From the NCBI GenBank assembly GCA_015272325.1, contig JACYLU010000014.1:1-64000 (forward strand): a stretch of DNA of 64,000 nucleotides, given 5' to 3'. Position 1 is the stretch's first letter. Each line of letters begins with the position of its first letter. This document shows, one piece after another, positions 1-64,000 of the stretch. The notes beneath the pieces were generated by a model. That model was given only the letters and a program-made list of their open reading frames with translations. It was not told where the DNA came from and made no database searches. The position numbers were made by a program, and so were the translations under genes. Source of the stretch: Synechococcales cyanobacterium C42_A2020_086. GTDB taxonomy: Bacteria > Cyanobacteriota > Cyanobacteriia > Elainellales > Elainellaceae.

Positions 1-38
1 TCGTTTGGCGAAGCTAAAGCAGAACAATTCATAATTGT

Positions 39-849
39 TTAGAAACAAGCTCTAAAGCGAGGCACCTCAACCCTGCCCGAAAACAGCCCGCCATTCACAT
101 AGGGAAACCCAGTTAGTTGCCCAACTGCGAATCTTTGCGGCTTCTCGCTGTGGCAGAGGCGTACCCATCGCCCGAAACACCTCCGACAGCACCTCATGGG
201 TATTTGAGGCATCCCCCGCACTCATCTGGGCGATCGTACTCGTAAACAACCCTTCACCCTTGGCAGTCGCGGGAAAAATATTCGTATCCTCCGCAAAAAA
301 ACAGAAAATCAACCGCGCCATAAAGTGATTGAAATCTTCTGGTCGCTGCTCCCACTCTGGATTCTCTTTCAATAGCTCCACATACAGCCGATTCAGCCGC
401 CCCGTCGCCTTAATGTCAAACGCATTTTCCCGAATCTGCTTGACGGTCGTAATCCCCGCCAAGGGTAAGAAAAAGCCAAAGTGGTCAGCAAACTGGGCAT
501 AGTCGCAGGCAACGGTTTCGCCATCTACCAAATTCTCTGCCTCAAAGCTGATGCCGTCTGTGGCCAGAATGAATTTTGCCTTGTGGCGGGCGGTGGCTGG
601 ACTCTCTCGCAGGGCAGTCAGGGTGGCGCTGACCTCGCCCACTGCACAGACTCTGATGTGAATGTTATTGCGCTGGAGCACCCCACCCAAATCCGACTGA
701 TTGGTAGAATCTTTGCCCTGACTTCTCAGCCGTTTAATCGTCGTTGCCTTGTTGCCAAAGGCTTCCAGAAATGCGAAGGGAAATTCCGCCGGGTCAAAAG
801 GGGATTCGGCTAACCGAGAAACGGCTTCTTCGATTTCGACTGCATTCAT
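39..849 (-). pseudogene. MmeI-like type IIL restriction-modification gene, 5' part, frameshifted
   Basis: The 260-codon frame starting at 849 resembles the N-terminal, nuclease-side region of large single-chain restriction-methyltransferase enzymes of the MmeI/type IIL kind. It includes the stretch FNHFMARLIFCFFAEDTNIF, followed by MGTPLPQREAAKIRSWAT. The frame then runs into WVSLCEWRAVFGQG and a stop at 67. The family motif FPYVNGGLFSG continues in a neighbouring frame (stop at 39). A tandem AGTT duplication at 111-118 (AACTAACT on the coding strand) explains the shift: removing one copy gives ATGFPYVNGGLF in frame. Family members usually run to about 900 residues, with the methylase domain downstream. 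Here even the corrected frame ends at 39, next to the window edge, so further decay or truncation lies outside. The function is probably lost. Confidence 0.75.
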
Positions 850-1312
850 AGGCTGACCATCAGTGAATCAGGGGCGATCGCTCAAGGGCAATAGCTCAGG
901 GGCTTAGTATTCGCCTCCTAGCACAACTTTGAAATCTTACCCTGATTTTCGAGGATGGAAGTCGCAAGGGTCATCGATTCGGGCTTTGCCGATCGCAGTG
1001 CTTTGAGGTGGAGCGCGATCGATGCAGTGCACCCTGGGAAAATCTCAACGCAGGAATCTTAAGTCTTGAATGAAACTCTCAAAATGCTGCCCCAACCCAA
1101 GACTAAAGCGAGATAACACAACGTGACCAAGAATGTGACCCAGCAAGATTGGGTACGCAGTATTTCAACCCCACTGGTGTAGAACGATGGTCTGGCTCCC
1201 GCTGCGGTCTGATTCCACTTTGTGATTACGATAAAAGAAACACGGTTTCAGTGGCATTAGGCAGCTAGATTCAACGAAAGCAAAAACGAGAGCAACGTAG
1301 AGGGTGCAGGCA
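850..1312. other. intergenic region, no gene seen
   Basis: About 460 bases separate the divergent broken restriction gene and the sugar kinase. It contains a HIP1 octamer GCGATCGC at 874-881. No RNA gene, terminator or convincing promoter was recognised. It presumably holds the promoters of both flanking genes. Confidence 0.5.
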
Positions 1313-2293
1313 ATGGTCAAGCCACAGGTGATTGGGCTGGGAGAAATGCTGTGGGACTGTTTGTCCGATCAATCTGGTCCCCAGCAGCGGGTACAATCCT
1401 GGACGCGCTATCCGGGGGGTGCCCCTGCTAATGTTGTTTGTGCCCTAGTGCGATTGGGAACGCCTGCGGCCTTCATCGGCTGCATCGGTACAGATGAGCT
1501 GGGCGACGCGCTGGTTGCTCTCCTGCAACAGGTGGGTGTGAATACTACTGGCATTCAGCGGCATGCCACCGCTCCCACCCGCCAAATTGAAGTGTTGCGA
1601 TTACCCAACGGTGATCGGCAATTTGCGGGCTTTCGGGGCGGCCATGCGGCAGACTTTGCCGATGCGGGATTGCAAGCGAGTGAGCTGCCCGTTGAGCTGT
1701 TTGATGCTGCCGAATACTTGGTGTTGGGGACGCTAGAACTCGCTTATCCCACCACTCGGCGGGCAATTGGACGAGCGCTCGATCTCGCTGAGCAGCGCTA
1801 TCTGAAGATTTTCGTGGATGTGAATTGGCGGCCCATGTTCTGGCCACAGCCCGACCTCGCCAAGCCCATGATTCAAGAATTAGTCAAGCAGGTCGATTTT
1901 TTGAAGCTCACCACCGAGGAAGCCCAGTGGCTATTCGATACAACGGATCCAGGTGTGATAGCCCACCGCTTGGGCACCATTGAAGGGGTGCTAGTGACGG
2001 CAGGCGAGCGGGGCTGCACTTATTTCCTGAGCGAGAATCAGGGGTTTGTCCCGGCATTTCAGGTGGAGGTAGCAGACGCCACAGGTGCCGGCGATGGATT
2101 TGTGGCAGGGATACTGCATCAGCTCATTCAGCGCGGAATTGCTGCCCTTAGTCATGCAGACACCGCTCGCGCCATCGTGACCTACGCCAGTGCTGTCGGT
2201 GCCCTCACCACCACCCGTAATGGAGCAATTGCCGCCCAGCCTACAGCCGCCGAGGTGACTGCCTTTCTAGATCTGCATCCAGCGTTTGGCTAG
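1313..2293 (+). CDS. PfkB-family carbohydrate kinase (fructokinase-like)
   Basis: This is a cytoplasmic ribokinase/PfkB-fold sugar kinase of 326 residues, the usual length for the family. The N-terminal GLGEMLWDCL and the early glycine-rich YPGGAPANVVCALVRLG are typical of fructokinases. The C-terminal signature DATGAGDGFVAG carries the catalytic Asp and the anion-hole GAGD. The ATG at 1313 is preferred over an upstream GTG at 1304 because AGAGGG lies about 8 bases upstream of it. Fructose is the most likely substrate, giving fructose 6-phosphate, but other sugars cannot be excluded from sequence alone. It stands alone, convergent with the HtrA-like gene. Confidence 0.8.
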   Translation: MVKPQVIGLGEMLWDCLSDQSGPQQRVQSWTRYPGGAPANVVCALVRLGTPAAFIGCIGTDELGDALVALLQQVGVNTTGIQRHATAPTRQIEVLRLPNGDRQFAGFRGGHAADFADAGLQASELPVELFDAAEYLVLGTLELAYPTTRRAIGRALDLAEQRYLKIFVDVNWRPMFWPQPDLAKPMIQELVKQVDFLKLTTEEAQWLFDTTDPGVIAHRLGTIEGVLVTAGERGCTYFLSENQGFVPAFQVEVADATGAGDGFVAGILHQLIQRGIAALSHADTARAIVTYASAVGALTTTRNGAIAAQPTAAEVTAFLDLHPAFG

Positions 2294-2316
2294 CGCCCTA
2301 GATCAAGCGCCCCAAA

Positions 2317-3354
2317 TCAGAGGGAGACAGGTGACTCCTGCGGCACAATCGTCAGCAGTCGTTTTTCGGTGCCGCGAATGACCGTTAGGGTTGCTCGCAC
2401 ACCTACCTTGTCTTCGCTGAGACGACGGTGCAAATCGTCAATGCTGGCGATCGGCTCCTCCTCGAAGCCAACAATCACATCGCCCTGGATCAGTCCCGCT
2501 TGGCGAGCCGGACTGTTCGGTTCGGTGGACAGTACCAGCACCCCCGTCTCTACCGGCAGATTGTGGAAGCGCACCAATCGCCGATGCAGGGGCGTATTTT
2601 GCCCGCCAACGCCAATGTAGCCGCGCCGAATCCGACCGTCTTTGATCAGAGCTGCGGCGACGTATTTGGCCGTGTTGATGGCGGTAGCAAAGCAGATGCC
2701 TTGCGCTGGCAAAATGATCGCCGTGTTGACGCCAATCACCTCGCCCTGAGAGGTCACAAGCGGGCCGCCAGAGTTGCCAGGATTGAGGGCAGCATCGGTT
2801 TGGATTACATCGTTGATCAGCCGTCCGGAGCGGGCCCGCAGCGACCGCCCCAAGGCACTGACCACGCCGGCTGTTACCGTGGCTTGAAACCCATAGGGGT
2901 TGCCAATAGCCACCACGAGCTGCCCGACCCGAATTGCCTGTGAGTTTCCGAGCTTCACGGGCACCAGATTCGGGGCATGAATCCGAATCACCGCTAAGTC
3001 GGTATCGGGATCGGTACCAATCATTTCGGCAGCGGTTTTGTAACCATCGGCGAGCGTCACCTCAAGGCGGTAAGCACCCTGAACCACATGGCTGTTGGTC
3101 AAAATATAGCCGTCCGGCGTGATTACAAATCCCGAACCATTGCCTCGTGCCTCTTGAGCAGTCCCACTGCGGCGCGGCTGAGTCGAGTACACCTCGATAT
3201 TCACGACCGACGGGCTAACCTGCTCAGCAACGCGAATCACTGCCTGAGAGTAGGCATCGAGGAGATCGGCATCGGTGGGGGAGGTCGATGGACTAACCGC
3301 TGGGTCAGGAGACGGCTGGCGTTGTTCGGTTGAAATCAAGGTCACATGGGGCAT
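2317..3354 (-). CDS. HtrA/Deg-like trypsin-type serine protease with PDZ domain
   Basis: A 345-residue Deg-family protease. The catalytic triad is visible: His in TNSHVV, Asp in DPDTDLAVIRI and Ser in NPGNSGGPLV. A single C-terminal PDZ domain follows (ETGVLVLSTEPNSPARQAGLIQGDVIVGF). Cyanobacterial HhoA, HhoB and HtrA normally have a signal peptide or membrane anchor. Here the N-terminus (MPHVTLISTEQRQPSP) is polar and Ser/Pro-rich with no hydrophobic segment. The upstream in-frame extension to 3447 adds none either, so a cytoplasmic location is inferred. The ATG at 3354 is chosen because family-like sequence begins shortly after it. The role is probably degradation or quality control of misfolded proteins. 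Confidence 0.85.
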   Translation of the reverse strand: MPHVTLISTEQRQPSPDPAVSPSTSPTDADLLDAYSQAVIRVAEQVSPSVVNIEVYSTQPRRSGTAQEARGNGSGFVITPDGYILTNSHVVQGAYRLEVTLADGYKTAAEMIGTDPDTDLAVIRIHAPNLVPVKLGNSQAIRVGQLVVAIGNPYGFQATVTAGVVSALGRSLRARSGRLINDVIQTDAALNPGNSGGPLVTSQGEVIGVNTAIILPAQGICFATAINTAKYVAAALIKDGRIRRGYIGVGGQNTPLHRRLVRFHNLPVETGVLVLSTEPNSPARQAGLIQGDVIVGFEEEPIASIDDLHRRLSEDKVGVRATLTVIRGTEKRLLTIVPQESPVSL

Positions 3355-3627
3355 AGTGTCGATTCCAGTTTGCACAAGGGAATGATTCCTATTGTCGGTT
3401 TTGCAGCCGTAAGTGGGGCCGGCTAGGAAGTACGGAGATCGCGGCATAAAGTTCGGTCATGCCGATACTCTCCCTAGGGGTAGCTGTTTTCGGTGAACAA
3501 TTCACGCTAAGTTGAAACAATAGCTATCAGCGCACCTATACCCAGCTTGCGGTATCTATAAGCTAGATTTATAGGCGTTAGAAGCTGCTCGATTGCGGGA
3601 TTTCAAAGGCAGTAGGAGTCAGGCGAC

Positions 3628-5934
3628 ATGGAGACAAGTGCAGGCACGAATCCAGAAACCCAGGCAGCCCTCGATGCAGACCGGCTGCATCAACCTCCTG
3701 ATCCGGTAGACGATACCGGCGCAAATACCCCTAACATGGGCGGCGGACTGCCGGTGATTCAGTACTGGGCGGAGCACACCCTGTCGCCGGAAGGTCCAAA
3801 GCTGTGGCAAGCTCTGACGCACAAGAGTGCCTGTCTCTCCTGCGCCTGGGGTACCGGCGGACAAAAGGGTGGCTTTACCAACGAAATTGGGGAAAAGATG
3901 CAGCGCTGCATGAAAAGCGTCGAGGCGATCTCGGCCGAGATTCAGCCGCCAGTGCCGCCCCAGTTTTTTGAGCAGCACAGCTTAGCCGAGTTGCAGCAGC
4001 TCACCTCCATGGAAGCCGATCGTCTCGGTCGCTGGAGCTACCCGGTGATCTACCGCGCCGGCAGCAGCCACTACAAGCGAATTGACTGGCAAGAGATTTA
4101 TGCCATTGCCGAAACCGCCTTTCGTCAGCCCCCCGAGCGCGTTGCCTCCTACAGTTCTGGGCGCTCCTCAAACGAGGCAGCATATTTGCTACAGCTAATG
4201 ATGCGCACGTTGGGATCCAACAATTTGGCAGACTGCTCGGATCTCTGCCATGCCCCCTCGACGGTGGGGCTGAAGCAGATGTTCGGCTCCGGCACTTCGA
4301 TGGTGAGTCTAGAGAACCTGAAGCAGGCAGACTGCGTGGTGCTGATTGGCTCGAATGCTCCATCGAACCATCCCCGTCTGATGAACGAGCTGATTAAGCT
4401 GCGCGAGCGGGGCGGCAAAGTGATCGTGATTAATCCCGTTATCGAAGTGGGTCTGGTCAAGTTTGCTTCGCCAGCGTTTCCCTTGAAGTCACTATTGACC
4501 GGCTCCGACATTGCCACGCTCTATCTGCAGCTCATTCCTGGCAGCGACGTGGCGCTGTTTGTCGGCATCCAGAAGTCCCTCATCGAGCAGGAACTGATCC
4601 AGTCGGACTACCTTGCCGCCCATACCGAGGGTTGGCAGGAGGTGGTTGCCTATGCCGAAGCGGCAGATTGGGATACGCTGACTACAACCTGCGGCATTGC
4701 TCAGGAGGAAATTGCGGCAGCGGCTCGGATGATTGGCACCTCCAAGGCTGTGGTGTTTGCCTGGGCGATGGGCGTCACGCAGCACGACAACGGTGTAGAT
4801 AATGTCTACAGCATTGCCAACACGGCCCTGCTCACGGGCAACGCCGGTAAACCGGGTGCGGGTACGATGCCGATCCGCGGTCACTCGAACGTGCAGGGTT
4901 TTGGCTCGATGGGTGTCACCGTCCGCCTGAAGCAGGAAATTCAGCAGGCGCTCGAAGCCCTACTGGGACGATCCCTGAGTCGCGTTCCCGGCTATGATAC
5001 CCGTGCCCTGATCGAAGCGGCAGATGCCGGACAGATCGACACGCTGATCTGTGTGGGCGGCAATCTTTACGCTGCCAATCCCGACCTCACTCAGGCAAAA
5101 CGGGCCCTCGGCAACATCCAGACGATTATCTATCTCGCGACCAAGCCCAATTTGGGGCACTTCCACGGGCTGGCTCGTCAAAACACGATTGTCATTCCCG
5201 TCTTCAATCGTTTCGAGAATCCCCACAAAACCACGACCGAGTCGGGCAATAACTTTGTGCGGCTCAACGACGAAGGCAAAACCCACCTGCAAGATGCCGA
5301 TCTGATTTCAGAAGTCGAGTTCCTCACTGAGCTGGCGCATCGCCTTCACGGTACCTATCCGGTGGATTGGCGGCAACTGCAAGACACAAAGTACGTGCGG
5401 CAGCTCATTGCCAAAACGATTCCCGGTTTTGAAGCTATGGCTACCATTGATGAAACCAAAACGGAATTCACCATCGGCGGTCGTATTTTCAACGAGCCGC
5501 AGTTTGCCACCCCCTCCGGCAAAGCTCAGATGTTTGTGACGCCGCTGCCGACGCTTGCCCTGCCTTCCCTAGAGGCCTTTCCAGTGCCGCCTACGACTCA
5601 GAGTCTGGTATTGTCGCTGATCACCGGCCGCAGCTACTCGCAGCACAACACCGTCGTCTACAAACCCCACGACCGCTATCGAGGCATGCCCCACCGCAAC
5701 TGCATTCTCATGAATCCTGAAGACGCCAAGCGAGCGGGATTTCAGGAGCACCAGCGGGTAACTGTACAGGGCGATGCCGGCAAGCTGGAAAACGTTGAAA
5801 TCATCTTTGGCTCAGTCCGCGCCGGATCAGCGCTGATGTTTTACCCAGAGGTGAATGTACTGTTCACGGCCCGCATCGACAAACGCTGCGGCACGCCCGC
5901 CTTCAAACGAGTGCCCGTTGTAGTCTACGCCTGA
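3628..5934 (+). CDS. FdhF/YdeP-family molybdopterin oxidoreductase
   Basis: A 768-residue molybdopterin-guanine-dinucleotide enzyme related to formate dehydrogenase alpha subunits and E. coli YdeP. The N-terminus has CLSCAWG rather than the full four-cysteine [4Fe-4S] motif of classical formate dehydrogenases. SDLCHAPSTVGL aligns with the formate dehydrogenase stretch carrying the Mo-ligand Sec/Cys, making Cys207 the probable Mo ligand. The cofactor-binding region continues through GNAGKPGAGTMPIRGHSNVQG. The C-terminal dinucleotide-binding domain has LITGRSYSQHNT and FYPEVNVL. No partner electron-transfer or accessory fdhD-type gene lies beside it. The substrate is unknown; YdeP relatives have been linked to acid tolerance, and formate oxidation is not established for this family. 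Confidence 0.8.
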   Translation: METSAGTNPETQAALDADRLHQPPDPVDDTGANTPNMGGGLPVIQYWAEHTLSPEGPKLWQALTHKSACLSCAWGTGGQKGGFTNEIGEKMQRCMKSVEAISAEIQPPVPPQFFEQHSLAELQQLTSMEADRLGRWSYPVIYRAGSSHYKRIDWQEIYAIAETAFRQPPERVASYSSGRSSNEAAYLLQLMMRTLGSNNLADCSDLCHAPSTVGLKQMFGSGTSMVSLENLKQADCVVLIGSNAPSNHPRLMNELIKLRERGGKVIVINPVIEVGLVKFASPAFPLKSLLTGSDIATLYLQLIPGSDVALFVGIQKSLIEQELIQSDYLAAHTEGWQEVVAYAEAADWDTLTTTCGIAQEEIAAAARMIGTSKAVVFAWAMGVTQHDNGVDNVYSIANTALLTGNAGKPGAGTMPIRGHSNVQGFGSMGVTVRLKQEIQQALEALLGRSLSRVPGYDTRALIEAADAGQIDTLICVGGNLYAANPDLTQAKRALGNIQTIIYLATKPNLGHFHGLARQNTIVIPVFNRFENPHKTTTESGNNFVRLNDEGKTHLQDADLISEVEFLTELAHRLHGTYPVDWRQLQDTKYVRQLIAKTIPGFEAMATIDETKTEFTIGGRIFNEPQFATPSGKAQMFVTPLPTLALPSLEAFPVPPTTQSLVLSLITGRSYSQHNTVVYKPHDRYRGMPHRNCILMNPEDAKRAGFQEHQRVTVQGDAGKLENVEIIFGSVRAGSALMFYPEVNVLFTARIDKRCGTPAFKRVPVVVYA

Positions 5935-5979
5935 ACCTAATTACCCGCTGACGGCCTTCACCTTGGGCAGGGCAGTAGG

Positions 5980-7356
5980 CTAATCTGTTGGCAGCCCCAA
6001 TCTCTTTTTGAACTGAAACCAGACCGAGCGCAGCTTCCAAAACTTGCTGGTTTTAATAGCTGCAATCTCTGACTGATGGATGCTCAACTCTAACCGCAGC
6101 GCCGCGATTTTCGCTTTTTGCTTTTGAACTCTGTCGCGGACTCTTTGGAATCGAGTGTGTTGATGCTGCAATTCTTTCTGAGTTTGCAGCAGTTGGGCTT
6201 GAGTGTATTGTAAGTTTTGCTGAAGCTGGTCTATGGCAGTTTGGGCAGCCGAGAGGCGAGCTTGAGTTGTAGCTAGGTGGGACTGAGTTTGCTGGTGGTG
6301 GTTCTGCTCTTCAGCTAACTTCCTCTGAGTGTCATAGAGCTGAGTCTGTGACTCATCGAGCTGCGCTTGCCTTTTCTGAACTTCCTGATTCAGAATTTGA
6401 ATATCGCTACCAAAGCGCTGAGCAATGACAAAGGCTTCACCCCGATCCGCTTCAACAGCTTGTAGCCGAGTTTGCAACTGCATCTGAAGTTCTTTTCCGT
6501 CTAGCAGTGCCCGAATTAACCGCCCTGAGGGGCATTGGAGCAAATGTTCGTCAATTGCTTCAGTTGCATGAACAGTTAAGGGCTGTCGGCTAGCAACTAG
6601 AAACATATCGGTTGCAAAAAAGGGAGATTCAAATTGAATGACGTTGAATCCTAGCTTTTCAAAAAGAAATTGAGCTGAATGACGAGTGAAAAGATACAGA
6701 TGCTCAATGGCTGTGAGCATTTGCAGGAACGGATGCTGCTCAGCAACCAACTCAGCGTGGGACTTCTCTTCTGGATAATCGGGCATCTGCACCACAAAAA
6801 TACCGTCTTCCTTCAGAAGAGAAATACAGTAATTGAGGGTAGCTAATGGATCCGGCAAATGCTCTAAAACATCGTACAAAACAATCGCATCCAGGGAATT
6901 TTGAGGGATCTGCTGCGTTTCAACTGACCCTAGGAGCATAGGAATATCAAAGCTTTGCCGCGCAAACTCTACGACCCAAGGGCTCAACTCAAGTCCAACT
7001 GCATCGAAGCCGGACCAACGCGCTAACGCCACAAACCCTCCATGGGCGCTACCTAGCTCCAAAACCTTGGCGGGGGGCAGCTTATATTTCAGGAGAGTTT
7101 GTAACCAGTGCAAGCAGCGTTCTGGCAAATCCTGACGGGCTCGTTGACGAATATCTGGAAAGCCGTAGTGCTCTGTTTGATGCGAGAACCAATACTCTTT
7201 GCCGTAAAAGTCTTCGCTGTCGTTTTGAACAGAAATCTGCTCGGCAGTTAAGCCCGCTTGTGATACCAACGTACCACAAGCTGAACAAAGCGAATAGTCT
7301 TCGCAAAAGGGAAGCTGCTGCGGATTACCACACCAGCAGGCTTTCAGTGCGGTCAT
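5980..7356 (-). CDS. SAM-dependent methyltransferase with coiled coil and SKFWKLR C-terminal tag
   Basis: 458 residues in three parts. A short N-terminal Cys-rich segment (CWC, later CSAC) could bind zinc. A class I methyltransferase domain follows, with motif I VLELGSAHGG near residue 95 and the acidic post-motif IVLYDVLEHLPDP. From about residue 300 there is a long Gln/Leu-rich coiled coil, ending in the tag KTSKFWKLRSVWFQFKKRLG. This tag is shared with three other enzymes of the cluster. The target is probably a sugar of a surface glycan, inferred from its neighbours. It is the last gene of the leftward unit, 28 bases after the MT-GT-GT fusion. It converges with the oxidoreductase gene 45 bases away. 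Confidence 0.8.
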   Translation of the reverse strand: MTALKACWCGNPQQLPFCEDYSLCSACGTLVSQAGLTAEQISVQNDSEDFYGKEYWFSHQTEHYGFPDIRQRARQDLPERCLHWLQTLLKYKLPPAKVLELGSAHGGFVALARWSGFDAVGLELSPWVVEFARQSFDIPMLLGSVETQQIPQNSLDAIVLYDVLEHLPDPLATLNYCISLLKEDGIFVVQMPDYPEEKSHAELVAEQHPFLQMLTAIEHLYLFTRHSAQFLFEKLGFNVIQFESPFFATDMFLVASRQPLTVHATEAIDEHLLQCPSGRLIRALLDGKELQMQLQTRLQAVEADRGEAFVIAQRFGSDIQILNQEVQKRQAQLDESQTQLYDTQRKLAEEQNHHQQTQSHLATTQARLSAAQTAIDQLQQNLQYTQAQLLQTQKELQHQHTRFQRVRDRVQKQKAKIAALRLELSIHQSEIAAIKTSKFWKLRSVWFQFKKRLGLPTD

Positions 7357-7384
7357 AAATCTATCTCAACTTTCTCAAACAAAA

Positions 7385-10300
7385 TTAAGCATCGTCAGTC
7401 GGTAGTCCCAGCAGACTTTTAACTCGAAACCAGTTCGAGCGAAGCTTCCAGAATTTACTCGTCTTCATCGCCGTAATCATTCCCTCTGCCTCGCCTAGCT
7501 GAGATCGAGTTTCTTCAAGTTGAGCGGTGACTTTCTGTAATTGCTGGCGAGTTACCTTGAGTTTGCCTCGGGTAGAGTGTAAGGCCTCTTCGGTCTGGCG
7601 CAGGGCTTCTTGGGTGGATTTCAACTCCTCCTGGCTGGCGTTCAAGGCTGTTTGCAAGTGTTGAATCTGCTCAAAATCTGGAGAGGAAGCTGGAGGAGGG
7701 CTAGAGGCGAGTTGAGATTGTTGAGAGTTCTGCTGAATTTGAGCCTGCAAGCGACGAAATTCGGTCCAAATGGGTGACACTGAGGTAAACGAATCGTGTC
7801 TAAGTTTTTCAGCCGTTTCCAGCAAGACGCCGGAGACAATCTCAGCCATCTTTGCCCATGAGAAGCGTTGCACCTGTTGCAGTCCCGCCGCGATCATTCT
7901 TTGACGAATCTCGGGATTGCGAACCTGTTTCAGAGCTATGAGCATAGCCTCTAGGTTGCCATTTTCAACGTACAGCGCTGCATCTCCAGCCACTTCAGGA
8001 ATTGACGAGTGACGTCCGGTGATCACCGGACAGCCGCAGGCCATCGCCTCTGCAATCGGCAAGCCAAATCCTTCATAGGTTGACGGGTAGACTAGCGCTA
8101 GTGCCCCCGTGTAGGCTGCCCGCAGATCGCTATCGCTCAAGGATAAAACATAGGTTTCTACCCCTTCAGCTAAAGCTGCCAATTCGGGTTCTAATTCCGG
8201 CCGTCCTCCCACACACACTACAGCAAAATCCTTTTCTCCCTTCCATTTGCTCAGTGCACGGAAGAAGAAGATTGCGTTTTTGTAGCCATTGACGCCTACT
8301 CGGTCTCCAACCAGCAAGTAGTAGGGCTTCAGTAGATTGAATACTGCCTTAAACCGTTCCACTTCCTCTGAACTCACCGCTGAGAAGCCCTCTGGAACTC
8401 CGCAATGAGCTACGGTAACTGCCCATTCAGGGATATGCGGAAAAATGCGAATCAAATCCCGTGCCGTGCTTTCAGAAATTGCAATGTAGCGACAGGCATG
8501 GAAAATGCCGTAGTGCTTTTCTTTCCAGCCAATCTCGTTGAGGTTTGCTCCTATAATCTCGGGAATCATGTCGTACGCCATGAACACCGAAGGCGTTGAG
8601 AGAGGAGCGGTGTAGTAAGTCGAGATGAACAAATCTGCCTGTTTCTCATCACAGACTTGCTGCAGCATTTCCGCATCGCTTCCCGTTTGGTCATAGTCAA
8701 ATCGCTGCACCGGACGATAGCGAATGCCGGGAATTCGGGGAGCCGTGCCATCGCGATCCAGCACTACTAGATGCTGAGCAAATCCGTTGGCTGCCCATTC
8801 TTCCAGGAGAGACCGCCAGACCCGGGCAATACCAGAATTAGCTACCTGAAAGAACATGCCGTCGAGCACAATTTGAGGAAATGGCTTTCTCACGTGATTC
8901 ATTTGCTGCTCCCACTCCTCCTTTGATAGGAAACGCCATCGGTCTTGATCTCTTTGAGCAATGGGCACAATACCGCACTGCTCTGCGGGTTCGACTAAAG
9001 TATTGTCGCGAACCCAAGAAAAATGCTCCCGCAGCAACAGGGGAAAATCAGATTGCATCTGCAGAGCACGCCAACGGTCTACTGCGCCCTTATAGCCGTA
9101 ATACTGTTCTTTGAATTGCAACTGCGCGGGCGTAACATAGGCAAAGTGCTGAAATACCAGGCCCTGCTTTTCCGTTTCACGATGCCAAAACGGATTGACA
9201 GCAGCGATATCCACCACTGTGTCATCTGGCAGCGGCTTTACTAGTCGCGGCGGCTCATGGGCTGCCCAAATAGCGCCCGGCTGAAATCGCCAGGTTCTTA
9301 GCCACTCCTGTTTTGGGTTCTGCGTGTAGCAATAGCGCGAGCTAATCACCAATCGTTCGCCAACAAAGTAAGAGCACCAGTAGTAGGCTGCTGTTTTCTC
9401 AGGATGCTCGATAAAAAGCTGTCGCCCTTGGCAGAGTTGCTCAACAGTCCATAGTTCGTCTACGTCAATCTGCCAAAGCAGGCAATCTTCAGTAATATTC
9501 ACCAACGGTGCGTTGACCATCTCGCGCTTACCGTCCCAGAATTGCCCTACAGGCTGGCGATACAGGGTGATCTGCTCTGGATAGCGCTGCGCTAAGTGAT
9601 CCAAATATTCACTGGTTCCGTCGTGACTTAAACCGTTTCGATGAATGGCATCTGTAACTTGCCCGCCGTGACTTAAACTCCAAGCTGTGTCGTGCCGAAG
9701 ATCCGCAACTCCTTCTACAATGTGCCAGTGCCAGCGAAAGGGAAGCTGGTTCAAAACATCAATGTGATAGCGAATAAAAGGTTCTCCGTTCAGAACAATT
9801 GTAAAGAAGTGAACTGGCAGCGGCTCTGTCGGATCGTCCAACTGGGGTTCGATTTTACGAAAGATTGAGTAGCCATTGCGCAGGGTCGTATTGAGAGCTA
9901 CCAGACTATAGTTCGGGTCTGCAAGCAGACGGCGATGGCTATAGTAATTTTTGTAAGTACAAATATCATCGAGCAGAATGAATTTAGCACCGTAAACAGC
10001 GTCAAGTTCAAGATTGCCGGTGAACTCAGAGCCGTCAATGAGAACCAGATCAAAATAGTCAATTTGATGGTCTACTTTGATGCGACTAATGCCATCTTGC
10101 GGCACCTGAGTGGTGCTCACATAATCAATATCTTGCTGGAGCCAGCCTAATACTTGCTCTTTCGGAAAATTGCGTAAGGGGGTCTGGTAGGTATCGTAGA
10201 AGGCGGCGATTTCTGTCGCAGTTGGAAATTGCTCTACTGGGATAGAAGAAACGTTGTAGCAATGCACAAAGGGATCGTTGGCATAGCAGGCTTGCAGTGC

Positions 10301-10531
10301 CGCAAAACGGGGTTGAGACACCTCCATGCAGAACATCTGCGGCTGATTGGGATTGCTCCTCAATCCTTTGACGAAAGCTTCTGTGCTACCACCTCCTGAG
10401 GATGAGCCGATTTCTAGAACTGTTTTAACATCGCTCCGACGAGCCAATCTTTGAATCGCAGAATAGAACTCATCATTTTTGATCTCAGGTGCAATGAGGT
10501 AATTGAGTTCTGAATTCGATACATTGCTCAC
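7385..10531 (-). CDS. methyltransferase - glycosyltransferase - GT4 fusion with coiled coil and SKFWKLR tag
   Basis: 1048 residues. Residues ~1-225 look like a methyltransferase domain (VLEIGSSSGGGSTEAF). Residues ~230-530 resemble a GT2-type or related domain (FFTIVLNGEPFIRYH; LLWQIDVDELW with a DxD-like motif). Residues ~560-920 form a GT4 (GT-B) glycosyltransferase with the donor-binding signature YEGFGLPIAEAMACGCPVIT. A coiled coil from ~935 leads to the terminal tag KTSKFWKLRSNWF...LGLP. Combining a methyl donor site and two glycosyl donor sites in one chain suggests stepwise building of a methylated surface glycan. It lies in a leftward unit with the genes on either side (28 and 107 bases). 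Substrates cannot be read from sequence, and the middle domain is the least certain. Confidence 0.8.
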   Translation of the reverse strand: MSNVSNSELNYLIAPEIKNDEFYSAIQRLARRSDVKTVLEIGSSSGGGSTEAFVKGLRSNPNQPQMFCMEVSQPRFAALQACYANDPFVHCYNVSSIPVEQFPTATEIAAFYDTYQTPLRNFPKEQVLGWLQQDIDYVSTTQVPQDGISRIKVDHQIDYFDLVLIDGSEFTGNLELDAVYGAKFILLDDICTYKNYYSHRRLLADPNYSLVALNTTLRNGYSIFRKIEPQLDDPTEPLPVHFFTIVLNGEPFIRYHIDVLNQLPFRWHWHIVEGVADLRHDTAWSLSHGGQVTDAIHRNGLSHDGTSEYLDHLAQRYPEQITLYRQPVGQFWDGKREMVNAPLVNITEDCLLWQIDVDELWTVEQLCQGRQLFIEHPEKTAAYYWCSYFVGERLVISSRYCYTQNPKQEWLRTWRFQPGAIWAAHEPPRLVKPLPDDTVVDIAAVNPFWHRETEKQGLVFQHFAYVTPAQLQFKEQYYGYKGAVDRWRALQMQSDFPLLLREHFSWVRDNTLVEPAEQCGIVPIAQRDQDRWRFLSKEEWEQQMNHVRKPFPQIVLDGMFFQVANSGIARVWRSLLEEWAANGFAQHLVVLDRDGTAPRIPGIRYRPVQRFDYDQTGSDAEMLQQVCDEKQADLFISTYYTAPLSTPSVFMAYDMIPEIIGANLNEIGWKEKHYGIFHACRYIAISESTARDLIRIFPHIPEWAVTVAHCGVPEGFSAVSSEEVERFKAVFNLLKPYYLLVGDRVGVNGYKNAIFFFRALSKWKGEKDFAVVCVGGRPELEPELAALAEGVETYVLSLSDSDLRAAYTGALALVYPSTYEGFGLPIAEAMACGCPVITGRHSSIPEVAGDAALYVENGNLEAMLIALKQVRNPEIRQRMIAAGLQQVQRFSWAKMAEIVSGVLLETAEKLRHDSFTSVSPIWTEFRRLQAQIQQNSQQSQLASSPPPASSPDFEQIQHLQTALNASQEELKSTQEALRQTEEALHSTRGKLKVTRQQLQKVTAQLEETRSQLGEAEGMITAMKTSKFWKLRSNWFRVKSLLGLPTDDA

Positions 10532-10638
10532 AGGACATGCCTCCCCTTATGCCGCTTTTGGAAGAGATTCAGTGGTCCAGAAATCAACGATTTCCATAGT
10601 TGCTCTTATCCAGTTGAAACCATACCACTCAACCGCAA

Positions 10639-11580
10639 TTAAGATCTACTAGTCTCGAGATCGACAAGTTGCAGTTGGTTAATATGCTGATTCACGTGTA
10701 GTTTGGCGAGCGCAGCACGAGCAGATTCTAATTCGGCTTGCGTTTGCTGGTGCTGAAGTAAAAGCGCTTGATAATCAGCTTGCAGAGTTTGATAGTTTGC
10801 CGCAAGGCGGTCTCGGTCACTCTCTGTAGCTGTCAACCATTCTCGTAAATTAATCACGTACTCCTGGAATTTGAGGAGCCGTCGCTTTAGCCAATACTCG
10901 CATTGCAATGGCGGAAAACTGTTCTGAATTTTGTACGATTCTGGAATCGCCAGCCGAATTTGGCTCGATAATCCGCCAGCATAATAGGAAGTAATTGTTC
11001 GGGGGAAATAGCCCAGCTTCACCATCTCGTGCTGAGCAAGCTTTAAAAACCACTCATAATCCGAAGAAATACGATAACCTTCGTTGAAGAAGCCTATTTT
11101 CGAGAAGAACAAATCTGCTTTAGTGAAGCTCGCCTGATGAGGCAAACAACCACAAATTAACTCATCTGCAATGGCGTCTGGTAAAGGGGGCTTCACTAGA
11201 ATTGCTCGCCCAGAGGGATATCGAACGACCATATCGGAATAGATAAAATCGTAGGAAGGATGCTCTGACAAAAAGTGGGCTACATCTTCTATGACCCGTT
11301 CATCTACAAAGTAATCATCCGCATTTAGGAAGCAAATATAGTCACCCGTAGAATAACGGATACCTTTGTTCATTGCCTGATACAATCCACTATCAGATTC
11401 ACTGATAAAACGGCTAATTTTATCGCGATATTGACTGATGATATGCTTAGTTCGGTCCTGCGAATCTCCATCAACAATGATATATTCAACGTCTGAATAC
11501 GTCTGACTCACAACGCTCTGAATAGCTTGTTCAATGTCTTTCTCTGCATTTTTGCAAACAGTAATGACTGAGATCTTCAC
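10639..11580 (-). CDS. GT2-family glycosyltransferase with truncated C-terminal tag
   Basis: 313 residues. A GT-A glycosyltransferase domain opens with SVITVCKNAEKDIEQAIQSV and has the donor site IVDGDSQDRT and the DxD-like NADDYF. Its closest sibling here is the GT2 at 13997, which shares SVITVCKNAE, YQAMNKGI and FLNADDY. A coiled coil covers ~250-300. The protein ends at LETSRS with a TAA at 10639-10641, just where the sibling reads METSKFWKLR. Beyond the stop, DNA coding for Leu-Arg (10633-10638) and then, one frame over, Trp-Phe-Gln-Leu (10611-10622) remains visible, so the tag has decayed here. The catalytic part looks intact. Base composition is more AT-rich than in the outer parts of the cluster. 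Confidence 0.82.
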   Translation of the reverse strand: MKISVITVCKNAEKDIEQAIQSVVSQTYSDVEYIIVDGDSQDRTKHIISQYRDKISRFISESDSGLYQAMNKGIRYSTGDYICFLNADDYFVDERVIEDVAHFLSEHPSYDFIYSDMVVRYPSGRAILVKPPLPDAIADELICGCLPHQASFTKADLFFSKIGFFNEGYRISSDYEWFLKLAQHEMVKLGYFPRTITSYYAGGLSSQIRLAIPESYKIQNSFPPLQCEYWLKRRLLKFQEYVINLREWLTATESDRDRLAANYQTLQADYQALLLQHQQTQAELESARAALAKLHVNQHINQLQLVDLETSRS

Positions 11581-11740
11581 CGGTAATTCCTCGTCCTAGC
11601 TAATATTGGTTTTTTAGGCTTGTAATGGCAAACTTGCAATGGGAGCAGTTGCTCTCCACCAAGTTTCACCAAATTTATCATGTCGCCGACCTTCCCATAG
11701 CAATTTATACTGCTAACTGTTGAGGTTTCTGATGATTGCC

Positions 11741-13741
11741 TTATGGCTCTCCTCCTAGACCTAGAAACCGCCTGAACTGAAACCAATGAGTCCTCAGTTT
11801 CCAAAATTTGCTTGACTGCATTGATTGCAGGGTTGCTTCAGTCTGAGCAAGCTTCGCCCTGAGGTTCTGCTGGCGCCTGTGCGAGCGGTATCGGAGCTGC
11901 TGCAGCCTAGACTGCAGTCGCTGACATCGAACTCGAGTTTGCGCCAATTGAGTATGAAGCTGCAGCAGCTCAAATTGGCACTGCTCCAGCTGAGACTGCA
12001 ATTGCTGGTGCTGAGACTGGTATTGTTCTAGCAGCACCTGCTGCCGGCAAAGTTGGTTTTGTGCCTGTTGATACTGATTCTGCGTTTGCACCAACTGAGT
12101 TTGCAATTGCTGCTGCTGTTTGTGACGGTGCTCTAGTTCAGCCTGCAACTGCTGCTGCTGGGCTTGAGCGCTAGCTAGGCTCTCTTGAAGCTGATGAAGG
12201 ATGTCATCTTGCATCTGCTGTCCTCCGAACGCATACTTAAACGTGAAGGCATCTGCTTCCCGATGGGAAATCACAAACGGAGGATGTTGAAGCTGCCACA
12301 AATCAGAGGTAGGCAAATTCGCTAGAGGATTTTCGCTGTCCCCTGTGTGGGTGGCGTCTTGACGAAAGCCAATATTGGAAACGAGATTTTCTTCGGGAAT
12401 AATGGTCAAACCGCTCTGACTTAGGCAGGTGTATAACCAAATATAAGCCCAACTATTAATTTCTCCGATATAGGTTTGGGCGAATTGTTCGCTCCAGTAA
12501 GCTTGTTCAAATGGATTATCAAAAACTATCTGCATCCAGTTGGCATTAGAGAATTCGCTCCAGGTCATCATGTGCCGATCAAACTGTTGCCAGACGCGCC
12601 TCCATGAAGCCCAACCCCAACAGTGAAAATATCGAGAAAAGTAATAGCTGTAATCCGTTCGGCGTTGCCCACACTGAAAATTGTTGCCGCTTATTGCAAA
12701 AACACGAGTGTCTGAACGGTAGTACTCCAATAAAGTTTGGCAGAAACGAAAGAAAGATCGAGTGGGCAAACAATCGTCTTCCAGGATAATGACTTCCTCG
12801 ACCTGAGAAAAGATCCAACTTAAACCACTAACGACCCGTTCCTTACAACCCAAATTCCGATCTGAAAAGTTAGTCAGCACCCGACAATCCCAATCAACGT
12901 CATCAATAATTTGACGTGTTTGCTCACAGAGCATAGCTTCATATTCACTTCTTGGACCATCTGCGATTACAAAAAGAACCTCAGGCTTGACTTGAGCAAT
13001 GGCTTGAAACACCCGTTTAGTTAAATCGGGACGATTGAAAATAAAAAAAGCTACAGGAGTTGACAACTTAAAATTTATTTCTTCCGCAATACTCTGCTTA
13101 GATTTATACAGAACATCGTGACAGGAAAGCTCTGCGATTGGTTCATAAAATGGAGATAGAAAAGCGTCAATCTCCTCCCGAAATCGAGCCTCGACCAATA
13201 AAAATGTGGGCTTATAGCGGTTGAAATCAAGTCCCTGCAGAACATTGAGCTCAAACCCTTCAACATCGAGAGATAGAAAATCTATCGTTTCGATTTGATG
13301 CTGGTCGAGAATAGAAGTGAGTGTTCTAGCAGGAACTCGAAGCTCATAGGACTCTATCCCTTGTACTGCTCGCCCTTTCTCAACATGAATTAAATCATCT
13401 GCCTCACTTTTCTGCGCCCCCTTCACGAGGGACATTAAGTTGCAGTAATACATTTCAACATCAGGCTTATCGTAATCAAAGGGCACAAGAGCACAATTTT
13501 CAACAATGCAATCCGGACGATTAATCCTGCATTGCTCTGCCAGCTCGGGGATGGGTTCAATCAATAAGCCCTTCCATTTGCGATACTTCTCAAAGAAGAG
13601 AGTATTGCTTTGAGCAATACCGTTATTTGCCCCAGCCTCAATGAAAAATCCTGAAGTGAAATTGAGATAGAGCTTCAGCTTTAAATCCAATTGATTCAAA
13701 GCAAAGGAAGTTTCTTCTGAGGAGTAGTCACCCATCATCAT
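11741..13741 (-). CDS. FkbM-type methyltransferase - glycosyltransferase fusion with coiled coil and SKFWKLR tag
   Basis: 666 residues. Residues ~1-215 match the FkbM methyltransferase pattern: FFIEAGANNGIAQSNTLFFE, then KGLLIEPIPE and DFLSLDVEGFELNVLQG. Residues ~220-490 form a nucleotide-sugar-transferase-like domain (PVAFFIFNRPDLTKRVFQAI; EVIILEDDCLPTRSFFRFC, with the EDD acidic triad that usually holds the metal). A very Gln/Leu-rich coiled coil spans ~515-635. The end is QSSKFWKLRTHWFQFRRFLG. It is the first gene of the leftward unit. Upstream lies a 255-base AT-rich region shared with the divergent GT2. Three consecutive ATG codons occur at 13741-13733, and no clear ribosome site separates them. 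The acceptor is unknown. Confidence 0.8.
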   Translation of the reverse strand: MMMGDYSSEETSFALNQLDLKLKLYLNFTSGFFIEAGANNGIAQSNTLFFEKYRKWKGLLIEPIPELAEQCRINRPDCIVENCALVPFDYDKPDVEMYYCNLMSLVKGAQKSEADDLIHVEKGRAVQGIESYELRVPARTLTSILDQHQIETIDFLSLDVEGFELNVLQGLDFNRYKPTFLLVEARFREEIDAFLSPFYEPIAELSCHDVLYKSKQSIAEEINFKLSTPVAFFIFNRPDLTKRVFQAIAQVKPEVLFVIADGPRSEYEAMLCEQTRQIIDDVDWDCRVLTNFSDRNLGCKERVVSGLSWIFSQVEEVIILEDDCLPTRSFFRFCQTLLEYYRSDTRVFAISGNNFQCGQRRTDYSYYFSRYFHCWGWASWRRVWQQFDRHMMTWSEFSNANWMQIVFDNPFEQAYWSEQFAQTYIGEINSWAYIWLYTCLSQSGLTIIPEENLVSNIGFRQDATHTGDSENPLANLPTSDLWQLQHPPFVISHREADAFTFKYAFGGQQMQDDILHQLQESLASAQAQQQQLQAELEHRHKQQQQLQTQLVQTQNQYQQAQNQLCRQQVLLEQYQSQHQQLQSQLEQCQFELLQLHTQLAQTRVRCQRLQSRLQQLRYRSHRRQQNLRAKLAQTEATLQSMQSSKFWKLRTHWFQFRRFLGLGGEP

Positions 13742-13996
13742 TAAAAAATCAAAGAGCTAAGACGGTTCCATCAGGTAAACCAACAAGTATATGATACTAG
13801 CATACTGATGCGTCTCATAGAGCCGAAGCGGCTATTGTAGGGCTTGGCTACAGAAAATAGCTATAATAAATTTATATTTAAGGCTCTGCCAATGAAATTC
13901 ACTTAGATTGTAATTTATTAGTACTTCGATACTCTAATTGAATAGTCTTAGCAATTGATTGGATTGACTAAATCGTTTAGGAAAAATGCAGGACTT

Positions 13997-15031
13997 GTGA
14001 AAGTTTCCATCATTACCGTTTGCAAGAACGCTGAAGAAACTGTCGAACGTGCCATTCAAAGCATTGTTGGCCAGACCTATCCAGCCATTGAGTATATTGT
14101 CGTTGATGGACAGTCAGAGGATAAGACTTGTTCCATTATCGAACGCTATCTTAACCACATCACTGTTTTTGTCAGTGAGCCGGATAGTGGCGTCTATCAG
14201 GCGATGAATAAAGGGATTCAATTGGCGACGGGCAACTGGCTATACTTCGTTAATGCCGATGATTACCTGTTTGATGCAACCGTCATTCAAGATCTCGTCG
14301 AGTTTGTGTCTGAACATCCGGGCTGTGATTTTGTCTACGGCGATCACGAAGCTCGCTTAACCACGGGGGAAGCCTCGATCTACAGCCCTGCATCTCCAGA
14401 GCGGATGCTGGAAGAGATGGTGACGTTGGGGGAATGCCTGATCCAACCCGCCTGTTTCTTCAAAGCCGATCTATTTAGGCAATTGGGACTCTTTGACGAA
14501 ACCTACAGAATTGCTGCCGATTACGAGTGGTTTGCGCGACTGTTGCAAACACCCGATCTCCAACTCTGCTATTACCCGCGCATCCTAATTTCCTATGCCC
14601 ACGGCGGCTTGTCGGGTAATATTCCGGCGTTATTTCAGGAGGTGTTTGCGATTCAGAATAGCATTCCCCTTTATCAGCAGGAGCCTTGGCTGAGCCGGCG
14701 GATGCAGAAGTTGCAGCAGTCGTTCATCGAAAAGTACGATTTGCTCGAGCGGACCCATCACCTCTCGATGGCACGACTGCGGCATATCGAGGCGTTGGAG
14801 CCTCAGGTGCAAGCGTTAGAAGCCAAGGTACAAGCTCAGGCATTTGAGATCGCGCAGCTCAAAGCGGCAACTCCAGCGGCAGCATTACAAACTGAGGTTG
14901 AGGCGTTGCGCTCCCAGACGGCAGCCCTGCAGGACAGAATTGCGGCGATGGAGACTAGCAAATTCTGGAAGCTGCGTCATGCCTGGTTTCAGCTCAAGCG
15001 GCGGTTAGGCTTGCCGGCAGACAACGAGTAG
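13997..15031 (+). CDS. GT2-family glycosyltransferase with coiled coil and SKFWKLR tag
   Basis: 344 residues from the GTG at 13997. This start gives MKVSIITVCKNAEETVERAI, matching the beginning of the sibling GT2 at 11580. The longer frame would need a TTG at 13955. The GT-A domain has IVVDGQSEDKT and VNADDYLFD, and AADYEWFARLL before a C-terminal Leu/Gln/Ala-rich coiled coil (~255-310). The last 30 residues are the tag METSKFWKLRHAWFQLKRRL followed by GLPADNE. It reads opposite to the other tagged genes, so the module is not simply inherited along one operon. It converges with the methyltransferase gene at 15065. Confidence 0.85.
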   Translation: MKVSIITVCKNAEETVERAIQSIVGQTYPAIEYIVVDGQSEDKTCSIIERYLNHITVFVSEPDSGVYQAMNKGIQLATGNWLYFVNADDYLFDATVIQDLVEFVSEHPGCDFVYGDHEARLTTGEASIYSPASPERMLEEMVTLGECLIQPACFFKADLFRQLGLFDETYRIAADYEWFARLLQTPDLQLCYYPRILISYAHGGLSGNIPALFQEVFAIQNSIPLYQQEPWLSRRMQKLQQSFIEKYDLLERTHHLSMARLRHIEALEPQVQALEAKVQAQAFEIAQLKAATPAAALQTEVEALRSQTAALQDRIAAMETSKFWKLRHAWFQLKRRLGLPADNE

Positions 15032-15064
15032 CGTCGCGCATTCAATTGCAGGTTCGCAGGCGCT

Positions 15065-15832
15065 TTATCGATTCCAGCCTGACTTCAGCCGATGGATTGT
15101 CAGGACGATCGTATGCTTGACCTGAGCAATCCAGGAAACGACCGGATCGGGCAAGCGACTCAGGATAGCACGCCGCAATCGCCACGAAAAAGGCGCGTAG
15201 TCTTTCACCGGCTGATGGGGAGCGATAAGCGCCGTCTGCAGGTAGTCAGGCAGCAGAGAAACTGCTTCCGAGCGCACAAACAGCAGCGTATTGTAGCGGT
15301 ACCAGGGTTCCACATCGCGGCAGTTCACCAGCAGAGGGCGAACCATATCCACTAAACAGAAGCCATGCTGAGCAAATTGGTCTCGCCAGTAACCATACTC
15401 CTGCTCATTGACGTGAAATTCTCCCCCTTGCCCCGGCGGAGCGGCGGAAAACAGAACAACATCGCCATGGGCAATCAAGTTCTTCACAAAGGTGTCGGCA
15501 TGCTGTTCGGGGATATGCTCGGCTACCTCTAGGCTCTGCACCAAGTCAAACCGGCGTCCCAGTCGCAGTGGCTCTGCCAAGTTGGCCGCTCGAAACAGCT
15601 CGGCAGGCACCTCTAGAGTGCTGGGGTCTACATAGCTGCCATCGACGCCTAACACATCCACCACGCCCTGCTGCCGCCACTCGTTGAGCCAGACTCCTCG
15701 CCCACAGCCGACATCCAGCACCGATTGAACCGGCAAATGTTCTAACAGGAGCCGCGTCACAATCCGCGCCGAACGGCGGGAGCCAAGGGCAATGTAGTCA
15801 AAGAATTCACCGGCGTAGGCATAGGTTCCCAT
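15065..15832 (-). CDS. class I SAM-dependent methyltransferase
   Basis: 255 residues with motif I SVLDVGCGRGVWLNEW, the acidic motif II residue in VLGVDGSYVDP, and LVQSLEVAEHIPEQHAD as motif IV. The C-terminal ~50 residues are basic and include RLRRAILSRLP and a moderately hydrophobic stretch, perhaps a membrane-touching helix. It does not carry the SKFWKLR tag of its neighbours. It follows the GT2 membrane transferase by 47 bases on the same strand, so the two probably act on the same glycan or lipid-linked sugar. The methyl acceptor cannot be read from sequence. Confidence 0.75.
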   Translation of the reverse strand: MGTYAYAGEFFDYIALGSRRSARIVTRLLLEHLPVQSVLDVGCGRGVWLNEWRQQGVVDVLGVDGSYVDPSTLEVPAELFRAANLAEPLRLGRRFDLVQSLEVAEHIPEQHADTFVKNLIAHGDVVLFSAAPPGQGGEFHVNEQEYGYWRDQFAQHGFCLVDMVRPLLVNCRDVEPWYRYNTLLFVRSEAVSLLPDYLQTALIAPHQPVKDYAPFSWRLRRAILSRLPDPVVSWIAQVKHTIVLTIHRLKSGWNR

Positions 15833-15879
15833 GATCTTTCCTGAGACAGTCGGTTTCAGAGACAGTCATTGACTGCAGC

Positions 15880-16920
15880 TTATCGTCCCGCATTGCGCGT
15901 GTGGGTGGAGTAAGAGGTTGGGCGGTTGATGGAATGAATATCGTGGATAGAAGCCGAGCTGGCAATTTCCCGCACAATAAACAGAGGACGATTCTTGGTT
16001 TGCAGGTAGGTGCGTCCCAAATACTCGCCAATAATCCCCAGCAGCCACATCTGCATACTGTTAAACATCAAGATAATCGCCATCAGGCTCGTCCATCCTT
16101 TCGCTGCATCGAGGAAAATCCACGAGTACAGCACGTAGAGCACCAAGCCAATCGAGAGCATCAGGGAAATAATTGCCAGATAGGTGCTAATGCGTAAGGG
16201 GAAGATCGAAAACCCAGTGATGGCGTCCAGGGCGAAGTTAATCATCTTTTTCAGCGGATATTTGGTCATTCCGGCCTGGCGAGCCGCTCGCTCGTAGGGA
16301 ATCTCCACCTGATTAAACCCAGCCCAAGCCACCATACCGCGAATAAAGCGATATTGTTCTGGCATCGCCCGCAACACTTCTACCACGTTGCGATCCATCA
16401 AGCGAAAGTCGCCGGTGTCAACGGGAATCTCGACGTCGGTCATCCAATTGAGCAGCCGGTAGAACAGGGAAGCCGTAGTTTTTTTGAACCAGGTTTCGCC
16501 CTCGCGCCGGATGCGTTTGCCGTAGACGACATCGGCTCCGTTGTCCATCTGCTCCATCATGGCGGTCAGCAATTCCGGCGGATCTTGCAAGTCGGCATCA
16601 ATGATAAACACGCGCTGCCCCCGGCAGAGAAACAGCCCGGCGGTGAGGGCAAGCTGATGCCCGTGGTTGCGAGAGAGGTTGACGCCAATGATATGGGCAT
16701 CCCGTTGAGTCAAGCGCTTGATCAGCGGCCAGGTCAAATCCGAGGAGCCATCGTTGATCAACAGGATTTCATAGCGGTCGCCCACGCAGTCTTGGCACAC
16801 CTGCGTCAGCCGTTGGTACAGGGATTCCAGAACATCCTGTTCGTTGAAACACGGCACCACAACCGATAGGTCAAAGTCCACTGCACCCTTCGGCAGCACT
16901 GGATTCACGGAATCATCCAT
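15880..16920 (-). CDS. membrane-anchored GT2 glycosyltransferase (GtrB/DPM1-like)
   Basis: 346 residues. The N-terminal GT-A domain has LSVVVPCFNEQDVLESLYQR, INDGSSDLTW and the metal site DADLQDPPELL, with DTGDFRLMDR further on. Two hydrophobic segments follow (FPLRISTYLAIISLMLSIGL and the MAIILMFNSMQMWLLGIIGE region), then EYLGRTYLQTKNRP. This architecture is that of polyisoprenyl-phosphate glycosyltransferases, which load a sugar on undecaprenyl phosphate at the cytoplasmic membrane. The ATG at 16920 is chosen because AGGAG ends about 8 bases before it, while the ATG two codons upstream is too close. An in-frame extension to 16992 is unlikely. It probably feeds lipid-linked sugars into the cluster's pathway. 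Confidence 0.85.
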   Translation of the reverse strand: MDDSVNPVLPKGAVDFDLSVVVPCFNEQDVLESLYQRLTQVCQDCVGDRYEILLINDGSSDLTWPLIKRLTQRDAHIIGVNLSRNHGHQLALTAGLFLCRGQRVFIIDADLQDPPELLTAMMEQMDNGADVVYGKRIRREGETWFKKTTASLFYRLLNWMTDVEIPVDTGDFRLMDRNVVEVLRAMPEQYRFIRGMVAWAGFNQVEIPYERAARQAGMTKYPLKKMINFALDAITGFSIFPLRISTYLAIISLMLSIGLVLYVLYSWIFLDAAKGWTSLMAIILMFNSMQMWLLGIIGEYLGRTYLQTKNRPLFIVREIASSASIHDIHSINRPTSYSTHTRNAGR

Positions 16921-17028
16921 CGGCATATCTCCTGCCTTCTCTTTCACCAGCCCATGGCAATACCAACAGGGTAGCCTCAAAGATGGCATCATAGACCACG
17001 GTGCTGATTTCGCAGGGACAGGCTGATC

Positions 17029-19422
17029 ATGGGATTTCCAACCGAAGACAACCAGTGGACACAGGTTCGCGTTTTCCTAGAACAGCAGGCTCAACCGTTG
17101 GCAGCTCTGCTCGCGCCCAACGAATTTCTAGAGTGTTTCCCCGGCACCTACCCGTATCCTCTCTCGTACCAGTTCCCCGCCGAGCACTACGATTTTGTCG
17201 TCTTCCACAAAGCAATGGTGGCGGAAATTGATCCGTCGCTGATTCAGGAGGTGTTGCAGCGCTTCCAGCCGGTGTTTGGCAATGAGGTGTTTGTGGCCTA
17301 CGCCAAAGCGCCCCCACCGGATACTCCGCTCCTCAATCCGAATGACATTAAGGCGCTGCTAGAGCAAATCGAGGCTGCCGCTACTGCCCCCCACCCTCTG
17401 CCGCCTCAGGAAAAAATAGCCGCAGTGATCACGACCTACAATCGTCCTTGGTGTTTGGAGCGCTCTCTGCCGCAGGTGCTTGCCTTGGGCGTGCCGGTGG
17501 TGGTTGTTGATGATGCCTCGTCGCCCGGCAACTATCAGGCAAACCAGCAAATTACCTCCCGCTATCAGGTGCCGCTGCTCAGGTTGCCTAGCCACCGAGA
17601 GCAATCCAGTGCCATCACGATGGGGGTGAGCTACTGGCTCGCCGATCCCGATATTGCCTGGATTTCCTGCTTTCAGGATAACGTTACTGTGCGCCCGCAT
17701 ACCCTCAAGGTGCTGCGCTCGCTGCAAGACGCCGAACAGCGGCCGTTGTTAGTTGGATGGGATGATCCGAACCACGCCACCCTCAAGACTGAAACCATCG
17801 CCGGGCAGCCCGTGCTGCTGAAACGCTCGATGTCGGGCGGACATTTTCACGCCCATCGCGACTACTGGGCAGCTATATTGCCCATTCCCACGCCCTACCT
17901 CAATGCTCCGAAGCCGAATGACCCTCACCCTAGCAGCGGCGGCATCGATGAAGATTGGTGGATTACGGCCTGGTCCCCCGAATCGATTGTGAAGCGAGGC
18001 GGCTATGTGGTATGCGTGCCGGACTTAGTGACGCCGTTTGAAGCGACCTCAAAGCCTCTGGTGGTCAAAGAGGCAGCAAACGGGAAAGCATCAGAACCGG
18101 CTCCGCTTGCCCCCTCCACCTCGGATGATCTCAGCCTCGAGGGGGTGAAAGTCCTAGTAGACGGCTATAACTTGCAGTTGACTAAGGGGACAGGCATCAA
18201 GACCTACGGGCTGAGCTTAATCGAAGGGCTAGACCGCATGGGGGCACAGGTCGATATTCTGCTCAGCCGCAACGGTTATAAAACGAATGAAATTCTCGAC
18301 GAAGTCTTTTTCTTCGATAATCAGGGCGGTCGCCAAGACTGGGTAACACTGGGCAAGTGGGCGCTGAAATCCTTATCACCGTTCTATCGTGCCAAGCGCC
18401 GTAAATCCTTTGCCGGACTGGTCGTGAAGCGGGGACAATACAGCGAAGATTTCCTGAAGTACGCCACCTCCTTTAGCCTGCCGCAGTGCTATGACCTAGC
18501 TAATGGACTCTATGACTGGCTGCGGCTAACCACCAGTATTTCCGTGGCAGAACCGGTGGATATTTGGCACGCTACTTATCCGCTGCCCATGACCGTGCGC
18601 GGAGCCAAGAAAATCACCACGGTGCATGATCTGATACCGCTGCGCCTGCCCTACGCCACCCTCGACGGCAAAAAAATCTTCTTCAACAAGATTAAAGATG
18701 CCCTGAAAGAATCCGCCGTCACGATCACAGTATCTGAGAACTCGAAGCAGGATTTGCTCACCTACTACGATGTTGATCCGGACCGAATTATTGTCACCTA
18801 TCAGCCAATTGCTCTGAAGCCGCTACTCGCCACCGATGAGGAGGTGAAGCAGTTCCTGCGGCGCTATGGCTTACAGCCGCAAAACTACATTCTGTTTGTG
18901 GGGGCAATCGAGCCAAAGAAGAATGTGGGGCGACTGCTGGATGCCTATGCTTCGATGGATATCGACATGCCGCTGGTGATCGTCGGCAAAAAGGGCTGGC
19001 TCTGGGAAGATGAACTCGGCAAAGCCGCCTTTATGTTTGACAACAAAGAGTCGCAGAAAAAGGTGAAACTGCTGGAATATGTCTCGGCCGAAAGCTTGCG
19101 CTATATCTATCGAGGTGCCTACTGTCTCGTCTTTCCGTCGCTCTACGAAGGGTTTGGCTTGCCGCCCCTAGAGGCGATGAACTTTGGCTGCCCAGTGATT
19201 ACCTCAAATGTCTCTTGTCTGCCCGAAATTTGCGGCAATGCGGCTCTCTATGTCGATCCCTACAGCGTTCGGGATATTCAGGACAAACTCGAGCAATTGC
19301 TCAGTGATTCCCATCTCCGCCGGCAGTTGGTTGAGGCGGGCAACCTGAATGCCCAAGCCTTTAGCATGGAGAACTATGTGAAGCGACTCTACAAGGCTTA
19401 CACCACGGCACTTTCAGTTTAA
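17029..19422 (+). CDS. GT2-like plus GT4 glycosyltransferase fusion
   Basis: 797 residues. After ~125 residues of unassigned sequence, a GT2-like domain begins at [20 protein letters not shown] with [14 protein letters not shown]. From about residue 375 a GT-B domain starts ([20 protein letters not shown]), with [32 protein letters not shown] and the donor site [20 protein letters not shown]. No coiled coil or SKFWKLR tag follows; it ends at KAYTTALSV. It is divergent from the membrane GT2, with a 108-base gap. Two different transferases in one chain suggest successive addition of two sugars. Donors and acceptor are unknown. Confidence 0.82.
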
Positions 19423-19521
19423 GTGCAGAGAGGGGGATACGCGGCAAACACGCACCCCCCTTCCGTTGAGTTCTTCGTTGAGTTTCTGAGTGTTAGGCAG
19501 CTAGCAGAGCTGATTGATCGC

Positions 19522-20031
19522 CTACACGTCTTGTTCGCTCAGTTCGCGCGTCATGTAGTCAAAAGGCTGATCGACAAACGAGGTATCTTCGATGCCAGCT
19601 TCCGCGACTTGCTCTTTGACGATTTCTTTCATGATCTGAATGCCGACTACCGTTGGTCCAATTGGCACCCCCAATGAGTTGTAGGTTTCGCGTAGACCTT
19701 GCAGAACCCGCTCATCCAGCACATCCATGCTGCCAGCCACCAGCGCATAACTCGCATAGCGGAGGTAGTAGTCCATATCGCGCAGACAGGCAGCATAGCG
19801 TCGGGTCGTGTAGGCATTGCCGCCAGGACGAATCAGTTCGGGGATGTCTTCAAACAGGCGCGACCCAGCCTGCTTCACAATGGCGGCTGCATTGCCGTTG
19901 ATCACACTAGCTGCCTGCACCCGTGCCACGCCCGTATCGAAGTAGGATTTAAGGGCGTCCAGGGCATTCCGATCGAGATATCGACCTGTATTGTCGTAGT
20001 TTTTAATTAGACTGGTCACCGCGTCCCGCAT
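19522..20031 (-). CDS. apcF: allophycocyanin beta-18 subunit
   Basis: 169 residues, the length of ApcF. It opens with MRDAVTSLIKNYDNTGRYLD, as ApcF does, rather than the MQDAIT start of ApcB. The chromophore-binding region TTRRYAACLRDMDYYLRYA holds the Cys that carries phycocyanobilin. The C-terminus FVDQPFDYMTRELSEQDV is the ApcF-type extension. The protein sits in the phycobilisome core next to ApcE and helps pass energy to the terminal emitters. As in many cyanobacteria, it is a single gene apart from the apcABC cluster. Confidence 0.93.
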   Translation of the reverse strand: MRDAVTSLIKNYDNTGRYLDRNALDALKSYFDTGVARVQAASVINGNAAAIVKQAGSRLFEDIPELIRPGGNAYTTRRYAACLRDMDYYLRYASYALVAGSMDVLDERVLQGLRETYNSLGVPIGPTVVGIQIMKEIVKEQVAEAGIEDTSFVDQPFDYMTRELSEQDV

Positions 20032-20722
20032 CAGATTTCGTCTCCCAAGTTTTATCAGTAATCTGTTTGCTATGGTTGCTATGGTTTTACCGCTGCGATT
20101 CTCTGAGTCCGCATTAAGAGAACATCAAGAGAAAGCGATTCAGAGGACGGCTCTTAGCCGGTTCAGCGTTTGAGCCTAGCTAGGCGTCTTGAGTGTTCAC
20201 TTGAGCCTTCAAAGAGGCATCTCAAGCGCTCTTGCCTTAGACTGGCGATCGCAATCCAGTGTATCACGCGAGCTTTCACAGAATTTCCTGCAAATCTGAG
20301 ATGAAATCCCATAAATTGTTAAGATTCTTATCGCCAGTCAAGGACGCAATGATCGGGTGAAGCGTCTTGATCCTCGCTATGTCTAAGCTCGCTAAAATTC
20401 TCTGACACAGGCCAGAAAAGACTTTACTAGTTTTAGCTGCTTTTCCAGTCGCGGAAGGCGGCATCTGTATCTTGCGATACAAAATATCGGTAATCCTATT
20501 CCTACGATGATTCAGGTGTATCAAAGCCCGGTTCATTGACAGTGAATCCACTCCTGAGCAAAACGATTGCTGATCTGAGCGCCACAGCTAGAAACTGGGC
20601 AACCCATCCTGGTAGGCATGTCGATCAGCTCAGTGGACTTGAACAGATTGAACCCAAATCCTTCTCACCATGTTGAGAACTTTTAATTGTCTAGAGATTA
20701 GTCAAGGTTTAAGGAGTAGTTC
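20032..20722. other. intergenic region between apcF and glnA
   Basis: About 690 bases lie between two divergent genes and must hold both promoters. A HIP1 octamer lies at 20245-20252. A GTA...TAC pair at 20490-20505 has spacing 10 instead of the 8 of an NtcA site, so it is not called. The 91-codon frame at 20276-20551 has no recognisable features. Confidence 0.5.
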
Positions 20723-22141
20723 ATGACCACCCCGCAAGACGTATTGAGCATGATCAAAGATCAGGGGATTAAACTGATCGACCTCAAATTTGTTGACTTG
20801 CCTGGCATTTGGCAGCACTTGACCGTTTATGCCAACCAAATTGACGAAAGCAGCTTTACCGATGGCGTAGCGTTCGACGGCTCGAGTATCCGGGGCTGGA
20901 AAGCGATCAACGAGTCTGACATGTCAATGGTACTCGACCCTAACACCGCCTGGATCGACCCCTTCATGAAGGAGCCAACGCTCAGCATCATCTGTAGCAT
21001 CAGAGAGCCTCGCACGGGTGAACCCTACTCGCGTTGCCCCCGCGTCATTGCTCAAAAGGCAGTAGATTACCTCACTGCAACGGGCATTGGCGATACGGCT
21101 TTCTTCGGTCCTGAGGCTGAATTTTTCATCTTCGATGATGTCCGGTTTGACCAAAACCAGCACGAAGGCTACTACTACGTTGATTCCATTGAGGGTCGCT
21201 GGAACTCGGGTCGTAAAGAAGAAGGCGGCAACCTCGGCTATAAGCCCCGCTACAAGGAAGGCTATTTTCCCGTTGCCCCTACCGACACCTCCCAAGATAT
21301 GCGCAGCGAAATGCTGCTGACGATGGCTGAATGCGGCGTGCCGATTGAGAAGCATCATCACGAGGTGGCTACAGGCGGTCAGTGCGAGCTGGGAATCCGC
21401 TTTGATACCTTGGTCAAGTCGGCGGACAACCTGATGATTTACAAATATGTCATCAAAAACGTCGCTCGCAAGTACGGCAAAACCGTCACCTTCATGCCGA
21501 AACCGGTCTTCAACGACAACGGCTCGGGAATGCATACCCACCAGTCGATCTGGAAGGGCGGTGAGCCTCTGTTTGGTGGCGACAAGTATGCTGGACTGAG
21601 CCAGCTGGCGCTGTGGTATATCGGCGGCATCCTCAAACACGCCCCGGCACTGCTAGCCTTCACCAACCCCACCACCAACTCCTACAAGCGCTTGGTGCCT
21701 GGCTTTGAAGCGCCGGTAAACTTGGCTTACTCTCAGGGCAACCGTTCTGCTTCCGTGCGGATTCCGCTCTCCGGCGATAGCCCCAAAGCAAAGCGCCTAG
21801 AATTCCGTTGTCCCGATGCCACCTCGAACCCCTATCTGGCGTTTGCGGCTATGCTCTGCGCCGGCATCGACGGCATCAAGAACCAGATCGATCCGGGCGA
21901 GCCGCTGGATGTAGACATCTACGACCTCAGCCCCGAAGAGCTAGCCAAGATTCCCTCTACCCCTGGTTCTCTGGAAGATGCTCTGGAGTGCCTCGAGAAA
22001 GATCACGACTTCCTGACCACGGGTGGCGTCTTCACCGAAGACCTGATCAACACCTGGATCCAGTACAAGCTCGACAACGAGGTGAACCCGATGCGTCTGC
22101 GGCCTCACCCCTACGAGTTTGCGCTCTACTATGACTGCTAA
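20723..22141 (+). CDS. glnA: glutamine synthetase type I
   Basis: 472 residues, the normal length of bacterial GlnA. It condenses ammonium and glutamate to glutamine with ATP and is the entry step of nitrogen assimilation. Visible signatures are the N-terminal [30 protein letters not shown], the metal-binding [12 protein letters not shown] and the ATP site region [30 protein letters not shown] and [19 protein letters not shown] also fit the family. KRLEFRCP lies where type I enzymes place substrate-binding arginines. An AAGGAG ribosome site precedes the ATG. It is a single-gene unit closed by a strong hairpin terminator at 22262. NtcA control is expected in cyanobacteria, but no clean site was seen. 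Confidence 0.97.
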
Positions 22142-22261
22142 GTATGACTGCTAAGACGGCTTGCCGGTCAAACTGGCTGCCTCTAGAGATCGCATGCTAG
22201 AGAAGCTAAACTTGCATAGGCATCAAGAAATCAAGAAGTAGACATTGCAGTAGACCTTAAG

Positions 22262-22286
22262 AAAGGGTGGCAATGCCACCCTTTTT
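22262..22286 (+). terminator. glnA rho-independent terminator
   Basis: A perfect 10-bp stem AAAGGGTGGC / GCCACCCTTT with loop AAT is followed by a T run. It lies 120 bases after the glnA stop. Confidence 0.9.
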
Positions 22287-22346
22287 CCATTTTTCTAGTT
22301 GATAACGCTAGTGCCTGATGACCTCAGAATGCATCGGCAGTGCTGA

Positions 22347-25300
22347 TTAGAGGATGAAGTTTCTAATTGTGACATCCTTGGCTTCAACACCGCGCAGCGT
22401 CGCTAGCGTGACGAAGGTATTGCCAGACCCAATCCCGTCAGCATCGATTTGCACCAGCGTCCGGGCACGGTCACCGCTACCAATCTGCTTCAATTGCACG
22501 AATTTCTGGAAGCGTTCCGTTGGGCTGTTACCCGCGAAGGCAGATTGAGCAAAGATATCGGAGATATCAATCCGGTCTGCCCTGGTGAAGTCGGTGATGG
22601 TATCTCTACCTTCAGTCATGGAGCCGTACATAAAGCGGTCGCCACCTTTGCCGCCGGTGAGCAGATCGCCACCCATACCGCCGACCATGACATCTCTGCC
22701 GTTGCCGCCGGTCAGGTTGTCGCGCCGGTCGCTACCAAACATGACATCATTGCCGTTGCCACCATCTAGTGCTCCACGGACACCTCTGCCACCGCGATTG
22801 GCTCCAGCAGCTCCACTAGCACCGGCAACCACGAAGTCACCGCCTCGACCTCCCCGGCTCACCGGAGCAGGATTTCTAATTCCCGCCACGATGCCCGCCA
22901 GAGCTGGATCAGTCAAAACACTAATGAAGTTCGCGATCTGCGAGCTAGAGAGTTGGTTCAGGCCGTTGACCAGCATGGCTGTCGGATTGGTCAGCAGATC
23001 CATGATCCGCTGACCTTGCCCGTTCGCCAGCAAAGCTTGCCCTTGAGGGCTACGCAGCAGATCGGTTAGAGCCTTACCTGCCGGAGCACCTGCCTTAGCT
23101 GCATCTGCCAGGAAGCTGATGATCTGAGCACCCTGAGAACTGGAGAAGACCGCTTGCCCCTGGGCACTGTTCAGCAGCCCAGTGATCAACTGACCTGCGG
23201 GTGTATTCAGGAAAGCCCGTCCCTGTGGACTATTCAGCAGATCGGACACGGTCCGCGCGTTGGGATTGTCTTGCAGAGCAGGCGGCAAGGTCACGACAGG
23301 AGCCGGGGTGGGAGCCGGAGCAGGCGTGCCGCCAATCGGAGCCGGAGTTGGGGAAGGGGTACCACCAATCGGAGTCGGAGACGGGGTACCACCAATTGGA
23401 GCGGGCGTGGGAGAGGGAGTGCCGCCAATCGGAGTCGGGGTCGGGGAAGGCGTGCCACCAATCGGATCAGGAGCAGGAGTCTCACCCGGAGTTGGGGAAG
23501 GCGTCTCACCTGGAGTGGGAGACGGTGTCTCGCCTGGCTCTGGAGTTGGGGTGGGATCTGGGTCTGGAGTGGGATCTGGATCTGGGGTGGGATCTGGAGT
23601 GGGTTCCGGATCTGGAGTTGGAGTGGGATCTGGAGTCGGTTCTGGATCAGGATCATCAGGCGTGTCATCGCCGGGTTCGTCGTCACCGGGTTCTTCAGGC
23701 GTATCGTCACCGGGTTCGTCATCGCCGGGTTCGTCGTCACCAGGTTCTTCAGGCGTATCGTCACCGGGTTCGTCATCGCCGGGTTCGTCGTCACCAGGTT
23801 CTTCAGGCGTATCGTCACCGGGTTCGTCATCGCCGGGTTCGTCGTCACCGGGTTCTTCAGGCGTATCGTCACCGGGTTCGTCATCGCCGGGTTCTTCAGG
23901 CGTGCCATCACCGGGCATGTCATCACCGGGCATGTCATCACCGGGCATGTCATCACCAGGCGTGCCATCACCAGGCGTGCCATCACCGGGCATGTCTTCA
24001 TCTGTTTGACCAGGGTTTGTTTGTAAATCGCTCATAGGATTAGGAGTTGGATTAGGTGTTGGTTCTGGATTAGGAGTGGGTTCCGGACTCGGTGCCGGAT
24101 TGGGAGCTGGAGCCGGCTCAGGGGTTGGACCTGGAGTCGACTCAGGGGTTGGAATCGGGCTGGGAACTGGAACGGGTTCAGGTGTGGGAGCCGGAGTTAC
24201 CGTCACCAGCTTCCACAGTTCGATTCCCGTTGTTCCGTTGTCGGCTGTAAAGAAGAGGGTGCCATTGACATTCCTCAAATTGCCGACCGCATCGTTGCCT
24301 GTGGGATTGATGTCAGCGACGCGAACGGTACCGTCTGCTGTGCCGTCACTCGTCCACAGTTCAACATCGGTACCGACCGTGCGAGTGAAAAATAGCCTGC
24401 CGCTAACGTTTGTTAGGTTGCCCAGCGTGGAGCCTTCGCTACCAAGAGTGATGTCCTTGACCAGGACAGTGCCTTCGGCGGTCCCATCACTCTTCCATAG
24501 CTCGGTGCCGTTCGTGCCGTCGTTAGCCGTGAAGTAGAGCGTGCCGTCCACGTTGACCAAGTTGGCCAGGGAAGAGCCAGTACTGCCTGGACGGATGTCC
24601 TTCACTAGGACAGTGCCGTTAGCAGTCCCATCGCTCTTCCATAGCTCGTTGCCGTTCGTGCCGTCATTGGCAGCAAAAAACAGCGTGCCGTTGACGTTGG
24701 TCAAGCCGGTGGGGGAAGAGCTAGCGTTGCCTGATCGGATGTTTCTCACCATGACGGTGCCATCAGCAGTCCCATCGCTCTTCCACAGCTCAGCGCCGTG
24801 GTCATTGTCGGTAGCAACAAAGAACAGCGTGCCGTTGACGTTGGTGAAAGCAGCCGTACTGGGAGCTAAGCCGCCTACCCCCGCGTCTGGATCAATGTCC
24901 TTGACCATGACGGTGCCATCAGCAGTCCCATCGCTCTTCCACAGCTCGTTGCCGTTGATGCCATCCGTCGCAATAAAGAACAGCGTGCCGTTGACATTGA
25001 TTAGGTTGCTGGGGGAGGAAGAATTGCCGCCGTTGATGCCAGTCGCGTTGATGTCCTTTACTAAGGCAGTGCCATTGGTGGTGCCATCGCTCTTCCACAG
25101 CTCAGCACCGTTCGTGCCGTTGTTAGCAGCAAAGAACAGAAGGTTGCCGACGGTGGTGAGGCTGCTAGGGGAAGAAGATCCTCCAGAACGAATATCTCTG
25201 ACGAGGACCGTACCTTGTTCAGTCCCATCGCTCTTCCACAGTTCTCGGTTGTTAGAGGAGCTTTCGGCCGCAAAGAACAGGGTGCCATTGACGTTAGTCA

Positions 25301-25526
25301 GTTGATTGGTAGAAGCCGTGGTTCCAAATGCACTGTTGGAACCAGAGCGGATATCTCTGACGAGGACGGTGCCTTGTTCAGTCCCATCGCTCTTCCACAG
25401 TTCATGACCGTTTGTTCCGTTGTTGGCGACAAAATAGAGAACACCATCAATGACCGTTAAATTGATCGGGGACGAACTCCCGTTGCCATTGATATCTTTG
25501 ACCAAAGTCGGCTCGAAGGTTGTCAT
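22347..25526 (-). CDS. ELWxSDGT-repeat protein with acidic Pro/Gly linker and RTX-type C-terminus
   Basis: 1059 residues. Residues ~1-440 are nine ~45-residue repeats, each containing (N/A/T)[15 protein letters not shown], the last one degenerate; this repeat type is thought to fold as a beta propeller. A long low-complexity region follows (Pro/Thr, then [12 protein letters not shown] units, then GGTPSPTP units). A helical region carries repeated LLNSPQGQA-like motifs (~residues 740-860). The C-terminus has RTX calcium-binding nonapeptides ([29 protein letters not shown]) and a typical terminal domain (DRIDISDIF). There is no N-terminal signal peptide. The RTX end suggests type I secretion, but no transporter lies nearby. 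Probably a calcium-dependent cell-surface or secreted protein. Confidence 0.85.
23660..23909 (-). repeat. 54-bp in-frame tandem repeats in the RTX gene linker
   Basis: Three full 18-codon units encoding [18 protein letters not shown], flanked by two shortened 13-residue copies, are nearly identical at the DNA level. Such arrays change copy number by slippage, so linker length may vary between strains. Boundaries are approximate. Confidence 0.85.
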
Positions 25527-26528
25527 GGACAGACTCTCCTATTGCTCAAACGCAGTTGTTTAAACAAACCGAGTCACCACCTCATGCAATGGCATGGCAA
25601 CGGACGCTAACACCGGGGTCAGCGGGTAGATCAGCACCTTAAACTGTGGCAAGACAATCAACCGGGGGCAGGGACGACCGCTGCTTCGGGCTTGCTGTCG
25701 CGCACTGGATGCACTGCTATCAGCTATTGAACTGATCAATAGACCGCCAAAAGACGGTAGCTATTGAGCCAGAAATTTGCTGTTGCAGGGGGTCGGTTAC
25801 GTTCCAAACTTAAATCAGTCGGTTTCTGAGTAATCACCGTGGATTCGCGGAAGTTGGGATCGGTGCCTCGGAATGAGTTCCGTGATTTGGACAGGGCAAC
25901 AGCAAGTGACAAGACGCGCAGATTGTGAAGTTTCTATGCATCCCGTTGCAATTCATTAATTTGCGAGCGGTAGTTGTGGCTTGGTTTAAGATCAGGAAGG
26001 GTTGATGTCACACGAGTTAGCGAAGTTTAGGATCGATGAGGCGCTTCTTAACCCCCCTGAAGGAACGTTAGACTCGCAGTTGCCATCTTGGATTACTTTG
26101 AATGACTGCCCTGAATCCGTTTGGCGTGATTGTTGCCGAAGCCACAGCATTGCTGCTGTTTGTTCCTCACCCATGACTGAGATTGCAAGACCCTAAAAGA
26201 TTTGAGTTACCTCTGTTGATTCTCTGTGTTGCAGAAGAGTTAGATACTCTGATGTAGCTCTATTTTGTGCAATTTATGGCGGATTTTGTGATTTGGCTTA
26301 GATGCAGTGACGCCTACTGGGAATGAACTCGGAATGAACTCATAGATATAACCGCTGTCAACCATTGATTAACAGGTTGATTAACCTCGTCGATCTCCAT
26401 CGGGGATCAATATTGAGAAATTAGTGATTTCTGGACTTTGGCGTCAGTTGGATGAGAGTGCATCTCATTTGCTTTGGCGAGTTCGTTCTACAACTGCTTG
26501 CGTTTGTGTCATTTTGGGATAATTTTTC
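25527..26528. other. 1-kb intergenic region
   Basis: This divergent region lies between the RTX-type gene and the GH57 gene. It includes a perfect 11-bp tandem duplication GGAATGAACTC at 26320-26341 and a TTGATTAAC pair at 26365 and 26377. One short possible reading frame lies at 26005-26196. No RNA gene or firm promoter was recognised. Confidence 0.5.
26005..26196 (+). CDS. possible small unrecognised protein
   Basis: A 63-codon frame starts at an ATG with a good AGGAAGG ribosome site about 4 bases upstream. The product (MSHELAKFRIDEALLNPPEG...) has three cysteines, two of them adjacent, and no transmembrane segment or known motif. A frame of similar length is open on the opposite strand, so coding is doubtful. 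Confidence 0.25.
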   Translation: MSHELAKFRIDEALLNPPEGTLDSQLPSWITLNDCPESVWRDCCRSHSIAAVCSSPMTEIARP

Positions 26529-29294
26529 ATGACTTCTCATTTTGATCTGGATTCTACGACGACTACTGCCGCTTCATTGGAAGATTCCCATGAACAGGCG
26601 AACGAAGCTGAAAACGCTGCTCTGACAGACGATCCCCACGAACCCCAAACTGTTTCCTCCCCCGCTTCAACCGCATCAGAACCACCAGCGGCAATCGTGC
26701 AGAAGACTGGAGTTTTCGTTGCGGTGCACGGCCATTTCTACCAGCCTCCGCGGGAAAATCCTTACCTCAATGCCATCGAGCGGCAGCCTAGCGCAGCGCC
26801 TTTTCACGATTGGAATGAGCGAATCCACTACGAATGCTATCGGCCTAACGCCTATGCCCGCGTGTTAAATGACCGAGAAGAACTCCTGGGGATCGTCAAC
26901 AATTACGAGTATCTCAGTTTCAATATCGGTCCAACGTTGATGAGCTGGCTCGAACGCCATGACGTGGAAACCTATCAGCGGATTCTAGAGGCAGACCGCA
27001 AAAGCTGTGAGCGCTTGCAGGGGCACGGCAACGCTATGGCGCAGGTGTATAACCACATGATTCTGCCGTTAGCCAACGAGCGGGATAAATATACGCAAAT
27101 CCGCTGGGGGAAAGCCGACTTCCGCTCTCGATTTGGGCGCGATCCCGAGGGCATGTGGCTGGCAGAAACCGCTGTGGATTACCCGACGCTGGAAGCGCTT
27201 GTGGCAGAAGACATCAAGTTCATTGTGCTGGCTCCTTCCCAGGCGCAGCGCTGTCGTCCGCTACCGACGCCCGAGCATCCTGATCCGCAGTGGTTGGAAG
27301 TGGGCGGCAGTCAAATTGATCCCGTGCGCCCCTATCGCTGCTATTTAAAGTCGTCCCGTTCCGAGTCCGATCAAGGTAGAAGGCGCTACATCGATATATT
27401 TTTCTATGATGGTCCGATTTCCCGTGACATGGGGTTTAGCGATATTCTGACTAGCTCGCATCACTTTGTTGGTCGCATTGCCCAAGCGGTTCGCGCCGAT
27501 CATCCTGCCCAACTCATCGCTGTCGCGACCGATGGTGAAACCTTTGGGCACCACAAAGGCGGCACCGAGAAAGCGCTAGCCTACGCCTTTACCGAAGAAT
27601 TTCCCCGTCGCGGTTGGATGGTGACAAACTTCGCCCACTACCTGAGCCTCAACCCGCCCACTTGGGAGGTAGAATTGAAGCCGGTTACGGCCTGGAGCTG
27701 CTCCCATGGTGTGGATCGCTGGCAGGAGAACTGCGGCTGTGGTGGCGGTGGGAGTTGGCATCAGCTGTGGCGGCGGCCGCTGCGCAACAGCTTGAATTGG
27801 CTACGGGATCAGCTAATCAAAATTTACGAGGAGCAGGGCAGCCGCTATTTTCGCGATCCCTGGCAGGCACGAGACCACTATATCCAGGTGATTCTCGACC
27901 GCAGCCGAGCCAATATCCATCGCTTCTTGAATCAGCATCAAACCCATCGTCTCAATCCTACAGAACGGGTAGATGCTTTGCGATTGCTAGAGATGCAGCG
28001 GATGGCGCTTTTGATGTACACGAGCTGCGGCTGGTTCTTTGATGAAATCTCGCGCCCTGAAGGTACGCAAATTCTGCGCTATGCAGCGCGAGCACTGGAG
28101 TTGGCGGGCGATGTATCGGGAATCCAACTCGAGAAGGGCTTTATCAAACAGTTGGCAGCTGCCCCCAGCAACGTGGATTGCTTTCAGAACGGGGCTGAGG
28201 TCTACCGACAACTCGTGATCCCGTCGCAGATCTCGCTGGAGCAGGTAGCCGCCCATTATGCGATTACGTCGTTATTTACGCCTTATTTACCGGATCAGCG
28301 GGTCTACTGCTATGCTGTTCGTCAGCTCGATTATCAGCTCCAGCGGTTAGGCGCATTGACGTTGGCAGTGGGTCAAATCCAGATCACGTCGGAAATGACT
28401 CGCGAAAGCAAACATCTCAGCTTTGCGGTGCTGCATCTCGGCGGCTGGGATTTCCACTGCTGCATCCAGCCCTTCTCGGGACGCAGAACCTACACCCAGC
28501 TCAAAGAAGAGCTGTTCGAGGCACTACGACAAGCTAGCGCGGCGCAGGCCATTCTGGCGATGAATCGTTACTTTGGCGATCAGTCCTATAGCCTACGCGA
28601 TTTGTTTGCAGAGGAGCGGCATCGAATCATGCGGCTGCTGAGTCAGGAAACTCTGACGCGACTGGATCAGCTTTACACGCAGGTCTATCGAGATAATTAC
28701 GGCATTTTGGTGGCGTTCCACCGCGACGAGCTAGAGGTACCCCAGGAATTACAGGTGGCCGCCGAGATTGCCATCAGCCATCGAGCAATGCTGTCTCTGC
28801 AGGCACTCGAGCGCGAAACCAGCGATCTGCCGCCCAGCAATCCCCAGCTTTGCCTCAGCCACATGGCCGAACTGGAAGCAATTGCCAGCGAAGCCGACCA
28901 CTTGCGCTGTCAGCTCAAGCTCCCGGAAATCCGGCATATTTTAGAGCGGCTGGTACTGCGCTCGCTTTGGCATCTGCTCTACAGCTTCAACACCGAAACT
29001 GCAGAAGGCGACATGCAGTGGATGGAACGCCTCCTCAACTTGGGGCAACAGCTTCATCTGCATCTTGGGCTAGATCAGGTGCAAGAACTGTACCTCCGGG
29101 GTCTGCACAGCCAAATTGCGCCGCAACTGCTCGCCGAAGCCTTAGGGGACAATACACCGGATAGCCTTGTTCCGTGGAAACCAGCGCAAATCCGGCAATT
29201 TTTGCAGCTCGGGCAACGGTTAGCTATCGATGTCCAAGGTTGGCTAGCTCTACTTGAGCAAAAAACGCTAGATAGCCCCCAGCACGCAGGCTAA
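26529..29294 (+). CDS. glycoside hydrolase family 57 protein with DUF3536-type C-terminus
   Basis: 921 residues. After a ~55-residue Thr/Ala/Glu-rich leader, the GH57 fold begins at VFVAVHGHFYQPPRENPYLN. GMWLAETAVDYPTLEAL carries the probable catalytic Glu. ATDGETFGHHKGG carries the acidic residues of the later conserved motif. The C-terminal half (LEKGFIKQLAAAPSN...) corresponds to the large helical DUF3536 region found with such domains in cyanobacteria. GH57 enzymes act on alpha-glucans such as glycogen, as amylases, branching enzymes or transferases, but the exact reaction here is not clear. Its last 27 bases overlap the 3' end of argF, which runs the other way. Confidence 0.82.
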   Translation: MTSHFDLDSTTTTAASLEDSHEQANEAENAALTDDPHEPQTVSSPASTASEPPAAIVQKTGVFVAVHGHFYQPPRENPYLNAIERQPSAAPFHDWNERIHYECYRPNAYARVLNDREELLGIVNNYEYLSFNIGPTLMSWLERHDVETYQRILEADRKSCERLQGHGNAMAQVYNHMILPLANERDKYTQIRWGKADFRSRFGRDPEGMWLAETAVDYPTLEALVAEDIKFIVLAPSQAQRCRPLPTPEHPDPQWLEVGGSQIDPVRPYRCYLKSSRSESDQGRRRYIDIFFYDGPISRDMGFSDILTSSHHFVGRIAQAVRADHPAQLIAVATDGETFGHHKGGTEKALAYAFTEEFPRRGWMVTNFAHYLSLNPPTWEVELKPVTAWSCSHGVDRWQENCGCGGGGSWHQLWRRPLRNSLNWLRDQLIKIYEEQGSRYFRDPWQARDHYIQVILDRSRANIHRFLNQHQTHRLNPTERVDALRLLEMQRMALLMYTSCGWFFDEISRPEGTQILRYAARALELAGDVSGIQLEKGFIKQLAAAPSNVDCFQNGAEVYRQLVIPSQISLEQVAAHYAITSLFTPYLPDQRVYCYAVRQLDYQLQRLGALTLAVGQIQITSEMTRESKHLSFAVLHLGGWDFHCCIQPFSGRRTYTQLKEELFEALRQASAAQAILAMNRYFGDQSYSLRDLFAEERHRIMRLLSQETLTRLDQLYTQVYRDNYGILVAFHRDELEVPQELQVAAEIAISHRAMLSLQALERETSDLPPSNPQLCLSHMAELEAIASEADHLRCQLKLPEIRHILERLVLRSLWHLLYSFNTETAEGDMQWMERLLNLGQQLHLHLGLDQVQELYLRGLHSQIAPQLLAEALGDNTPDSLVPWKPAQIRQFLQLGQRLAIDVQGWLALLEQKTLDSPQHAG

Positions 29295-30197
29295 CAGCGC
29301 TTTCTGGGCATGCATGCGGTTCTCAGCCTCGTCCCATACCCGAGATTGGGGTCCTTCCAGAACAGCGTCGGTGATTTCTTCGCCCCGATGGGCGGGCAGG
29401 CAATGCAGCACAATGGCCTGGGGATCGGCTAGCGCCAAAAGCTGCTCGTTCACTTGGTAGGGCCGAAAAATAGGTAGCCGACTCTGAGCTTGAGTTTCCT
29501 GCCCCATACTGGCCCAGACATCGGTGTAGAGCACCTGAGCATCTTTGGCAGCGAGTTCTGGATCTTGAGTAATCAACACCTGGGAGCGCTCGCCCGCGAT
29601 CTCCTTGGCCTTTTGGACGATCATTGGGTTAGGCTCGTAGCCTTTGGGAGAGGCCACCCGGACATGAATCCCCGCAAGCGCACAGCCCAGCAGCAAGGAA
29701 TTGGCCATGTTATTGCCGTCTCCTACATAGGTCAGCGTCAGCCCGGCAAGCTGTCCAAACTCCTCTTGCACGGTCTGCAAATCAGCTAACACCTGACAGG
29801 GATGCTCCAGATCGGTCAGGGCATTAATCACCGGAATCTTGGCGTAGTGAGCGAAGGTTTCTAGCTCTTGCTGTTCAAAGGTGCGAATTGCCAGCACATC
29901 GAGGTAGCGATCGAGCACTCGCGCCGTATCAACGGTAGGTTCGCCGCGCCCCACCTGCGTAACGCTAGCATTCAGGTCGAGCACTTGCCCGCCAAGCTGA
30001 AACATGGCCACCGAGAAGCTGACGCGAGTCCGAGTCGAGGCTTTGCTAAACAGCAGCCCCAATACTTTGTTTTCGCAGTGAGGGTTCACCTTGCCTGTTT
30101 TGAGGCGGGCGGCTAGATCCAACAGTTCCCGGAGTTCATCAGCACTTAAATCTGCCATGCTCAGCAGATCACGACCCTGCAACGACGCTACGCTCAT
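29268..30197 (-). CDS. argF: ornithine carbamoyltransferase
   Basis: 309 residues. It transfers the carbamoyl group to ornithine to make citrulline in arginine synthesis. The carbamoyl-phosphate site SKASTRTRVSFSVAMFQLGG is complete (STRTR). HPCQ (EHPCQVLADLQT) is present. The ornithine-site loop HCLPAHRGEEITDAVLEG with its active Cys follows near the end. DVWASMGQE also fits ornithine rather than aspartate carbamoyltransferase. It is 106 bases downstream of hisZ on the same strand and overlaps the 3' end of the GH57 gene. Confidence 0.95.
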   Translation of the reverse strand: MSVASLQGRDLLSMADLSADELRELLDLAARLKTGKVNPHCENKVLGLLFSKASTRTRVSFSVAMFQLGGQVLDLNASVTQVGRGEPTVDTARVLDRYLDVLAIRTFEQQELETFAHYAKIPVINALTDLEHPCQVLADLQTVQEEFGQLAGLTLTYVGDGNNMANSLLLGCALAGIHVRVASPKGYEPNPMIVQKAKEIAGERSQVLITQDPELAAKDAQVLYTDVWASMGQETQAQSRLPIFRPYQVNEQLLALADPQAIVLHCLPAHRGEEITDAVLEGPQSRVWDEAENRMHAQKALLACVLGAI

Positions 30198-30303
30198 TCT
30201 GGCTCACTAATCACTAACAAACGTCAACGATGTCTTAAAACCCTAGCAGATCTTGACCAAGGCGCGTGGTTCCTCAGGCACTTCTGCTCAAAATCTCGGG
30301 TAG

Positions 30304-31527
30304 TTACAGGGTTTCAGAAGTGGCTTCACCCGTCTCGCTGACCCAGGCAATCTGCTTAATCTGCCGCTGCCGAGCATAATCACGAACTGCCTCGGGCGAG
30401 GCTTGCTCCCCCAAATTCATCTCCACGCGCACGAGCTGAGCTGAATCTCGAATTGTTTGAGCGTAGGCGAACGCAGCGGCGTAGGCCTTTGGCGTAGTCG
30501 GTACAATCAACCAATCACTAGGAGGAGTGCGGCTAGGTAAGCGACCGCTAGAGAGCAACAATTGATGAAGATGATCGATATTGAGAACAAAGCCCACCCC
30601 AGGTTTGGTTTCGCCCTTGGGATGGTACAACCCCAGCAGTTGGTCATAGCGGCCGCCTTGACCAAGGACGCGCTGCCCTGCACTGCTGCTGACAACCTCA
30701 AAGACAATGCCCGTGTAGTAATCAAAGGTTTGGATCAAGCTGAGATCTAGCACCAGCGAGGGCACGCGCTGCTCGCGATCGCTACTTTCTTGTAGCAGAT
30801 CCATCAGGGCCTTGAGATTATTCACCGTGGCCCGCTGTTGGGGATCTAGATCCAAACTAGAGACGCGCTGCAGCACATCGCTCGGCTGCCCTCGCAAGTC
30901 TAGCAGCAGCAAGGCACGCTCGCGCAGATCGTCCGTTAGGGGTAATGCTTCCAGCGCAATCCGGTCGAGGTGAGCAATGGCGTGCCGCACTTGTGCCTGC
31001 ACGCTGGACGGAAAAGCAGAAAGGAGCGACCGCGTTAGTCCGGCATCTCCCAAAATCAGATGGCATTGATCCAACCCTAGGCTGTGCAGGCAGTCGGTTA
31101 GCAGCAGCAGAATTTCAGCATCGGCTGCCACCCCGCCTGAGCCGAGTAGTTCTACCCCTGCCTGATAGAATTCTTGCTGCCGGTTGTGGCTAGTGCGCTC
31201 GGCGCGACGAAAAACATTGGCGTTGTAATAGAGCCGCTGCGGATAGGGCACGCCAGCCATGCGCGTTACAGCAGCACGGGCTATGGAGGCGGTTAGCTCC
31301 GGACGCAACCCCAGTCGCTCGCCTTCCAAATCCAGCAATTGAATCACCGTTTCAGGTTCAACGGCCCCCCCAGCCATCAGCGTATCTAATCGTTCCAGCG
31401 TGGAGGTAATGATCCGGTGGTAGCCCCAGCGGTGAAACACCTGCTGCACATGCTCTTCGATCCACCGTTTTTGCGCTACGTCCAGCGGGAATAGATCTCT
31501 CGCGCCAACAGGGGGTTGATACACCAT
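30304..31527 (-). CDS. hisZ: ATP phosphoribosyltransferase regulatory subunit
   Basis: 407 residues, resembling the catalytic core of histidyl-tRNA synthetase without its anticodon-binding domain. It has PPVGARDLFPLDVAQKRWIE, the class II motif 2-like LRPELTASIARAAVTRM and FDYYTGIVFEVV, which parallels the HisRS histidine-binding motif. HisZ pairs with the short HisG to form the first enzyme of histidine synthesis. HisG is not in this window. Length and motif set fit HisZ better than HisS. The start is 6 bases after the stop of the J-domain gene, so the two are surely co-transcribed. Confidence 0.9.
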   Translation of the reverse strand: MVYQPPVGARDLFPLDVAQKRWIEEHVQQVFHRWGYHRIITSTLERLDTLMAGGAVEPETVIQLLDLEGERLGLRPELTASIARAAVTRMAGVPYPQRLYYNANVFRRAERTSHNRQQEFYQAGVELLGSGGVAADAEILLLLTDCLHSLGLDQCHLILGDAGLTRSLLSAFPSSVQAQVRHAIAHLDRIALEALPLTDDLRERALLLLDLRGQPSDVLQRVSSLDLDPQQRATVNNLKALMDLLQESSDREQRVPSLVLDLSLIQTFDYYTGIVFEVVSSSAGQRVLGQGGRYDQLLGLYHPKGETKPGVGFVLNIDHLHQLLLSSGRLPSRTPPSDWLIVPTTPKAYAAAFAYAQTIRDSAQLVRVEMNLGEQASPEAVRDYARQRQIKQIAWVSETGEATSETL

Positions 31528-31533
31528 TAGAAA

Positions 31534-32487
31534 CTACTTTTTTTTGTTACCAAACAGTCCAAATAAACCGCCACCCTTTGAGTCGGATCGGCCGCGAGAT
31601 GCAGATTTTCCGCCTCCAGCGTCGGGTCTACTAGTGGGAGCACCTTTGCCATTGGGCGATTCCAGTCTACGTTTCCCTTCCAAGGCTACCTCATCTTGGG
31701 GGTTTAACTCCAAGGCTTTATTGAAGTGAATCTTAGCCATGGTGGCTTGATTCGTCTTGAAGTAAATGACCCCCAAACGGCTATGACACGTGCTGTTACT
31801 AGGATCTATCTTCAGCGCATCGCGCAACTCTAGGATTGCCCTTGGGTAATCTTGCTTCGTCTCAAATTCCTGTGCTCGCCGCAGATAGCTAGCAACCAAC
31901 GATTCCCGTGTGGGAGGAGGCGATGGAGCGGCAGTTGGTGTTGCTGTAGGGGTTCGCGCTGCGGTACCCGGTGCTGCTCCTGACCTCGCTTGGCTAACCG
32001 CTTCACTGCGGCTTTCCTTGCGCATCAAATAGACCAGATTCAGCTCACTAATTTGCCCTGTCAGTTCCAACGTCTGGTCAAGCAGTTGATATTGCTTTTC
32101 CGCAAGCTGTTTCAGAGCAGTTTTGTAGGCGTTCTCGATGTCAGGAGCGGCTGCCAAACGGCGAGCAGCATCGCTGGTTAGAACCACCGTATCCTGCTGT
32201 TTTAAAGCTTGCTGACCCTTCAAGCGCACCAAAAGGCAGTACTCGGTGTAGTTTTTCTCCTGTGATAGCTTTTCATAGGTTGGATTCACCAGCTTCGACA
32301 GGAACTCTGCGGCCCGCTGCCGGTCGGCTTCACTTTCGGCCTTGATACTGTCAGGATGAAGTCGGCGAGCAATGCTTAAATATCGCTTGCGAATCTCTTT
32401 AACCTCAGCATCAACAGGAATTCCCAGAATCGCATGGTAGTCAGTGAAATCTAAATTGAATAACCCGTGCTCAATTTTCAGAGACAT
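31534..32487 (-). CDS. J-domain protein with tetratricopeptide repeats
   Basis: 317 residues. An N-terminal J domain (YHAILGIPVDAEVKEIRKRY...) has the HPD tripeptide in RLHPDSI, needed to stimulate Hsp70 ATPase. A helical middle and a Pro/Ala/Thr linker follow. Residues ~200-270 hold about two TPR units (YPRAILELRDALKIDPSN; AKIHFNKALELNPQDE). The tail is Gly/Ser/Lys-rich and ends GLFGLFGNKKK. It lacks the Cys-rich and C-terminal domains of DnaJ, so it is a specialised co-chaperone. It lies between the inositol-phosphatase-like gene and hisZ on the same strand. Confidence 0.85.
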   Translation of the reverse strand: MSLKIEHGLFNLDFTDYHAILGIPVDAEVKEIRKRYLSIARRLHPDSIKAESEADRQRAAEFLSKLVNPTYEKLSQEKNYTEYCLLVRLKGQQALKQQDTVVLTSDAARRLAAAPDIENAYKTALKQLAEKQYQLLDQTLELTGQISELNLVYLMRKESRSEAVSQARSGAAPGTAARTPTATPTAAPSPPPTRESLVASYLRRAQEFETKQDYPRAILELRDALKIDPSNSTCHSRLGVIYFKTNQATMAKIHFNKALELNPQDEVALEGKRRLESPNGKGAPTSRPDAGGGKSASRGRSDSKGGGLFGLFGNKKK

Positions 32488-32584
32488 GTTGCCTAATTCC
32501 GCAACCCCACTTAATGAGGGTGCCCGCTAGTGTACTTTACCTAACCCAATGAATCCGACTGACGTGGACTAGCACCGGCCTCGC

Positions 32585-33421
32585 TCACGCCAGATATTCT
32601 GCGTTGTCAAAGTTCATTAATGGCTGCACCCGCGATAAGGCCTGGCTCAAAGCTGAATGGATAGAGCCATTAGTCGCTAAAATCCGCCCAGACTCTAGCT
32701 TAAACGGGCTACTGTCGTAGGCGGTAACATTGCCCCCTGCCTCTTTGACTATAACAACTCCCGCTGCCATGTCCCAAGGGGATAAACCGCGTTCCCAATA
32801 GCCGTCGAGCCGACCACAGGCAACATGGGCTAAATCGAGTGAAGCAGAACCACTGCGACGTACGCCCTGCGTCAAATGGGTAAGGTAGCAAAATTCGGCA
32901 TAGTTATTGTCGGGGTTTTCCCGGCGGTCGTAGGCAAAGCCAGTGACTAACAAGCTGTCGCGCAGTTCGGCAGTCTGCGAAACCCGAATTGGGCGGCGGT
33001 TGCGAGTTGCCCCTAACCCCTGTGCGGCTCGAAACAATTCTTGGTGCGACGGATCAAACACCACGCCCACCTTGGGAGATCCCTCAATCAGTAGCCCTAT
33101 AGAGACAGCATAAAAGGGATATTGGTGAGCATAGTTCGTCGTGCCGTCAAGCGGATCAATCGCCCAGCAGTAGGAATGATCGGTTGCACCTATCTCTCCT
33201 GATTCCTCTGCCAAAATTCTGTGCTGCGGGCAGTGGCGGCGAATCACCTGGACAATCACCTCTTCAGCGGCTTTATCTGCCAGAGTCACTAAATCGCCGG
33301 GGCGACCTTTCTCTCGCACTTCGCCCGCACCGACAAAGTCTTGGACGACGGCACCTCCGGCAAGGGCGGCTTCGGTGGCAATTTCTAGGAAGCGTTGCAG
33401 CTGCTCGGGAGAATGACTCAT
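32585..33421 (-). CDS. inositol monophosphatase family protein
   Basis: 278 residues. The metal-binding motifs of the family are all present: EESGE (motif around residues 70-75), DPLDGTTNYAH and WDMAAGVVIVKEAGG near the C-terminus. Such Mg-dependent phosphatases act on myo-inositol 1-phosphate, histidinol phosphate, PAP or fructose bisphosphate. Being in a leftward group with hisZ, a histidinol-phosphatase role is worth considering but unproven. The start codon ATG at 33421 follows a short gap after the ferredoxin gene. Confidence 0.85.
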   Translation of the reverse strand: MSHSPEQLQRFLEIATEAALAGGAVVQDFVGAGEVREKGRPGDLVTLADKAAEEVIVQVIRRHCPQHRILAEESGEIGATDHSYCWAIDPLDGTTNYAHQYPFYAVSIGLLIEGSPKVGVVFDPSHQELFRAAQGLGATRNRRPIRVSQTAELRDSLLVTGFAYDRRENPDNNYAEFCYLTHLTQGVRRSGSASLDLAHVACGRLDGYWERGLSPWDMAAGVVIVKEAGGNVTAYDSSPFKLESGRILATNGSIHSALSQALSRVQPLMNFDNAEYLA

Positions 33422-33532
33422 AAATCTAGTCGATGAAATCTAGTCAATAAAAACATACAGAGAACTGGGGCAGCCTGCTTTACGGAACAAACTGTAGAGG
33501 AACCGATCCGGGATTAAACACTCCGGCTTTAC

Positions 33533-33901
33533 TTACTCTTCATCGAGTGGCAGCCCGCGCCGTACCTTACCTTTGCCAAAGTAGCGACCAAACTGCAGCT
33601 CATAGACTTCATCTTCGTCTTGCGTTTCTACTTCTAGATCAGAGCGCGGGTAGCTGACACAAAGCAGGGCATAGCCTTGTTTTCGCAGTTTAGGAGACAA
33701 GCCCACTGCTTCCGGTTGGTCGAGTTCTCCAGACAAAATGCGGACTGCGCAGGTGGTACAAGCCCCATTGCGGCAGGCAAAAGGCAACTCAACGCCTTGT
33801 CCTTCGGCACACATGAGAATGTAGCGATCTTCAGGAACCTCAACCGAATGGCATGTTTGGGTTTGTCGATTGTGAATCCGAACAGTGTATATGCGAGTCA
33901 T
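33533..33901 (-). CDS. plant-type [2Fe-2S] ferredoxin with C-terminal extension
   Basis: 122 residues from the ATG at 33901. The cluster ligands are CRNGACTTC plus the fourth Cys in GYALLCVSYPRSD. Family core proteins are ~98 residues; this one adds a tail (DEVYELQFGRYFGKGKVRRGL) rich in charged residues. It therefore belongs to the non-photosynthetic minor ferredoxins seen in cyanobacteria rather than to Fed1/PetF. The start is chosen because GGAAAGGGG precedes it; two upstream in-frame ATGs lack a ribosome site. It could pass electrons to an unknown partner. Confidence 0.85.
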   Translation of the reverse strand: MTRIYTVRIHNRQTQTCHSVEVPEDRYILMCAEGQGVELPFACRNGACTTCAVRILSGELDQPEAVGLSPKLRKQGYALLCVSYPRSDLEVETQDEDEVYELQFGRYFGKGKVRRGLPLDEE

Positions 33902-34050
33902 GCCCCTTTCCATAAATTGACCCACCGCTTATGATACTGACGCAGGAGCGGCATCTTGGCAACAAATCTTCAAGCGGACTTTCCGAGTGCTCCTACTTCT
34001 GCTAAGGTAGTAAGTCTGTGGCTGAGTTTTGCGGCAGAACTCGCTCTCTT

Positions 34051-34137
34051 GGAGAGATGGCCGAGTGGTTGAAGGCGCAGCACTGGAAATGCTGTTTAGG
34101 GGTAACTCTAACGAGGGTTCGAATCCCTCTCTCTCCG
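34051..34137 (+). tRNA. tRNA-Ser (anticodon GGA)
   Basis: An 87-nt class II tRNA. The acceptor GGAGAGA (34051-34057) pairs with TCTCTCC (34130-34136), with discriminator G. The anticodon stem CAGCA/TGCTG encloses loop CTGGAAA (anticodon GGA). There is a long variable arm, and the T arm is GAGGG-TTCGAAT-CCCTC. The terminal CCA is not encoded. Confidence 0.95.
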
Positions 34138-34181
34138 TTCAATAGGTAGCTTCGCAAGAGCGATTCAAGGCAACAAAAGAA

Positions 34182-34203
34182 CAGGATGGGGAACCGCATC
34201 CTG
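34182..34203 (+). terminator. possible terminator after tRNA-Ser
   Basis: A 7-bp stem CAGGATG / CATCCTG with an 8-nt loop lies 45 bases past the tRNA. The following tract CCCTTTA is only weakly T-rich. Confidence 0.4.
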
Positions 34204-34273
34204 CCCTTTACCTCTCTTCTTCACATCCTGCCTGCAGTCTTTGATTGTTCCGTGAGCAGCTTGCTGGCAGTGA

Positions 34274-36001
34274 CTAGTAATGATTGCCAACTTTGCGATG
34301 ATGTACGGCGGTCAGAGAGCCAGGTTTAGAAACGCGCCCGGTCTCTACCGTGCTATAGACAATCCAGTGATCGGTGCACTCCATCCGGCTGACCACTTCA
34401 CACTCCAGATAGGCGAGGGCGTCTCCTAAAATTGGCGAACCATTGCCGGCTGGATAGGTTTTTACCCCGGCAAAGCGATCAGCACCGGGCGGAAAGCGCT
34501 TTAGGAAGTGTTTCATCAGGTGCTGATAGTTACCTTCTTCCAGTACATTCAGCACGAAGCGGTCGCCAGCATGGAGCAACGACTCAATCGCCCGATCTTT
34601 GGCAACCGCGATGGTGATGCCCAACGGCTCGTAGCTAGCTTGGGCAACCCAGGAGGCCAGCATCGCACTCGAGGCTTCTCCTTTTTTCGCCGTAATAATG
34701 TAAAGCCCGCCACTCAACCGTCCTAGCGCTTTGTCGAGGTCATTATCAAGCGACTTCATCTGTTTAATGCTGCGGTCGCGGGTTAGCCACTGCCCTAAAT
34801 CGGTTCCGGCTTCATCGCAGAGCTGGTAGATCGAAGCATTGGGAGTTTCTTTGATTAAGATCGGCGGAAAAACTTCCTTCATGCCCACCTCTTGAAACTG
34901 GTTGCGCAGTGGGTAAACCGATTCGTCATCGCCACCACCGGCCTCAAACAGCCCAATTGCCTGCTTGGAAGTCGCTGCCGCAAGAATGGTGCTCAGGGCG
35001 GCATGGGTGACTGAAGCAAACTCCCCCGTTTGGGGCGGCATACCAATGACAATTCCGGACGCCAAATCCACAATTTCCCGGACTTCTTGAGGATCGGTAA
35101 ATTTCAGATCCACTAGCTCTACCGCTACCCCGGTTTTGGTAACGCCATGAGCAATTGCTTGAGCCAGCTCATTGCTGTAGCCATAGTCGGCAGCATAGAA
35201 TAGCGCCACGGTTGTCTCTGCTTTGGCTTGAGCCTGACTCCACTCGCGATAGCGCCCTACTAATTCAGGGATGTGATGGCGCAGCAGCGGACCATGTCCA
35301 GTGGCAACAGTTTGAATCTCCGGTAGGTCATTCATCCGCTTGAGAGCGGCCAGCACCGAGCGGGCATTCGGACCCATCAAGCAGTCGTAGTAGAGTTTGT
35401 AGTCGGCATCGAGCAACTCCAGCACCTCGTCATAGATGTTGTCGTCGCAGTAGTGCATGCCAAAGACGTCGCAGGTGTAGAGCGTCTGCGTCTTGTGATC
35501 GTAGGTGAGAATCGTGTCAGGCCAATGGAGGTTGGGAGCTGAGACAAACTCCAGTTCGTGCCCGTTACCGAGGTCTAGCCGGTCGCCGTTTTTCACCATC
35601 ATCCGCTGGAACGGCTGATGCACCAAGTCTTCCAGAAACTGAATTGCCACCTTTGCACCCACGATCGTGATCTCGGGCGCCAGCTTCAAGACGTCTTGGA
35701 TCAAGCCGCTGTGGTCTGGCTCAGTGTGGCTCACGATGAGGTAGTCAATATCTCGGGGATCAATCAGTTGTGTCAACTGGTCAAGATAGAGCTGTCGAAA
35801 CTTTTCGTGGGAGGTGTCCACCAGCGCCGTTTTTTCACCCCGGATTAAAAAGGAGTTGTAGGTCGTTCCGTTCTGCAGTTCAAACTCAATATCGAAGCGG
35901 TCCCGGTCCCAATCTAAGGAGCGGATTGCGGTGGTGTCGGCTGCGATGTCTAGGGTTTGTAGCGTTAACTTGCTTTGGGTACGCTCTACCAGTGCTACCA
36001 T
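34274..36001 (-). CDS. flv3: flavodiiron protein Flv3 (diflavin flavoprotein)
   Basis: 575 residues with the three-domain layout of cyanobacterial flavodiiron proteins. First comes a metallo-beta-lactamase-like di-iron domain, then a flavodoxin-like FMN domain (~residues 265-410), then a C-terminal flavin-reductase-like domain that can use NAD(P)H. The iron ligands are of the canonical Flv3 type: HTEPDH, then His in APNLHWPD, Asp in TCDVFGMHY and His in GHGPLLRHH. Flv1 has non-canonical ligands, so Flv3 is the better name. With Flv1, it reduces O2 to water on the acceptor side of photosystem I. flv1 is not in this window. It is divergent from rpaA. Confidence 0.92.
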   Translation of the reverse strand: MVALVERTQSKLTLQTLDIAADTTAIRSLDWDRDRFDIEFELQNGTTYNSFLIRGEKTALVDTSHEKFRQLYLDQLTQLIDPRDIDYLIVSHTEPDHSGLIQDVLKLAPEITIVGAKVAIQFLEDLVHQPFQRMMVKNGDRLDLGNGHELEFVSAPNLHWPDTILTYDHKTQTLYTCDVFGMHYCDDNIYDEVLELLDADYKLYYDCLMGPNARSVLAALKRMNDLPEIQTVATGHGPLLRHHIPELVGRYREWSQAQAKAETTVALFYAADYGYSNELAQAIAHGVTKTGVAVELVDLKFTDPQEVREIVDLASGIVIGMPPQTGEFASVTHAALSTILAAATSKQAIGLFEAGGGDDESVYPLRNQFQEVGMKEVFPPILIKETPNASIYQLCDEAGTDLGQWLTRDRSIKQMKSLDNDLDKALGRLSGGLYIITAKKGEASSAMLASWVAQASYEPLGITIAVAKDRAIESLLHAGDRFVLNVLEEGNYQHLMKHFLKRFPPGADRFAGVKTYPAGNGSPILGDALAYLECEVVSRMECTDHWIVYSTVETGRVSKPGSLTAVHHRKVGNHY

Positions 36002-36344
36002 CCCTGACCTCCTATTAGCTTTCTATTAGCTGGGTTAATCTAGCTTTGTTAATTCTTTCTTGATCTTGACCCCTTCTGTACTGGTTTGTAAAGTTATAAT
36101 TCAAAAAACAGCGTATTAGAAATTTTTATTAATCAAGAGCGTCTACGGATCGACGGCAATAGCTTGCCACGCCTCTACACCCAAAAATGCTGTGGAAACT
36201 AGCACAGACAATTTACAGAAAAGCAGCTGTTCTCCGTTTTGTTAGAAAGAATTTAGGATCCTTGCTTATAATCTGTACAGGAATCTTGAAGGTTTAATTA
36301 GGTTCTAGAATAGTCGCAACAGTTCTTTAATTTACTTTATAGTA
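36002..36344. other. divergent flv3/rpaA upstream region
   Basis: 343 AT-rich bases hold both promoters. TATAAT hexamers occur near 36094 and at 36267-36272, but no -35 element sits at the right distance, so no promoter is fixed. No ribosome site is evident before the rpaA ATG. Confidence 0.5.
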
Positions 36345-37085
36345 ATGCCTCGGATACTTGTCATTGACGATGATCCTGCTATCTCGGAATTAGTTGCCGT
36401 CAATTTGGAAATGGCTGGGTATGATGTCAGCCAAGCGCCAGATGGCATTAAAGGTCAGGCGTTAGCGCTTCAGCTCTTGCCCGACCTGATTATGCTGGAT
36501 CTGATGCTGCCTAAAGTCGATGGATTTACCGTCTGTCAGCGGTTACGGCGAGATGACCGTACGGCTGATATTCCTGTGCTGATGTTGACCGCCTTAGGAC
36601 AAACCCAAGACAAGGTGGAGGGATTCAACGCAGGTGCCGATGATTATTTAACCAAGCCTTTTGAAGTCGAAGAAATGCTGGCCCGCGTGCGGGCCCTACT
36701 GCGTCGAACCGATCGCATTCCTCAGGCAGCTAAGCATACAGAAATTCTGAACTACGGTCCATTGACGCTGGTTCCTGAGCGGCTCGAAGCCATCTGGTTT
36801 GATCAGACGGTCAAGCTAACCCATCTAGAGTTTGAACTGCTGCACTGCTTGTTGCAACGGCACGGGCAAACGGTTTCTCCCAGCGAAATTCTCAAGGAAG
36901 TCTGGGGCTACGATCCAAACGATGACATTGAGACCATTCGGGTACATGTGAGGCATCTGCGCACCAAGCTAGAACCTGATCCCCGCCATCCTCGCTACAT
37001 CAAAACCGTGTATGGTGCAGGATACTGTCTAGAATTGCCGGCGACCAAGAACAGTGGTGAAGAACAGCCGCCAACTGTGGCATGA
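36345..37085 (+). CDS. rpaA: OmpR-family response regulator RpaA
   Basis: 246 residues. The receiver domain begins [20 protein letters not shown]. The phosphoacceptor Asp is in [13 protein letters not shown], and Lys lies in [14 protein letters not shown]. The winged-helix DNA-binding domain ends in [21 protein letters not shown]. The linker ([11 protein letters not shown]) and IETIRVH match RpaA rather than RpaB. RpaA is phosphorylated by SasA under the KaiABC clock and drives circadian gene expression; it also affects the distribution of phycobilisome energy. It is transcribed away from flv3. Confidence 0.93.
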
Positions 37086-37181
37086 GCTGTGCCTAAAGAT
37101 TTCGCGTCTTATGGGGTTGAGTAACCTTTGAGAACGAACATGGAGAACATAAGAGCAATGAGCAAGGCACTCAGCAATCCT

Positions 37182-38600
37182 TTAAGAGCGACCATAGCGT
37201 TTCAGGAGAGCGCGAGTTTCCTCGGCGGCACTGCGCATTGCTTGAGTAGCCGGAAGTCGGTTGCTGATGGCTGAACTCAGATAGCGCTGCAAAATGTCGG
37301 AGGCTTGGGCGTATTGAGCAATTGGAGGTCTCAAAACAGCTCCCTCCACCACCTTCAGCATGTCTGGCAAGTAGGGATAGCGAGCCACTAGTTCCGGATC
37401 GCTGTAGAGGGAGCGGCGCGTCGGCAAATAGCCATTTTCCAGACTGGACTGGCGTTGAGCCGCGACACTGGCATAAAACTGAGCAACTCGCAGTGCTGCT
37501 TCTGGGTGTGCCGTCGTTTTAGCAATCCCGATACCCCAGCCGCCCAAACAGGATGCACTGGTCGCACCAGGAGCGTGCACCATGGGCTTGATGTCAAACC
37601 TGCCGCGAATCGGCGAGTCATCGGCATTGCCTAGGGGGTAGGCGTAGGGCCAATTGTGCATAAACACCACCTTGCCACTCTGAAATAAACGGCGAGCATC
37701 TTCATGTTGGTAGCTCGTCACGCCTGGGGGTGAAATGCCTTGCTCTAGGGTGTTGCGCAGGAAATTGACGGCTTGTACCGCCTCTGGACGATCGAGACCG
37801 ACTTCCAACGTATCGGGATTCACCCAAAAGCCACCAAAGCCGGCCAAAATATCGACAAAAACGGCTGCTAAACCTTCAAACTGTCGCCCTTGCCAGACGT
37901 AGCCCCAGTCAGCAATACCGGCTGCTTGCAGTTGTTGGGAAATCGTTATCAGATCGGCGAAGGTTTGCGGTGGAGGCAAGCCGGCTTGCTCTAGCCAGTC
38001 CTTGCGATAGAACAGCAACTGCACATCCGAGCGGATTGGCAAGCGGTAAAGTCGGCCGTTGTACTGACCGCCCGCTAAATCTGCAGCCGTAAAATCTGCC
38101 AGATCGGCGGCCGGAATGCGATCGGTAAGGTCGAGTAGCCAACCAGCCGCCGCAAACTTAGGTAGCCAGACCACATCCATCATCACTAGATCATAGGGAG
38201 AATCTCCCAATAGAAACGAGGACGTGTAGAGATCTTCAATGGCATTGGAAGCATTAGGACCTTCCACCACATCGATTTTGATGTCTGGATTTTCCGCTTC
38301 AAAGGCAGCAACGAGACTCTGCCCTTGAGCTGCATCTAGAGCCGAGGTCAGCATCGCCACATGAATCGGTGGCTGCGTCAAGGCTATTCGGCTGTAGAGA
38401 ACCAGGCTCAATCCTAGGATCGAAACAAAGCAGAGCAAGAGGCGCTGTTTCCAGAAATGCGTCCAGTTCGCTTGTTCCAGACTGAACCAACGAAATCTAA
38501 CTCTACCCATGGCTTGAGACGATCTCTCTACTGAGGACTGCAGGTTTCTCGCGGCAGTAGATGACCGATTATACCTCCGCCGAGTGGATTGCTGGCTCAA
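37182..38600 (-). CDS. extracellular solute-binding protein of a sugar-type ABC transporter
   Basis: 472 residues. A basic N-terminus (~50 residues) precedes one hydrophobic anchor (LLLCFVSILGLSLVLYSRIAL). The rest is a family 1 solute-binding fold: IHVAMLTSALDAAQGQSLVAAFE, DLVMMDVVWLPKFAAAGWLLDLT and GKVVFMHNWPYAYPLG. This looks like trehalose/maltose or glycerol-phosphate binding proteins. There is no lipobox Cys after the anchor, so it is probably tethered by the uncleaved helix. The true start could be the Met at 38510 (MGRVRFRW), which would shorten the basic leader. No permease or ATPase genes are adjacent, so its transporter partners lie elsewhere. Confidence 0.85.
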   Translation of the reverse strand: MSQQSTRRRYNRSSTAARNLQSSVERSSQAMGRVRFRWFSLEQANWTHFWKQRLLLCFVSILGLSLVLYSRIALTQPPIHVAMLTSALDAAQGQSLVAAFEAENPDIKIDVVEGPNASNAIEDLYTSSFLLGDSPYDLVMMDVVWLPKFAAAGWLLDLTDRIPAADLADFTAADLAGGQYNGRLYRLPIRSDVQLLFYRKDWLEQAGLPPPQTFADLITISQQLQAAGIADWGYVWQGRQFEGLAAVFVDILAGFGGFWVNPDTLEVGLDRPEAVQAVNFLRNTLEQGISPPGVTSYQHEDARRLFQSGKVVFMHNWPYAYPLGNADDSPIRGRFDIKPMVHAPGATSASCLGGWGIGIAKTTAHPEAALRVAQFYASVAAQRQSSLENGYLPTRRSLYSDPELVARYPYLPDMLKVVEGAVLRPPIAQYAQASDILQRYLSSAISNRLPATQAMRSAAEETRALLKRYGRS

Positions 38601-39185
38601 TCGCCGTTACGATGGCCGTAAATCCCAGGTCAGCAAATCCTCAGTTAGCCTGACGGATGCACTCTAGATGAGTCTTAAATTTACTTAAATTTAGATTAAA
38701 AAGTAGCCATTCAACGACGGCTAATTGCGGGCAATAGAGAATACTATCTCGGTAGAAAAATTCATGCTTTAATACCTTTTGAAAAAGGAAAAATCTCCAA
38801 TATATCTTAAGTTTTGAGGGGGATATCTAAGGATAGGGTCATCTTGCAAATATTCTGAAATACAGCTCTATATATAGGGTCTACCCATACTTCTTATTTG
38901 GGGATCGACCATCTTTAACAGCAGCTAGTCCTTCAATCAGTGGCGGTGATTGATTTAATTATGCTAGAGATTAAATGCGCTTGAGGAATTTTTGATTTCA
39001 GATTTCTTCCTGATCTGGAAGACAGTTCTTTGAATTCTATAGGCAGGTTGACTGAAATAACCAACTGCCTTCCGAATGCCAGAATTGTCATCCAAGAACG
39101 TAGGTTATTTGGTCTGCCCAACACCAGTGGTGAGGGCTGTTTCTCATCGCTGAATTTGTCTACCCAATCGTTTGAGGAAAAACCT
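38601..39185. other. 585-base intergenic region
   Basis: AT-rich, with a TATATATA tract near 38871. An in-frame extension upstream of the small Tyr-rich protein gene reaches 39030 but lacks a ribosome site. No RNA gene was recognised. Confidence 0.5.
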
Positions 39186-39467
39186 ATGGAAACCCTCGCT
39201 TATCTGTCGGTTGCTCAGGACTATGAAGCTCCTGAGACGAAGGAATTGGACCTAAGCGCCCTCAAGGGGCTGGCGACCGCAGGTCTAGTTGTGGCTGGTG
39301 CAACGCTCGGTTCGATGAGCGTGGCAGAAGAAGCTTCGGCACATTACTACCGTGGCTACTACCGTAGCTACCGTCCTCACTATGTGAGCTACCGTCGCTA
39401 CTATCCGCGCCACATCTATGCGTATCCCGTGTACTACGGTCGTCGTCACCCCTGCTACTACTACTAA
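39186..39467 (+). CDS. small exported tyrosine/arginine-rich protein
   Basis: 93 residues. The ATG at 39186 has GAGG 8-9 bases upstream (TTTGAGGAAAAACCT), which decides the start over the longer frame. The N-terminus METLAYLSVAQDYEAPE is polar. A hydrophobic segment follows (LKGLATAGLVVAGATLGSM), then VAEEASA, which looks like a signal-peptidase site before HYYRGYY. The remaining 41 residues contain 16 Tyr, 8 Arg, 4 His and one Cys, and end in CYYY. METLAYL-type leaders seem to occur on other cyanobacterial exported proteins, from memory. Function is unknown; tyrosine cross-linking, metal binding or a matrix role are only ideas. A hairpin terminator follows at 39626. Confidence 0.75.
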   Translation: METLAYLSVAQDYEAPETKELDLSALKGLATAGLVVAGATLGSMSVAEEASAHYYRGYYRSYRPHYVSYRRYYPRHIYAYPVYYGRRHPCYYY

Positions 39468-39625
39468 ATCGCAAGCGGCTAGCGAGATGTATCTTCATCT
39501 TGGCTAGGATGTATCCCAAGGTCATCAGACTTTAGGGATAAAACCAAAGTGCCGGTAGTAAGTGCAGGGTATCAACCTCTGGTTCGGGTGAGATAAACAG
39601 TTTAGGTCAATCAGTACTTTTGCAG

Positions 39626-39668
39626 AGAAGCTTCATTGCCTAGGTTCGGTGAAGCTTCTTTGTTTTTT
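39626..39668 (+). terminator. rho-independent terminator after the Tyr-rich gene
   Basis: A 10-bp stem AGAAGCTTCA / TGAAGCTTCT with a 14-nt loop is followed by a T-rich tract TTGTTTTTT. It ends at the 3' end of gpsA, so it may act on both strands. Confidence 0.8.
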
Positions 39669-39671
39669 GGC

Positions 39672-40679
39672 TTAGTTTGCGTAGGCTTCCGCTTTCAGAT
39701 CGCGCTCCATCAAGGCCTCGACAGCTTGCTGAGGGGTGATAGCGCCCTTGATCAGCAGGTATACCTGACGTGAAACCGGAACTGCTATCTCTTCTCGTTC
39801 TGCAAGATCGATCAAAACCGTGGTGGTGTTGATCCCTTCAGCCGTACTTTGCAGCTCGGATACAATCTGCTCCAAAGATTTGCCCTGGGCCAAACCATAG
39901 CCCACACGGTAGTTGCGACTTAGGGGGCTAGTACAAGTCGCCAGTAAATCTCCTAAACCCGACAACCCGAAGAAAGTGTCTTGCCGTGCTCCCAAATGGG
40001 TACCAATGCGAATGATTTCTGCTAGGGCGCGGGTAATGAGCGCCGAGCGGGCGTTGGTGCCGAGCCGTAATCCGTCGCATACACCAGCAGCAATGGCAAT
40101 CACGTTTTTTAGAGTTCCTCCCAACTCGGTACCGAGTGGATCTGTATTGGTATAGACGCGAAACCGCTCCGAGGCAAATACGGTTTGCACCCGCTGGGCC
40201 GCCGTGTGATCATGACTGGCGACCACCGTGGCAGCCGGCAATCCTTGCCGAATTTCCTCTGACAGATTGGGACCTGACAATACCACCACTGGATGCTGCG
40301 GAAAGGCTGCCTGCCAAATTTGAGATGCAGTGGAACGAGTTGCCGGATCCAATCCTTTGGTGGCTGTCACCAAAATGGTGGATTTAGGTAAGGACAATGC
40401 CTGTAGCCGCGCCACCGTGTCGGGAACGCCCTTCATGGAAATCGCAGAAACCAGAATCTGACAATTCGCCAATGCCGCCGCTAAAGGCTGCTGATGCTGA
40501 CGCGACCAGAGCTGCACCTGATGCCCCTTGCGGGTGATTATTTCAGCCAGAGCGGTTCCCCAGGCTCCAGCCCCCAGAATGGTCACCGTTGTTGCCTGTT
40601 CCTCAAGAGTGGCAACGGGTGTTGATACAGTCTGTTCTAGTTCACCGAGAGAGGCATTCACCAATACATTGCTCCTCAT
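39672..40679 (-). CDS. gpsA: NAD(P)-dependent glycerol-3-phosphate dehydrogenase
   Basis: 335 residues. It reduces dihydroxyacetone phosphate to sn-glycerol 3-phosphate for membrane lipids. The Rossmann motif VTILGAGAWGTALAEIITRKGH is clear, with VLSGPNLSEEI and ELGGTLKNVIAIAAGVCDGL (containing the catalytic Lys), and SALITRALAEI further on. About 30 extra residues precede the usual start of the fold. The ATG is 2 bases after the stop of prlC, so translation is likely coupled. Confidence 0.95.
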   Translation of the reverse strand: MRSNVLVNASLGELEQTVSTPVATLEEQATTVTILGAGAWGTALAEIITRKGHQVQLWSRQHQQPLAAALANCQILVSAISMKGVPDTVARLQALSLPKSTILVTATKGLDPATRSTASQIWQAAFPQHPVVVLSGPNLSEEIRQGLPAATVVASHDHTAAQRVQTVFASERFRVYTNTDPLGTELGGTLKNVIAIAAGVCDGLRLGTNARSALITRALAEIIRIGTHLGARQDTFFGLSGLGDLLATCTSPLSRNYRVGYGLAQGKSLEQIVSELQSTAEGINTTTVLIDLAEREEIAVPVSRQVYLLIKGAITPQQAVEALMERDLKAEAYAN

Positions 40680-40681
40680 CG

Positions 40682-42778
40682 TTAGGCAGCAGCGAGACCA
40701 TTGTGCTGTAGCAATGCTGCTGTGCTGGGTTCCCGTCCTCGAAAGGCTTTGAAAACCTCCATCGGATGTTGACTGCCGCCCAGAGCTAGCACGGTTTCGC
40801 GGAAACGATGTCCGATTTGAGCAATCGCCTGCTCGTTGTCTAGGCCGGCCTCCTCAAAAGCAGCAAAGGCGTCGGCACTCAGAACTTCTGCCCACTTGTA
40901 GCTGTAGTAACCGGCAGCATACCCCCCAGCGAAGATGTGCCCAAAGGCGCAGAGAAAGGCATCTTCTGGCAAAGGCGGCAGGATCGTCGTCTTTTCGGCG
41001 ATTTCGCGGCGTACCTGCTCTGGCGTTTTGCCACCCCCCGGCTGATAGCGGTGATGCAGTTCCAGATCCACCCAGCTCAGATGAATCTGCCGCAACATCA
41101 TGCTGCCACTCATGTAGGTGCGGGCTGCCAGCAGCTTCTGATAATAGTGTTCGGGGAGCGGCTCGCCGGTTTCGTAATGTTTACCCAGACTCAGCAGGGT
41201 AGGGCGATGGTAGCACCAGTTTTCCATGAACTGGCTTGGCAGCTCGACCGCATCCCACTCGACGTTACGAATGCCTGAAGCGCGAGAATAGTCCACACGG
41301 GTCAGCATATGCTGCAAGCCATGCCCAAACTCATGAAACAGGGTTTCCACCTCACCAAAGGTCATCAGGCTCGGCTTACCGTCTACGGGTGGGGTTTGGT
41401 TGCAGACCAGATAGGCAACCGGCAACCGCAGCTTAGACTGCGAGGCGCGAGTGATCTTGGCGCGGCTGAGACATTCATTCATCCAGGCTCCACCCCGCTT
41501 TTCCGCCGGGCGGCTGTAGGGATCGAGGTAGAAATGAGCGATCGTCTGCCCCGCCTCATCGCTGACACGAAAGTAGCGCACATCTGGATGCCACACGGGT
41601 GCTTCTCCATCGGCTGGGGTAATTTGAACGCCAAAAATGCGCCGCGACAGATCAAACAACCCTTGCAGCACCTGCTCGAGCGGAAAATAGGGACGCAACT
41701 CTTCGGCATTGAAATCAAATTTTTCTTCGCGCAGCCGCTCAGACCAGTAGGGAATGTCCCAGTGTTGCAGATCGGCTGTTGCTCCCTTCGAGGCGGCATA
41801 GCGGCGCAGCTCTTCTAAATCCTTCATGGCTGCATCGTAGCTAGCCTGCCGCAGCTCTTCCAGCAGCCGTTCAACCGCATCGACGCTGGGAGCCATCTTG
41901 GCAGCCAAGCTGACTTCGGCATAGTTGCGATAGCCCAATAGCTTAGCTTGCTCCTGCCGCAGCTCCAGAATCCGTTCAATTAGCGGCGTGTTGTTCCAGT
42001 CTCCATTTGAGGCACGACTAATAAAGGCTCGGTAGAGTTGTTCCCGCAGATCGCGCCGCTGACTATGCTGCATAAACGGCAGGTAGCTCGGCATATCCAG
42101 CGTGATTCGCCAAGGACCGGCTTCGGGAGTTGCCTGTTCGTTGCCTGCGGCCCGAGCTGCCTGCGCCGCAAGCGACACAGAACTAGGAGGCAAACCAGCA
42201 ATTTCATCGGGTTGGGTGAGAGTTAGGCTAAACGCTTTCGTGGCATCTAGCACGTTATTGGAGAAGCGAGTGGACAGCTCAGCTAGCTCGAGCTGAATCG
42301 CATTAAAGCGCTCTTTTGCCTTGCCCTGCAGCCCAACCCCTGACAACTCGGCATCGCGGAGGGCCGCTTCTACAATTCGCTGCTGAGCGGCATCGAGTTG
42401 GTTCCAACTGTCACTGGACCTCAAGGCTTTGAAGCCTTCATAGATCGGCTGGCTCTGGCTGAAGCGATTCCAGAACTTTACAACCTCAGGCTGCATTGTC
42501 TCGTAGGCTTGCCGCAGCTCGGGGCTGTTTTTAACGCCCATCAAGTGACCAACGATCCCCCAACTCCACGACAAGCGCTCCTCGATCTGTTCTAACGGCA
42601 CGACTAGCCCATCCCAGGTTGGCACCACTTCTGCTTCAAGCTGCGTCAGGCGTTGCTCGAGTTCAGCTAAGAGCTGGGTTATGGCAGGTACCACATGCTC
42701 GGGCTGGATGGTGTGGAAAGGAGGAAGTCCTTCACCAATCAGCAACGGATTGTCAGGGGTTGTTGCAACCGTATTCAT
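40682..42778 (-). CDS. prlC: M3-family oligopeptidase A
   Basis: 698 residues from the ATG at 42778 (MNTVATTPDNPLL). The longer frame adds a 58-residue leader unlike the family. It is a cytoplasmic zinc metallopeptidase of the thimet oligopeptidase clan. The zinc site is TLFHEFGHGLQHML (HEFGH), and the later SQFMENWCY provides context for the third ligand. DPYSRPAEKRGGAWM and SGSMMLRQIHLS are also typical. It degrades short peptides, including cleaved signal peptides. It is the first gene of a two-gene unit with gpsA. Confidence 0.92.
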   Translation of the reverse strand: MNTVATTPDNPLLIGEGLPPFHTIQPEHVVPAITQLLAELEQRLTQLEAEVVPTWDGLVVPLEQIEERLSWSWGIVGHLMGVKNSPELRQAYETMQPEVVKFWNRFSQSQPIYEGFKALRSSDSWNQLDAAQQRIVEAALRDAELSGVGLQGKAKERFNAIQLELAELSTRFSNNVLDATKAFSLTLTQPDEIAGLPPSSVSLAAQAARAAGNEQATPEAGPWRITLDMPSYLPFMQHSQRRDLREQLYRAFISRASNGDWNNTPLIERILELRQEQAKLLGYRNYAEVSLAAKMAPSVDAVERLLEELRQASYDAAMKDLEELRRYAASKGATADLQHWDIPYWSERLREEKFDFNAEELRPYFPLEQVLQGLFDLSRRIFGVQITPADGEAPVWHPDVRYFRVSDEAGQTIAHFYLDPYSRPAEKRGGAWMNECLSRAKITRASQSKLRLPVAYLVCNQTPPVDGKPSLMTFGEVETLFHEFGHGLQHMLTRVDYSRASGIRNVEWDAVELPSQFMENWCYHRPTLLSLGKHYETGEPLPEHYYQKLLAARTYMSGSMMLRQIHLSWVDLELHHRYQPGGGKTPEQVRREIAEKTTILPPLPEDAFLCAFGHIFAGGYAAGYYSYKWAEVLSADAFAAFEEAGLDNEQAIAQIGHRFRETVLALGGSQHPMEVFKAFRGREPSTAALLQHNGLAAA

Positions 42779-43125
42779 GTAAAACTCTTTGAGACGTACT
42801 TCAGGTTCAAGGAAGCTAGGACAGCCAATCTGCCCAAGATCAAGCGTTAACGCCAAACTTTCAGGCAGAGGTAGCGGGTTTGGCTCATCCTGTCCTCGCT
42901 TTCTCACTGTAGCACTGACTGAGTGGGAGCTTGGGCCGATCCGGGCAGGCACCCCTTCAAGCGGCGTCTTCTAGATCGTCTAGATCGTCAATTAGCAACT
43001 CTACTGCTTCGCCAGAAAAGTAAACATAGTCAAACATTTTCCCAACATCCCTCGCTTCCCCAGAGATATTTTTGTAGCATTGACTACAGAACAGTTTTAA
43101 GAGCACCTGCTGAGGGATGGGCACT
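42779..43125. other. intergenic region between prlC and a small ORF
   Basis: About 347 bases upstream of two divergent genes. No RNA gene, repeat or firm promoter was seen. Confidence 0.45.
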
Positions 43126-43386
43126 ATGAAACGCTATCTAACGCCGCTAACCCTCGTAGCTCCTCCTCAGTCGTGGCACCGCCGTCAAGAGGCTGAACAA
43201 GAGACTGAGATAGCTGTGCCTGCCGCAATCTGGGTCCGCTTGATTGTCTTGCCCGATCCCTTCTGTTACGATCAAGCTCTTCTGCTCAGCCGACAATCCG
43301 ACGATGAGTGGTTAGCCTGGATACCAGACTACGGCGAGATCATATTGCATAGGAGCGAATTCTACCTACCCCAAGATTGGAACTGA
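43126..43386 (+). CDS. small conserved-looking protein of unknown function
   Basis: 86 residues, acidic in the second half (DDEWLAWIPDYGEIILHRSEF). The ATG at 43126 is preferred because GAGGG lies 9 bases upstream; the ATG at 43117 touches that sequence. There is no signal peptide or membrane segment. I do not recognise the family. The 3' end overlaps by 21 bases with the small membrane-protein gene on the other strand. Confidence 0.6.
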   Translation: MKRYLTPLTLVAPPQSWHRRQEAEQETEIAVPAAIWVRLIVLPDPFCYDQALLLSRQSDDEWLAWIPDYGEIILHRSEFYLPQDWN

Positions 43387-43623
43387 AACGCCCCCGCAGT
43401 TATTTCTGTTGCAGGTTAAAGTGCAGTTGGAAACGGTTGGCAAAGGCTCGATCTGAATGGGTCTGCCATGAGCAGGCGGTGTAGCGACGCGATAGGACAA
43501 ATCATCGGGTGCTGGCACCATCTCGCCGCGGAAGTCAAGGAGCTGCACAACAATCAAATAGGCAACGCTGAGCAGAATGGCAATCGCGCCCGTAATCACA
43601 GCCACAAGTTTGGAACGATCCAT
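43366..43623 (-). CDS. small single-span membrane protein
   Basis: 85 residues from the ATG at 43623 (MDRSKLVAVITGAIAILLSV). One transmembrane helix (residues ~5-28) is followed by FRGEMVPAPDD and a Pro-rich tail with three cysteines (NCTLTCNRNNCGG). The tail probably lies outside the membrane. The function is not recognised. The longer frame starting at 43680 is less likely. Confidence 0.65.
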   Translation of the reverse strand: MDRSKLVAVITGAIAILLSVAYLIVVQLLDFRGEMVPAPDDLSYRVATPPAHGRPIQIEPLPTVSNCTLTCNRNNCGGVSVPILG

Positions 43624-43842
43624 GGATATTTGCTTAGGATTTTGCTGATGTCTGACTAAGTTGCTAATGCAATGATGCAATGATTCAGTATTTTAATGAT
43701 TCAACAATGATTCAACCTTGTGCGTCCATTTCTGACGTCTTGCTCTAGACTGACATAGAAAATGGGCAAACTACGGAACTGAGGGCAGCACTAAGGGCAG
43801 CCCAGTTTCTCTAGCCTCTGGATCTTGTTTTCTAACTTGGCG

Positions 43843-44823
43843 ATGGTTATTGCGTCTCAGCGTCCTATGCAATCTGCCTCCTGCGATCGCCCCGTTGTGG
43901 TCAAAACTGTGGACCTGAAGAAGGTGTATCGCACAGGCTTCTGGCTGAATCAAACGCGGGTGCCGTTGCGCAACTGCTCTCTAGAAATTTATCAAGGCGA
44001 AACGTTTGGGCTGCTGGGGCAAAACGGAGCTGGCAAGACAACGCTGCTCAAAACCTTGCTGGGCATTGTTCGACCCACATCAGGGCGAGGTATGCTGCTC
44101 GGCAAACCCCTCGGCGATCAAAGTGTCAAGCAGCAGGTGGGCTATCTGCCCGAAAATCCCTACTTCTACGATTACCTAACGGCCTGGGAGTTTCTACAGT
44201 ACGCGGCTCATTTGTTTCAGATTCCGTCGGAGGTGCAACGACGCCGTATTCCTGAGCTGCTTGATTTAGTCGGGCTGGCGCAATCTTCCGCCCGCAAAAA
44301 GCAGCTACGGCAGTACTCTAAAGGCATGTTGCAGCGAGTGGGAATGGCTCAAGCCCTGATTAATGATCCGCAGCTCGTGTTTCTAGACGAACCGATGTCC
44401 GGGTTGGATCCCCTGGGGCGCTACCAGATGCGAGAAATTATTCTAGCGCTGAAGGCTCAGGGCAAAACGATTTTTTTCAACAGTCACGTCCTGTCGGATG
44501 TCGAGAAGATCTGCGACCGGGTGGCAATTCTGGCCCATGGCGAACTGCTATGCATCGGTTCACTTCCCGAATTGTTGGGCAGTGCCGATCTCTATCAGGT
44601 AAAAGTTCGCGGTGGCAATCCGGATGTGCTGCGCCGTTGGATTCCCGATCTAGACTGGCAGGATGGCTTGTGGCAGGGGCACCTCAAGGGGGATCCCCAG
44701 GATTTTCTGGCTAGTCTGGAGCTAATGAATGCTCAGCTGATTGGCCTCAATTTGGCACGCCGTTCGCTGGAAGATTTTTTTGTGCAGCAGTTGCGGCAGC
44801 GGGGCATCCAGACCAGCGAATAA
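43843..44823 (+). CDS. ABC transporter ATP-binding protein (ABC-2 export type)
   Basis: 326 residues from ATG 43843; the TTG at 43825 is the only longer option. It has Walker A GQNGAGKTTLL, signature YSKGMLQRVGMAQAL, Walker B LVFLDEPMSGLDP and the H-loop NSHVLSDVEKI. The C-terminal ~90 residues are the regulatory extension seen in ABC-2 exporters of the CcmA/GldA kind. It would power export or membrane traffic of an unknown substrate with a permease. No permease gene is adjacent on this side; a histidine kinase gene follows convergently. Confidence 0.85.
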   Translation: MVIASQRPMQSASCDRPVVVKTVDLKKVYRTGFWLNQTRVPLRNCSLEIYQGETFGLLGQNGAGKTTLLKTLLGIVRPTSGRGMLLGKPLGDQSVKQQVGYLPENPYFYDYLTAWEFLQYAAHLFQIPSEVQRRRIPELLDLVGLAQSSARKKQLRQYSKGMLQRVGMAQALINDPQLVFLDEPMSGLDPLGRYQMREIILALKAQGKTIFFNSHVLSDVEKICDRVAILAHGELLCIGSLPELLGSADLYQVKVRGGNPDVLRRWIPDLDWQDGLWQGHLKGDPQDFLASLELMNAQLIGLNLARRSLEDFFVQQLRQRGIQTSE

Positions 44824-44883
44824 GCAAGTACAGCGCTGGATTTAGAGAAAACTTCCCCAGCCCGATGGCAAGAGCGGGAATGG

Positions 44884-46878
44884 TTAACGCAAGGTAGCTC
44901 TGCGGGCAGACCGACGTTTTGACTTTTCTGGTTCTTCCGGAGGTATTGCCTCTTGAGCAATTGGCAGAGTGAAGTGAAATCGACTGCCTTTGTCGCGCCC
45001 TGCCGATTCGGCCCAAATCTGCCCACCTAGCCCTTTGACGATCTGGCGGCAGATTGCCAGCCCTAAACCTGTTCCTCCAGCGGTACGGCGCAAAGCCCCT
45101 TCTTCCTGGTAGAAGCGGTCAAACACAGCTTCCAAGCGATTTGGCTCAATGCCTCGCCCAGTGTCGGTGATGGTTACCTCTAGCATCTTGCCACCATTGC
45201 GCTTGGCTTCAATAATCACCTCGCCCTCTGGCTGAGTGAATTTGCAGGCGTTATCGAGTAGCTTTGAAAGGACTTCCACTAACCATTCGCCGTCGGCTTG
45301 CACCGGGGGCAACTCTAGCGGCATCTGGGCAGTGATCTGCGGCAAATCAGCATCGGCTTGGCGAGTGCGAATGCTGCTCAAGGCTAGATCCACGCACTCA
45401 TCAATGGCGATTGGCTCTAGGTGCCATTCTACCCGCCCGCTCTCTAGCCGCGACAGGGTAATGAAGTCTTGAATCAGCTTGCGCATGCGCTCAGCATCAG
45501 CGAGAGCCGTGTTGAGCATTACCTGCCGCAACTCGGGCATCATATCGGGTTCACTCGCCAGACTTTCTAAGCAGACTTGAATGGTCGAAAGTGGCGTGCG
45601 TAGCTCATGCCCGGTAATTGCAATCAAGTTACTGCGAGTGCGCTCCAGGGCTTCTAGCTGCTGATTCAGGTCTTCCAGATTGGCATAGGACTCAGCTTGA
45701 ATGAGCGCAACCCCCAGCTGGATTGCCACAGCTTCAACCAAGCCAATTTCGTCTTGCGACCAGGCATGGGGATTGGCTCGGCAGTGATGCAGCTCCACCG
45801 CACCCAATAGCCGCCCCTGATACATGACCGGCACAATCAGCCAAGAGCGGATCTGCCACTGATCAATCCGGGATTGCAATGCCGTCAAATCGGTAGCAGC
45901 GGCCTGAGTGTCGGGAATAGAAATAGTTTCAGGATGGGCAGACAGGGCTTGGAACAAAGGATTATCCTGCAGGGTCCATATCTGTCCAACCAGAGACGGC
46001 AAAGTGGTGTCTGAGCGAAACTCATGCGCGATGGTAGTGTCGGTATCGCCCGCCTTGCAGCGGTAGATCAAGCAGCGGCACACCTGCATTGCCTGCCCCA
46101 ACTCCTCCACAGCAACTTTGAAAATTTCGTTGGGGTCGAGGGACTGCCGCATTGCTGAGGTGATCAGATTAACCAAGCGTTCGCGCCGTTCTTTTGCTGC
46201 AATCGAGCGGTAAGCTTTCTGCAGCTTGTACTGACCTGCTTGGAGATAGGTGACTAGCCGTTGCGCAAAGGGATCCGGATCGATCTCCCGTACGCCTCCC
46301 GGCATGTCTACTAAAAATCGCTCTTGAGCCTCGGCAATCTTGGCTTTTAGCTCCGGACGATACAGCAAGATCCGATTCAGCAAGATGTTGGCGGCCTGAC
46401 AGCTCACGAGCCGATCAAAGGTCCAGATGCCCTCAAAGCGGCGAGTCTGATCCATTGCCTGAGGCTGCACCGCTTCCTTACCGGGATCGGGCATCGATTG
46501 CCGCTCTTGACACACCAGACAGGTAGAATACTGTTGCCCAATCACGACCAGATGCCACTCCTGGCTGAGTTGGTCCTCTGGCTCAAACGCAATGGTTTCG
46601 TATTCTCGAGACGCATTGGTGAAGCTGGTCTCGGGTGCTGCCAACACATAGACATGGGGTGTTAGAGCCGCAATCCGTTCGTAGCGATGTGCCTCCTGTC
46701 GGTAAAACCGCTCTCGCTGAAAGCTGGCAATAATCAAGGGTGGCTGCGAGCTGCCCGCCAACACCTGATCCTCCATTGCATGAGACAAGGCAGTTAAGGA
46801 CGACTTGAAATAGAGTTGAGGGCGGAGCTGGGGCGAGAGTTCCAGTAACGCTTCCAGCACGGAAGATGTGATGCGCAT
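44884..46878 (-). CDS. hybrid-input histidine kinase with DICT and GAF domains
   Basis: 664 residues. The N-terminal ~180 residues form a DICT-type sensory domain found in cyanobacterial kinases, with a Cys pair in CLVCQERQSM. Residues ~235-395 are a GAF domain (LVNLITSAMRQSLDPNEIFK; AVELHHCRANPHAWSQDEIG). The phosphoacceptor His is in IAITGHELRTPLSTIQVCLE. The ATPase has the N box LLDNACKFTQPEG, the G1 box ITDTGRGIEP and the G2 box GTGLGLAICRQIV. There is no membrane segment, so it senses an internal cue. No response regulator gene sits next to it. Confidence 0.88.
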   Translation of the reverse strand: MRITSSVLEALLELSPQLRPQLYFKSSLTALSHAMEDQVLAGSSQPPLIIASFQRERFYRQEAHRYERIAALTPHVYVLAAPETSFTNASREYETIAFEPEDQLSQEWHLVVIGQQYSTCLVCQERQSMPDPGKEAVQPQAMDQTRRFEGIWTFDRLVSCQAANILLNRILLYRPELKAKIAEAQERFLVDMPGGVREIDPDPFAQRLVTYLQAGQYKLQKAYRSIAAKERRERLVNLITSAMRQSLDPNEIFKVAVEELGQAMQVCRCLIYRCKAGDTDTTIAHEFRSDTTLPSLVGQIWTLQDNPLFQALSAHPETISIPDTQAAATDLTALQSRIDQWQIRSWLIVPVMYQGRLLGAVELHHCRANPHAWSQDEIGLVEAVAIQLGVALIQAESYANLEDLNQQLEALERTRSNLIAITGHELRTPLSTIQVCLESLASEPDMMPELRQVMLNTALADAERMRKLIQDFITLSRLESGRVEWHLEPIAIDECVDLALSSIRTRQADADLPQITAQMPLELPPVQADGEWLVEVLSKLLDNACKFTQPEGEVIIEAKRNGGKMLEVTITDTGRGIEPNRLEAVFDRFYQEEGALRRTAGGTGLGLAICRQIVKGLGGQIWAESAGRDKGSRFHFTLPIAQEAIPPEEPEKSKRRSARRATLR

Positions 46879-47131
46879 TGACCGTCTCTATCAGGACCCG
46901 ATAAACCAGTACCCAATCGACTAAGGAAGCCCAAGTGAACCGTTACGTTGGGTGTCTGCTGTTCGCCAGCGGTCAGAGAATCAATGCAGGTTTGCCAATG
47001 TTCGCGACCAATCAGACCGTGGGCAACGGTTCGTTTTAGATCCACTATCCAATATATCGGTTGGAATAAAACTGGAGCGACTTGAATTTTCCGGTGTCCG
47101 CTTGCAAGGAGCTTTGCTGTAAAGTGACAGT

Positions 47132-47887
47132 ATGTATGATCACGATGACCTAACGGTACTCGAAGCAGAAATCGAGCTTGATCCGCTGGATCAGGTTGGT
47201 TTTGTGGAAGATGAGGCAGACGTCGCCAAGCCCAACCCAGAGGCTATGTTGGCGTTATTGGAGTCGCCTGACCATCAACAGCGGATGCTGGCCGCTCGCG
47301 CCTTCTGTGAGCTTGAAGATGAGCGGGCCATTCCGCTGCTGATTCGTTTGTTGGTGGATCCCTGTCCGCTGGTGCGAGTCAGTGCTGCCTATGGGTTAGG
47401 CCGTAATCCAAGCCCTACAGCCGTTGAGCCGCTGATCACTCAGCTCCAGCGCGACTGGAACGGCTATGTGCGTAAAGGTATTGTCTGGGCCTTGGGAAAC
47501 TGCCGCGATCGGCGCTCGCTAGACCCCCTCACTGATGCTCTCAAAACCGATATTTCAGCGGTCCGCCTCTGGGCAGCGAGTGCCTTGGCACAAATGGCTA
47601 GCGTTAGTTATGACGCGATCATCGCCGCCATGCCACCCTTAATTGAAGCATTGCGTCGCGATCCGGTAGCGGCTGTGCGCAGCAACTGTGCCTGGGCAAT
47701 CGGCCAGCTTTGCCGTGAACTTCCCTCCAATGTGGTTTATGCAACAGCCATTGATGCGCTCATCGAAGCCTTTGCTGAAGATGAAGAAATGGGGGTTCGG
47801 GAAGACGCTAAGGCAGCCATACTGAAGGTGGGCGATCCCCGAGGGCTACAGGTAATCGAAGAGTTGGAGCTTGAGGGTCTGCTCTAG
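47132..47887 (+). CDS. HEAT-repeat protein
   Basis: 251 residues. An acidic N-terminus (MYDHDDLTVLEAEIELDPLD) is followed by about five HEAT/PBS-lyase-type helical repeats (RAIPLLIRLLVDPCPLVRVS; GLGRNPSPTAVEPL; WALGNCRDRRSLDPL; AVRLWAASALAQM). Such alpha solenoids act as protein-binding scaffolds. Some cyanobacterial members (CpcE/NblB types) act in phycobilisome chemistry, but no lyase-specific feature is visible here. Its partner is unknown. Confidence 0.75.
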   Translation: MYDHDDLTVLEAEIELDPLDQVGFVEDEADVAKPNPEAMLALLESPDHQQRMLAARAFCELEDERAIPLLIRLLVDPCPLVRVSAAYGLGRNPSPTAVEPLITQLQRDWNGYVRKGIVWALGNCRDRRSLDPLTDALKTDISAVRLWAASALAQMASVSYDAIIAAMPPLIEALRRDPVAAVRSNCAWAIGQLCRELPSNVVYATAIDALIEAFAEDEEMGVREDAKAAILKVGDPRGLQVIEELELEGLL

Positions 47888-47897
47888 ACCTAGCGCC

Positions 47898-48299
47898 TCA
47901 ACCCATCAAGATGACCCGATTAATCACATGGATCACGCCGTTGTCTGCTTCAATATCTGGGGTGAGTACCGTGGCATTTTTCACTTCAAACCCGGCTTCA
48001 CAGGAAATGGGAATAGGTGACCCCTCAACGGACGTCACGGTTCCCAACCGGCACAGGTCTTCCTTCATCAATTTGCCGGCTACGACGTGGAACGTCAAGA
48101 TGCGGGTCAGCTGAGGAATATTCTGCACCAGAGTTGTAATGGTTCCGGGTGGAAGTTGAGCAAAGGCATCGTCCGTGGGAGCAAAGACCGTGAAGGGTCC
48201 TGGGCTTTTCAGGGTTTCAACAAGACCAGCCGCCTGGACAGCCGTCACCAGCGTTGTAAACGATCCTGCACCGACTGCAATATCAACGATGTCAGCCAT
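47898..48299 (-). CDS. fasciclin (FAS1) domain protein
   Basis: 133 residues made of a single FAS1 domain: [46 protein letters not shown] and [13 protein letters not shown]. The ATG at 48299 follows AGGTGG, better than a GTG three codons upstream. No signal peptide is seen, so it is cytoplasmic in this form, unlike most FAS1 adhesion proteins. Cyanobacteria carry several such short FAS1 proteins of unknown role. Confidence 0.85.
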
Positions 48300-48935
48300 A
48301 CATTCCACCTAAAACTGCACGATTAAGCATGTAAGCATGAAAAAGCGTTGCATAACTTTAGCAAAAGGTGGTGGATAAAGCCATAGCGACTACCGACTGA
48401 CTGCAGGAGTTGGGGAATTAAGGTGCTACCTGAAGCCAACACACCTTGAATTGCTATGCAACGCTCACTGGAAGGGAACTCATGTAGTTGCCATGGAATC
48501 ATCATAGCCTTGATTCCTATAGATAAAAATCACTACTTCCGATATTTGTGATAGACTTCATTCTATAAGCACTCCTGCTTAAGCTGTCGGCTGCTTCTGT
48601 AGTCTGGGATTCCCTGCTGATTACTCGTATTGGCGGTCAAGCTTTAGCAAAAACAATAAAACGATAATCAGTCGGCATGTGAGTGTTTTAGCACAACCAT
48701 TGGCATTTCATTCTGCATTCATCACCTGCTAGTGCCCAAGACAACGAAGTTGGGGCAATGCTCGTTTGAAGCAATTCCTGCTAGAACTATATCCCTGATG
48801 CAGGGTAATAAACAGCAGTTTCTGGCTTACCTGCAGCTCCTAGATCCTCCCTTCTGCATCGCTTCACGTTTGATTTCATGCTTGATCGCTTGATTACCCC
48901 TAATAACTGTTGAGCAAATTGAGGAGAATTCGTCG
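48300..48935. other. 627-base intergenic region
   Basis: The region lies upstream of two divergent genes. An 11-bp motif AGCGTTGCATA at 48344-48354 recurs inverted at 48455-48465. A small frame on the minus strand (48323-48505) has no recognisable features. No RNA gene was seen. Confidence 0.45.
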
Positions 48936-49922
48936 TTGATCCACGCAACTCTACACCAACTAAAAGTTTTTGAAGCAACTGCCCGCCACGGCAGTTTCAC
49001 CCGGGCTGCCGAAGAACTCTTCTTAACCCAGCCCACAGTTTCGATGCAGGTTAAACAACTCACCAAAGCGATTGGCTTACCGTTATTTGAGCAGGTCGGC
49101 AAACGATTGTATCTCACCGATGCCGGGCGAGAACTCTACTCGACTTGCCAAGAAATCTTTCAGCGCCTGGATCAGCTAGAAATGACCGTTGCCGACCTCA
49201 AAGGCATGAAACAGGGGCGGTTGCGGCTAGCTGTGATTACCACCACAAAGTACTTTATGCCTCGCTTGCTAGGACCTTTCTGCCAGCATTACCCCGGCAT
49301 AGATGTCTCGCTCACGGTCACCAATCATGAGCGGGTGATTGAACGCATCGCGAACAACCAAGATGACCTGTATGTCATGAGTCAGTTGCCAGAGCATCTC
49401 GACATCAAGGCCCATCCTTTTCTAGAAAATCCGCTGGTGGTGGTAGCGCCTTCGACCCATCCTCTGGCCCATGAACGACACATTCCTCTGAAGCGAATTG
49501 TCGAGGAACCGTTCATCATGCGAGAACCAGGTTCGGGAACACGTGGTGCGTTTCAAAAGCTGCTAGATGCCCAAAAACTCAGCGTTAAGGTTCGCTTAGA
49601 GTTGGGCAGCAACGAAGCCATTAAGCAGGCCATCGCTGGCGGCTTGGGGTTGTCGGTGTTGTCGCGCCACACCTTGATTCCTGAGTCGGCCAATTCCGAA
49701 TTAACTATTTTGGACGTAGATGGGTTTCCGATTTCTCGGCAGTGGTATATCGTTTACCTGTCTGGTAAGCAGCTCTCTGTCGTAGCCACGACGTTCTTGG
49801 ATTATCTCCAGGAGGCGTCGAACTCGCTAACCGGTGGCTTTGCTTCCTTATCAGAGTGGGCAAAGCGGCGGCAAGAGGCAGAGCAGCTAGGCTATCAGCA
49901 GGCTGCCCATCCTCAATCTTAG
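48936..49922 (+). CDS. LysR-type transcriptional regulator (CmpR/NdhR-like)
   Basis: 328 residues. The start is TTG at 48936, with GAGGAG about 9 bases upstream. The DNA-binding part TLHQLKVFEATARHGSFTRAAEELFLTQ closely recalls CmpR and NdhR (CcmR), which control inorganic-carbon uptake genes in cyanobacteria. The effector domain follows (LAVITTTKYFMPRLLGPFC; LGSNEAIKQAIAGGLGLSVLS). Which regulator it is cannot be settled. No carbon-uptake or ndh genes lie nearby; a GT2 gene follows 9 bases downstream on the same strand and may be co-transcribed. Confidence 0.85.
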   Translation: MIHATLHQLKVFEATARHGSFTRAAEELFLTQPTVSMQVKQLTKAIGLPLFEQVGKRLYLTDAGRELYSTCQEIFQRLDQLEMTVADLKGMKQGRLRLAVITTTKYFMPRLLGPFCQHYPGIDVSLTVTNHERVIERIANNQDDLYVMSQLPEHLDIKAHPFLENPLVVVAPSTHPLAHERHIPLKRIVEEPFIMREPGSGTRGAFQKLLDAQKLSVKVRLELGSNEAIKQAIAGGLGLSVLSRHTLIPESANSELTILDVDGFPISRQWYIVYLSGKQLSVVATTFLDYLQEASNSLTGGFASLSEWAKRRQEAEQLGYQQAAHPQS

Positions 49923-49931
49923 TTCTTTCCG

Positions 49932-50927
49932 ATGACGTCCTCTTCAGTGAGCGTTGTTATCCCTACCTATAATTGCGCTCGCTATTTAGGTGAAGCCATA
50001 GATAGCGTGTTACAGCAGACCCACCCTGCCGCCGAACTGATCGTTGTAGACGATGGTTCAACGGATGAAACGGCTGATGTGCTCCAGCGATATGGTGAAC
50101 GGCTGCAAGTGATTCGCCAAACCAATCAAGGCGTTGCTGTAGCTCGCAATCAGGGAATTCGGCAAGCCCGAGGAGAATGGATTGCCTTTCTCGATGCAGA
50201 TGATTACTTTTTGCCAGATAAACTGGCTGCACAGATGGCAATAGCTGCACAGCATCCCCGTGCCGGTATAGTTCACAGCGGCTGGCAGCGGATTACTGCC
50301 ACCGGAGAACCCCTGATCACGGTAAAACTTTGGCAGCAAGTTCCACAGCTCAATTTGGAGGGATGGTTGCGCTGGAAGCCAGTACTGCCTAGCGCCATGC
50401 TGTTTCGTCGTGCGTGGCTAGAGCAAGCCGGAGGATTCGATCCTCGCTTTCCACCCGCCGAAGATACCGAACTGGTGCTGCGATTGGCGAGGATGGGCTG
50501 CGAAGCTGTCTGGCTACCGCAAGTAACCGTCTGTTACCGCCAGCACGGTGAGAGCGCTATGCATCAAGGATTACCGCAAGCCCGTTCCCTGATGGCCGTA
50601 ATCGACCATTTTTTCACTACCCAGTGCCCCGAATCCATCCGGTGGCTAGAACCACGGATTCGCTACCACACGCTGGTCTGGATCGCCTGGTATCTTCAGA
50701 GCACCGGGCATATGACTGAAATGGTGCAGCATCTTCAGCAGTCTTGGCAATACAGTCCCTATGCCCCTCTGGAAACCCTTGTCCACTGGGTTGAGAGCTT
50801 TGCTAGCTTCGCTCAGGGTTGGGGCTACTCTTTCGACGCCGAATCGCTAGCTGGTTCTGCCGAGTGGCAATATCTAACACGCTGGCTAAACCAGCAAATA
50901 GCTCGGTCTGTATCCACAGTCGCCTAA
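49932..50927 (+). CDS. GT2-family glycosyltransferase
   Basis: 331 residues. The GT-A fold has VSVVIPTYNCARYLGEAIDS, IVVDDGSTDETADVL and the metal site AFLDADDYFLPDKLAAQ, with PPAEDTELVLRLARMG containing the ED motif of the acceptor side. The C-terminal ~100 residues are a helical region. No membrane segment is visible. It starts 9 bases after the LysR gene. It is isolated from the 6-19 kb glycan cluster, so its product may be different. Confidence 0.85.
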   Translation: MTSSSVSVVIPTYNCARYLGEAIDSVLQQTHPAAELIVVDDGSTDETADVLQRYGERLQVIRQTNQGVAVARNQGIRQARGEWIAFLDADDYFLPDKLAAQMAIAAQHPRAGIVHSGWQRITATGEPLITVKLWQQVPQLNLEGWLRWKPVLPSAMLFRRAWLEQAGGFDPRFPPAEDTELVLRLARMGCEAVWLPQVTVCYRQHGESAMHQGLPQARSLMAVIDHFFTTQCPESIRWLEPRIRYHTLVWIAWYLQSTGHMTEMVQHLQQSWQYSPYAPLETLVHWVESFASFAQGWGYSFDAESLAGSAEWQYLTRWLNQQIARSVSTVA

Positions 50928-50953
50928 CTACACCTAGCTTCCTACTCAAAACA

Positions 50954-51190
50954 CTACACAAAGCACTTGATGCGGTGCCAGCGGTGGGCGTGGTCTTTGC
51001 AGTAGTAACATCCTTCCCACCAGATGCATTGAGCATAGGTCAGCTCCACCTGTCGGCTTTTGCTGGGCTGCTCGTTACTGAGCAGTTCTACGACCTCATC
51101 CTTACGGTTTTCTAGATCGGCCGCGAGCTGATCCAGGGTTTGTTGGAGCGGGTCCAATATGCGATTGCTGCTAGGAGTAAGGCTTTTCAT
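50954..51190 (-). CDS. small Cys/His-rich protein
   Basis: 78 residues from the ATG at 51190 (MKSLTPSSNRILD). The first two thirds are a charged helical region (LADLENRKDEVVELLSN). The end has CIWWEGCYYCKDHAHRWH followed by one more Cys, giving a C-x5-C-x2-C-x11-C pattern with three His in between. This could bind a metal ion such as zinc. It converges with the GT2 gene 26 bases away. Function is unknown. Confidence 0.6.
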   Translation of the reverse strand: MKSLTPSSNRILDPLQQTLDQLAADLENRKDEVVELLSNEQPSKSRQVELTYAQCIWWEGCYYCKDHAHRWHRIKCFV

Positions 51191-51659
51191 GGTGACTTGA
51201 TCTCTCTCTGTGTGCCTATAATCTGTCCGGTTCTGGTTGATCCAGCGAGACAATTTACCATTCACTACATTCAGTACTAGACCTGTTCCCAAGGCGTTCT
51301 AGTAAAGCCTAGTAAACCCTGAACGAAAGCCAAGCAGTGTTGCGAAGGGATCTAAAGCTCGTCTGGACTACTCCTGTTTTAGCCGCAAACCAGAAGAGTC
51401 GCCGTCTGGCTTTAGCATTATTTAAAGTCGATATCGAGCATTAATTTTACTTTATGGTCACTTGATAGCTCATGGGAGGCTGAGGGGAATTGAGTCCCCT
51501 TAGTGCTGCTAGTTAGTGTTGCTGGTTCCTCAGCACTTCCCCTTCTAAACTCAGTTCGACTCTGTTGCGCCGGCAAAAGGGCGAATATTTATTTATAAAA
51601 ATCTAAGATACTTAAGATAATGTAATAACAACCCTAATGCGTGGACTAGGAGAGCCTCT
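51191..51659. other. 469-base intergenic region with hairpin
   Basis: A 9-bp hairpin (stem 51480-51488 / 51495-51503, loop ATTGAG) lies between two divergent genes. It is not followed by a T run, so it is not a typical terminator. Nothing else was recognised. Confidence 0.45.
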
Positions 51660-52097
51660 GTGACTGGATTTATCGGTAAATTGTTCAACCGCAAACCGAA
51701 AGCTGAAACCGTTGAAGAACTGCAGAAGCCTCAGAAGAAAGCCGAGTCGGTTCGTCCTCCGAAGCCTCAAAAACCGCAAAAGCCAGAAGTGTATTACTTT
51801 CTAGACGCGGATGAGGCCAAAACCTTTGGCAACTTGGAGTATATGCGCTCTTCCAAATCGATTCGTCGCACCTTTCCCAAAACCAAGCTTGGCAAGGATA
51901 ACGAATCCATCCGTCAGGTTTCAGCGATGGAGATGCAGCGGCTCAGCAATACGAATGGAACTGCTGCACCTTCTGCCGCCAACGGTGCTATGACTCAGCC
52001 CACTAGCGACTCAGCGGCAAAAATCAATGAACGTCGCCGAGCCGATACAAGCTTAGATCCATTCCGCAGCATGGCTCGGGAAATCCGTAAAAGCTAG
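51660..52097 (+). CDS. conserved-looking basic protein of unknown function
   Basis: 145 residues with GTG start at 51660 and AGGAGA 6 bases upstream. A Lys/Pro-rich N-terminus (RPPKPQKPQKPEVYYF) leads to FLDADEAKTFGNLEYMRSSK and IRRTFPKT, then a Ser/Ala/Thr-rich linker and a basic tail. No membrane segment is seen. The pattern suggests a cytoplasmic binding protein. I do not recognise the family. It is 92 bases upstream of ndk on the same strand. Confidence 0.65.
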   Translation: MTGFIGKLFNRKPKAETVEELQKPQKKAESVRPPKPQKPQKPEVYYFLDADEAKTFGNLEYMRSSKSIRRTFPKTKLGKDNESIRQVSAMEMQRLSNTNGTAAPSAANGAMTQPTSDSAAKINERRRADTSLDPFRSMAREIRKS

Positions 52098-52189
52098 GTG
52101 GGATGAAAGCCCACCCAAAAGCTCGAACCCTAGGTTGCCTTCTAGGGTAATCTGGGGTTTGGATGCGTTAGTCAAACGAGGAGACACCC

Positions 52190-52639
52190 TTGGAACGGAC
52201 ATTCATCGCAATTAAACCGGATGGGGTACAGCGAGGAATCATTGGTGAAATCATTCGCCGGTTTGAGGCCAAAGGCTTTACTCTTGTAGGTCTGAAGTTC
52301 ATGCAGGTTAGTCGAGAGCTGGCTGAACAGCACTATGACGTACACAAAGACAAACCTTTCTTTGCAGGTCTAGTGAATTTCATCACCTCTGGTCCTGTAG
52401 TAGCGATGGTCTGGGAAGGAGATGGAGTGGTGGCGTCTGCTCGCAAACTAATTGGAGCTACGAACCCTCTGAGCGCCGAACCTGGGACCATCCGAGGCGA
52501 CTTTGGGGTCAGCATTGGTCGTAACTTAATTCACGGCTCAGACGCCGTAGAAACAGCTCAGCGCGAGATTGCGCTTTGGTTCAAAGATGAAGAGCTTGCC
52601 AACTGGCAGCCAACTCTTACCCCTTGGATTTACGAGTAG
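52190..52639 (+). CDS. ndk: nucleoside diphosphate kinase
   Basis: 149 residues. It moves the gamma phosphate from ATP to NDPs through a phospho-His. The active site is [16 protein letters not shown] (His in IHGSD). [20 protein letters not shown] and [12 protein letters not shown] are the family's ATP-site stretches. The start is TTG at 52190 behind GAGGAG, an uncommon but well-supported codon. It converges with the TerC gene, overlapping by 10 bases. Confidence 0.97.
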
Positions 52640-53418
52640 TCAGACGATACTTCCTGCGGCTCTCTGGAATCCTCTAACGGAGTTGCTTCAGCATCTAGCT
52701 CTGCTGTAGAACTTTCTGGCAGCAGAGCATCTATTGGCTGCCGCCGCTTTGAGAAGCCCCAAGCAAAGAGCAGGGCAATCAGCGTAATCATCAACCACTC
52801 AGGCGGTACAAAACTGGGGTAGATCACTCGAATCAACAGTCGGATACCAACTAACGCTACGGTGATAAACCCAGCGTCTTCTAGATGAACAAATTCATCT
52901 AGCCAACGAATAAATAGCCCGGCCATGAACCGTAGGGTAATCACGCCGATTAGCCCGCCTACCAAGATAATCCACAGCTCTTGGGAAATGGCAATTGCTG
53001 TCGTGACACTGTCGAGGGAGAATGCTAAATCGGTCAAGGCAATCATTGGGATGGCTTGCCACAGTGAGGTAAACCGTGGACCGTGATGATGGTGTCCTGA
53101 TGAATCCTCGTCCTCCTCGGAAGTGAAATACTGAAATACTAACCACAGTAAATACATTGCTCCGACCAACTCAAATTGCCAGTATCGAATGACCCACGTG
53201 GCGGTCAAAATCAAAATAACTCGCAGAATAAACGCAACCACTAGGCCTAAGTTCAGCGCCTGCCGTTGCAGCTTTTGATTGCTAAGCCCTTGAGCAATAG
53301 CCGCCAAGGCAATAGCGTTATCTGCGGACAGCACTGCTTCTAGTGCTATTAGCACCGGCAGCAGCAATAGAGTATCGATACCGACATTGGGAGAGTAATC
53401 TAAAAGTTGATCGAGCAT
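52630..53418 (-). CDS. TerC-family integral membrane protein
   Basis: 262 residues with about seven hydrophobic segments. The family's acidic pairs are present: [19 protein letters not shown] near the start and [17 protein letters not shown] in the middle. A His-rich loop (SSGHHHHGP) and a charged C-terminal tail are notable. TerC proteins in bacteria export metals, mainly manganese, and the plant homologue is needed for thylakoid membrane protein insertion. Either role could apply here. The 3' end overlaps that of ndk. Confidence 0.88.
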
Positions 53419-53739
53419 TAACCTACACGAACTGGGTTCCCTTCTAGAATAGATGAGTTCGACCTAGACAGGGGGCGGATTTTTCGTCATTCCTCCAAAG
53501 TTCTGGTATAACTGGCAAGATATCCCAACTAGGCATACTTCGTTTACTGAGCTTTACCATCTCCACTGGCAAGCGCTGCAGTTGTATCTCTTTAACAGCT
53601 AGCGCTCATGATGTCTTATAAGGTGTCTTTCAACGTAGTACTCAAGTTTGATCTGCATAGCTTGCCCGGTATGCTGGGTCAAATCCATAGATTGGCTTGT
53701 TTAATGTAGGCTTAGGTTAAGATCTCTCAACTCACGGTG
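53419..53739. other. intergenic region, no gene seen
   Basis: About 320 bases between terC and the next gene, which run in opposite directions. It should hold both promoters. No repeat or RNA gene was recognised. Confidence 0.45.
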
Positions 53740-54636
53740 ATGTCTGTGCTCTCCTCCTCCACTGCTCTCCAGACTCTCTTGGCTCAGTTTCAGGCTCGCT
53801 ATCCTCGGGGTAGTTTGATCGCCGAGCTTCTGACCATTCATCAGCATCACTATGTGGTGCGGGCAATGGTCCAGCTTGAAGGAGTGGTGTTAACAACCGG
53901 CATGGCTGCTGCTCCCGATATTGAAGCCGCAGAAGATCGAGCTAAATATCGCGCTCTAGAAGCATTAGGGCTGCTGACTGCTGCTTCGCGAACCCCTGCT
54001 CAATCGCTATCGACCTCCCCAAGCTTCAACTCTGACCCCACTGCTCTGCCAGTCTCAGACCCGTCTCTCCAGCCTTTAAAGACGCTTGCAGAACCTGTCA
54101 GAACTTCTGCGACAACATTGCGGTTGGAATCGGCTCCATTACCACCAGTTATGCCAACATCGTTCTCCGCAACGGCTGATGGCCCAGCTTTGAAACTGTC
54201 CTTCCCAGAAGAGGAGCCTGTTTCTCAAGCGCCTCAAAGTGCCTTCGAGCACTCCCCACAGACCGCATCAGAAGAGGCTTACCTGGATGCCGACCCGACC
54301 CATCTAGTCCTAAACCAGTCGTCCCTGCCGGATGCTCAAGCGGCTCAGTCCCATGTCAGCTTGGAGACTGCGCGTTCCAGCCCAAAAAACAAGAAATCGC
54401 AGCCTAATACTCCTTCTGCTACGGTCACGTCTCCTCCCACACCGGCTGACCGCTCTGAAGAAATTGCCAAGATCGGCTTTGAGATGAAACGGTTAGGGTG
54501 GAGCACTGAGCAAGGGCGAGAATACTTGAAACGCACCTATGGTAAGCGTTCACGTCAAGAATTGAATGACGAGGAGCTAATCAGCTTCTTACAGTATCTC
54601 GAAGCTCAGCCTGCCCCTCTGCAAACTCCCTTCTAG
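53740..54636 (+). CDS. two-module protein resembling a Rad52-like annealing fold (tentative)
   Basis: 298 residues. The first ~75 residues have an alpha-beta-beta-beta-alpha look (TALQTLLAQFQARYP; HYVVRAMVQLEGVVLTTGMA; AEDRAKYRALEALGLL). The last part recalls the way Rad52/Erf-type annealing proteins write AETxAxGRALAxLG. A ~140-residue Ser/Pro/Thr-rich linker follows. The C-terminal ~50 residues (GFEMKRLGWSTEQGREYL; TYGKRSRQELNDEEL) form a compact helical module. A double-stranded RNA-binding fold is an alternative reading for the N-terminus. Either way, a nucleic-acid role is only a guess. Start: ATG at 53740, or GTG one codon earlier. Confidence 0.55.
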   Translation: MSVLSSSTALQTLLAQFQARYPRGSLIAELLTIHQHHYVVRAMVQLEGVVLTTGMAAAPDIEAAEDRAKYRALEALGLLTAASRTPAQSLSTSPSFNSDPTALPVSDPSLQPLKTLAEPVRTSATTLRLESAPLPPVMPTSFSATADGPALKLSFPEEEPVSQAPQSAFEHSPQTASEEAYLDADPTHLVLNQSSLPDAQAAQSHVSLETARSSPKNKKSQPNTPSATVTSPPTPADRSEEIAKIGFEMKRLGWSTEQGREYLKRTYGKRSRQELNDEELISFLQYLEAQPAPLQTPF

Positions 54637-54692
54637 CAATCTAGCAGCCGCTTCCTGTCTGGACTTGAGCTAGGTTTGATGAAGTCTACTTT

Positions 54693-54835
54693 CAAACCAC
54701 TTCAGAGCAAACCACTTTGGAGGTTAGGACTTTAGAGGTTAAGAGAGGTTGAGTTACTTTTGGCTTTAGGGTTTGACTCTAGGGTGAATTGCCAAGGTCA
54801 GTGCCTCCGGTTCCCTCTCAAGTTAACCTCTAAAG
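54693..54835. repeat. 15-bp degenerate tandem repeat and 19-bp hairpin
   Basis: Units of 15 bp start at 54693, 54708 and 54723 (CAAACCACTTCAGAG, CAAACCACTTTGGAG, GTTAGGACTTTAGAG). CTTTAGAGGTTAA at 54730-54742 has its exact inverse complement at 54823-54835. Pairing continues with GAGAGG (54743-54748) to 54814-54819 past a 3-nt bulge, for 19 pairs with a 65-nt loop. The region lies between two convergent genes and may end transcription or be a degenerate element. Confidence 0.65.
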
Positions 54836-54907
54836 ACAAGCTGGACTAGACAAACACTGGCGCCTACTATTGCTGCCCCACCCATAACTCATCCACTACA
54901 GAGAAGT

Positions 54908-55519
54908 CTAATTTGCCAGAGCGGCCGTTGGGCGGCTACCTACAGCCCGTCGATCAATGACTTCATCAATCAAGCCATAGTTCATTGCTTCGTAGGCAGA
55001 CATGTAGAAGTCGCGTTCGGTATCCTGCTCGATGCGTTCTAGCGGTTGACCAGTATGACGAGCAAGGTTCTCGTTGAGCTGCCTCTTGAGATACAGAATC
55101 TCTTTCGCTTGAATCTCGATATCGGCAGCTTGACCTTGAGCACCGCCAAGGGGCTGGTGAATCATGATCCGAGAATGAGGCAGACTCATCCGTTTGCCTT
55201 TGGCACCCGCACTGAGTAGAAAGGCCCCCATACTTGCCGCTAGCCCGACGCAGATGGTGCACACATCTGCCCGAATGTGATTCATAGTGTCAAAGATGCC
55301 TAACCCCGCTAGAACGGAACCACCCGGCGAATTGATGTACAGGTAAATATCCTTCTCGGGATCTTCGGCTTCTAGAAATAGCATCTGAGCCACAACCAAA
55401 TTAGCCAAATCCGAGTCGATCGGCTGTCCAAGGAAAATGATTCGCTCCCGGAGCAACCGAGAATAGATGTCAAAGGCGCGTTCGCCGCGACCAGATTGTT
55501 CAATAACGGTAGGAATCAT
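54908..55519 (-). CDS. clpP: ATP-dependent Clp protease proteolytic subunit
   Basis: 203 residues. The catalytic Ser lies in [20 protein letters not shown] and His in [16 protein letters not shown]. The catalytic Asp is in the later region ([18 protein letters not shown]). [11 protein letters not shown] forms the oxyanion/handle region. Cyanobacteria have several ClpP paralogues, and which one this is was not settled. It assembles as a barrel with a Clp ATPase to degrade proteins in the cytoplasm. It is transcribed singly, 100 bases from the small gene at 55620. Confidence 0.96.
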
Positions 55520-55619
55520 GCAGTGTCTCTCTCACCTTCCTTCGACTTTCTCATTCTAGCGATTTCTATGTGTCATCAAGCACACTATTCCGCAACGCTC
55601 CGGTTACAGACGTCTTGTT

Positions 55620-55955
55620 TCAAACATCTTCGGAAGCAGAGTCGTCCGCCAGCGAAAAGTTTGATAGAAATGCTTGCAGCTTCATCCGGTGAATGTAGGG
55701 CCACCCCCCACTCATTTCAATATCTCGCAGCAGCGCGTAAAGGGCTTGCCGATTGCTTGGCAGAGAGTCTTGAAATAGCCCATCGCGCACTTCTTGATGA
55801 AGTGCTTCTAGCAGTCGTAGTAAGGTCAACAGCTCTAGGCTGTGTCCTTGCTGTTGCTGTGCAGTCGTGCGAACCATGGCAGCGATGGCTTCTAAATTGG
55901 CCTCAAACTGCCCCAATGGCGACATGTCTTCTTGGCCTTCGGCGTTGATACTCAC
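55620..55955 (-). CDS. small helical protein of unknown function
   Basis: 111 residues, acidic and rich in Leu and Gln. It has predicted helices (LGQFEANLEAIAAMVRTTAQ; LLTLLRLLEALHQEVRD) and a central QALYALLRDIEMSGGWPYIH. No signal peptide or membrane segment is seen. The even charge pattern suggests a real gene. The family was not recognised. It may share a transcript with clpP. Confidence 0.6.
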   Translation of the reverse strand: MSINAEGQEDMSPLGQFEANLEAIAAMVRTTAQQQQGHSLELLTLLRLLEALHQEVRDGLFQDSLPSNRQALYALLRDIEMSGGWPYIHRMKLQAFLSNFSLADDSASEDV

Positions 55956-56497
55956 TCTCCTCCTTCCTCTTCGTCTTCAGCTAGCTGCCCTGAAAATCTC
56001 AGCATCTTAGCAAGTTGCGCTAAGCAAGTAAAATTGCTGCAGTTTTGCTGCAATCTCTATTGTCGTCTGTAGCTGTGGAGTTATTCCAAGTCTGGCAGAG
56101 GGTCGATAGCGCTGCTGACCTAGTGAATTTAGAAGACAAGCAAAAGAAAGGCAACAAGGTCTTGTAGAATTCAGTATGGAGACATACTCAAGCCATACCA
56201 GGCTTGCTTTTGGGTGAAGTTGTGCTGTCTGCTGAACGCTTAGCAGCTTGTTAGGTAAATGAACTTACAGTATTTACTTGGCGGTAACGCTTGCTAGTGT
56301 GCAGTACGGAGCAGCTCAGGTCTTAGAATTTGACTCGATCGCTTGGCAGGGCTTCCCCTTTCGAGGCTAGCTGATCTACCCCTCCTAGCACGATGACTTG
56401 CATTCCCTAACGAATGCAATCACCCGAACGATCACAATCGCCTATTTCTTTAACATGACACTGGTAGGGTTTTTACATTAGAAACTAGAGGTTGACC
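55956..56497. other. psbO upstream region
   Basis: About 540 bases precede psbO. A pair of TTGCTGCA octamers lies near 56035-56055, and other short repeats occur, but no firm promoter was identified. AGAGG stands 6 bases before the psbO start. Confidence 0.45.
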
Positions 56498-57322
56498 ATG
56501 AGGTATCGCGCTTTAATTGTTGCACTGTTGGCTCTTTGCCTCGGTTTTCTGACTGCTTGCAGTGAGGGACCTGCAAATGCAACGACCGAATTAACGTACG
56601 AGCAAATTAGGGGTACGGGTTTAGCCAATACATGCCCGAAACTAGACGATACGAGCCGTGGATCGATTCCCCTGGAACGTGGGAAGACCTATGTTCTGAA
56701 AGAGCTGTGCATGGAGCCAACTAGCTTCTTCGTCAAGGAAGAATCCACGAACAAACGTCGGGAACCGGAATTCATCGCCGGTAAGCCCATGACCCGCCTA
56801 ACCTCTTCTCTGGATCAAGTCAGCGGTAAATTGAAGGTTGAATCCGACGGCAGCCTCACCTTCATCGAAGAGGAAGGGTTCGATTTCCAACCCATTACGG
56901 TTAAGCTGCCGAATGGCGAACTAGTCCCCTTCCTCTTCACGATTAAAGGGCTGGTCGCCAAGTCGCAGCCAGGGTTGGAAGGGATTAATACCTCAACTGA
57001 CTTTGAGGGTGAATATCGTGTCCCGTCTTATCGGACGTCCAACTTTCTAGATCCTAAGGGTCGAGGTCTCACCACTGGCTACGACAATGCCGTGGCGCTG
57101 CCTTCCCGGGCCGATGATGAAGAACTGCTGAAGGAAAACCTGAAGCGATTTGAAACGGGGAAAGGCCGAGTTTCTCTCCAAGTTGCTAAAGTCAACAATG
57201 CAACCGGTGAAATTGCTGGTACCTTCGTCAGCCTTCAGCCATCTGACACCGATATGGGCGGCAAGGAACCCTTGGATGTCAAAATTCGAGGTCTCTTCTA
57301 TGCCCGAGTTGAACCGTCCTGA
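56498..57322 (+). CDS. psbO: photosystem II manganese-stabilising protein
   Basis: 274 residues from the ATG at 56498; an in-frame TTG is 6 bases upstream. The signal sequence MRYRALIVALLALCLGFLTACS has a lipobox-like LTAC, so lipid attachment is possible, as in other cyanobacteria. The mature part begins with TELTYEQIRGTGLANTCPKL (Cys forming the usual disulfide with the later CMEPTSF Cys). FTIKGLVAKSQPGLEGINTS and DFEGEYRVPSYR are family features. PsbO sits on the lumenal side of photosystem II and steadies the Mn4CaO5 cluster. A strong terminator follows at 57363. Confidence 0.96.
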   Translation: MRYRALIVALLALCLGFLTACSEGPANATTELTYEQIRGTGLANTCPKLDDTSRGSIPLERGKTYVLKELCMEPTSFFVKEESTNKRREPEFIAGKPMTRLTSSLDQVSGKLKVESDGSLTFIEEEGFDFQPITVKLPNGELVPFLFTIKGLVAKSQPGLEGINTSTDFEGEYRVPSYRTSNFLDPKGRGLTTGYDNAVALPSRADDEELLKENLKRFETGKGRVSLQVAKVNNATGEIAGTFVSLQPSDTDMGGKEPLDVKIRGLFYARVEPS

Positions 57323-57817
57323 AATGGAAGGAGCATTCTAAGTCTCTAAGCCTTACTCACCGAGGAGGGATGCCGATCCCTCCTTTTCTGTGGCTGATTT
57401 TTCTATGGCTGATTTCTTTGCACAATTCTCCCAGAGTTTGATCGCTCTTGAAGAGCAGGCTCGAAAGTTCTGCAATGCCCCTTGGTAAAACGCTGCCGAG
57501 AGTCAGTCGAGAACCACTTCCTGGAGATTCCGTGAAAATGCCGTTGTTGTCGTTCGAATGGAACGATTACGGTGAACAGTGCAAGTCTGCAATACCTCCC
57601 TGTCTGTCTTAGCGACTCGGTTCAGATTGTTTTACCATCAGCCCTTGGGACCTGCCTTAATAACATTGAAGCCATCATTGTCTGGTGTGATCTGAGACAT
57701 GAACTTTTGCAAGAGGGCGACTTCCGTTCCCGGTTTCATCTGTTCGTTGCGGCTCAGTCCAGGGTGAAACGGTTGTGATGTTTATTCAGTTTGCGCTCTA
57801 CCCATCTGAACTTCGTC
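57323..57817. other. intergenic region between psbO and sigF
   Basis: Besides the psbO terminator, it contains a 68-codon frame at 57572 without recognisable features. The sigF promoter should lie near its right end. Confidence 0.45.
57363..57387 (+). terminator. psbO rho-independent terminator
   Basis: A stem AGGAGGGAT / ATCCCTCCT with loop GCCG is followed by TTTTC. It lies about 40 bases after the psbO stop. Confidence 0.88.
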
Positions 57818-58594
57818 ATGCTGACCCCAGTTGCTAACGAATTGAAAAGCGAGAGCTTGCAACTGCTGCGGGAGTATCACCAGTCTCCTGCTGCTGAGCT
57901 ACGGAATCGCCTAGTTCATCTCAATCTTGGTTTGGTTCGCAAAGAAGCCCATCATTGGTCCAATCAATGCACAGAGAGCTACGACGATCTGCTGCAGGTT
58001 GGTAGTCTGGGGTTGATTCGAGCGATTGAACGGTTCGATGTCTCGAAAGGGCATGCCTTTAGCTCCTTCGCCATTCCCTACATTCGCGGGGAGATTCAGC
58101 ATTACCTACGCGACAAAGGCTCCCCGGTGCGTATTCCCCGTCGGTGGCAGGTGCTGCAACACCAGGCGGCGACCGTCACTCGTGAACTGCAAGCCCAACT
58201 TCATCGCCAGCCCACTGACGCTGAAATTGCGACCGCATTGAATGTCTCCCTGACGGAGTGGCAAGAAGTCAAGCTGGCCTTCCGCAATCGCGCCCCTCTC
58301 AGTCTTGATGCGCCAATGCGGGAAGATGAGGAAGGGGCTACTTCTCTGGGCGATCTCGTTCCCGACCCGCGATATCAGAGTTTCCAGCTTGCGCAAGAGG
58401 ATCAAATTCGCCTGCAACAAGCGCTCTACCAGCTTGAAAAACGGACTCGCGAAGTGCTGGAGTTTGTGTTCCTTTACGATCTCACTCAAAAAGAAACCGC
58501 GGAACGGCTAGGCATTAGTGCTGTCACAGTCTCCCGGCGAGTGAAACGGGGTCTCAAACTGCTGCAAAAGCTGATGGTGGGTGGTCAAGCTTAG
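57818..58594 (+). CDS. sigF: group 3 sigma factor SigF
   Basis: 258 residues from the ATG at 57818. Region 2 is YDDLLQVGSLGLIRAIERFD with FSSFAIPYIRGEIQHYLRDK. Region 3 (PRRWQVLQHQAATVTRELQ) and region 4 (LTQKETAERLGISAVTVSRR) follow. The ELRNRLVHLNLGLVRKEAHH region fits SigF of cyanobacteria, which in Synechocystis directs pilus and motility genes and salt-stress genes. No anti-sigma gene lies beside it. It converges with aroC, with only 3 bases between the stops. Confidence 0.88.
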   Translation: MLTPVANELKSESLQLLREYHQSPAAELRNRLVHLNLGLVRKEAHHWSNQCTESYDDLLQVGSLGLIRAIERFDVSKGHAFSSFAIPYIRGEIQHYLRDKGSPVRIPRRWQVLQHQAATVTRELQAQLHRQPTDAEIATALNVSLTEWQEVKLAFRNRAPLSLDAPMREDEEGATSLGDLVPDPRYQSFQLAQEDQIRLQQALYQLEKRTREVLEFVFLYDLTQKETAERLGISAVTVSRRVKRGLKLLQKLMVGGQA

Positions 58595-58597
58595 CGA

Positions 58598-59686
58598 CTA
58601 TAGCAGATTACATTGCCCATGATGGCGCAGCAGGTGATCACAGAGAACTAGAGCCACCATTGCTTCTACCATGGGTACTGCCCGGGGCAATACACAGGGG
58701 TCATGACGGCCCTTAGCGGCAAGGGTCACTTCTTGGCCGGTCTGAGTCACCGTGCGTTGCTCTTTGCGGATAGTCGCGGTGGGCTTGAAGGCCACACGCA
58801 TCACAATGTTCTCACCGTTAGAGATACCGCCTTGAATGCCTCCAGAGCGATTGGTCAAGGTGCGGATCTGCCCTTGCTCATCGGTGTAAAATTCATCGTT
58901 GTGTTCGCTACCCGTCAGCAAGGTGCCGGCGAAGCCAGAGCCGATTTCGAATCCTTTGCTGGCTGGCAAAGACATGACCGCTTTGGCTAAATCGGCCTCT
59001 AGCTTGTCAAACACGGGCATTCCCAATCCCTTTGGCACCCGCCGGGCAACACATTCCACAACCCCACCCACGGAATCACCGGATCGGCCAATTTGTTCGA
59101 TCATCTCGATCATCCGCTCGGCACACTTCAAATCAGGACAGCGCACAATATTGCTCTCAACCTGTTCTAGCGTCACCGTGTTGACATCAACGGCACCTTC
59201 TAAATCTTTGATGCGCTTGACGTAGCCGACAATCTCAACTCCGGCAACCTGCCGTAAAATCTTTTTGGCAATTGCTCCTGCAGCAACGCGCCCGATTGTT
59301 TCTCGAGCCGAAGAACGCCCACCTCCCTGCCAGTTGCGGATACCGTACTTGGCATCGTAGGTCGCATCGGCATGGGAAGGGCGATACTTTTGAGCCATCT
59401 CGTCGTAGTCCTGGGGGCGAGTGTCTTTGTTGCGCACCAGGATCGTGATAGGGGTACCGAGGGTTTTTCCTTCAAAGAGACCCGAGAGAATCTCACAGGT
59501 ATCAAACTCTTTGCGCGGCGTCGTGATTTTGCTTTGCCCAGGACGTCGCCGATCAAGCTCAAATTGAATCTCGTCTGGTGAAAGGGCTAATCGAGGTGGA
59601 CAACCATCCACTACAACTCCAACGCCACCGCCGTGCGATTCACCAAATGTTGTGATGCGAAACAGATGCCCAAACGTGTTGCCCAT
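58598..59686 (-). CDS. aroC: chorismate synthase
   Basis: 362 residues, the usual length. It converts EPSP to chorismate with reduced [22 protein letters not shown] is the first family signature; [20 protein letters not shown] and [20 protein letters not shown] are the other two. [19 protein letters not shown] closes the protein. It is encoded as a single gene, leftward, ending 3 bases from sigF. Confidence 0.97.
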
Positions 59687-59906
59687 AACCCTCAGTTCAG
59701 TCGCTAGTTGAATCGCTGGAATTTAGCCAGATTTTAGATTGTAGCGGATATACTGCCCTAGACGCCGCAAGGCAGCTGTTGATAGGTTATTGATAGGCTG
59801 GTCACGAAGGCTCCAAGGGGACATTCTTGGACCGTCTCAAACTCTCTAATCCTGATGACCCTGAATCTACATTGTGAATCTACATCGTGCTGAATCACTA
59901 AAGCCA

Positions 59907-60317
59907 TCAATTGAAAGGCATGGATTCTTCCTGACCAGTTAACTCCGGATAGATCATGGACGATGCTGGCAACGCTTTCGCGTCTTTAGTTGCAATGTGA
60001 CCCACATAGAAAGCCCCCTCTTCGATATCTACTGAATGGGCTGTCACGTTACCTTCTAGACGAGCCTTACGAGTCAGGGTTAGTTTTCCTTCAGCAGTCA
60101 CATGGGCTTGAACAACCCCATGAACCACAATGTTGTTGGCTTTCAGTTCTGGACCTTCGACGAGTCCGGTATGAGAGATTTCGATATCCCCTCGGACTTC
60201 AACGGTGCCGTGGATGATACCATCAATTCGCAAATTCCCCTCTACATGCAAGGTGCCGCTCAGTTCAGTTGTGGTGCTGAGATAGGTCAGAGAACGAGTC
60301 GGATTGGACTTAAACAT
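59907..60317 (-). CDS. bactofilin (polymer-forming cytoskeletal protein)
   Basis: 136 residues from the ATG at 60317. A short basic N-terminus (MFKSNPTRSLTYL) precedes the right-handed beta-helix core made of repeated turns: GTLHVEGNLRIDGIIHGTVE, VRGDIEISHTGLVEG, LKANNIVVHGVVQAHV and EGKLTLTRKARLEGNVTAHS. Bactofilins polymerise without nucleotide and organise cell-envelope or polar structures. The GTG-initiated extension to 60347 is possible but lacks a better ribosome site. It stands alone. Confidence 0.85.
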   Translation of the reverse strand: MFKSNPTRSLTYLSTTTELSGTLHVEGNLRIDGIIHGTVEVRGDIEISHTGLVEGPELKANNIVVHGVVQAHVTAEGKLTLTRKARLEGNVTAHSVDIEEGAFYVGHIATKDAKALPASSMIYPELTGQEESMPFN

Positions 60318-60654
60318 CTTCTTCTGCTTTTGCTCCGGAGAAAACACCGTTCATGGCACCCACATCAATGCGAGTGGAATGACAGTTGAAGTCTACTGCA
60401 GACCGATCTTGCCAGACCTCGGCCGTTTCATCCATAAGCAAAGACACGGAAGACCGATTACATCGCTGGCTACTGATCTCTCGTAAGGCTCTCTCGTATG
60501 ATCTCTCGTAAGGCAGGCTTGAAACACCGCTCATCTCGAAGCACCAGGCCTTTGCTCAGCCCCCATCATCTCGCAATAACCACCTAAAAAGCGCCCCCCG
60601 CAGGGGACGCTTTGCAATCTAACAATCTAGCAGTTCAGGGGAGTAGAACCAAGC
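60318..60654. other. intergenic region between bactofilin and psbA
   Basis: About 340 bases. The right end holds the psbA terminator; the rest contains short direct repeats (TCTCTCGTATGATCTCTCGTA) near 60478. The bactofilin promoter should lie here. No gene was recognised. Confidence 0.5.
60586..60613 (-). terminator. psbA rho-independent terminator
   Basis: On the minus strand AAAGCGTCCCC, loop TGCG, then GGGGGCGCTTTTT form a GC-rich hairpin followed by T. It lies about 40 bases beyond the psbA stop. Confidence 0.88.
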
Positions 60655-62285
<1,631 letters not shown>

Positions 62286-63176
62286 CTAAACCTGCAAGCC
62301 CTCTTGCAGAAGTCCAATCACTACAGCAGGAACTTCCAGGTGCGGTAAGACGCCAGCCTCAGGAATAGTCCACAACCGAACGGCTTTAGGGTTGAGTGCT
62401 GCCAGCCGCCGCCCAACCGACGGACTGCCAAAGCGAGAGCATTCGCCCCAAATAAACCCGGTGGGTACGGTGAGCCGGCTCATATAAGCCGACAAATCAA
62501 AGCACAAATCGCCGCGCAAAGACGCTAAGGCTGCATACTCAGCATTGACCTGTTGCGCTGAGGCAAGGTAGGCACTGACCATCTCCGCGGTGACGCGGGC
62601 ACGGTTGGCAAACAGAAATTGCTCTAGAAAATTGCGCACGGCAAATTCGTTGGCGGCACCGAGCGTGTAGATCACCCGATCCACTCCCGGAATTCCGGCA
62701 ATGCGGGCAGCCAAGTTACGACCGTAATCGGCTTCGAAATCAGCATAGCCAGCAGGAGACACTAGCAGCAGGCGTTGAAACAGCTCAGGACGCTGAATCG
62801 CTAGGCGAATCGTTAGTCCGGCAGTTAGCGATGAGGCAATAACGGGCACAGGAGGCCCGATATGCTCGATCAGCTCGGTCAGCATTGTGAAGTAATCAGT
62901 AACACTGTAATCTCGGACCGGATGGGTAGACTGCCCCCAGCCGATCAGATCCGGCGCAATCACCCGATACTCGGCGGCAAAGGCAGGATAGACCTTCGAC
63001 CATTCGTAGGCAGACGAGCCGCCCCCTAGGCTGTGCAGAAACACGAGAGGCGGCAGCTCTGGCTCTGGCTGCAACGGCACTCGCCAAGGGGCATCCACTG
63101 GAGTGTAGTACACCATGACGCCAAGCGAGGTAGAAACAACGCGCTGTCCAAAGCCAGGGGGTTGGAATTGCAGCAT
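62286..63176 (-). CDS. alpha/beta hydrolase
   Basis: 296 residues. The fold's signs are PPLVFLHSLGGGSSAYEWSK (oxyanion loop), VIAPDLIGWGQSTHPVRDYS and the nucleophile elbow VIASSLTAGLTIRLAI, which reads SxLxxG instead of GxSxG. The final His is probably in the VLPHLEVPAVV region. Possible roles are esterase or peroxidase-like hydrolysis; the substrate is unknown. It begins 12 bases after the exported protein gene upstream, so the two are probably co-transcribed. Confidence 0.78.
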   Translation of the reverse strand: MLQFQPPGFGQRVVSTSLGVMVYYTPVDAPWRVPLQPEPELPPLVFLHSLGGGSSAYEWSKVYPAFAAEYRVIAPDLIGWGQSTHPVRDYSVTDYFTMLTELIEHIGPPVPVIASSLTAGLTIRLAIQRPELFQRLLLVSPAGYADFEADYGRNLAARIAGIPGVDRVIYTLGAANEFAVRNFLEQFLFANRARVTAEMVSAYLASAQQVNAEYAALASLRGDLCFDLSAYMSRLTVPTGFIWGECSRFGSPSVGRRLAALNPKAVRLWTIPEAGVLPHLEVPAVVIGLLQEGLQV

Positions 63177-63188
63177 AGATTGGCGCCC

Positions 63189-63986
63189 TCACTCCAGCAT
63201 CCATTCCAAAACCACAGCTACGCGGCTATCTTTGCGAGCTGGGGCATTTTGCTTTTCTAGGTCCGTCGCCAGCCGCAGATTGGGCGTCACCGCATAGCCA
63301 ACTGAAAGCGTGCTGATGCCGACTTCTTCAGGGGTACCGGGTGCAACCCAACTCTGAGTGAAGGTAATATCGGCAGCTCCTGTACGGGACGGAACAACGC
63401 GCAGCCGCACTCCGATATTGACGCCATCGGTGGTGTAGCAATCGGTCTCGATCACCCGATAACCAACGACAGGGGCAACATTTACGCGATAGCCGAGCGG
63501 CAGCATATAGTACTGCACATCTACACCATAGACTTCTCGCTCGCCATTCAATGTGGCTTGATAACCGCCACTGACGGTAACTCCGGTGCGTCCGACAAAC
63601 AAATCTTCAACGCCAATATTGAAGCCCGCTGCCTGCTCGTTAGCTGGAAATTGGGAATAGCCCAGCCTCAGACGGGTACGAAAGCTGGGATCTTGCCGAA
63701 TATCGCGCAGCACATCCGGCGGTCCCTCAAGCCAGCGCTGCAAGACCGGGCTGCTTTCAAGCAGGTCCGGATCCAGATCCACCGGTTCAGCCTCTGCCGG
63801 TTCAGCATCCAAAGGTTCCGGTGCGGCGGCTGGCGAAGGGGTGAGCTGGGCTGTCGGCTGATCAGTTGGAGAATCCATTGATTGAGACAACAATTGAGCC
63901 GGGGAAGACGCGCCTGCTGGTACGCCTATCATCCCCACCATCGCAATGCTGTAGCCCAACCCCCAGTTTCGTATCATCCGTCTCAT
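63189..63986 (-). CDS. exported protein with beta-rich C-terminal domain
   Basis: 265 residues. The N-terminus MRRMIRNWGLGYSIAMVGMI ending in GVPAGASSPA is a signal peptide with an AxA-like site. A Pro/Ala/Glu-rich linker follows (PAAAPEPLDAEPAEAEPVDL). The last ~160 residues alternate polar and nonpolar residues (FRTRLRLGYSQF; TGVTVSGGYQATLNG; NIGVRLRVVPSRT; LSVGYAVTPNLRLATDLE), typical of strands of a small outer-membrane barrel. The function is not recognised. It precedes the hydrolase gene by 12 bases. The start at 63986 or 63977 cannot be separated. Confidence 0.7.
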   Translation of the reverse strand: MRRMIRNWGLGYSIAMVGMIGVPAGASSPAQLLSQSMDSPTDQPTAQLTPSPAAAPEPLDAEPAEAEPVDLDPDLLESSPVLQRWLEGPPDVLRDIRQDPSFRTRLRLGYSQFPANEQAAGFNIGVEDLFVGRTGVTVSGGYQATLNGEREVYGVDVQYYMLPLGYRVNVAPVVGYRVIETDCYTTDGVNIGVRLRVVPSRTGAADITFTQSWVAPGTPEEVGISTLSVGYAVTPNLRLATDLEKQNAPARKDSRVAVVLEWMLE

Positions 63987-64000
63987 CCCATGTCTTGAAA

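Follow-up and report, generated by a model that had tools for sequence, protein, structure and literature searches.

A tyrosine-rich cyanobacterial peptide with a conserved, predicted export leader shared with peptidoglycan-binding proteins

A small gene in the stretch of DNA analysed here (64,000 nucleotides of a filamentous cyanobacterium, hereafter the window) proves, on comparison with its relatives, to be real and conserved in related species. Its product is predicted to use an export signal that is widespread, conserved and not covered by existing models, and that is shared with many wall-binding proteins; segments rich in Tyr and Cys recur under the same signal. It is this leader, not the core, that ties the peptide to a large cyanobacterial family, a connection which the original prediction overlooked. 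The reading that we favour, and which we consider slightly better than an even prospect, is that the mature product is a disordered, cationic Tyr/Arg peptide, exported through the Sec pathway, that fills the cell wall or sheath as cohesive or cross-linkable material. Taken alone, such a peptide would be a lineage-specific curiosity; the wider interest lies in an unannotated signal, present in nearly a quarter of the sampled cyanobacterial genomes, that marks a family of exported wall proteins.

Translation of 39186-39467 (+) yields METLAYLSVAQDYEAPETKELDLSALKGLATAGLVVAGATLGSMSVAEEASA as the leader and HYYRGYYRSYRPHYVSYRRYYPRHIYAYPVYYGRRHPCYYY as the core, corresponding to a precursor of 93 residues that divides into a 52-residue leader ending in A-S-A and a 41-residue core. 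The core is composed of 16 Tyr, 8 Arg, 4 His, 4 Pro and a single Cys among its 41 residues, with Asp, Glu and Lys entirely missing, and the residue counts of the original prediction (52 and 41 residues, 16 Tyr, 8 Arg, 4 His) are exact on translation. The calculated pI is 9.8 for the core versus 4.05 for the leader. The density of Tyr is not a matter of chance. Compared with the 16 Tyr per 41 residues observed here, the richest stretch of equal length elsewhere in the window, all six frames included, contains 7, and the maximum in 20 Markov-shuffled windows was 4-6. It should be noted that the mechanically called open reading frame begins at a TTG at position 39030 and spans 145 residues; that start was rejected in favour of the ATG at 39186, since the latter is preceded by a Shine-Dalgarno sequence and is the point from which all relatives align. 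On the opposite strand, only an 87-residue shadow frame with an inverted codon pattern was observed. Scans of the peptide against Pfam and NCBIfam gave no match, the sole NCBIfam hit (TIGR04224) being far under the cut-off, and the search against PDB sequences returned chance hits only (E ~0.3 or worse). In an AlphaFold2 single-sequence model, the core has no predicted fold (pLDDT below 50 for residues 53-93), which weakly suggests that it is disordered. The features of the locus are listed in Table 1.

Table 1. Positions of the gene, its predicted parts and the flanking signals in the window
Feature	Position	Strand	Basis
Candidate promoter region: upstream block conserved in part among orthologues (TGATTTAATTATGCTA...)	38944..38999	+	Orthologue comparison
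Shine-Dalgarno GAGGA, 7 nt before ATG	39174..39178	+	tttGAGGAaaa context common to orthologues
CDS, Tyr-rich peptide precursor of 93 aa, predicted exported	39186..39467	+	Orthologues, dN/dS
Leader n-region, residues 1-27, extended, acidic, METLAYL...DYE.P...KEL, ending at K27	39186..39266	+	Conservation of E2, A5, Y/F6 and E14 across 89 leaders, synonymous codons varied
Hydrophobic h-region, residues 28-47	39267..39326	+	Leader alignment; helix predicted for residues 24-60 by a single-sequence model of low confidence
Signal peptidase I-type c-region EEASA, predicted cleavage after A52	39327..39341	+	[AVSTG]xA motif in 89/89 leaders
Core left after predicted cleavage, 41 aa with 16 Tyr and 8 Arg, motif YYPRHIYAYPVYY..RHPCYYY at the C-terminus	39342..39464	+	Composition, orthologue alignment, selection; predicted disordered
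Terminator-like hairpin, 17 pairs, T tail	39622..39663	+	Strong, downstream of CDS

Whole-genome searches of related genomes retrieved short relatives that match over the full length of the peptide. An absence of homologues would have counted against the original prediction; orthologues were found, and the prediction is not refuted on that point. When short and longer matches were told apart by the length of the open frame, the short Tyr-rich form was present in 7 of 36 genomes of the taxonomic family, namely the own genome and six others, the carriers known by name being Cyanobacteria bacterium RM1_2_2, Elainella sp. Prado103, Pegethrix bostrychoides, Elainella saxicola and filamentous cyanobacterium CCP2. 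As only 7 of 36 carry it, the peptide is dispensable in most relatives, which counts against the favoured reading. The locus itself is conserved in RM1_2_2, Prado103, P. bostrychoides and E. saxicola, where, as in the window, the peptide gene lies between the gene of a sugar-type ABC solute-binding protein and gpsA, followed by an M3 peptidase; by Pfam, the syntenic neighbours comprise SBP_bac_1, gpsA, the M3 peptidase, a response regulator and an ABC ATPase. Pairwise codon comparisons among the five syntenic orthologues, limited to pairs with unsaturated dS, gave dN/dS values of 0.09-0.23 for the leader and 0.10-0.28 for the core, pointing to purifying selection on both parts alike. In the orthologue alignment, the Tyr columns of the core are mostly retained, with Phe, His or Cys as replacements, and the C-terminus forms the conserved motif YYPRHYYAYPVYYRPC.YYY, in which Pro89-Cys90 is invariant in 8/8 aligned peptides. 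In E. saxicola (L068:6725-8270), three tandem copies of the gene were observed with strongly diverged cores, and the leader of the middle copy has diverged too (METLTGSHHALGSG...).

The n-region signature of the leader family, METLAYL..A.dYE.P, is present in the window peptide. A profile of 19 sequences, the window leader among them, matched the own genome at E = 1e-18 (the window leader itself being one of the 19 rows) and, with a cut-off of E = 1e-3, 92 of the 390 genomes sampled from the Cyanobacteriia, representing 55 of 160 genera; in a phylum-wide sample, matches were obtained in 47 of 386 genomes. Across the family, the n-region is long (median 30 residues) and acidic (net charge -3), compared with about 5 residues on average and a positive charge in usual n-regions (PMC12341915). 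In 89/89 leaders, the hydrophobic part leads into an A-x-A-like site, and the export claimed by the original prediction is well supported by this extended, predicted Sec-type signal and the A-x-A site found in all relatives. The most conserved residues are E2 (86/89), A5 (85/89), Y or F6 (84/89) and E14 (81/89). Their synonymous codons vary, for example with all four in use for Ala5, so the target of selection is the peptide rather than its mRNA. Pfam and NCBIfam scans of the peptide and its relatives gave no model for the leader, and a text search of the literature found no paper on METLAYL as a peptide motif. At G291:C461:2772-2843 (locus L044), a 44-residue open frame in which the leader is present only in its initial portion looks like a broken gene.

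The company in which the leader occurs was analysed through 90 distinct leader-bearing proteins, most of them picked for the leader alone, with domains called by profiles built from Pfam-confirmed domains. PG_binding_1 was found in 74 (35 of these with SH3b in addition) and SH3b only in three, so that 77/90 members carry one or the other after the leader; the remainder are nine short Tyr/Cys-rich peptides and four proteins that are truncated, broken or unclear. The window peptide has neither domain, with no Pfam match, and is a core-only form. In the own genome, among the matches listed, the leader stands on only two of about 14 PG_binding open reading frames, a count in which loci cut short could hide an N-terminus; the leader is thus no general mark of peptidoglycan-binding proteins. 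Tyr/Cys-rich segments, defined as at least 9 Tyr plus Cys in 40 residues, were counted in 29 members of the leader collection versus 2/168 other open reading frames from the same loci, a comparison that is partly circular for the short peptides, as their sequences helped to build the leader profile. One of those two other frames is itself a diverged leader-like copy. The fused proteins of another taxonomic family are free of this circularity. In the family of the window, the Tyr/Cys segment lies between the leader and the PG domain, while in the other family (L062, L080, L082, L087) the leader is followed by PG_binding and SH3 and then by a tail of tandem YYPVSYGGCGYDYGCG-like repeats. The presence of two domain orders under one leader argues for a joint role of the Tyr/Cys segment and wall binding. 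On another contig of the own genome, two paralogues of 207 and 193 residues combine the leader, a Tyr/Cys segment and PG_binding_1 (Pfam-confirmed), and the pair is syntenic in three other genomes, flanked by genes named hisG-like and phosphatase-like by sequence reading. Between these two paralogues (G000:C6:121824-122066; L004:1501-1743) lies an 81-residue peptide with the same leader and a core of CCRPRPIV repeats, another core-only form that is rich in Cys, Arg and Pro rather than Tyr. The sheath component suggested by the original prediction, or a component of the wall, is well supported by homology, the same leader and similar Tyr/Cys segments being fused to peptidoglycan-binding domains in relatives.

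As judged from these patterns, the precursor would be delivered to the Sec machinery by its extended signal with an acidic n-region and cleaved by signal peptidase I at ASA|H, after A52, for which the sequence pattern makes a strong case. The released peptide of 41 residues would then reside in the periplasm, cell wall or sheath; a periplasmic or wall location is suggested by the wall-binding domains of the sister proteins, and retention of the short peptide in the wall is proposed by analogy, as the peptide itself has no wall-binding domain. Its most likely role would be that of a non-enzymatic structural filler, in which the side chains of Tyr and Arg make many weak contacts among themselves, with anionic polymers of the wall or sheath, and with the Tyr/Cys segments of sister proteins. 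Tyr and Arg are mutual stickers in condensates. The role of Tyr as a sticker is also described in one source (PMC12677899). Disorder together with the richness in Tyr and Arg is thus proposed to let the peptide cohere with further copies of itself as well as with sister proteins and the anionic polymers of the wall, suggesting a glue-like part of the cell envelope. Furthermore, some Tyr residues, or the single Cys, may become linked covalently in the oxidising environment that oxygen production creates, although covalent cross-linking of Tyr is speculative. The own genome encodes no tyrosinase, and an animal-type haem peroxidase is present in the own genome and in Elainella Prado103 and missing from several other carriers of the peptide; no dedicated cross-linking enzyme is therefore evident. 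Should cross-links form between the Tyr-rich cores, oxygen from photosynthesis would take part in hardening the envelope.

Among the alternatives, that of an exported binder of metal, haem or quinone, with a periplasmic metal coordinated or reduced by Tyr, His and the conserved Cys, survives best, and we nevertheless regard it as unlikely. The 16 Tyr and 4 His of the peptide and the PC conserved close to its C-terminus, as well as the additional Cys in several orthologues and paralogues, are what such a binder might display, and binding by a Tyr/His/Cys peptide would look identical at the level of sequence; but the number of His varies, the position of Cys is unfixed among orthologues except for the C-terminal PC, and the syntenic neighbours with Pfam matches include no gene for a metal transporter or regulator. 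Release into the medium as a cationic antimicrobial-like or signalling peptide is quite improbable: small size, predicted export, a pI of 9.8 and a core without acidic residues are set against a Tyr-rich sequence that is not amphipathic, homologous Tyr-rich segments that are tethered to wall-binding domains, and neighbours with Pfam matches that contain no immunity gene. Very little weight is given to a RiPP precursor or a GG-type secreted peptide resembling EbfG, whose leader would direct modification or export by an ABC transporter. The small size, and the long conserved acidic leader before an odd core, recall such peptides, but this leader ends in a hydrophobic stretch and A-x-A (A-S-A) with no GG before the core, large PG-binding proteins bear it as well, and the core has no fixed set of Cys, Ser or Thr. 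The modified peptide entertained by the original prediction is likewise unsupported, as Pfam detected no modifying or maturation enzyme among the neighbours and the leader is common to ordinary wall proteins. Least credible of all is a decaying fragment of a PG-binding paralogue after domain loss, an idea prompted by the two fused paralogues of the own genome and contradicted by the same locus in five genomes, dN/dS of 0.1-0.28, a conserved C-terminal motif and the tandem duplication in E. saxicola. An origin from a mobile element or phage is unsupported, no relative having been found in viral contigs, phages or plasmids.

The structural filler proposed here can be compared with known systems. 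The window peptide shares the extended leader, the A-x-A site and similar Tyr/Cys segments with the exported PG_binding_1 (PF01471)/SH3b proteins of cyanobacteria, but differs from them in the absence of a PG_binding or SH3 domain. Tyr-rich disordered proteins build the cross-linked oocyst walls of coccidia, and one of them localises to sporocyst walls (PMC4776368). Like this coccidian EtSWP1, the peptide is predicted to be exported and disordered with its Tyr in one region, the wall location being shown there and inferred here; it would be a Tyr-rich disordered exported protein, as dityrosine wall proteins are, with disorder taken from the single-sequence model only. The coccidian proteins are eukaryotic, however, with no evident sequence homology to the peptide. 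EbfG of Synechococcus elongatus (PMC4997328) is similar in belonging to small exported cyanobacterial proteins tied to the extracellular matrix, but uses a double-glycine motif, whereas the METLAYL leader is of the Sec type with A-x-A. Among the papers listed, the literature search showed no comparable Tyr-rich or dityrosine system in cyanobacteria. In staphylococci, the YSIRK motif of YSIRK/GXXS signal peptides sorts its cargo of surface proteins (PMC5962339). The METLAYL leader likewise has a conserved motif ahead of its h-region and is confined to certain wall proteins, although the two motifs are unrelated in sequence and YSIRK belongs to a Gram-positive system. By this analogy, we tentatively raise a further reading, on the doubtful side, that the METLAYL n-region is a dedicated sorting signal for the place or time of export, a Gram-negative-type counterpart of YSIRK, and that the Tyr/Cys-rich members, including the peptide, build up a protein layer within the peptidoglycan or sheath that is cohesive or cross-linked. 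The leader would offer a handle on how a protein destination is chosen between plasma membrane, thylakoid lumen, septum and sheath, and its family a handle on the non-sugar (protein) make-up of tough cyanobacterial envelopes.

The 5' region of the peptide gene is long (about 215 nt) and in part conserved among orthologues; together with the conserved upstream block, it represents a possible promoter with a long leader transcript. A search of this region against Rfam gave no match. The single upstream sequence of the window folds better than its shuffles (z about -3), but the consensus fold of five orthologous upstream regions contains only two weak hairpins, and a conserved RNA is not claimed for that reason. 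Other genes of the window were also observed. The sugar-type solute-binding protein gene at 37182-38600 (-) has no adjoining permease or ATPase genes, likewise at locus L065, and its product is an orphaned binding protein; at loci L066, L067 and L068, permease and ATPase genes directly follow. At 22350-25526 (-), a protein of 1059 residues with an ELWKSDGT-type opening and one RTX-like (HemolysinCabind) match near its end is probably a large secreted protein.
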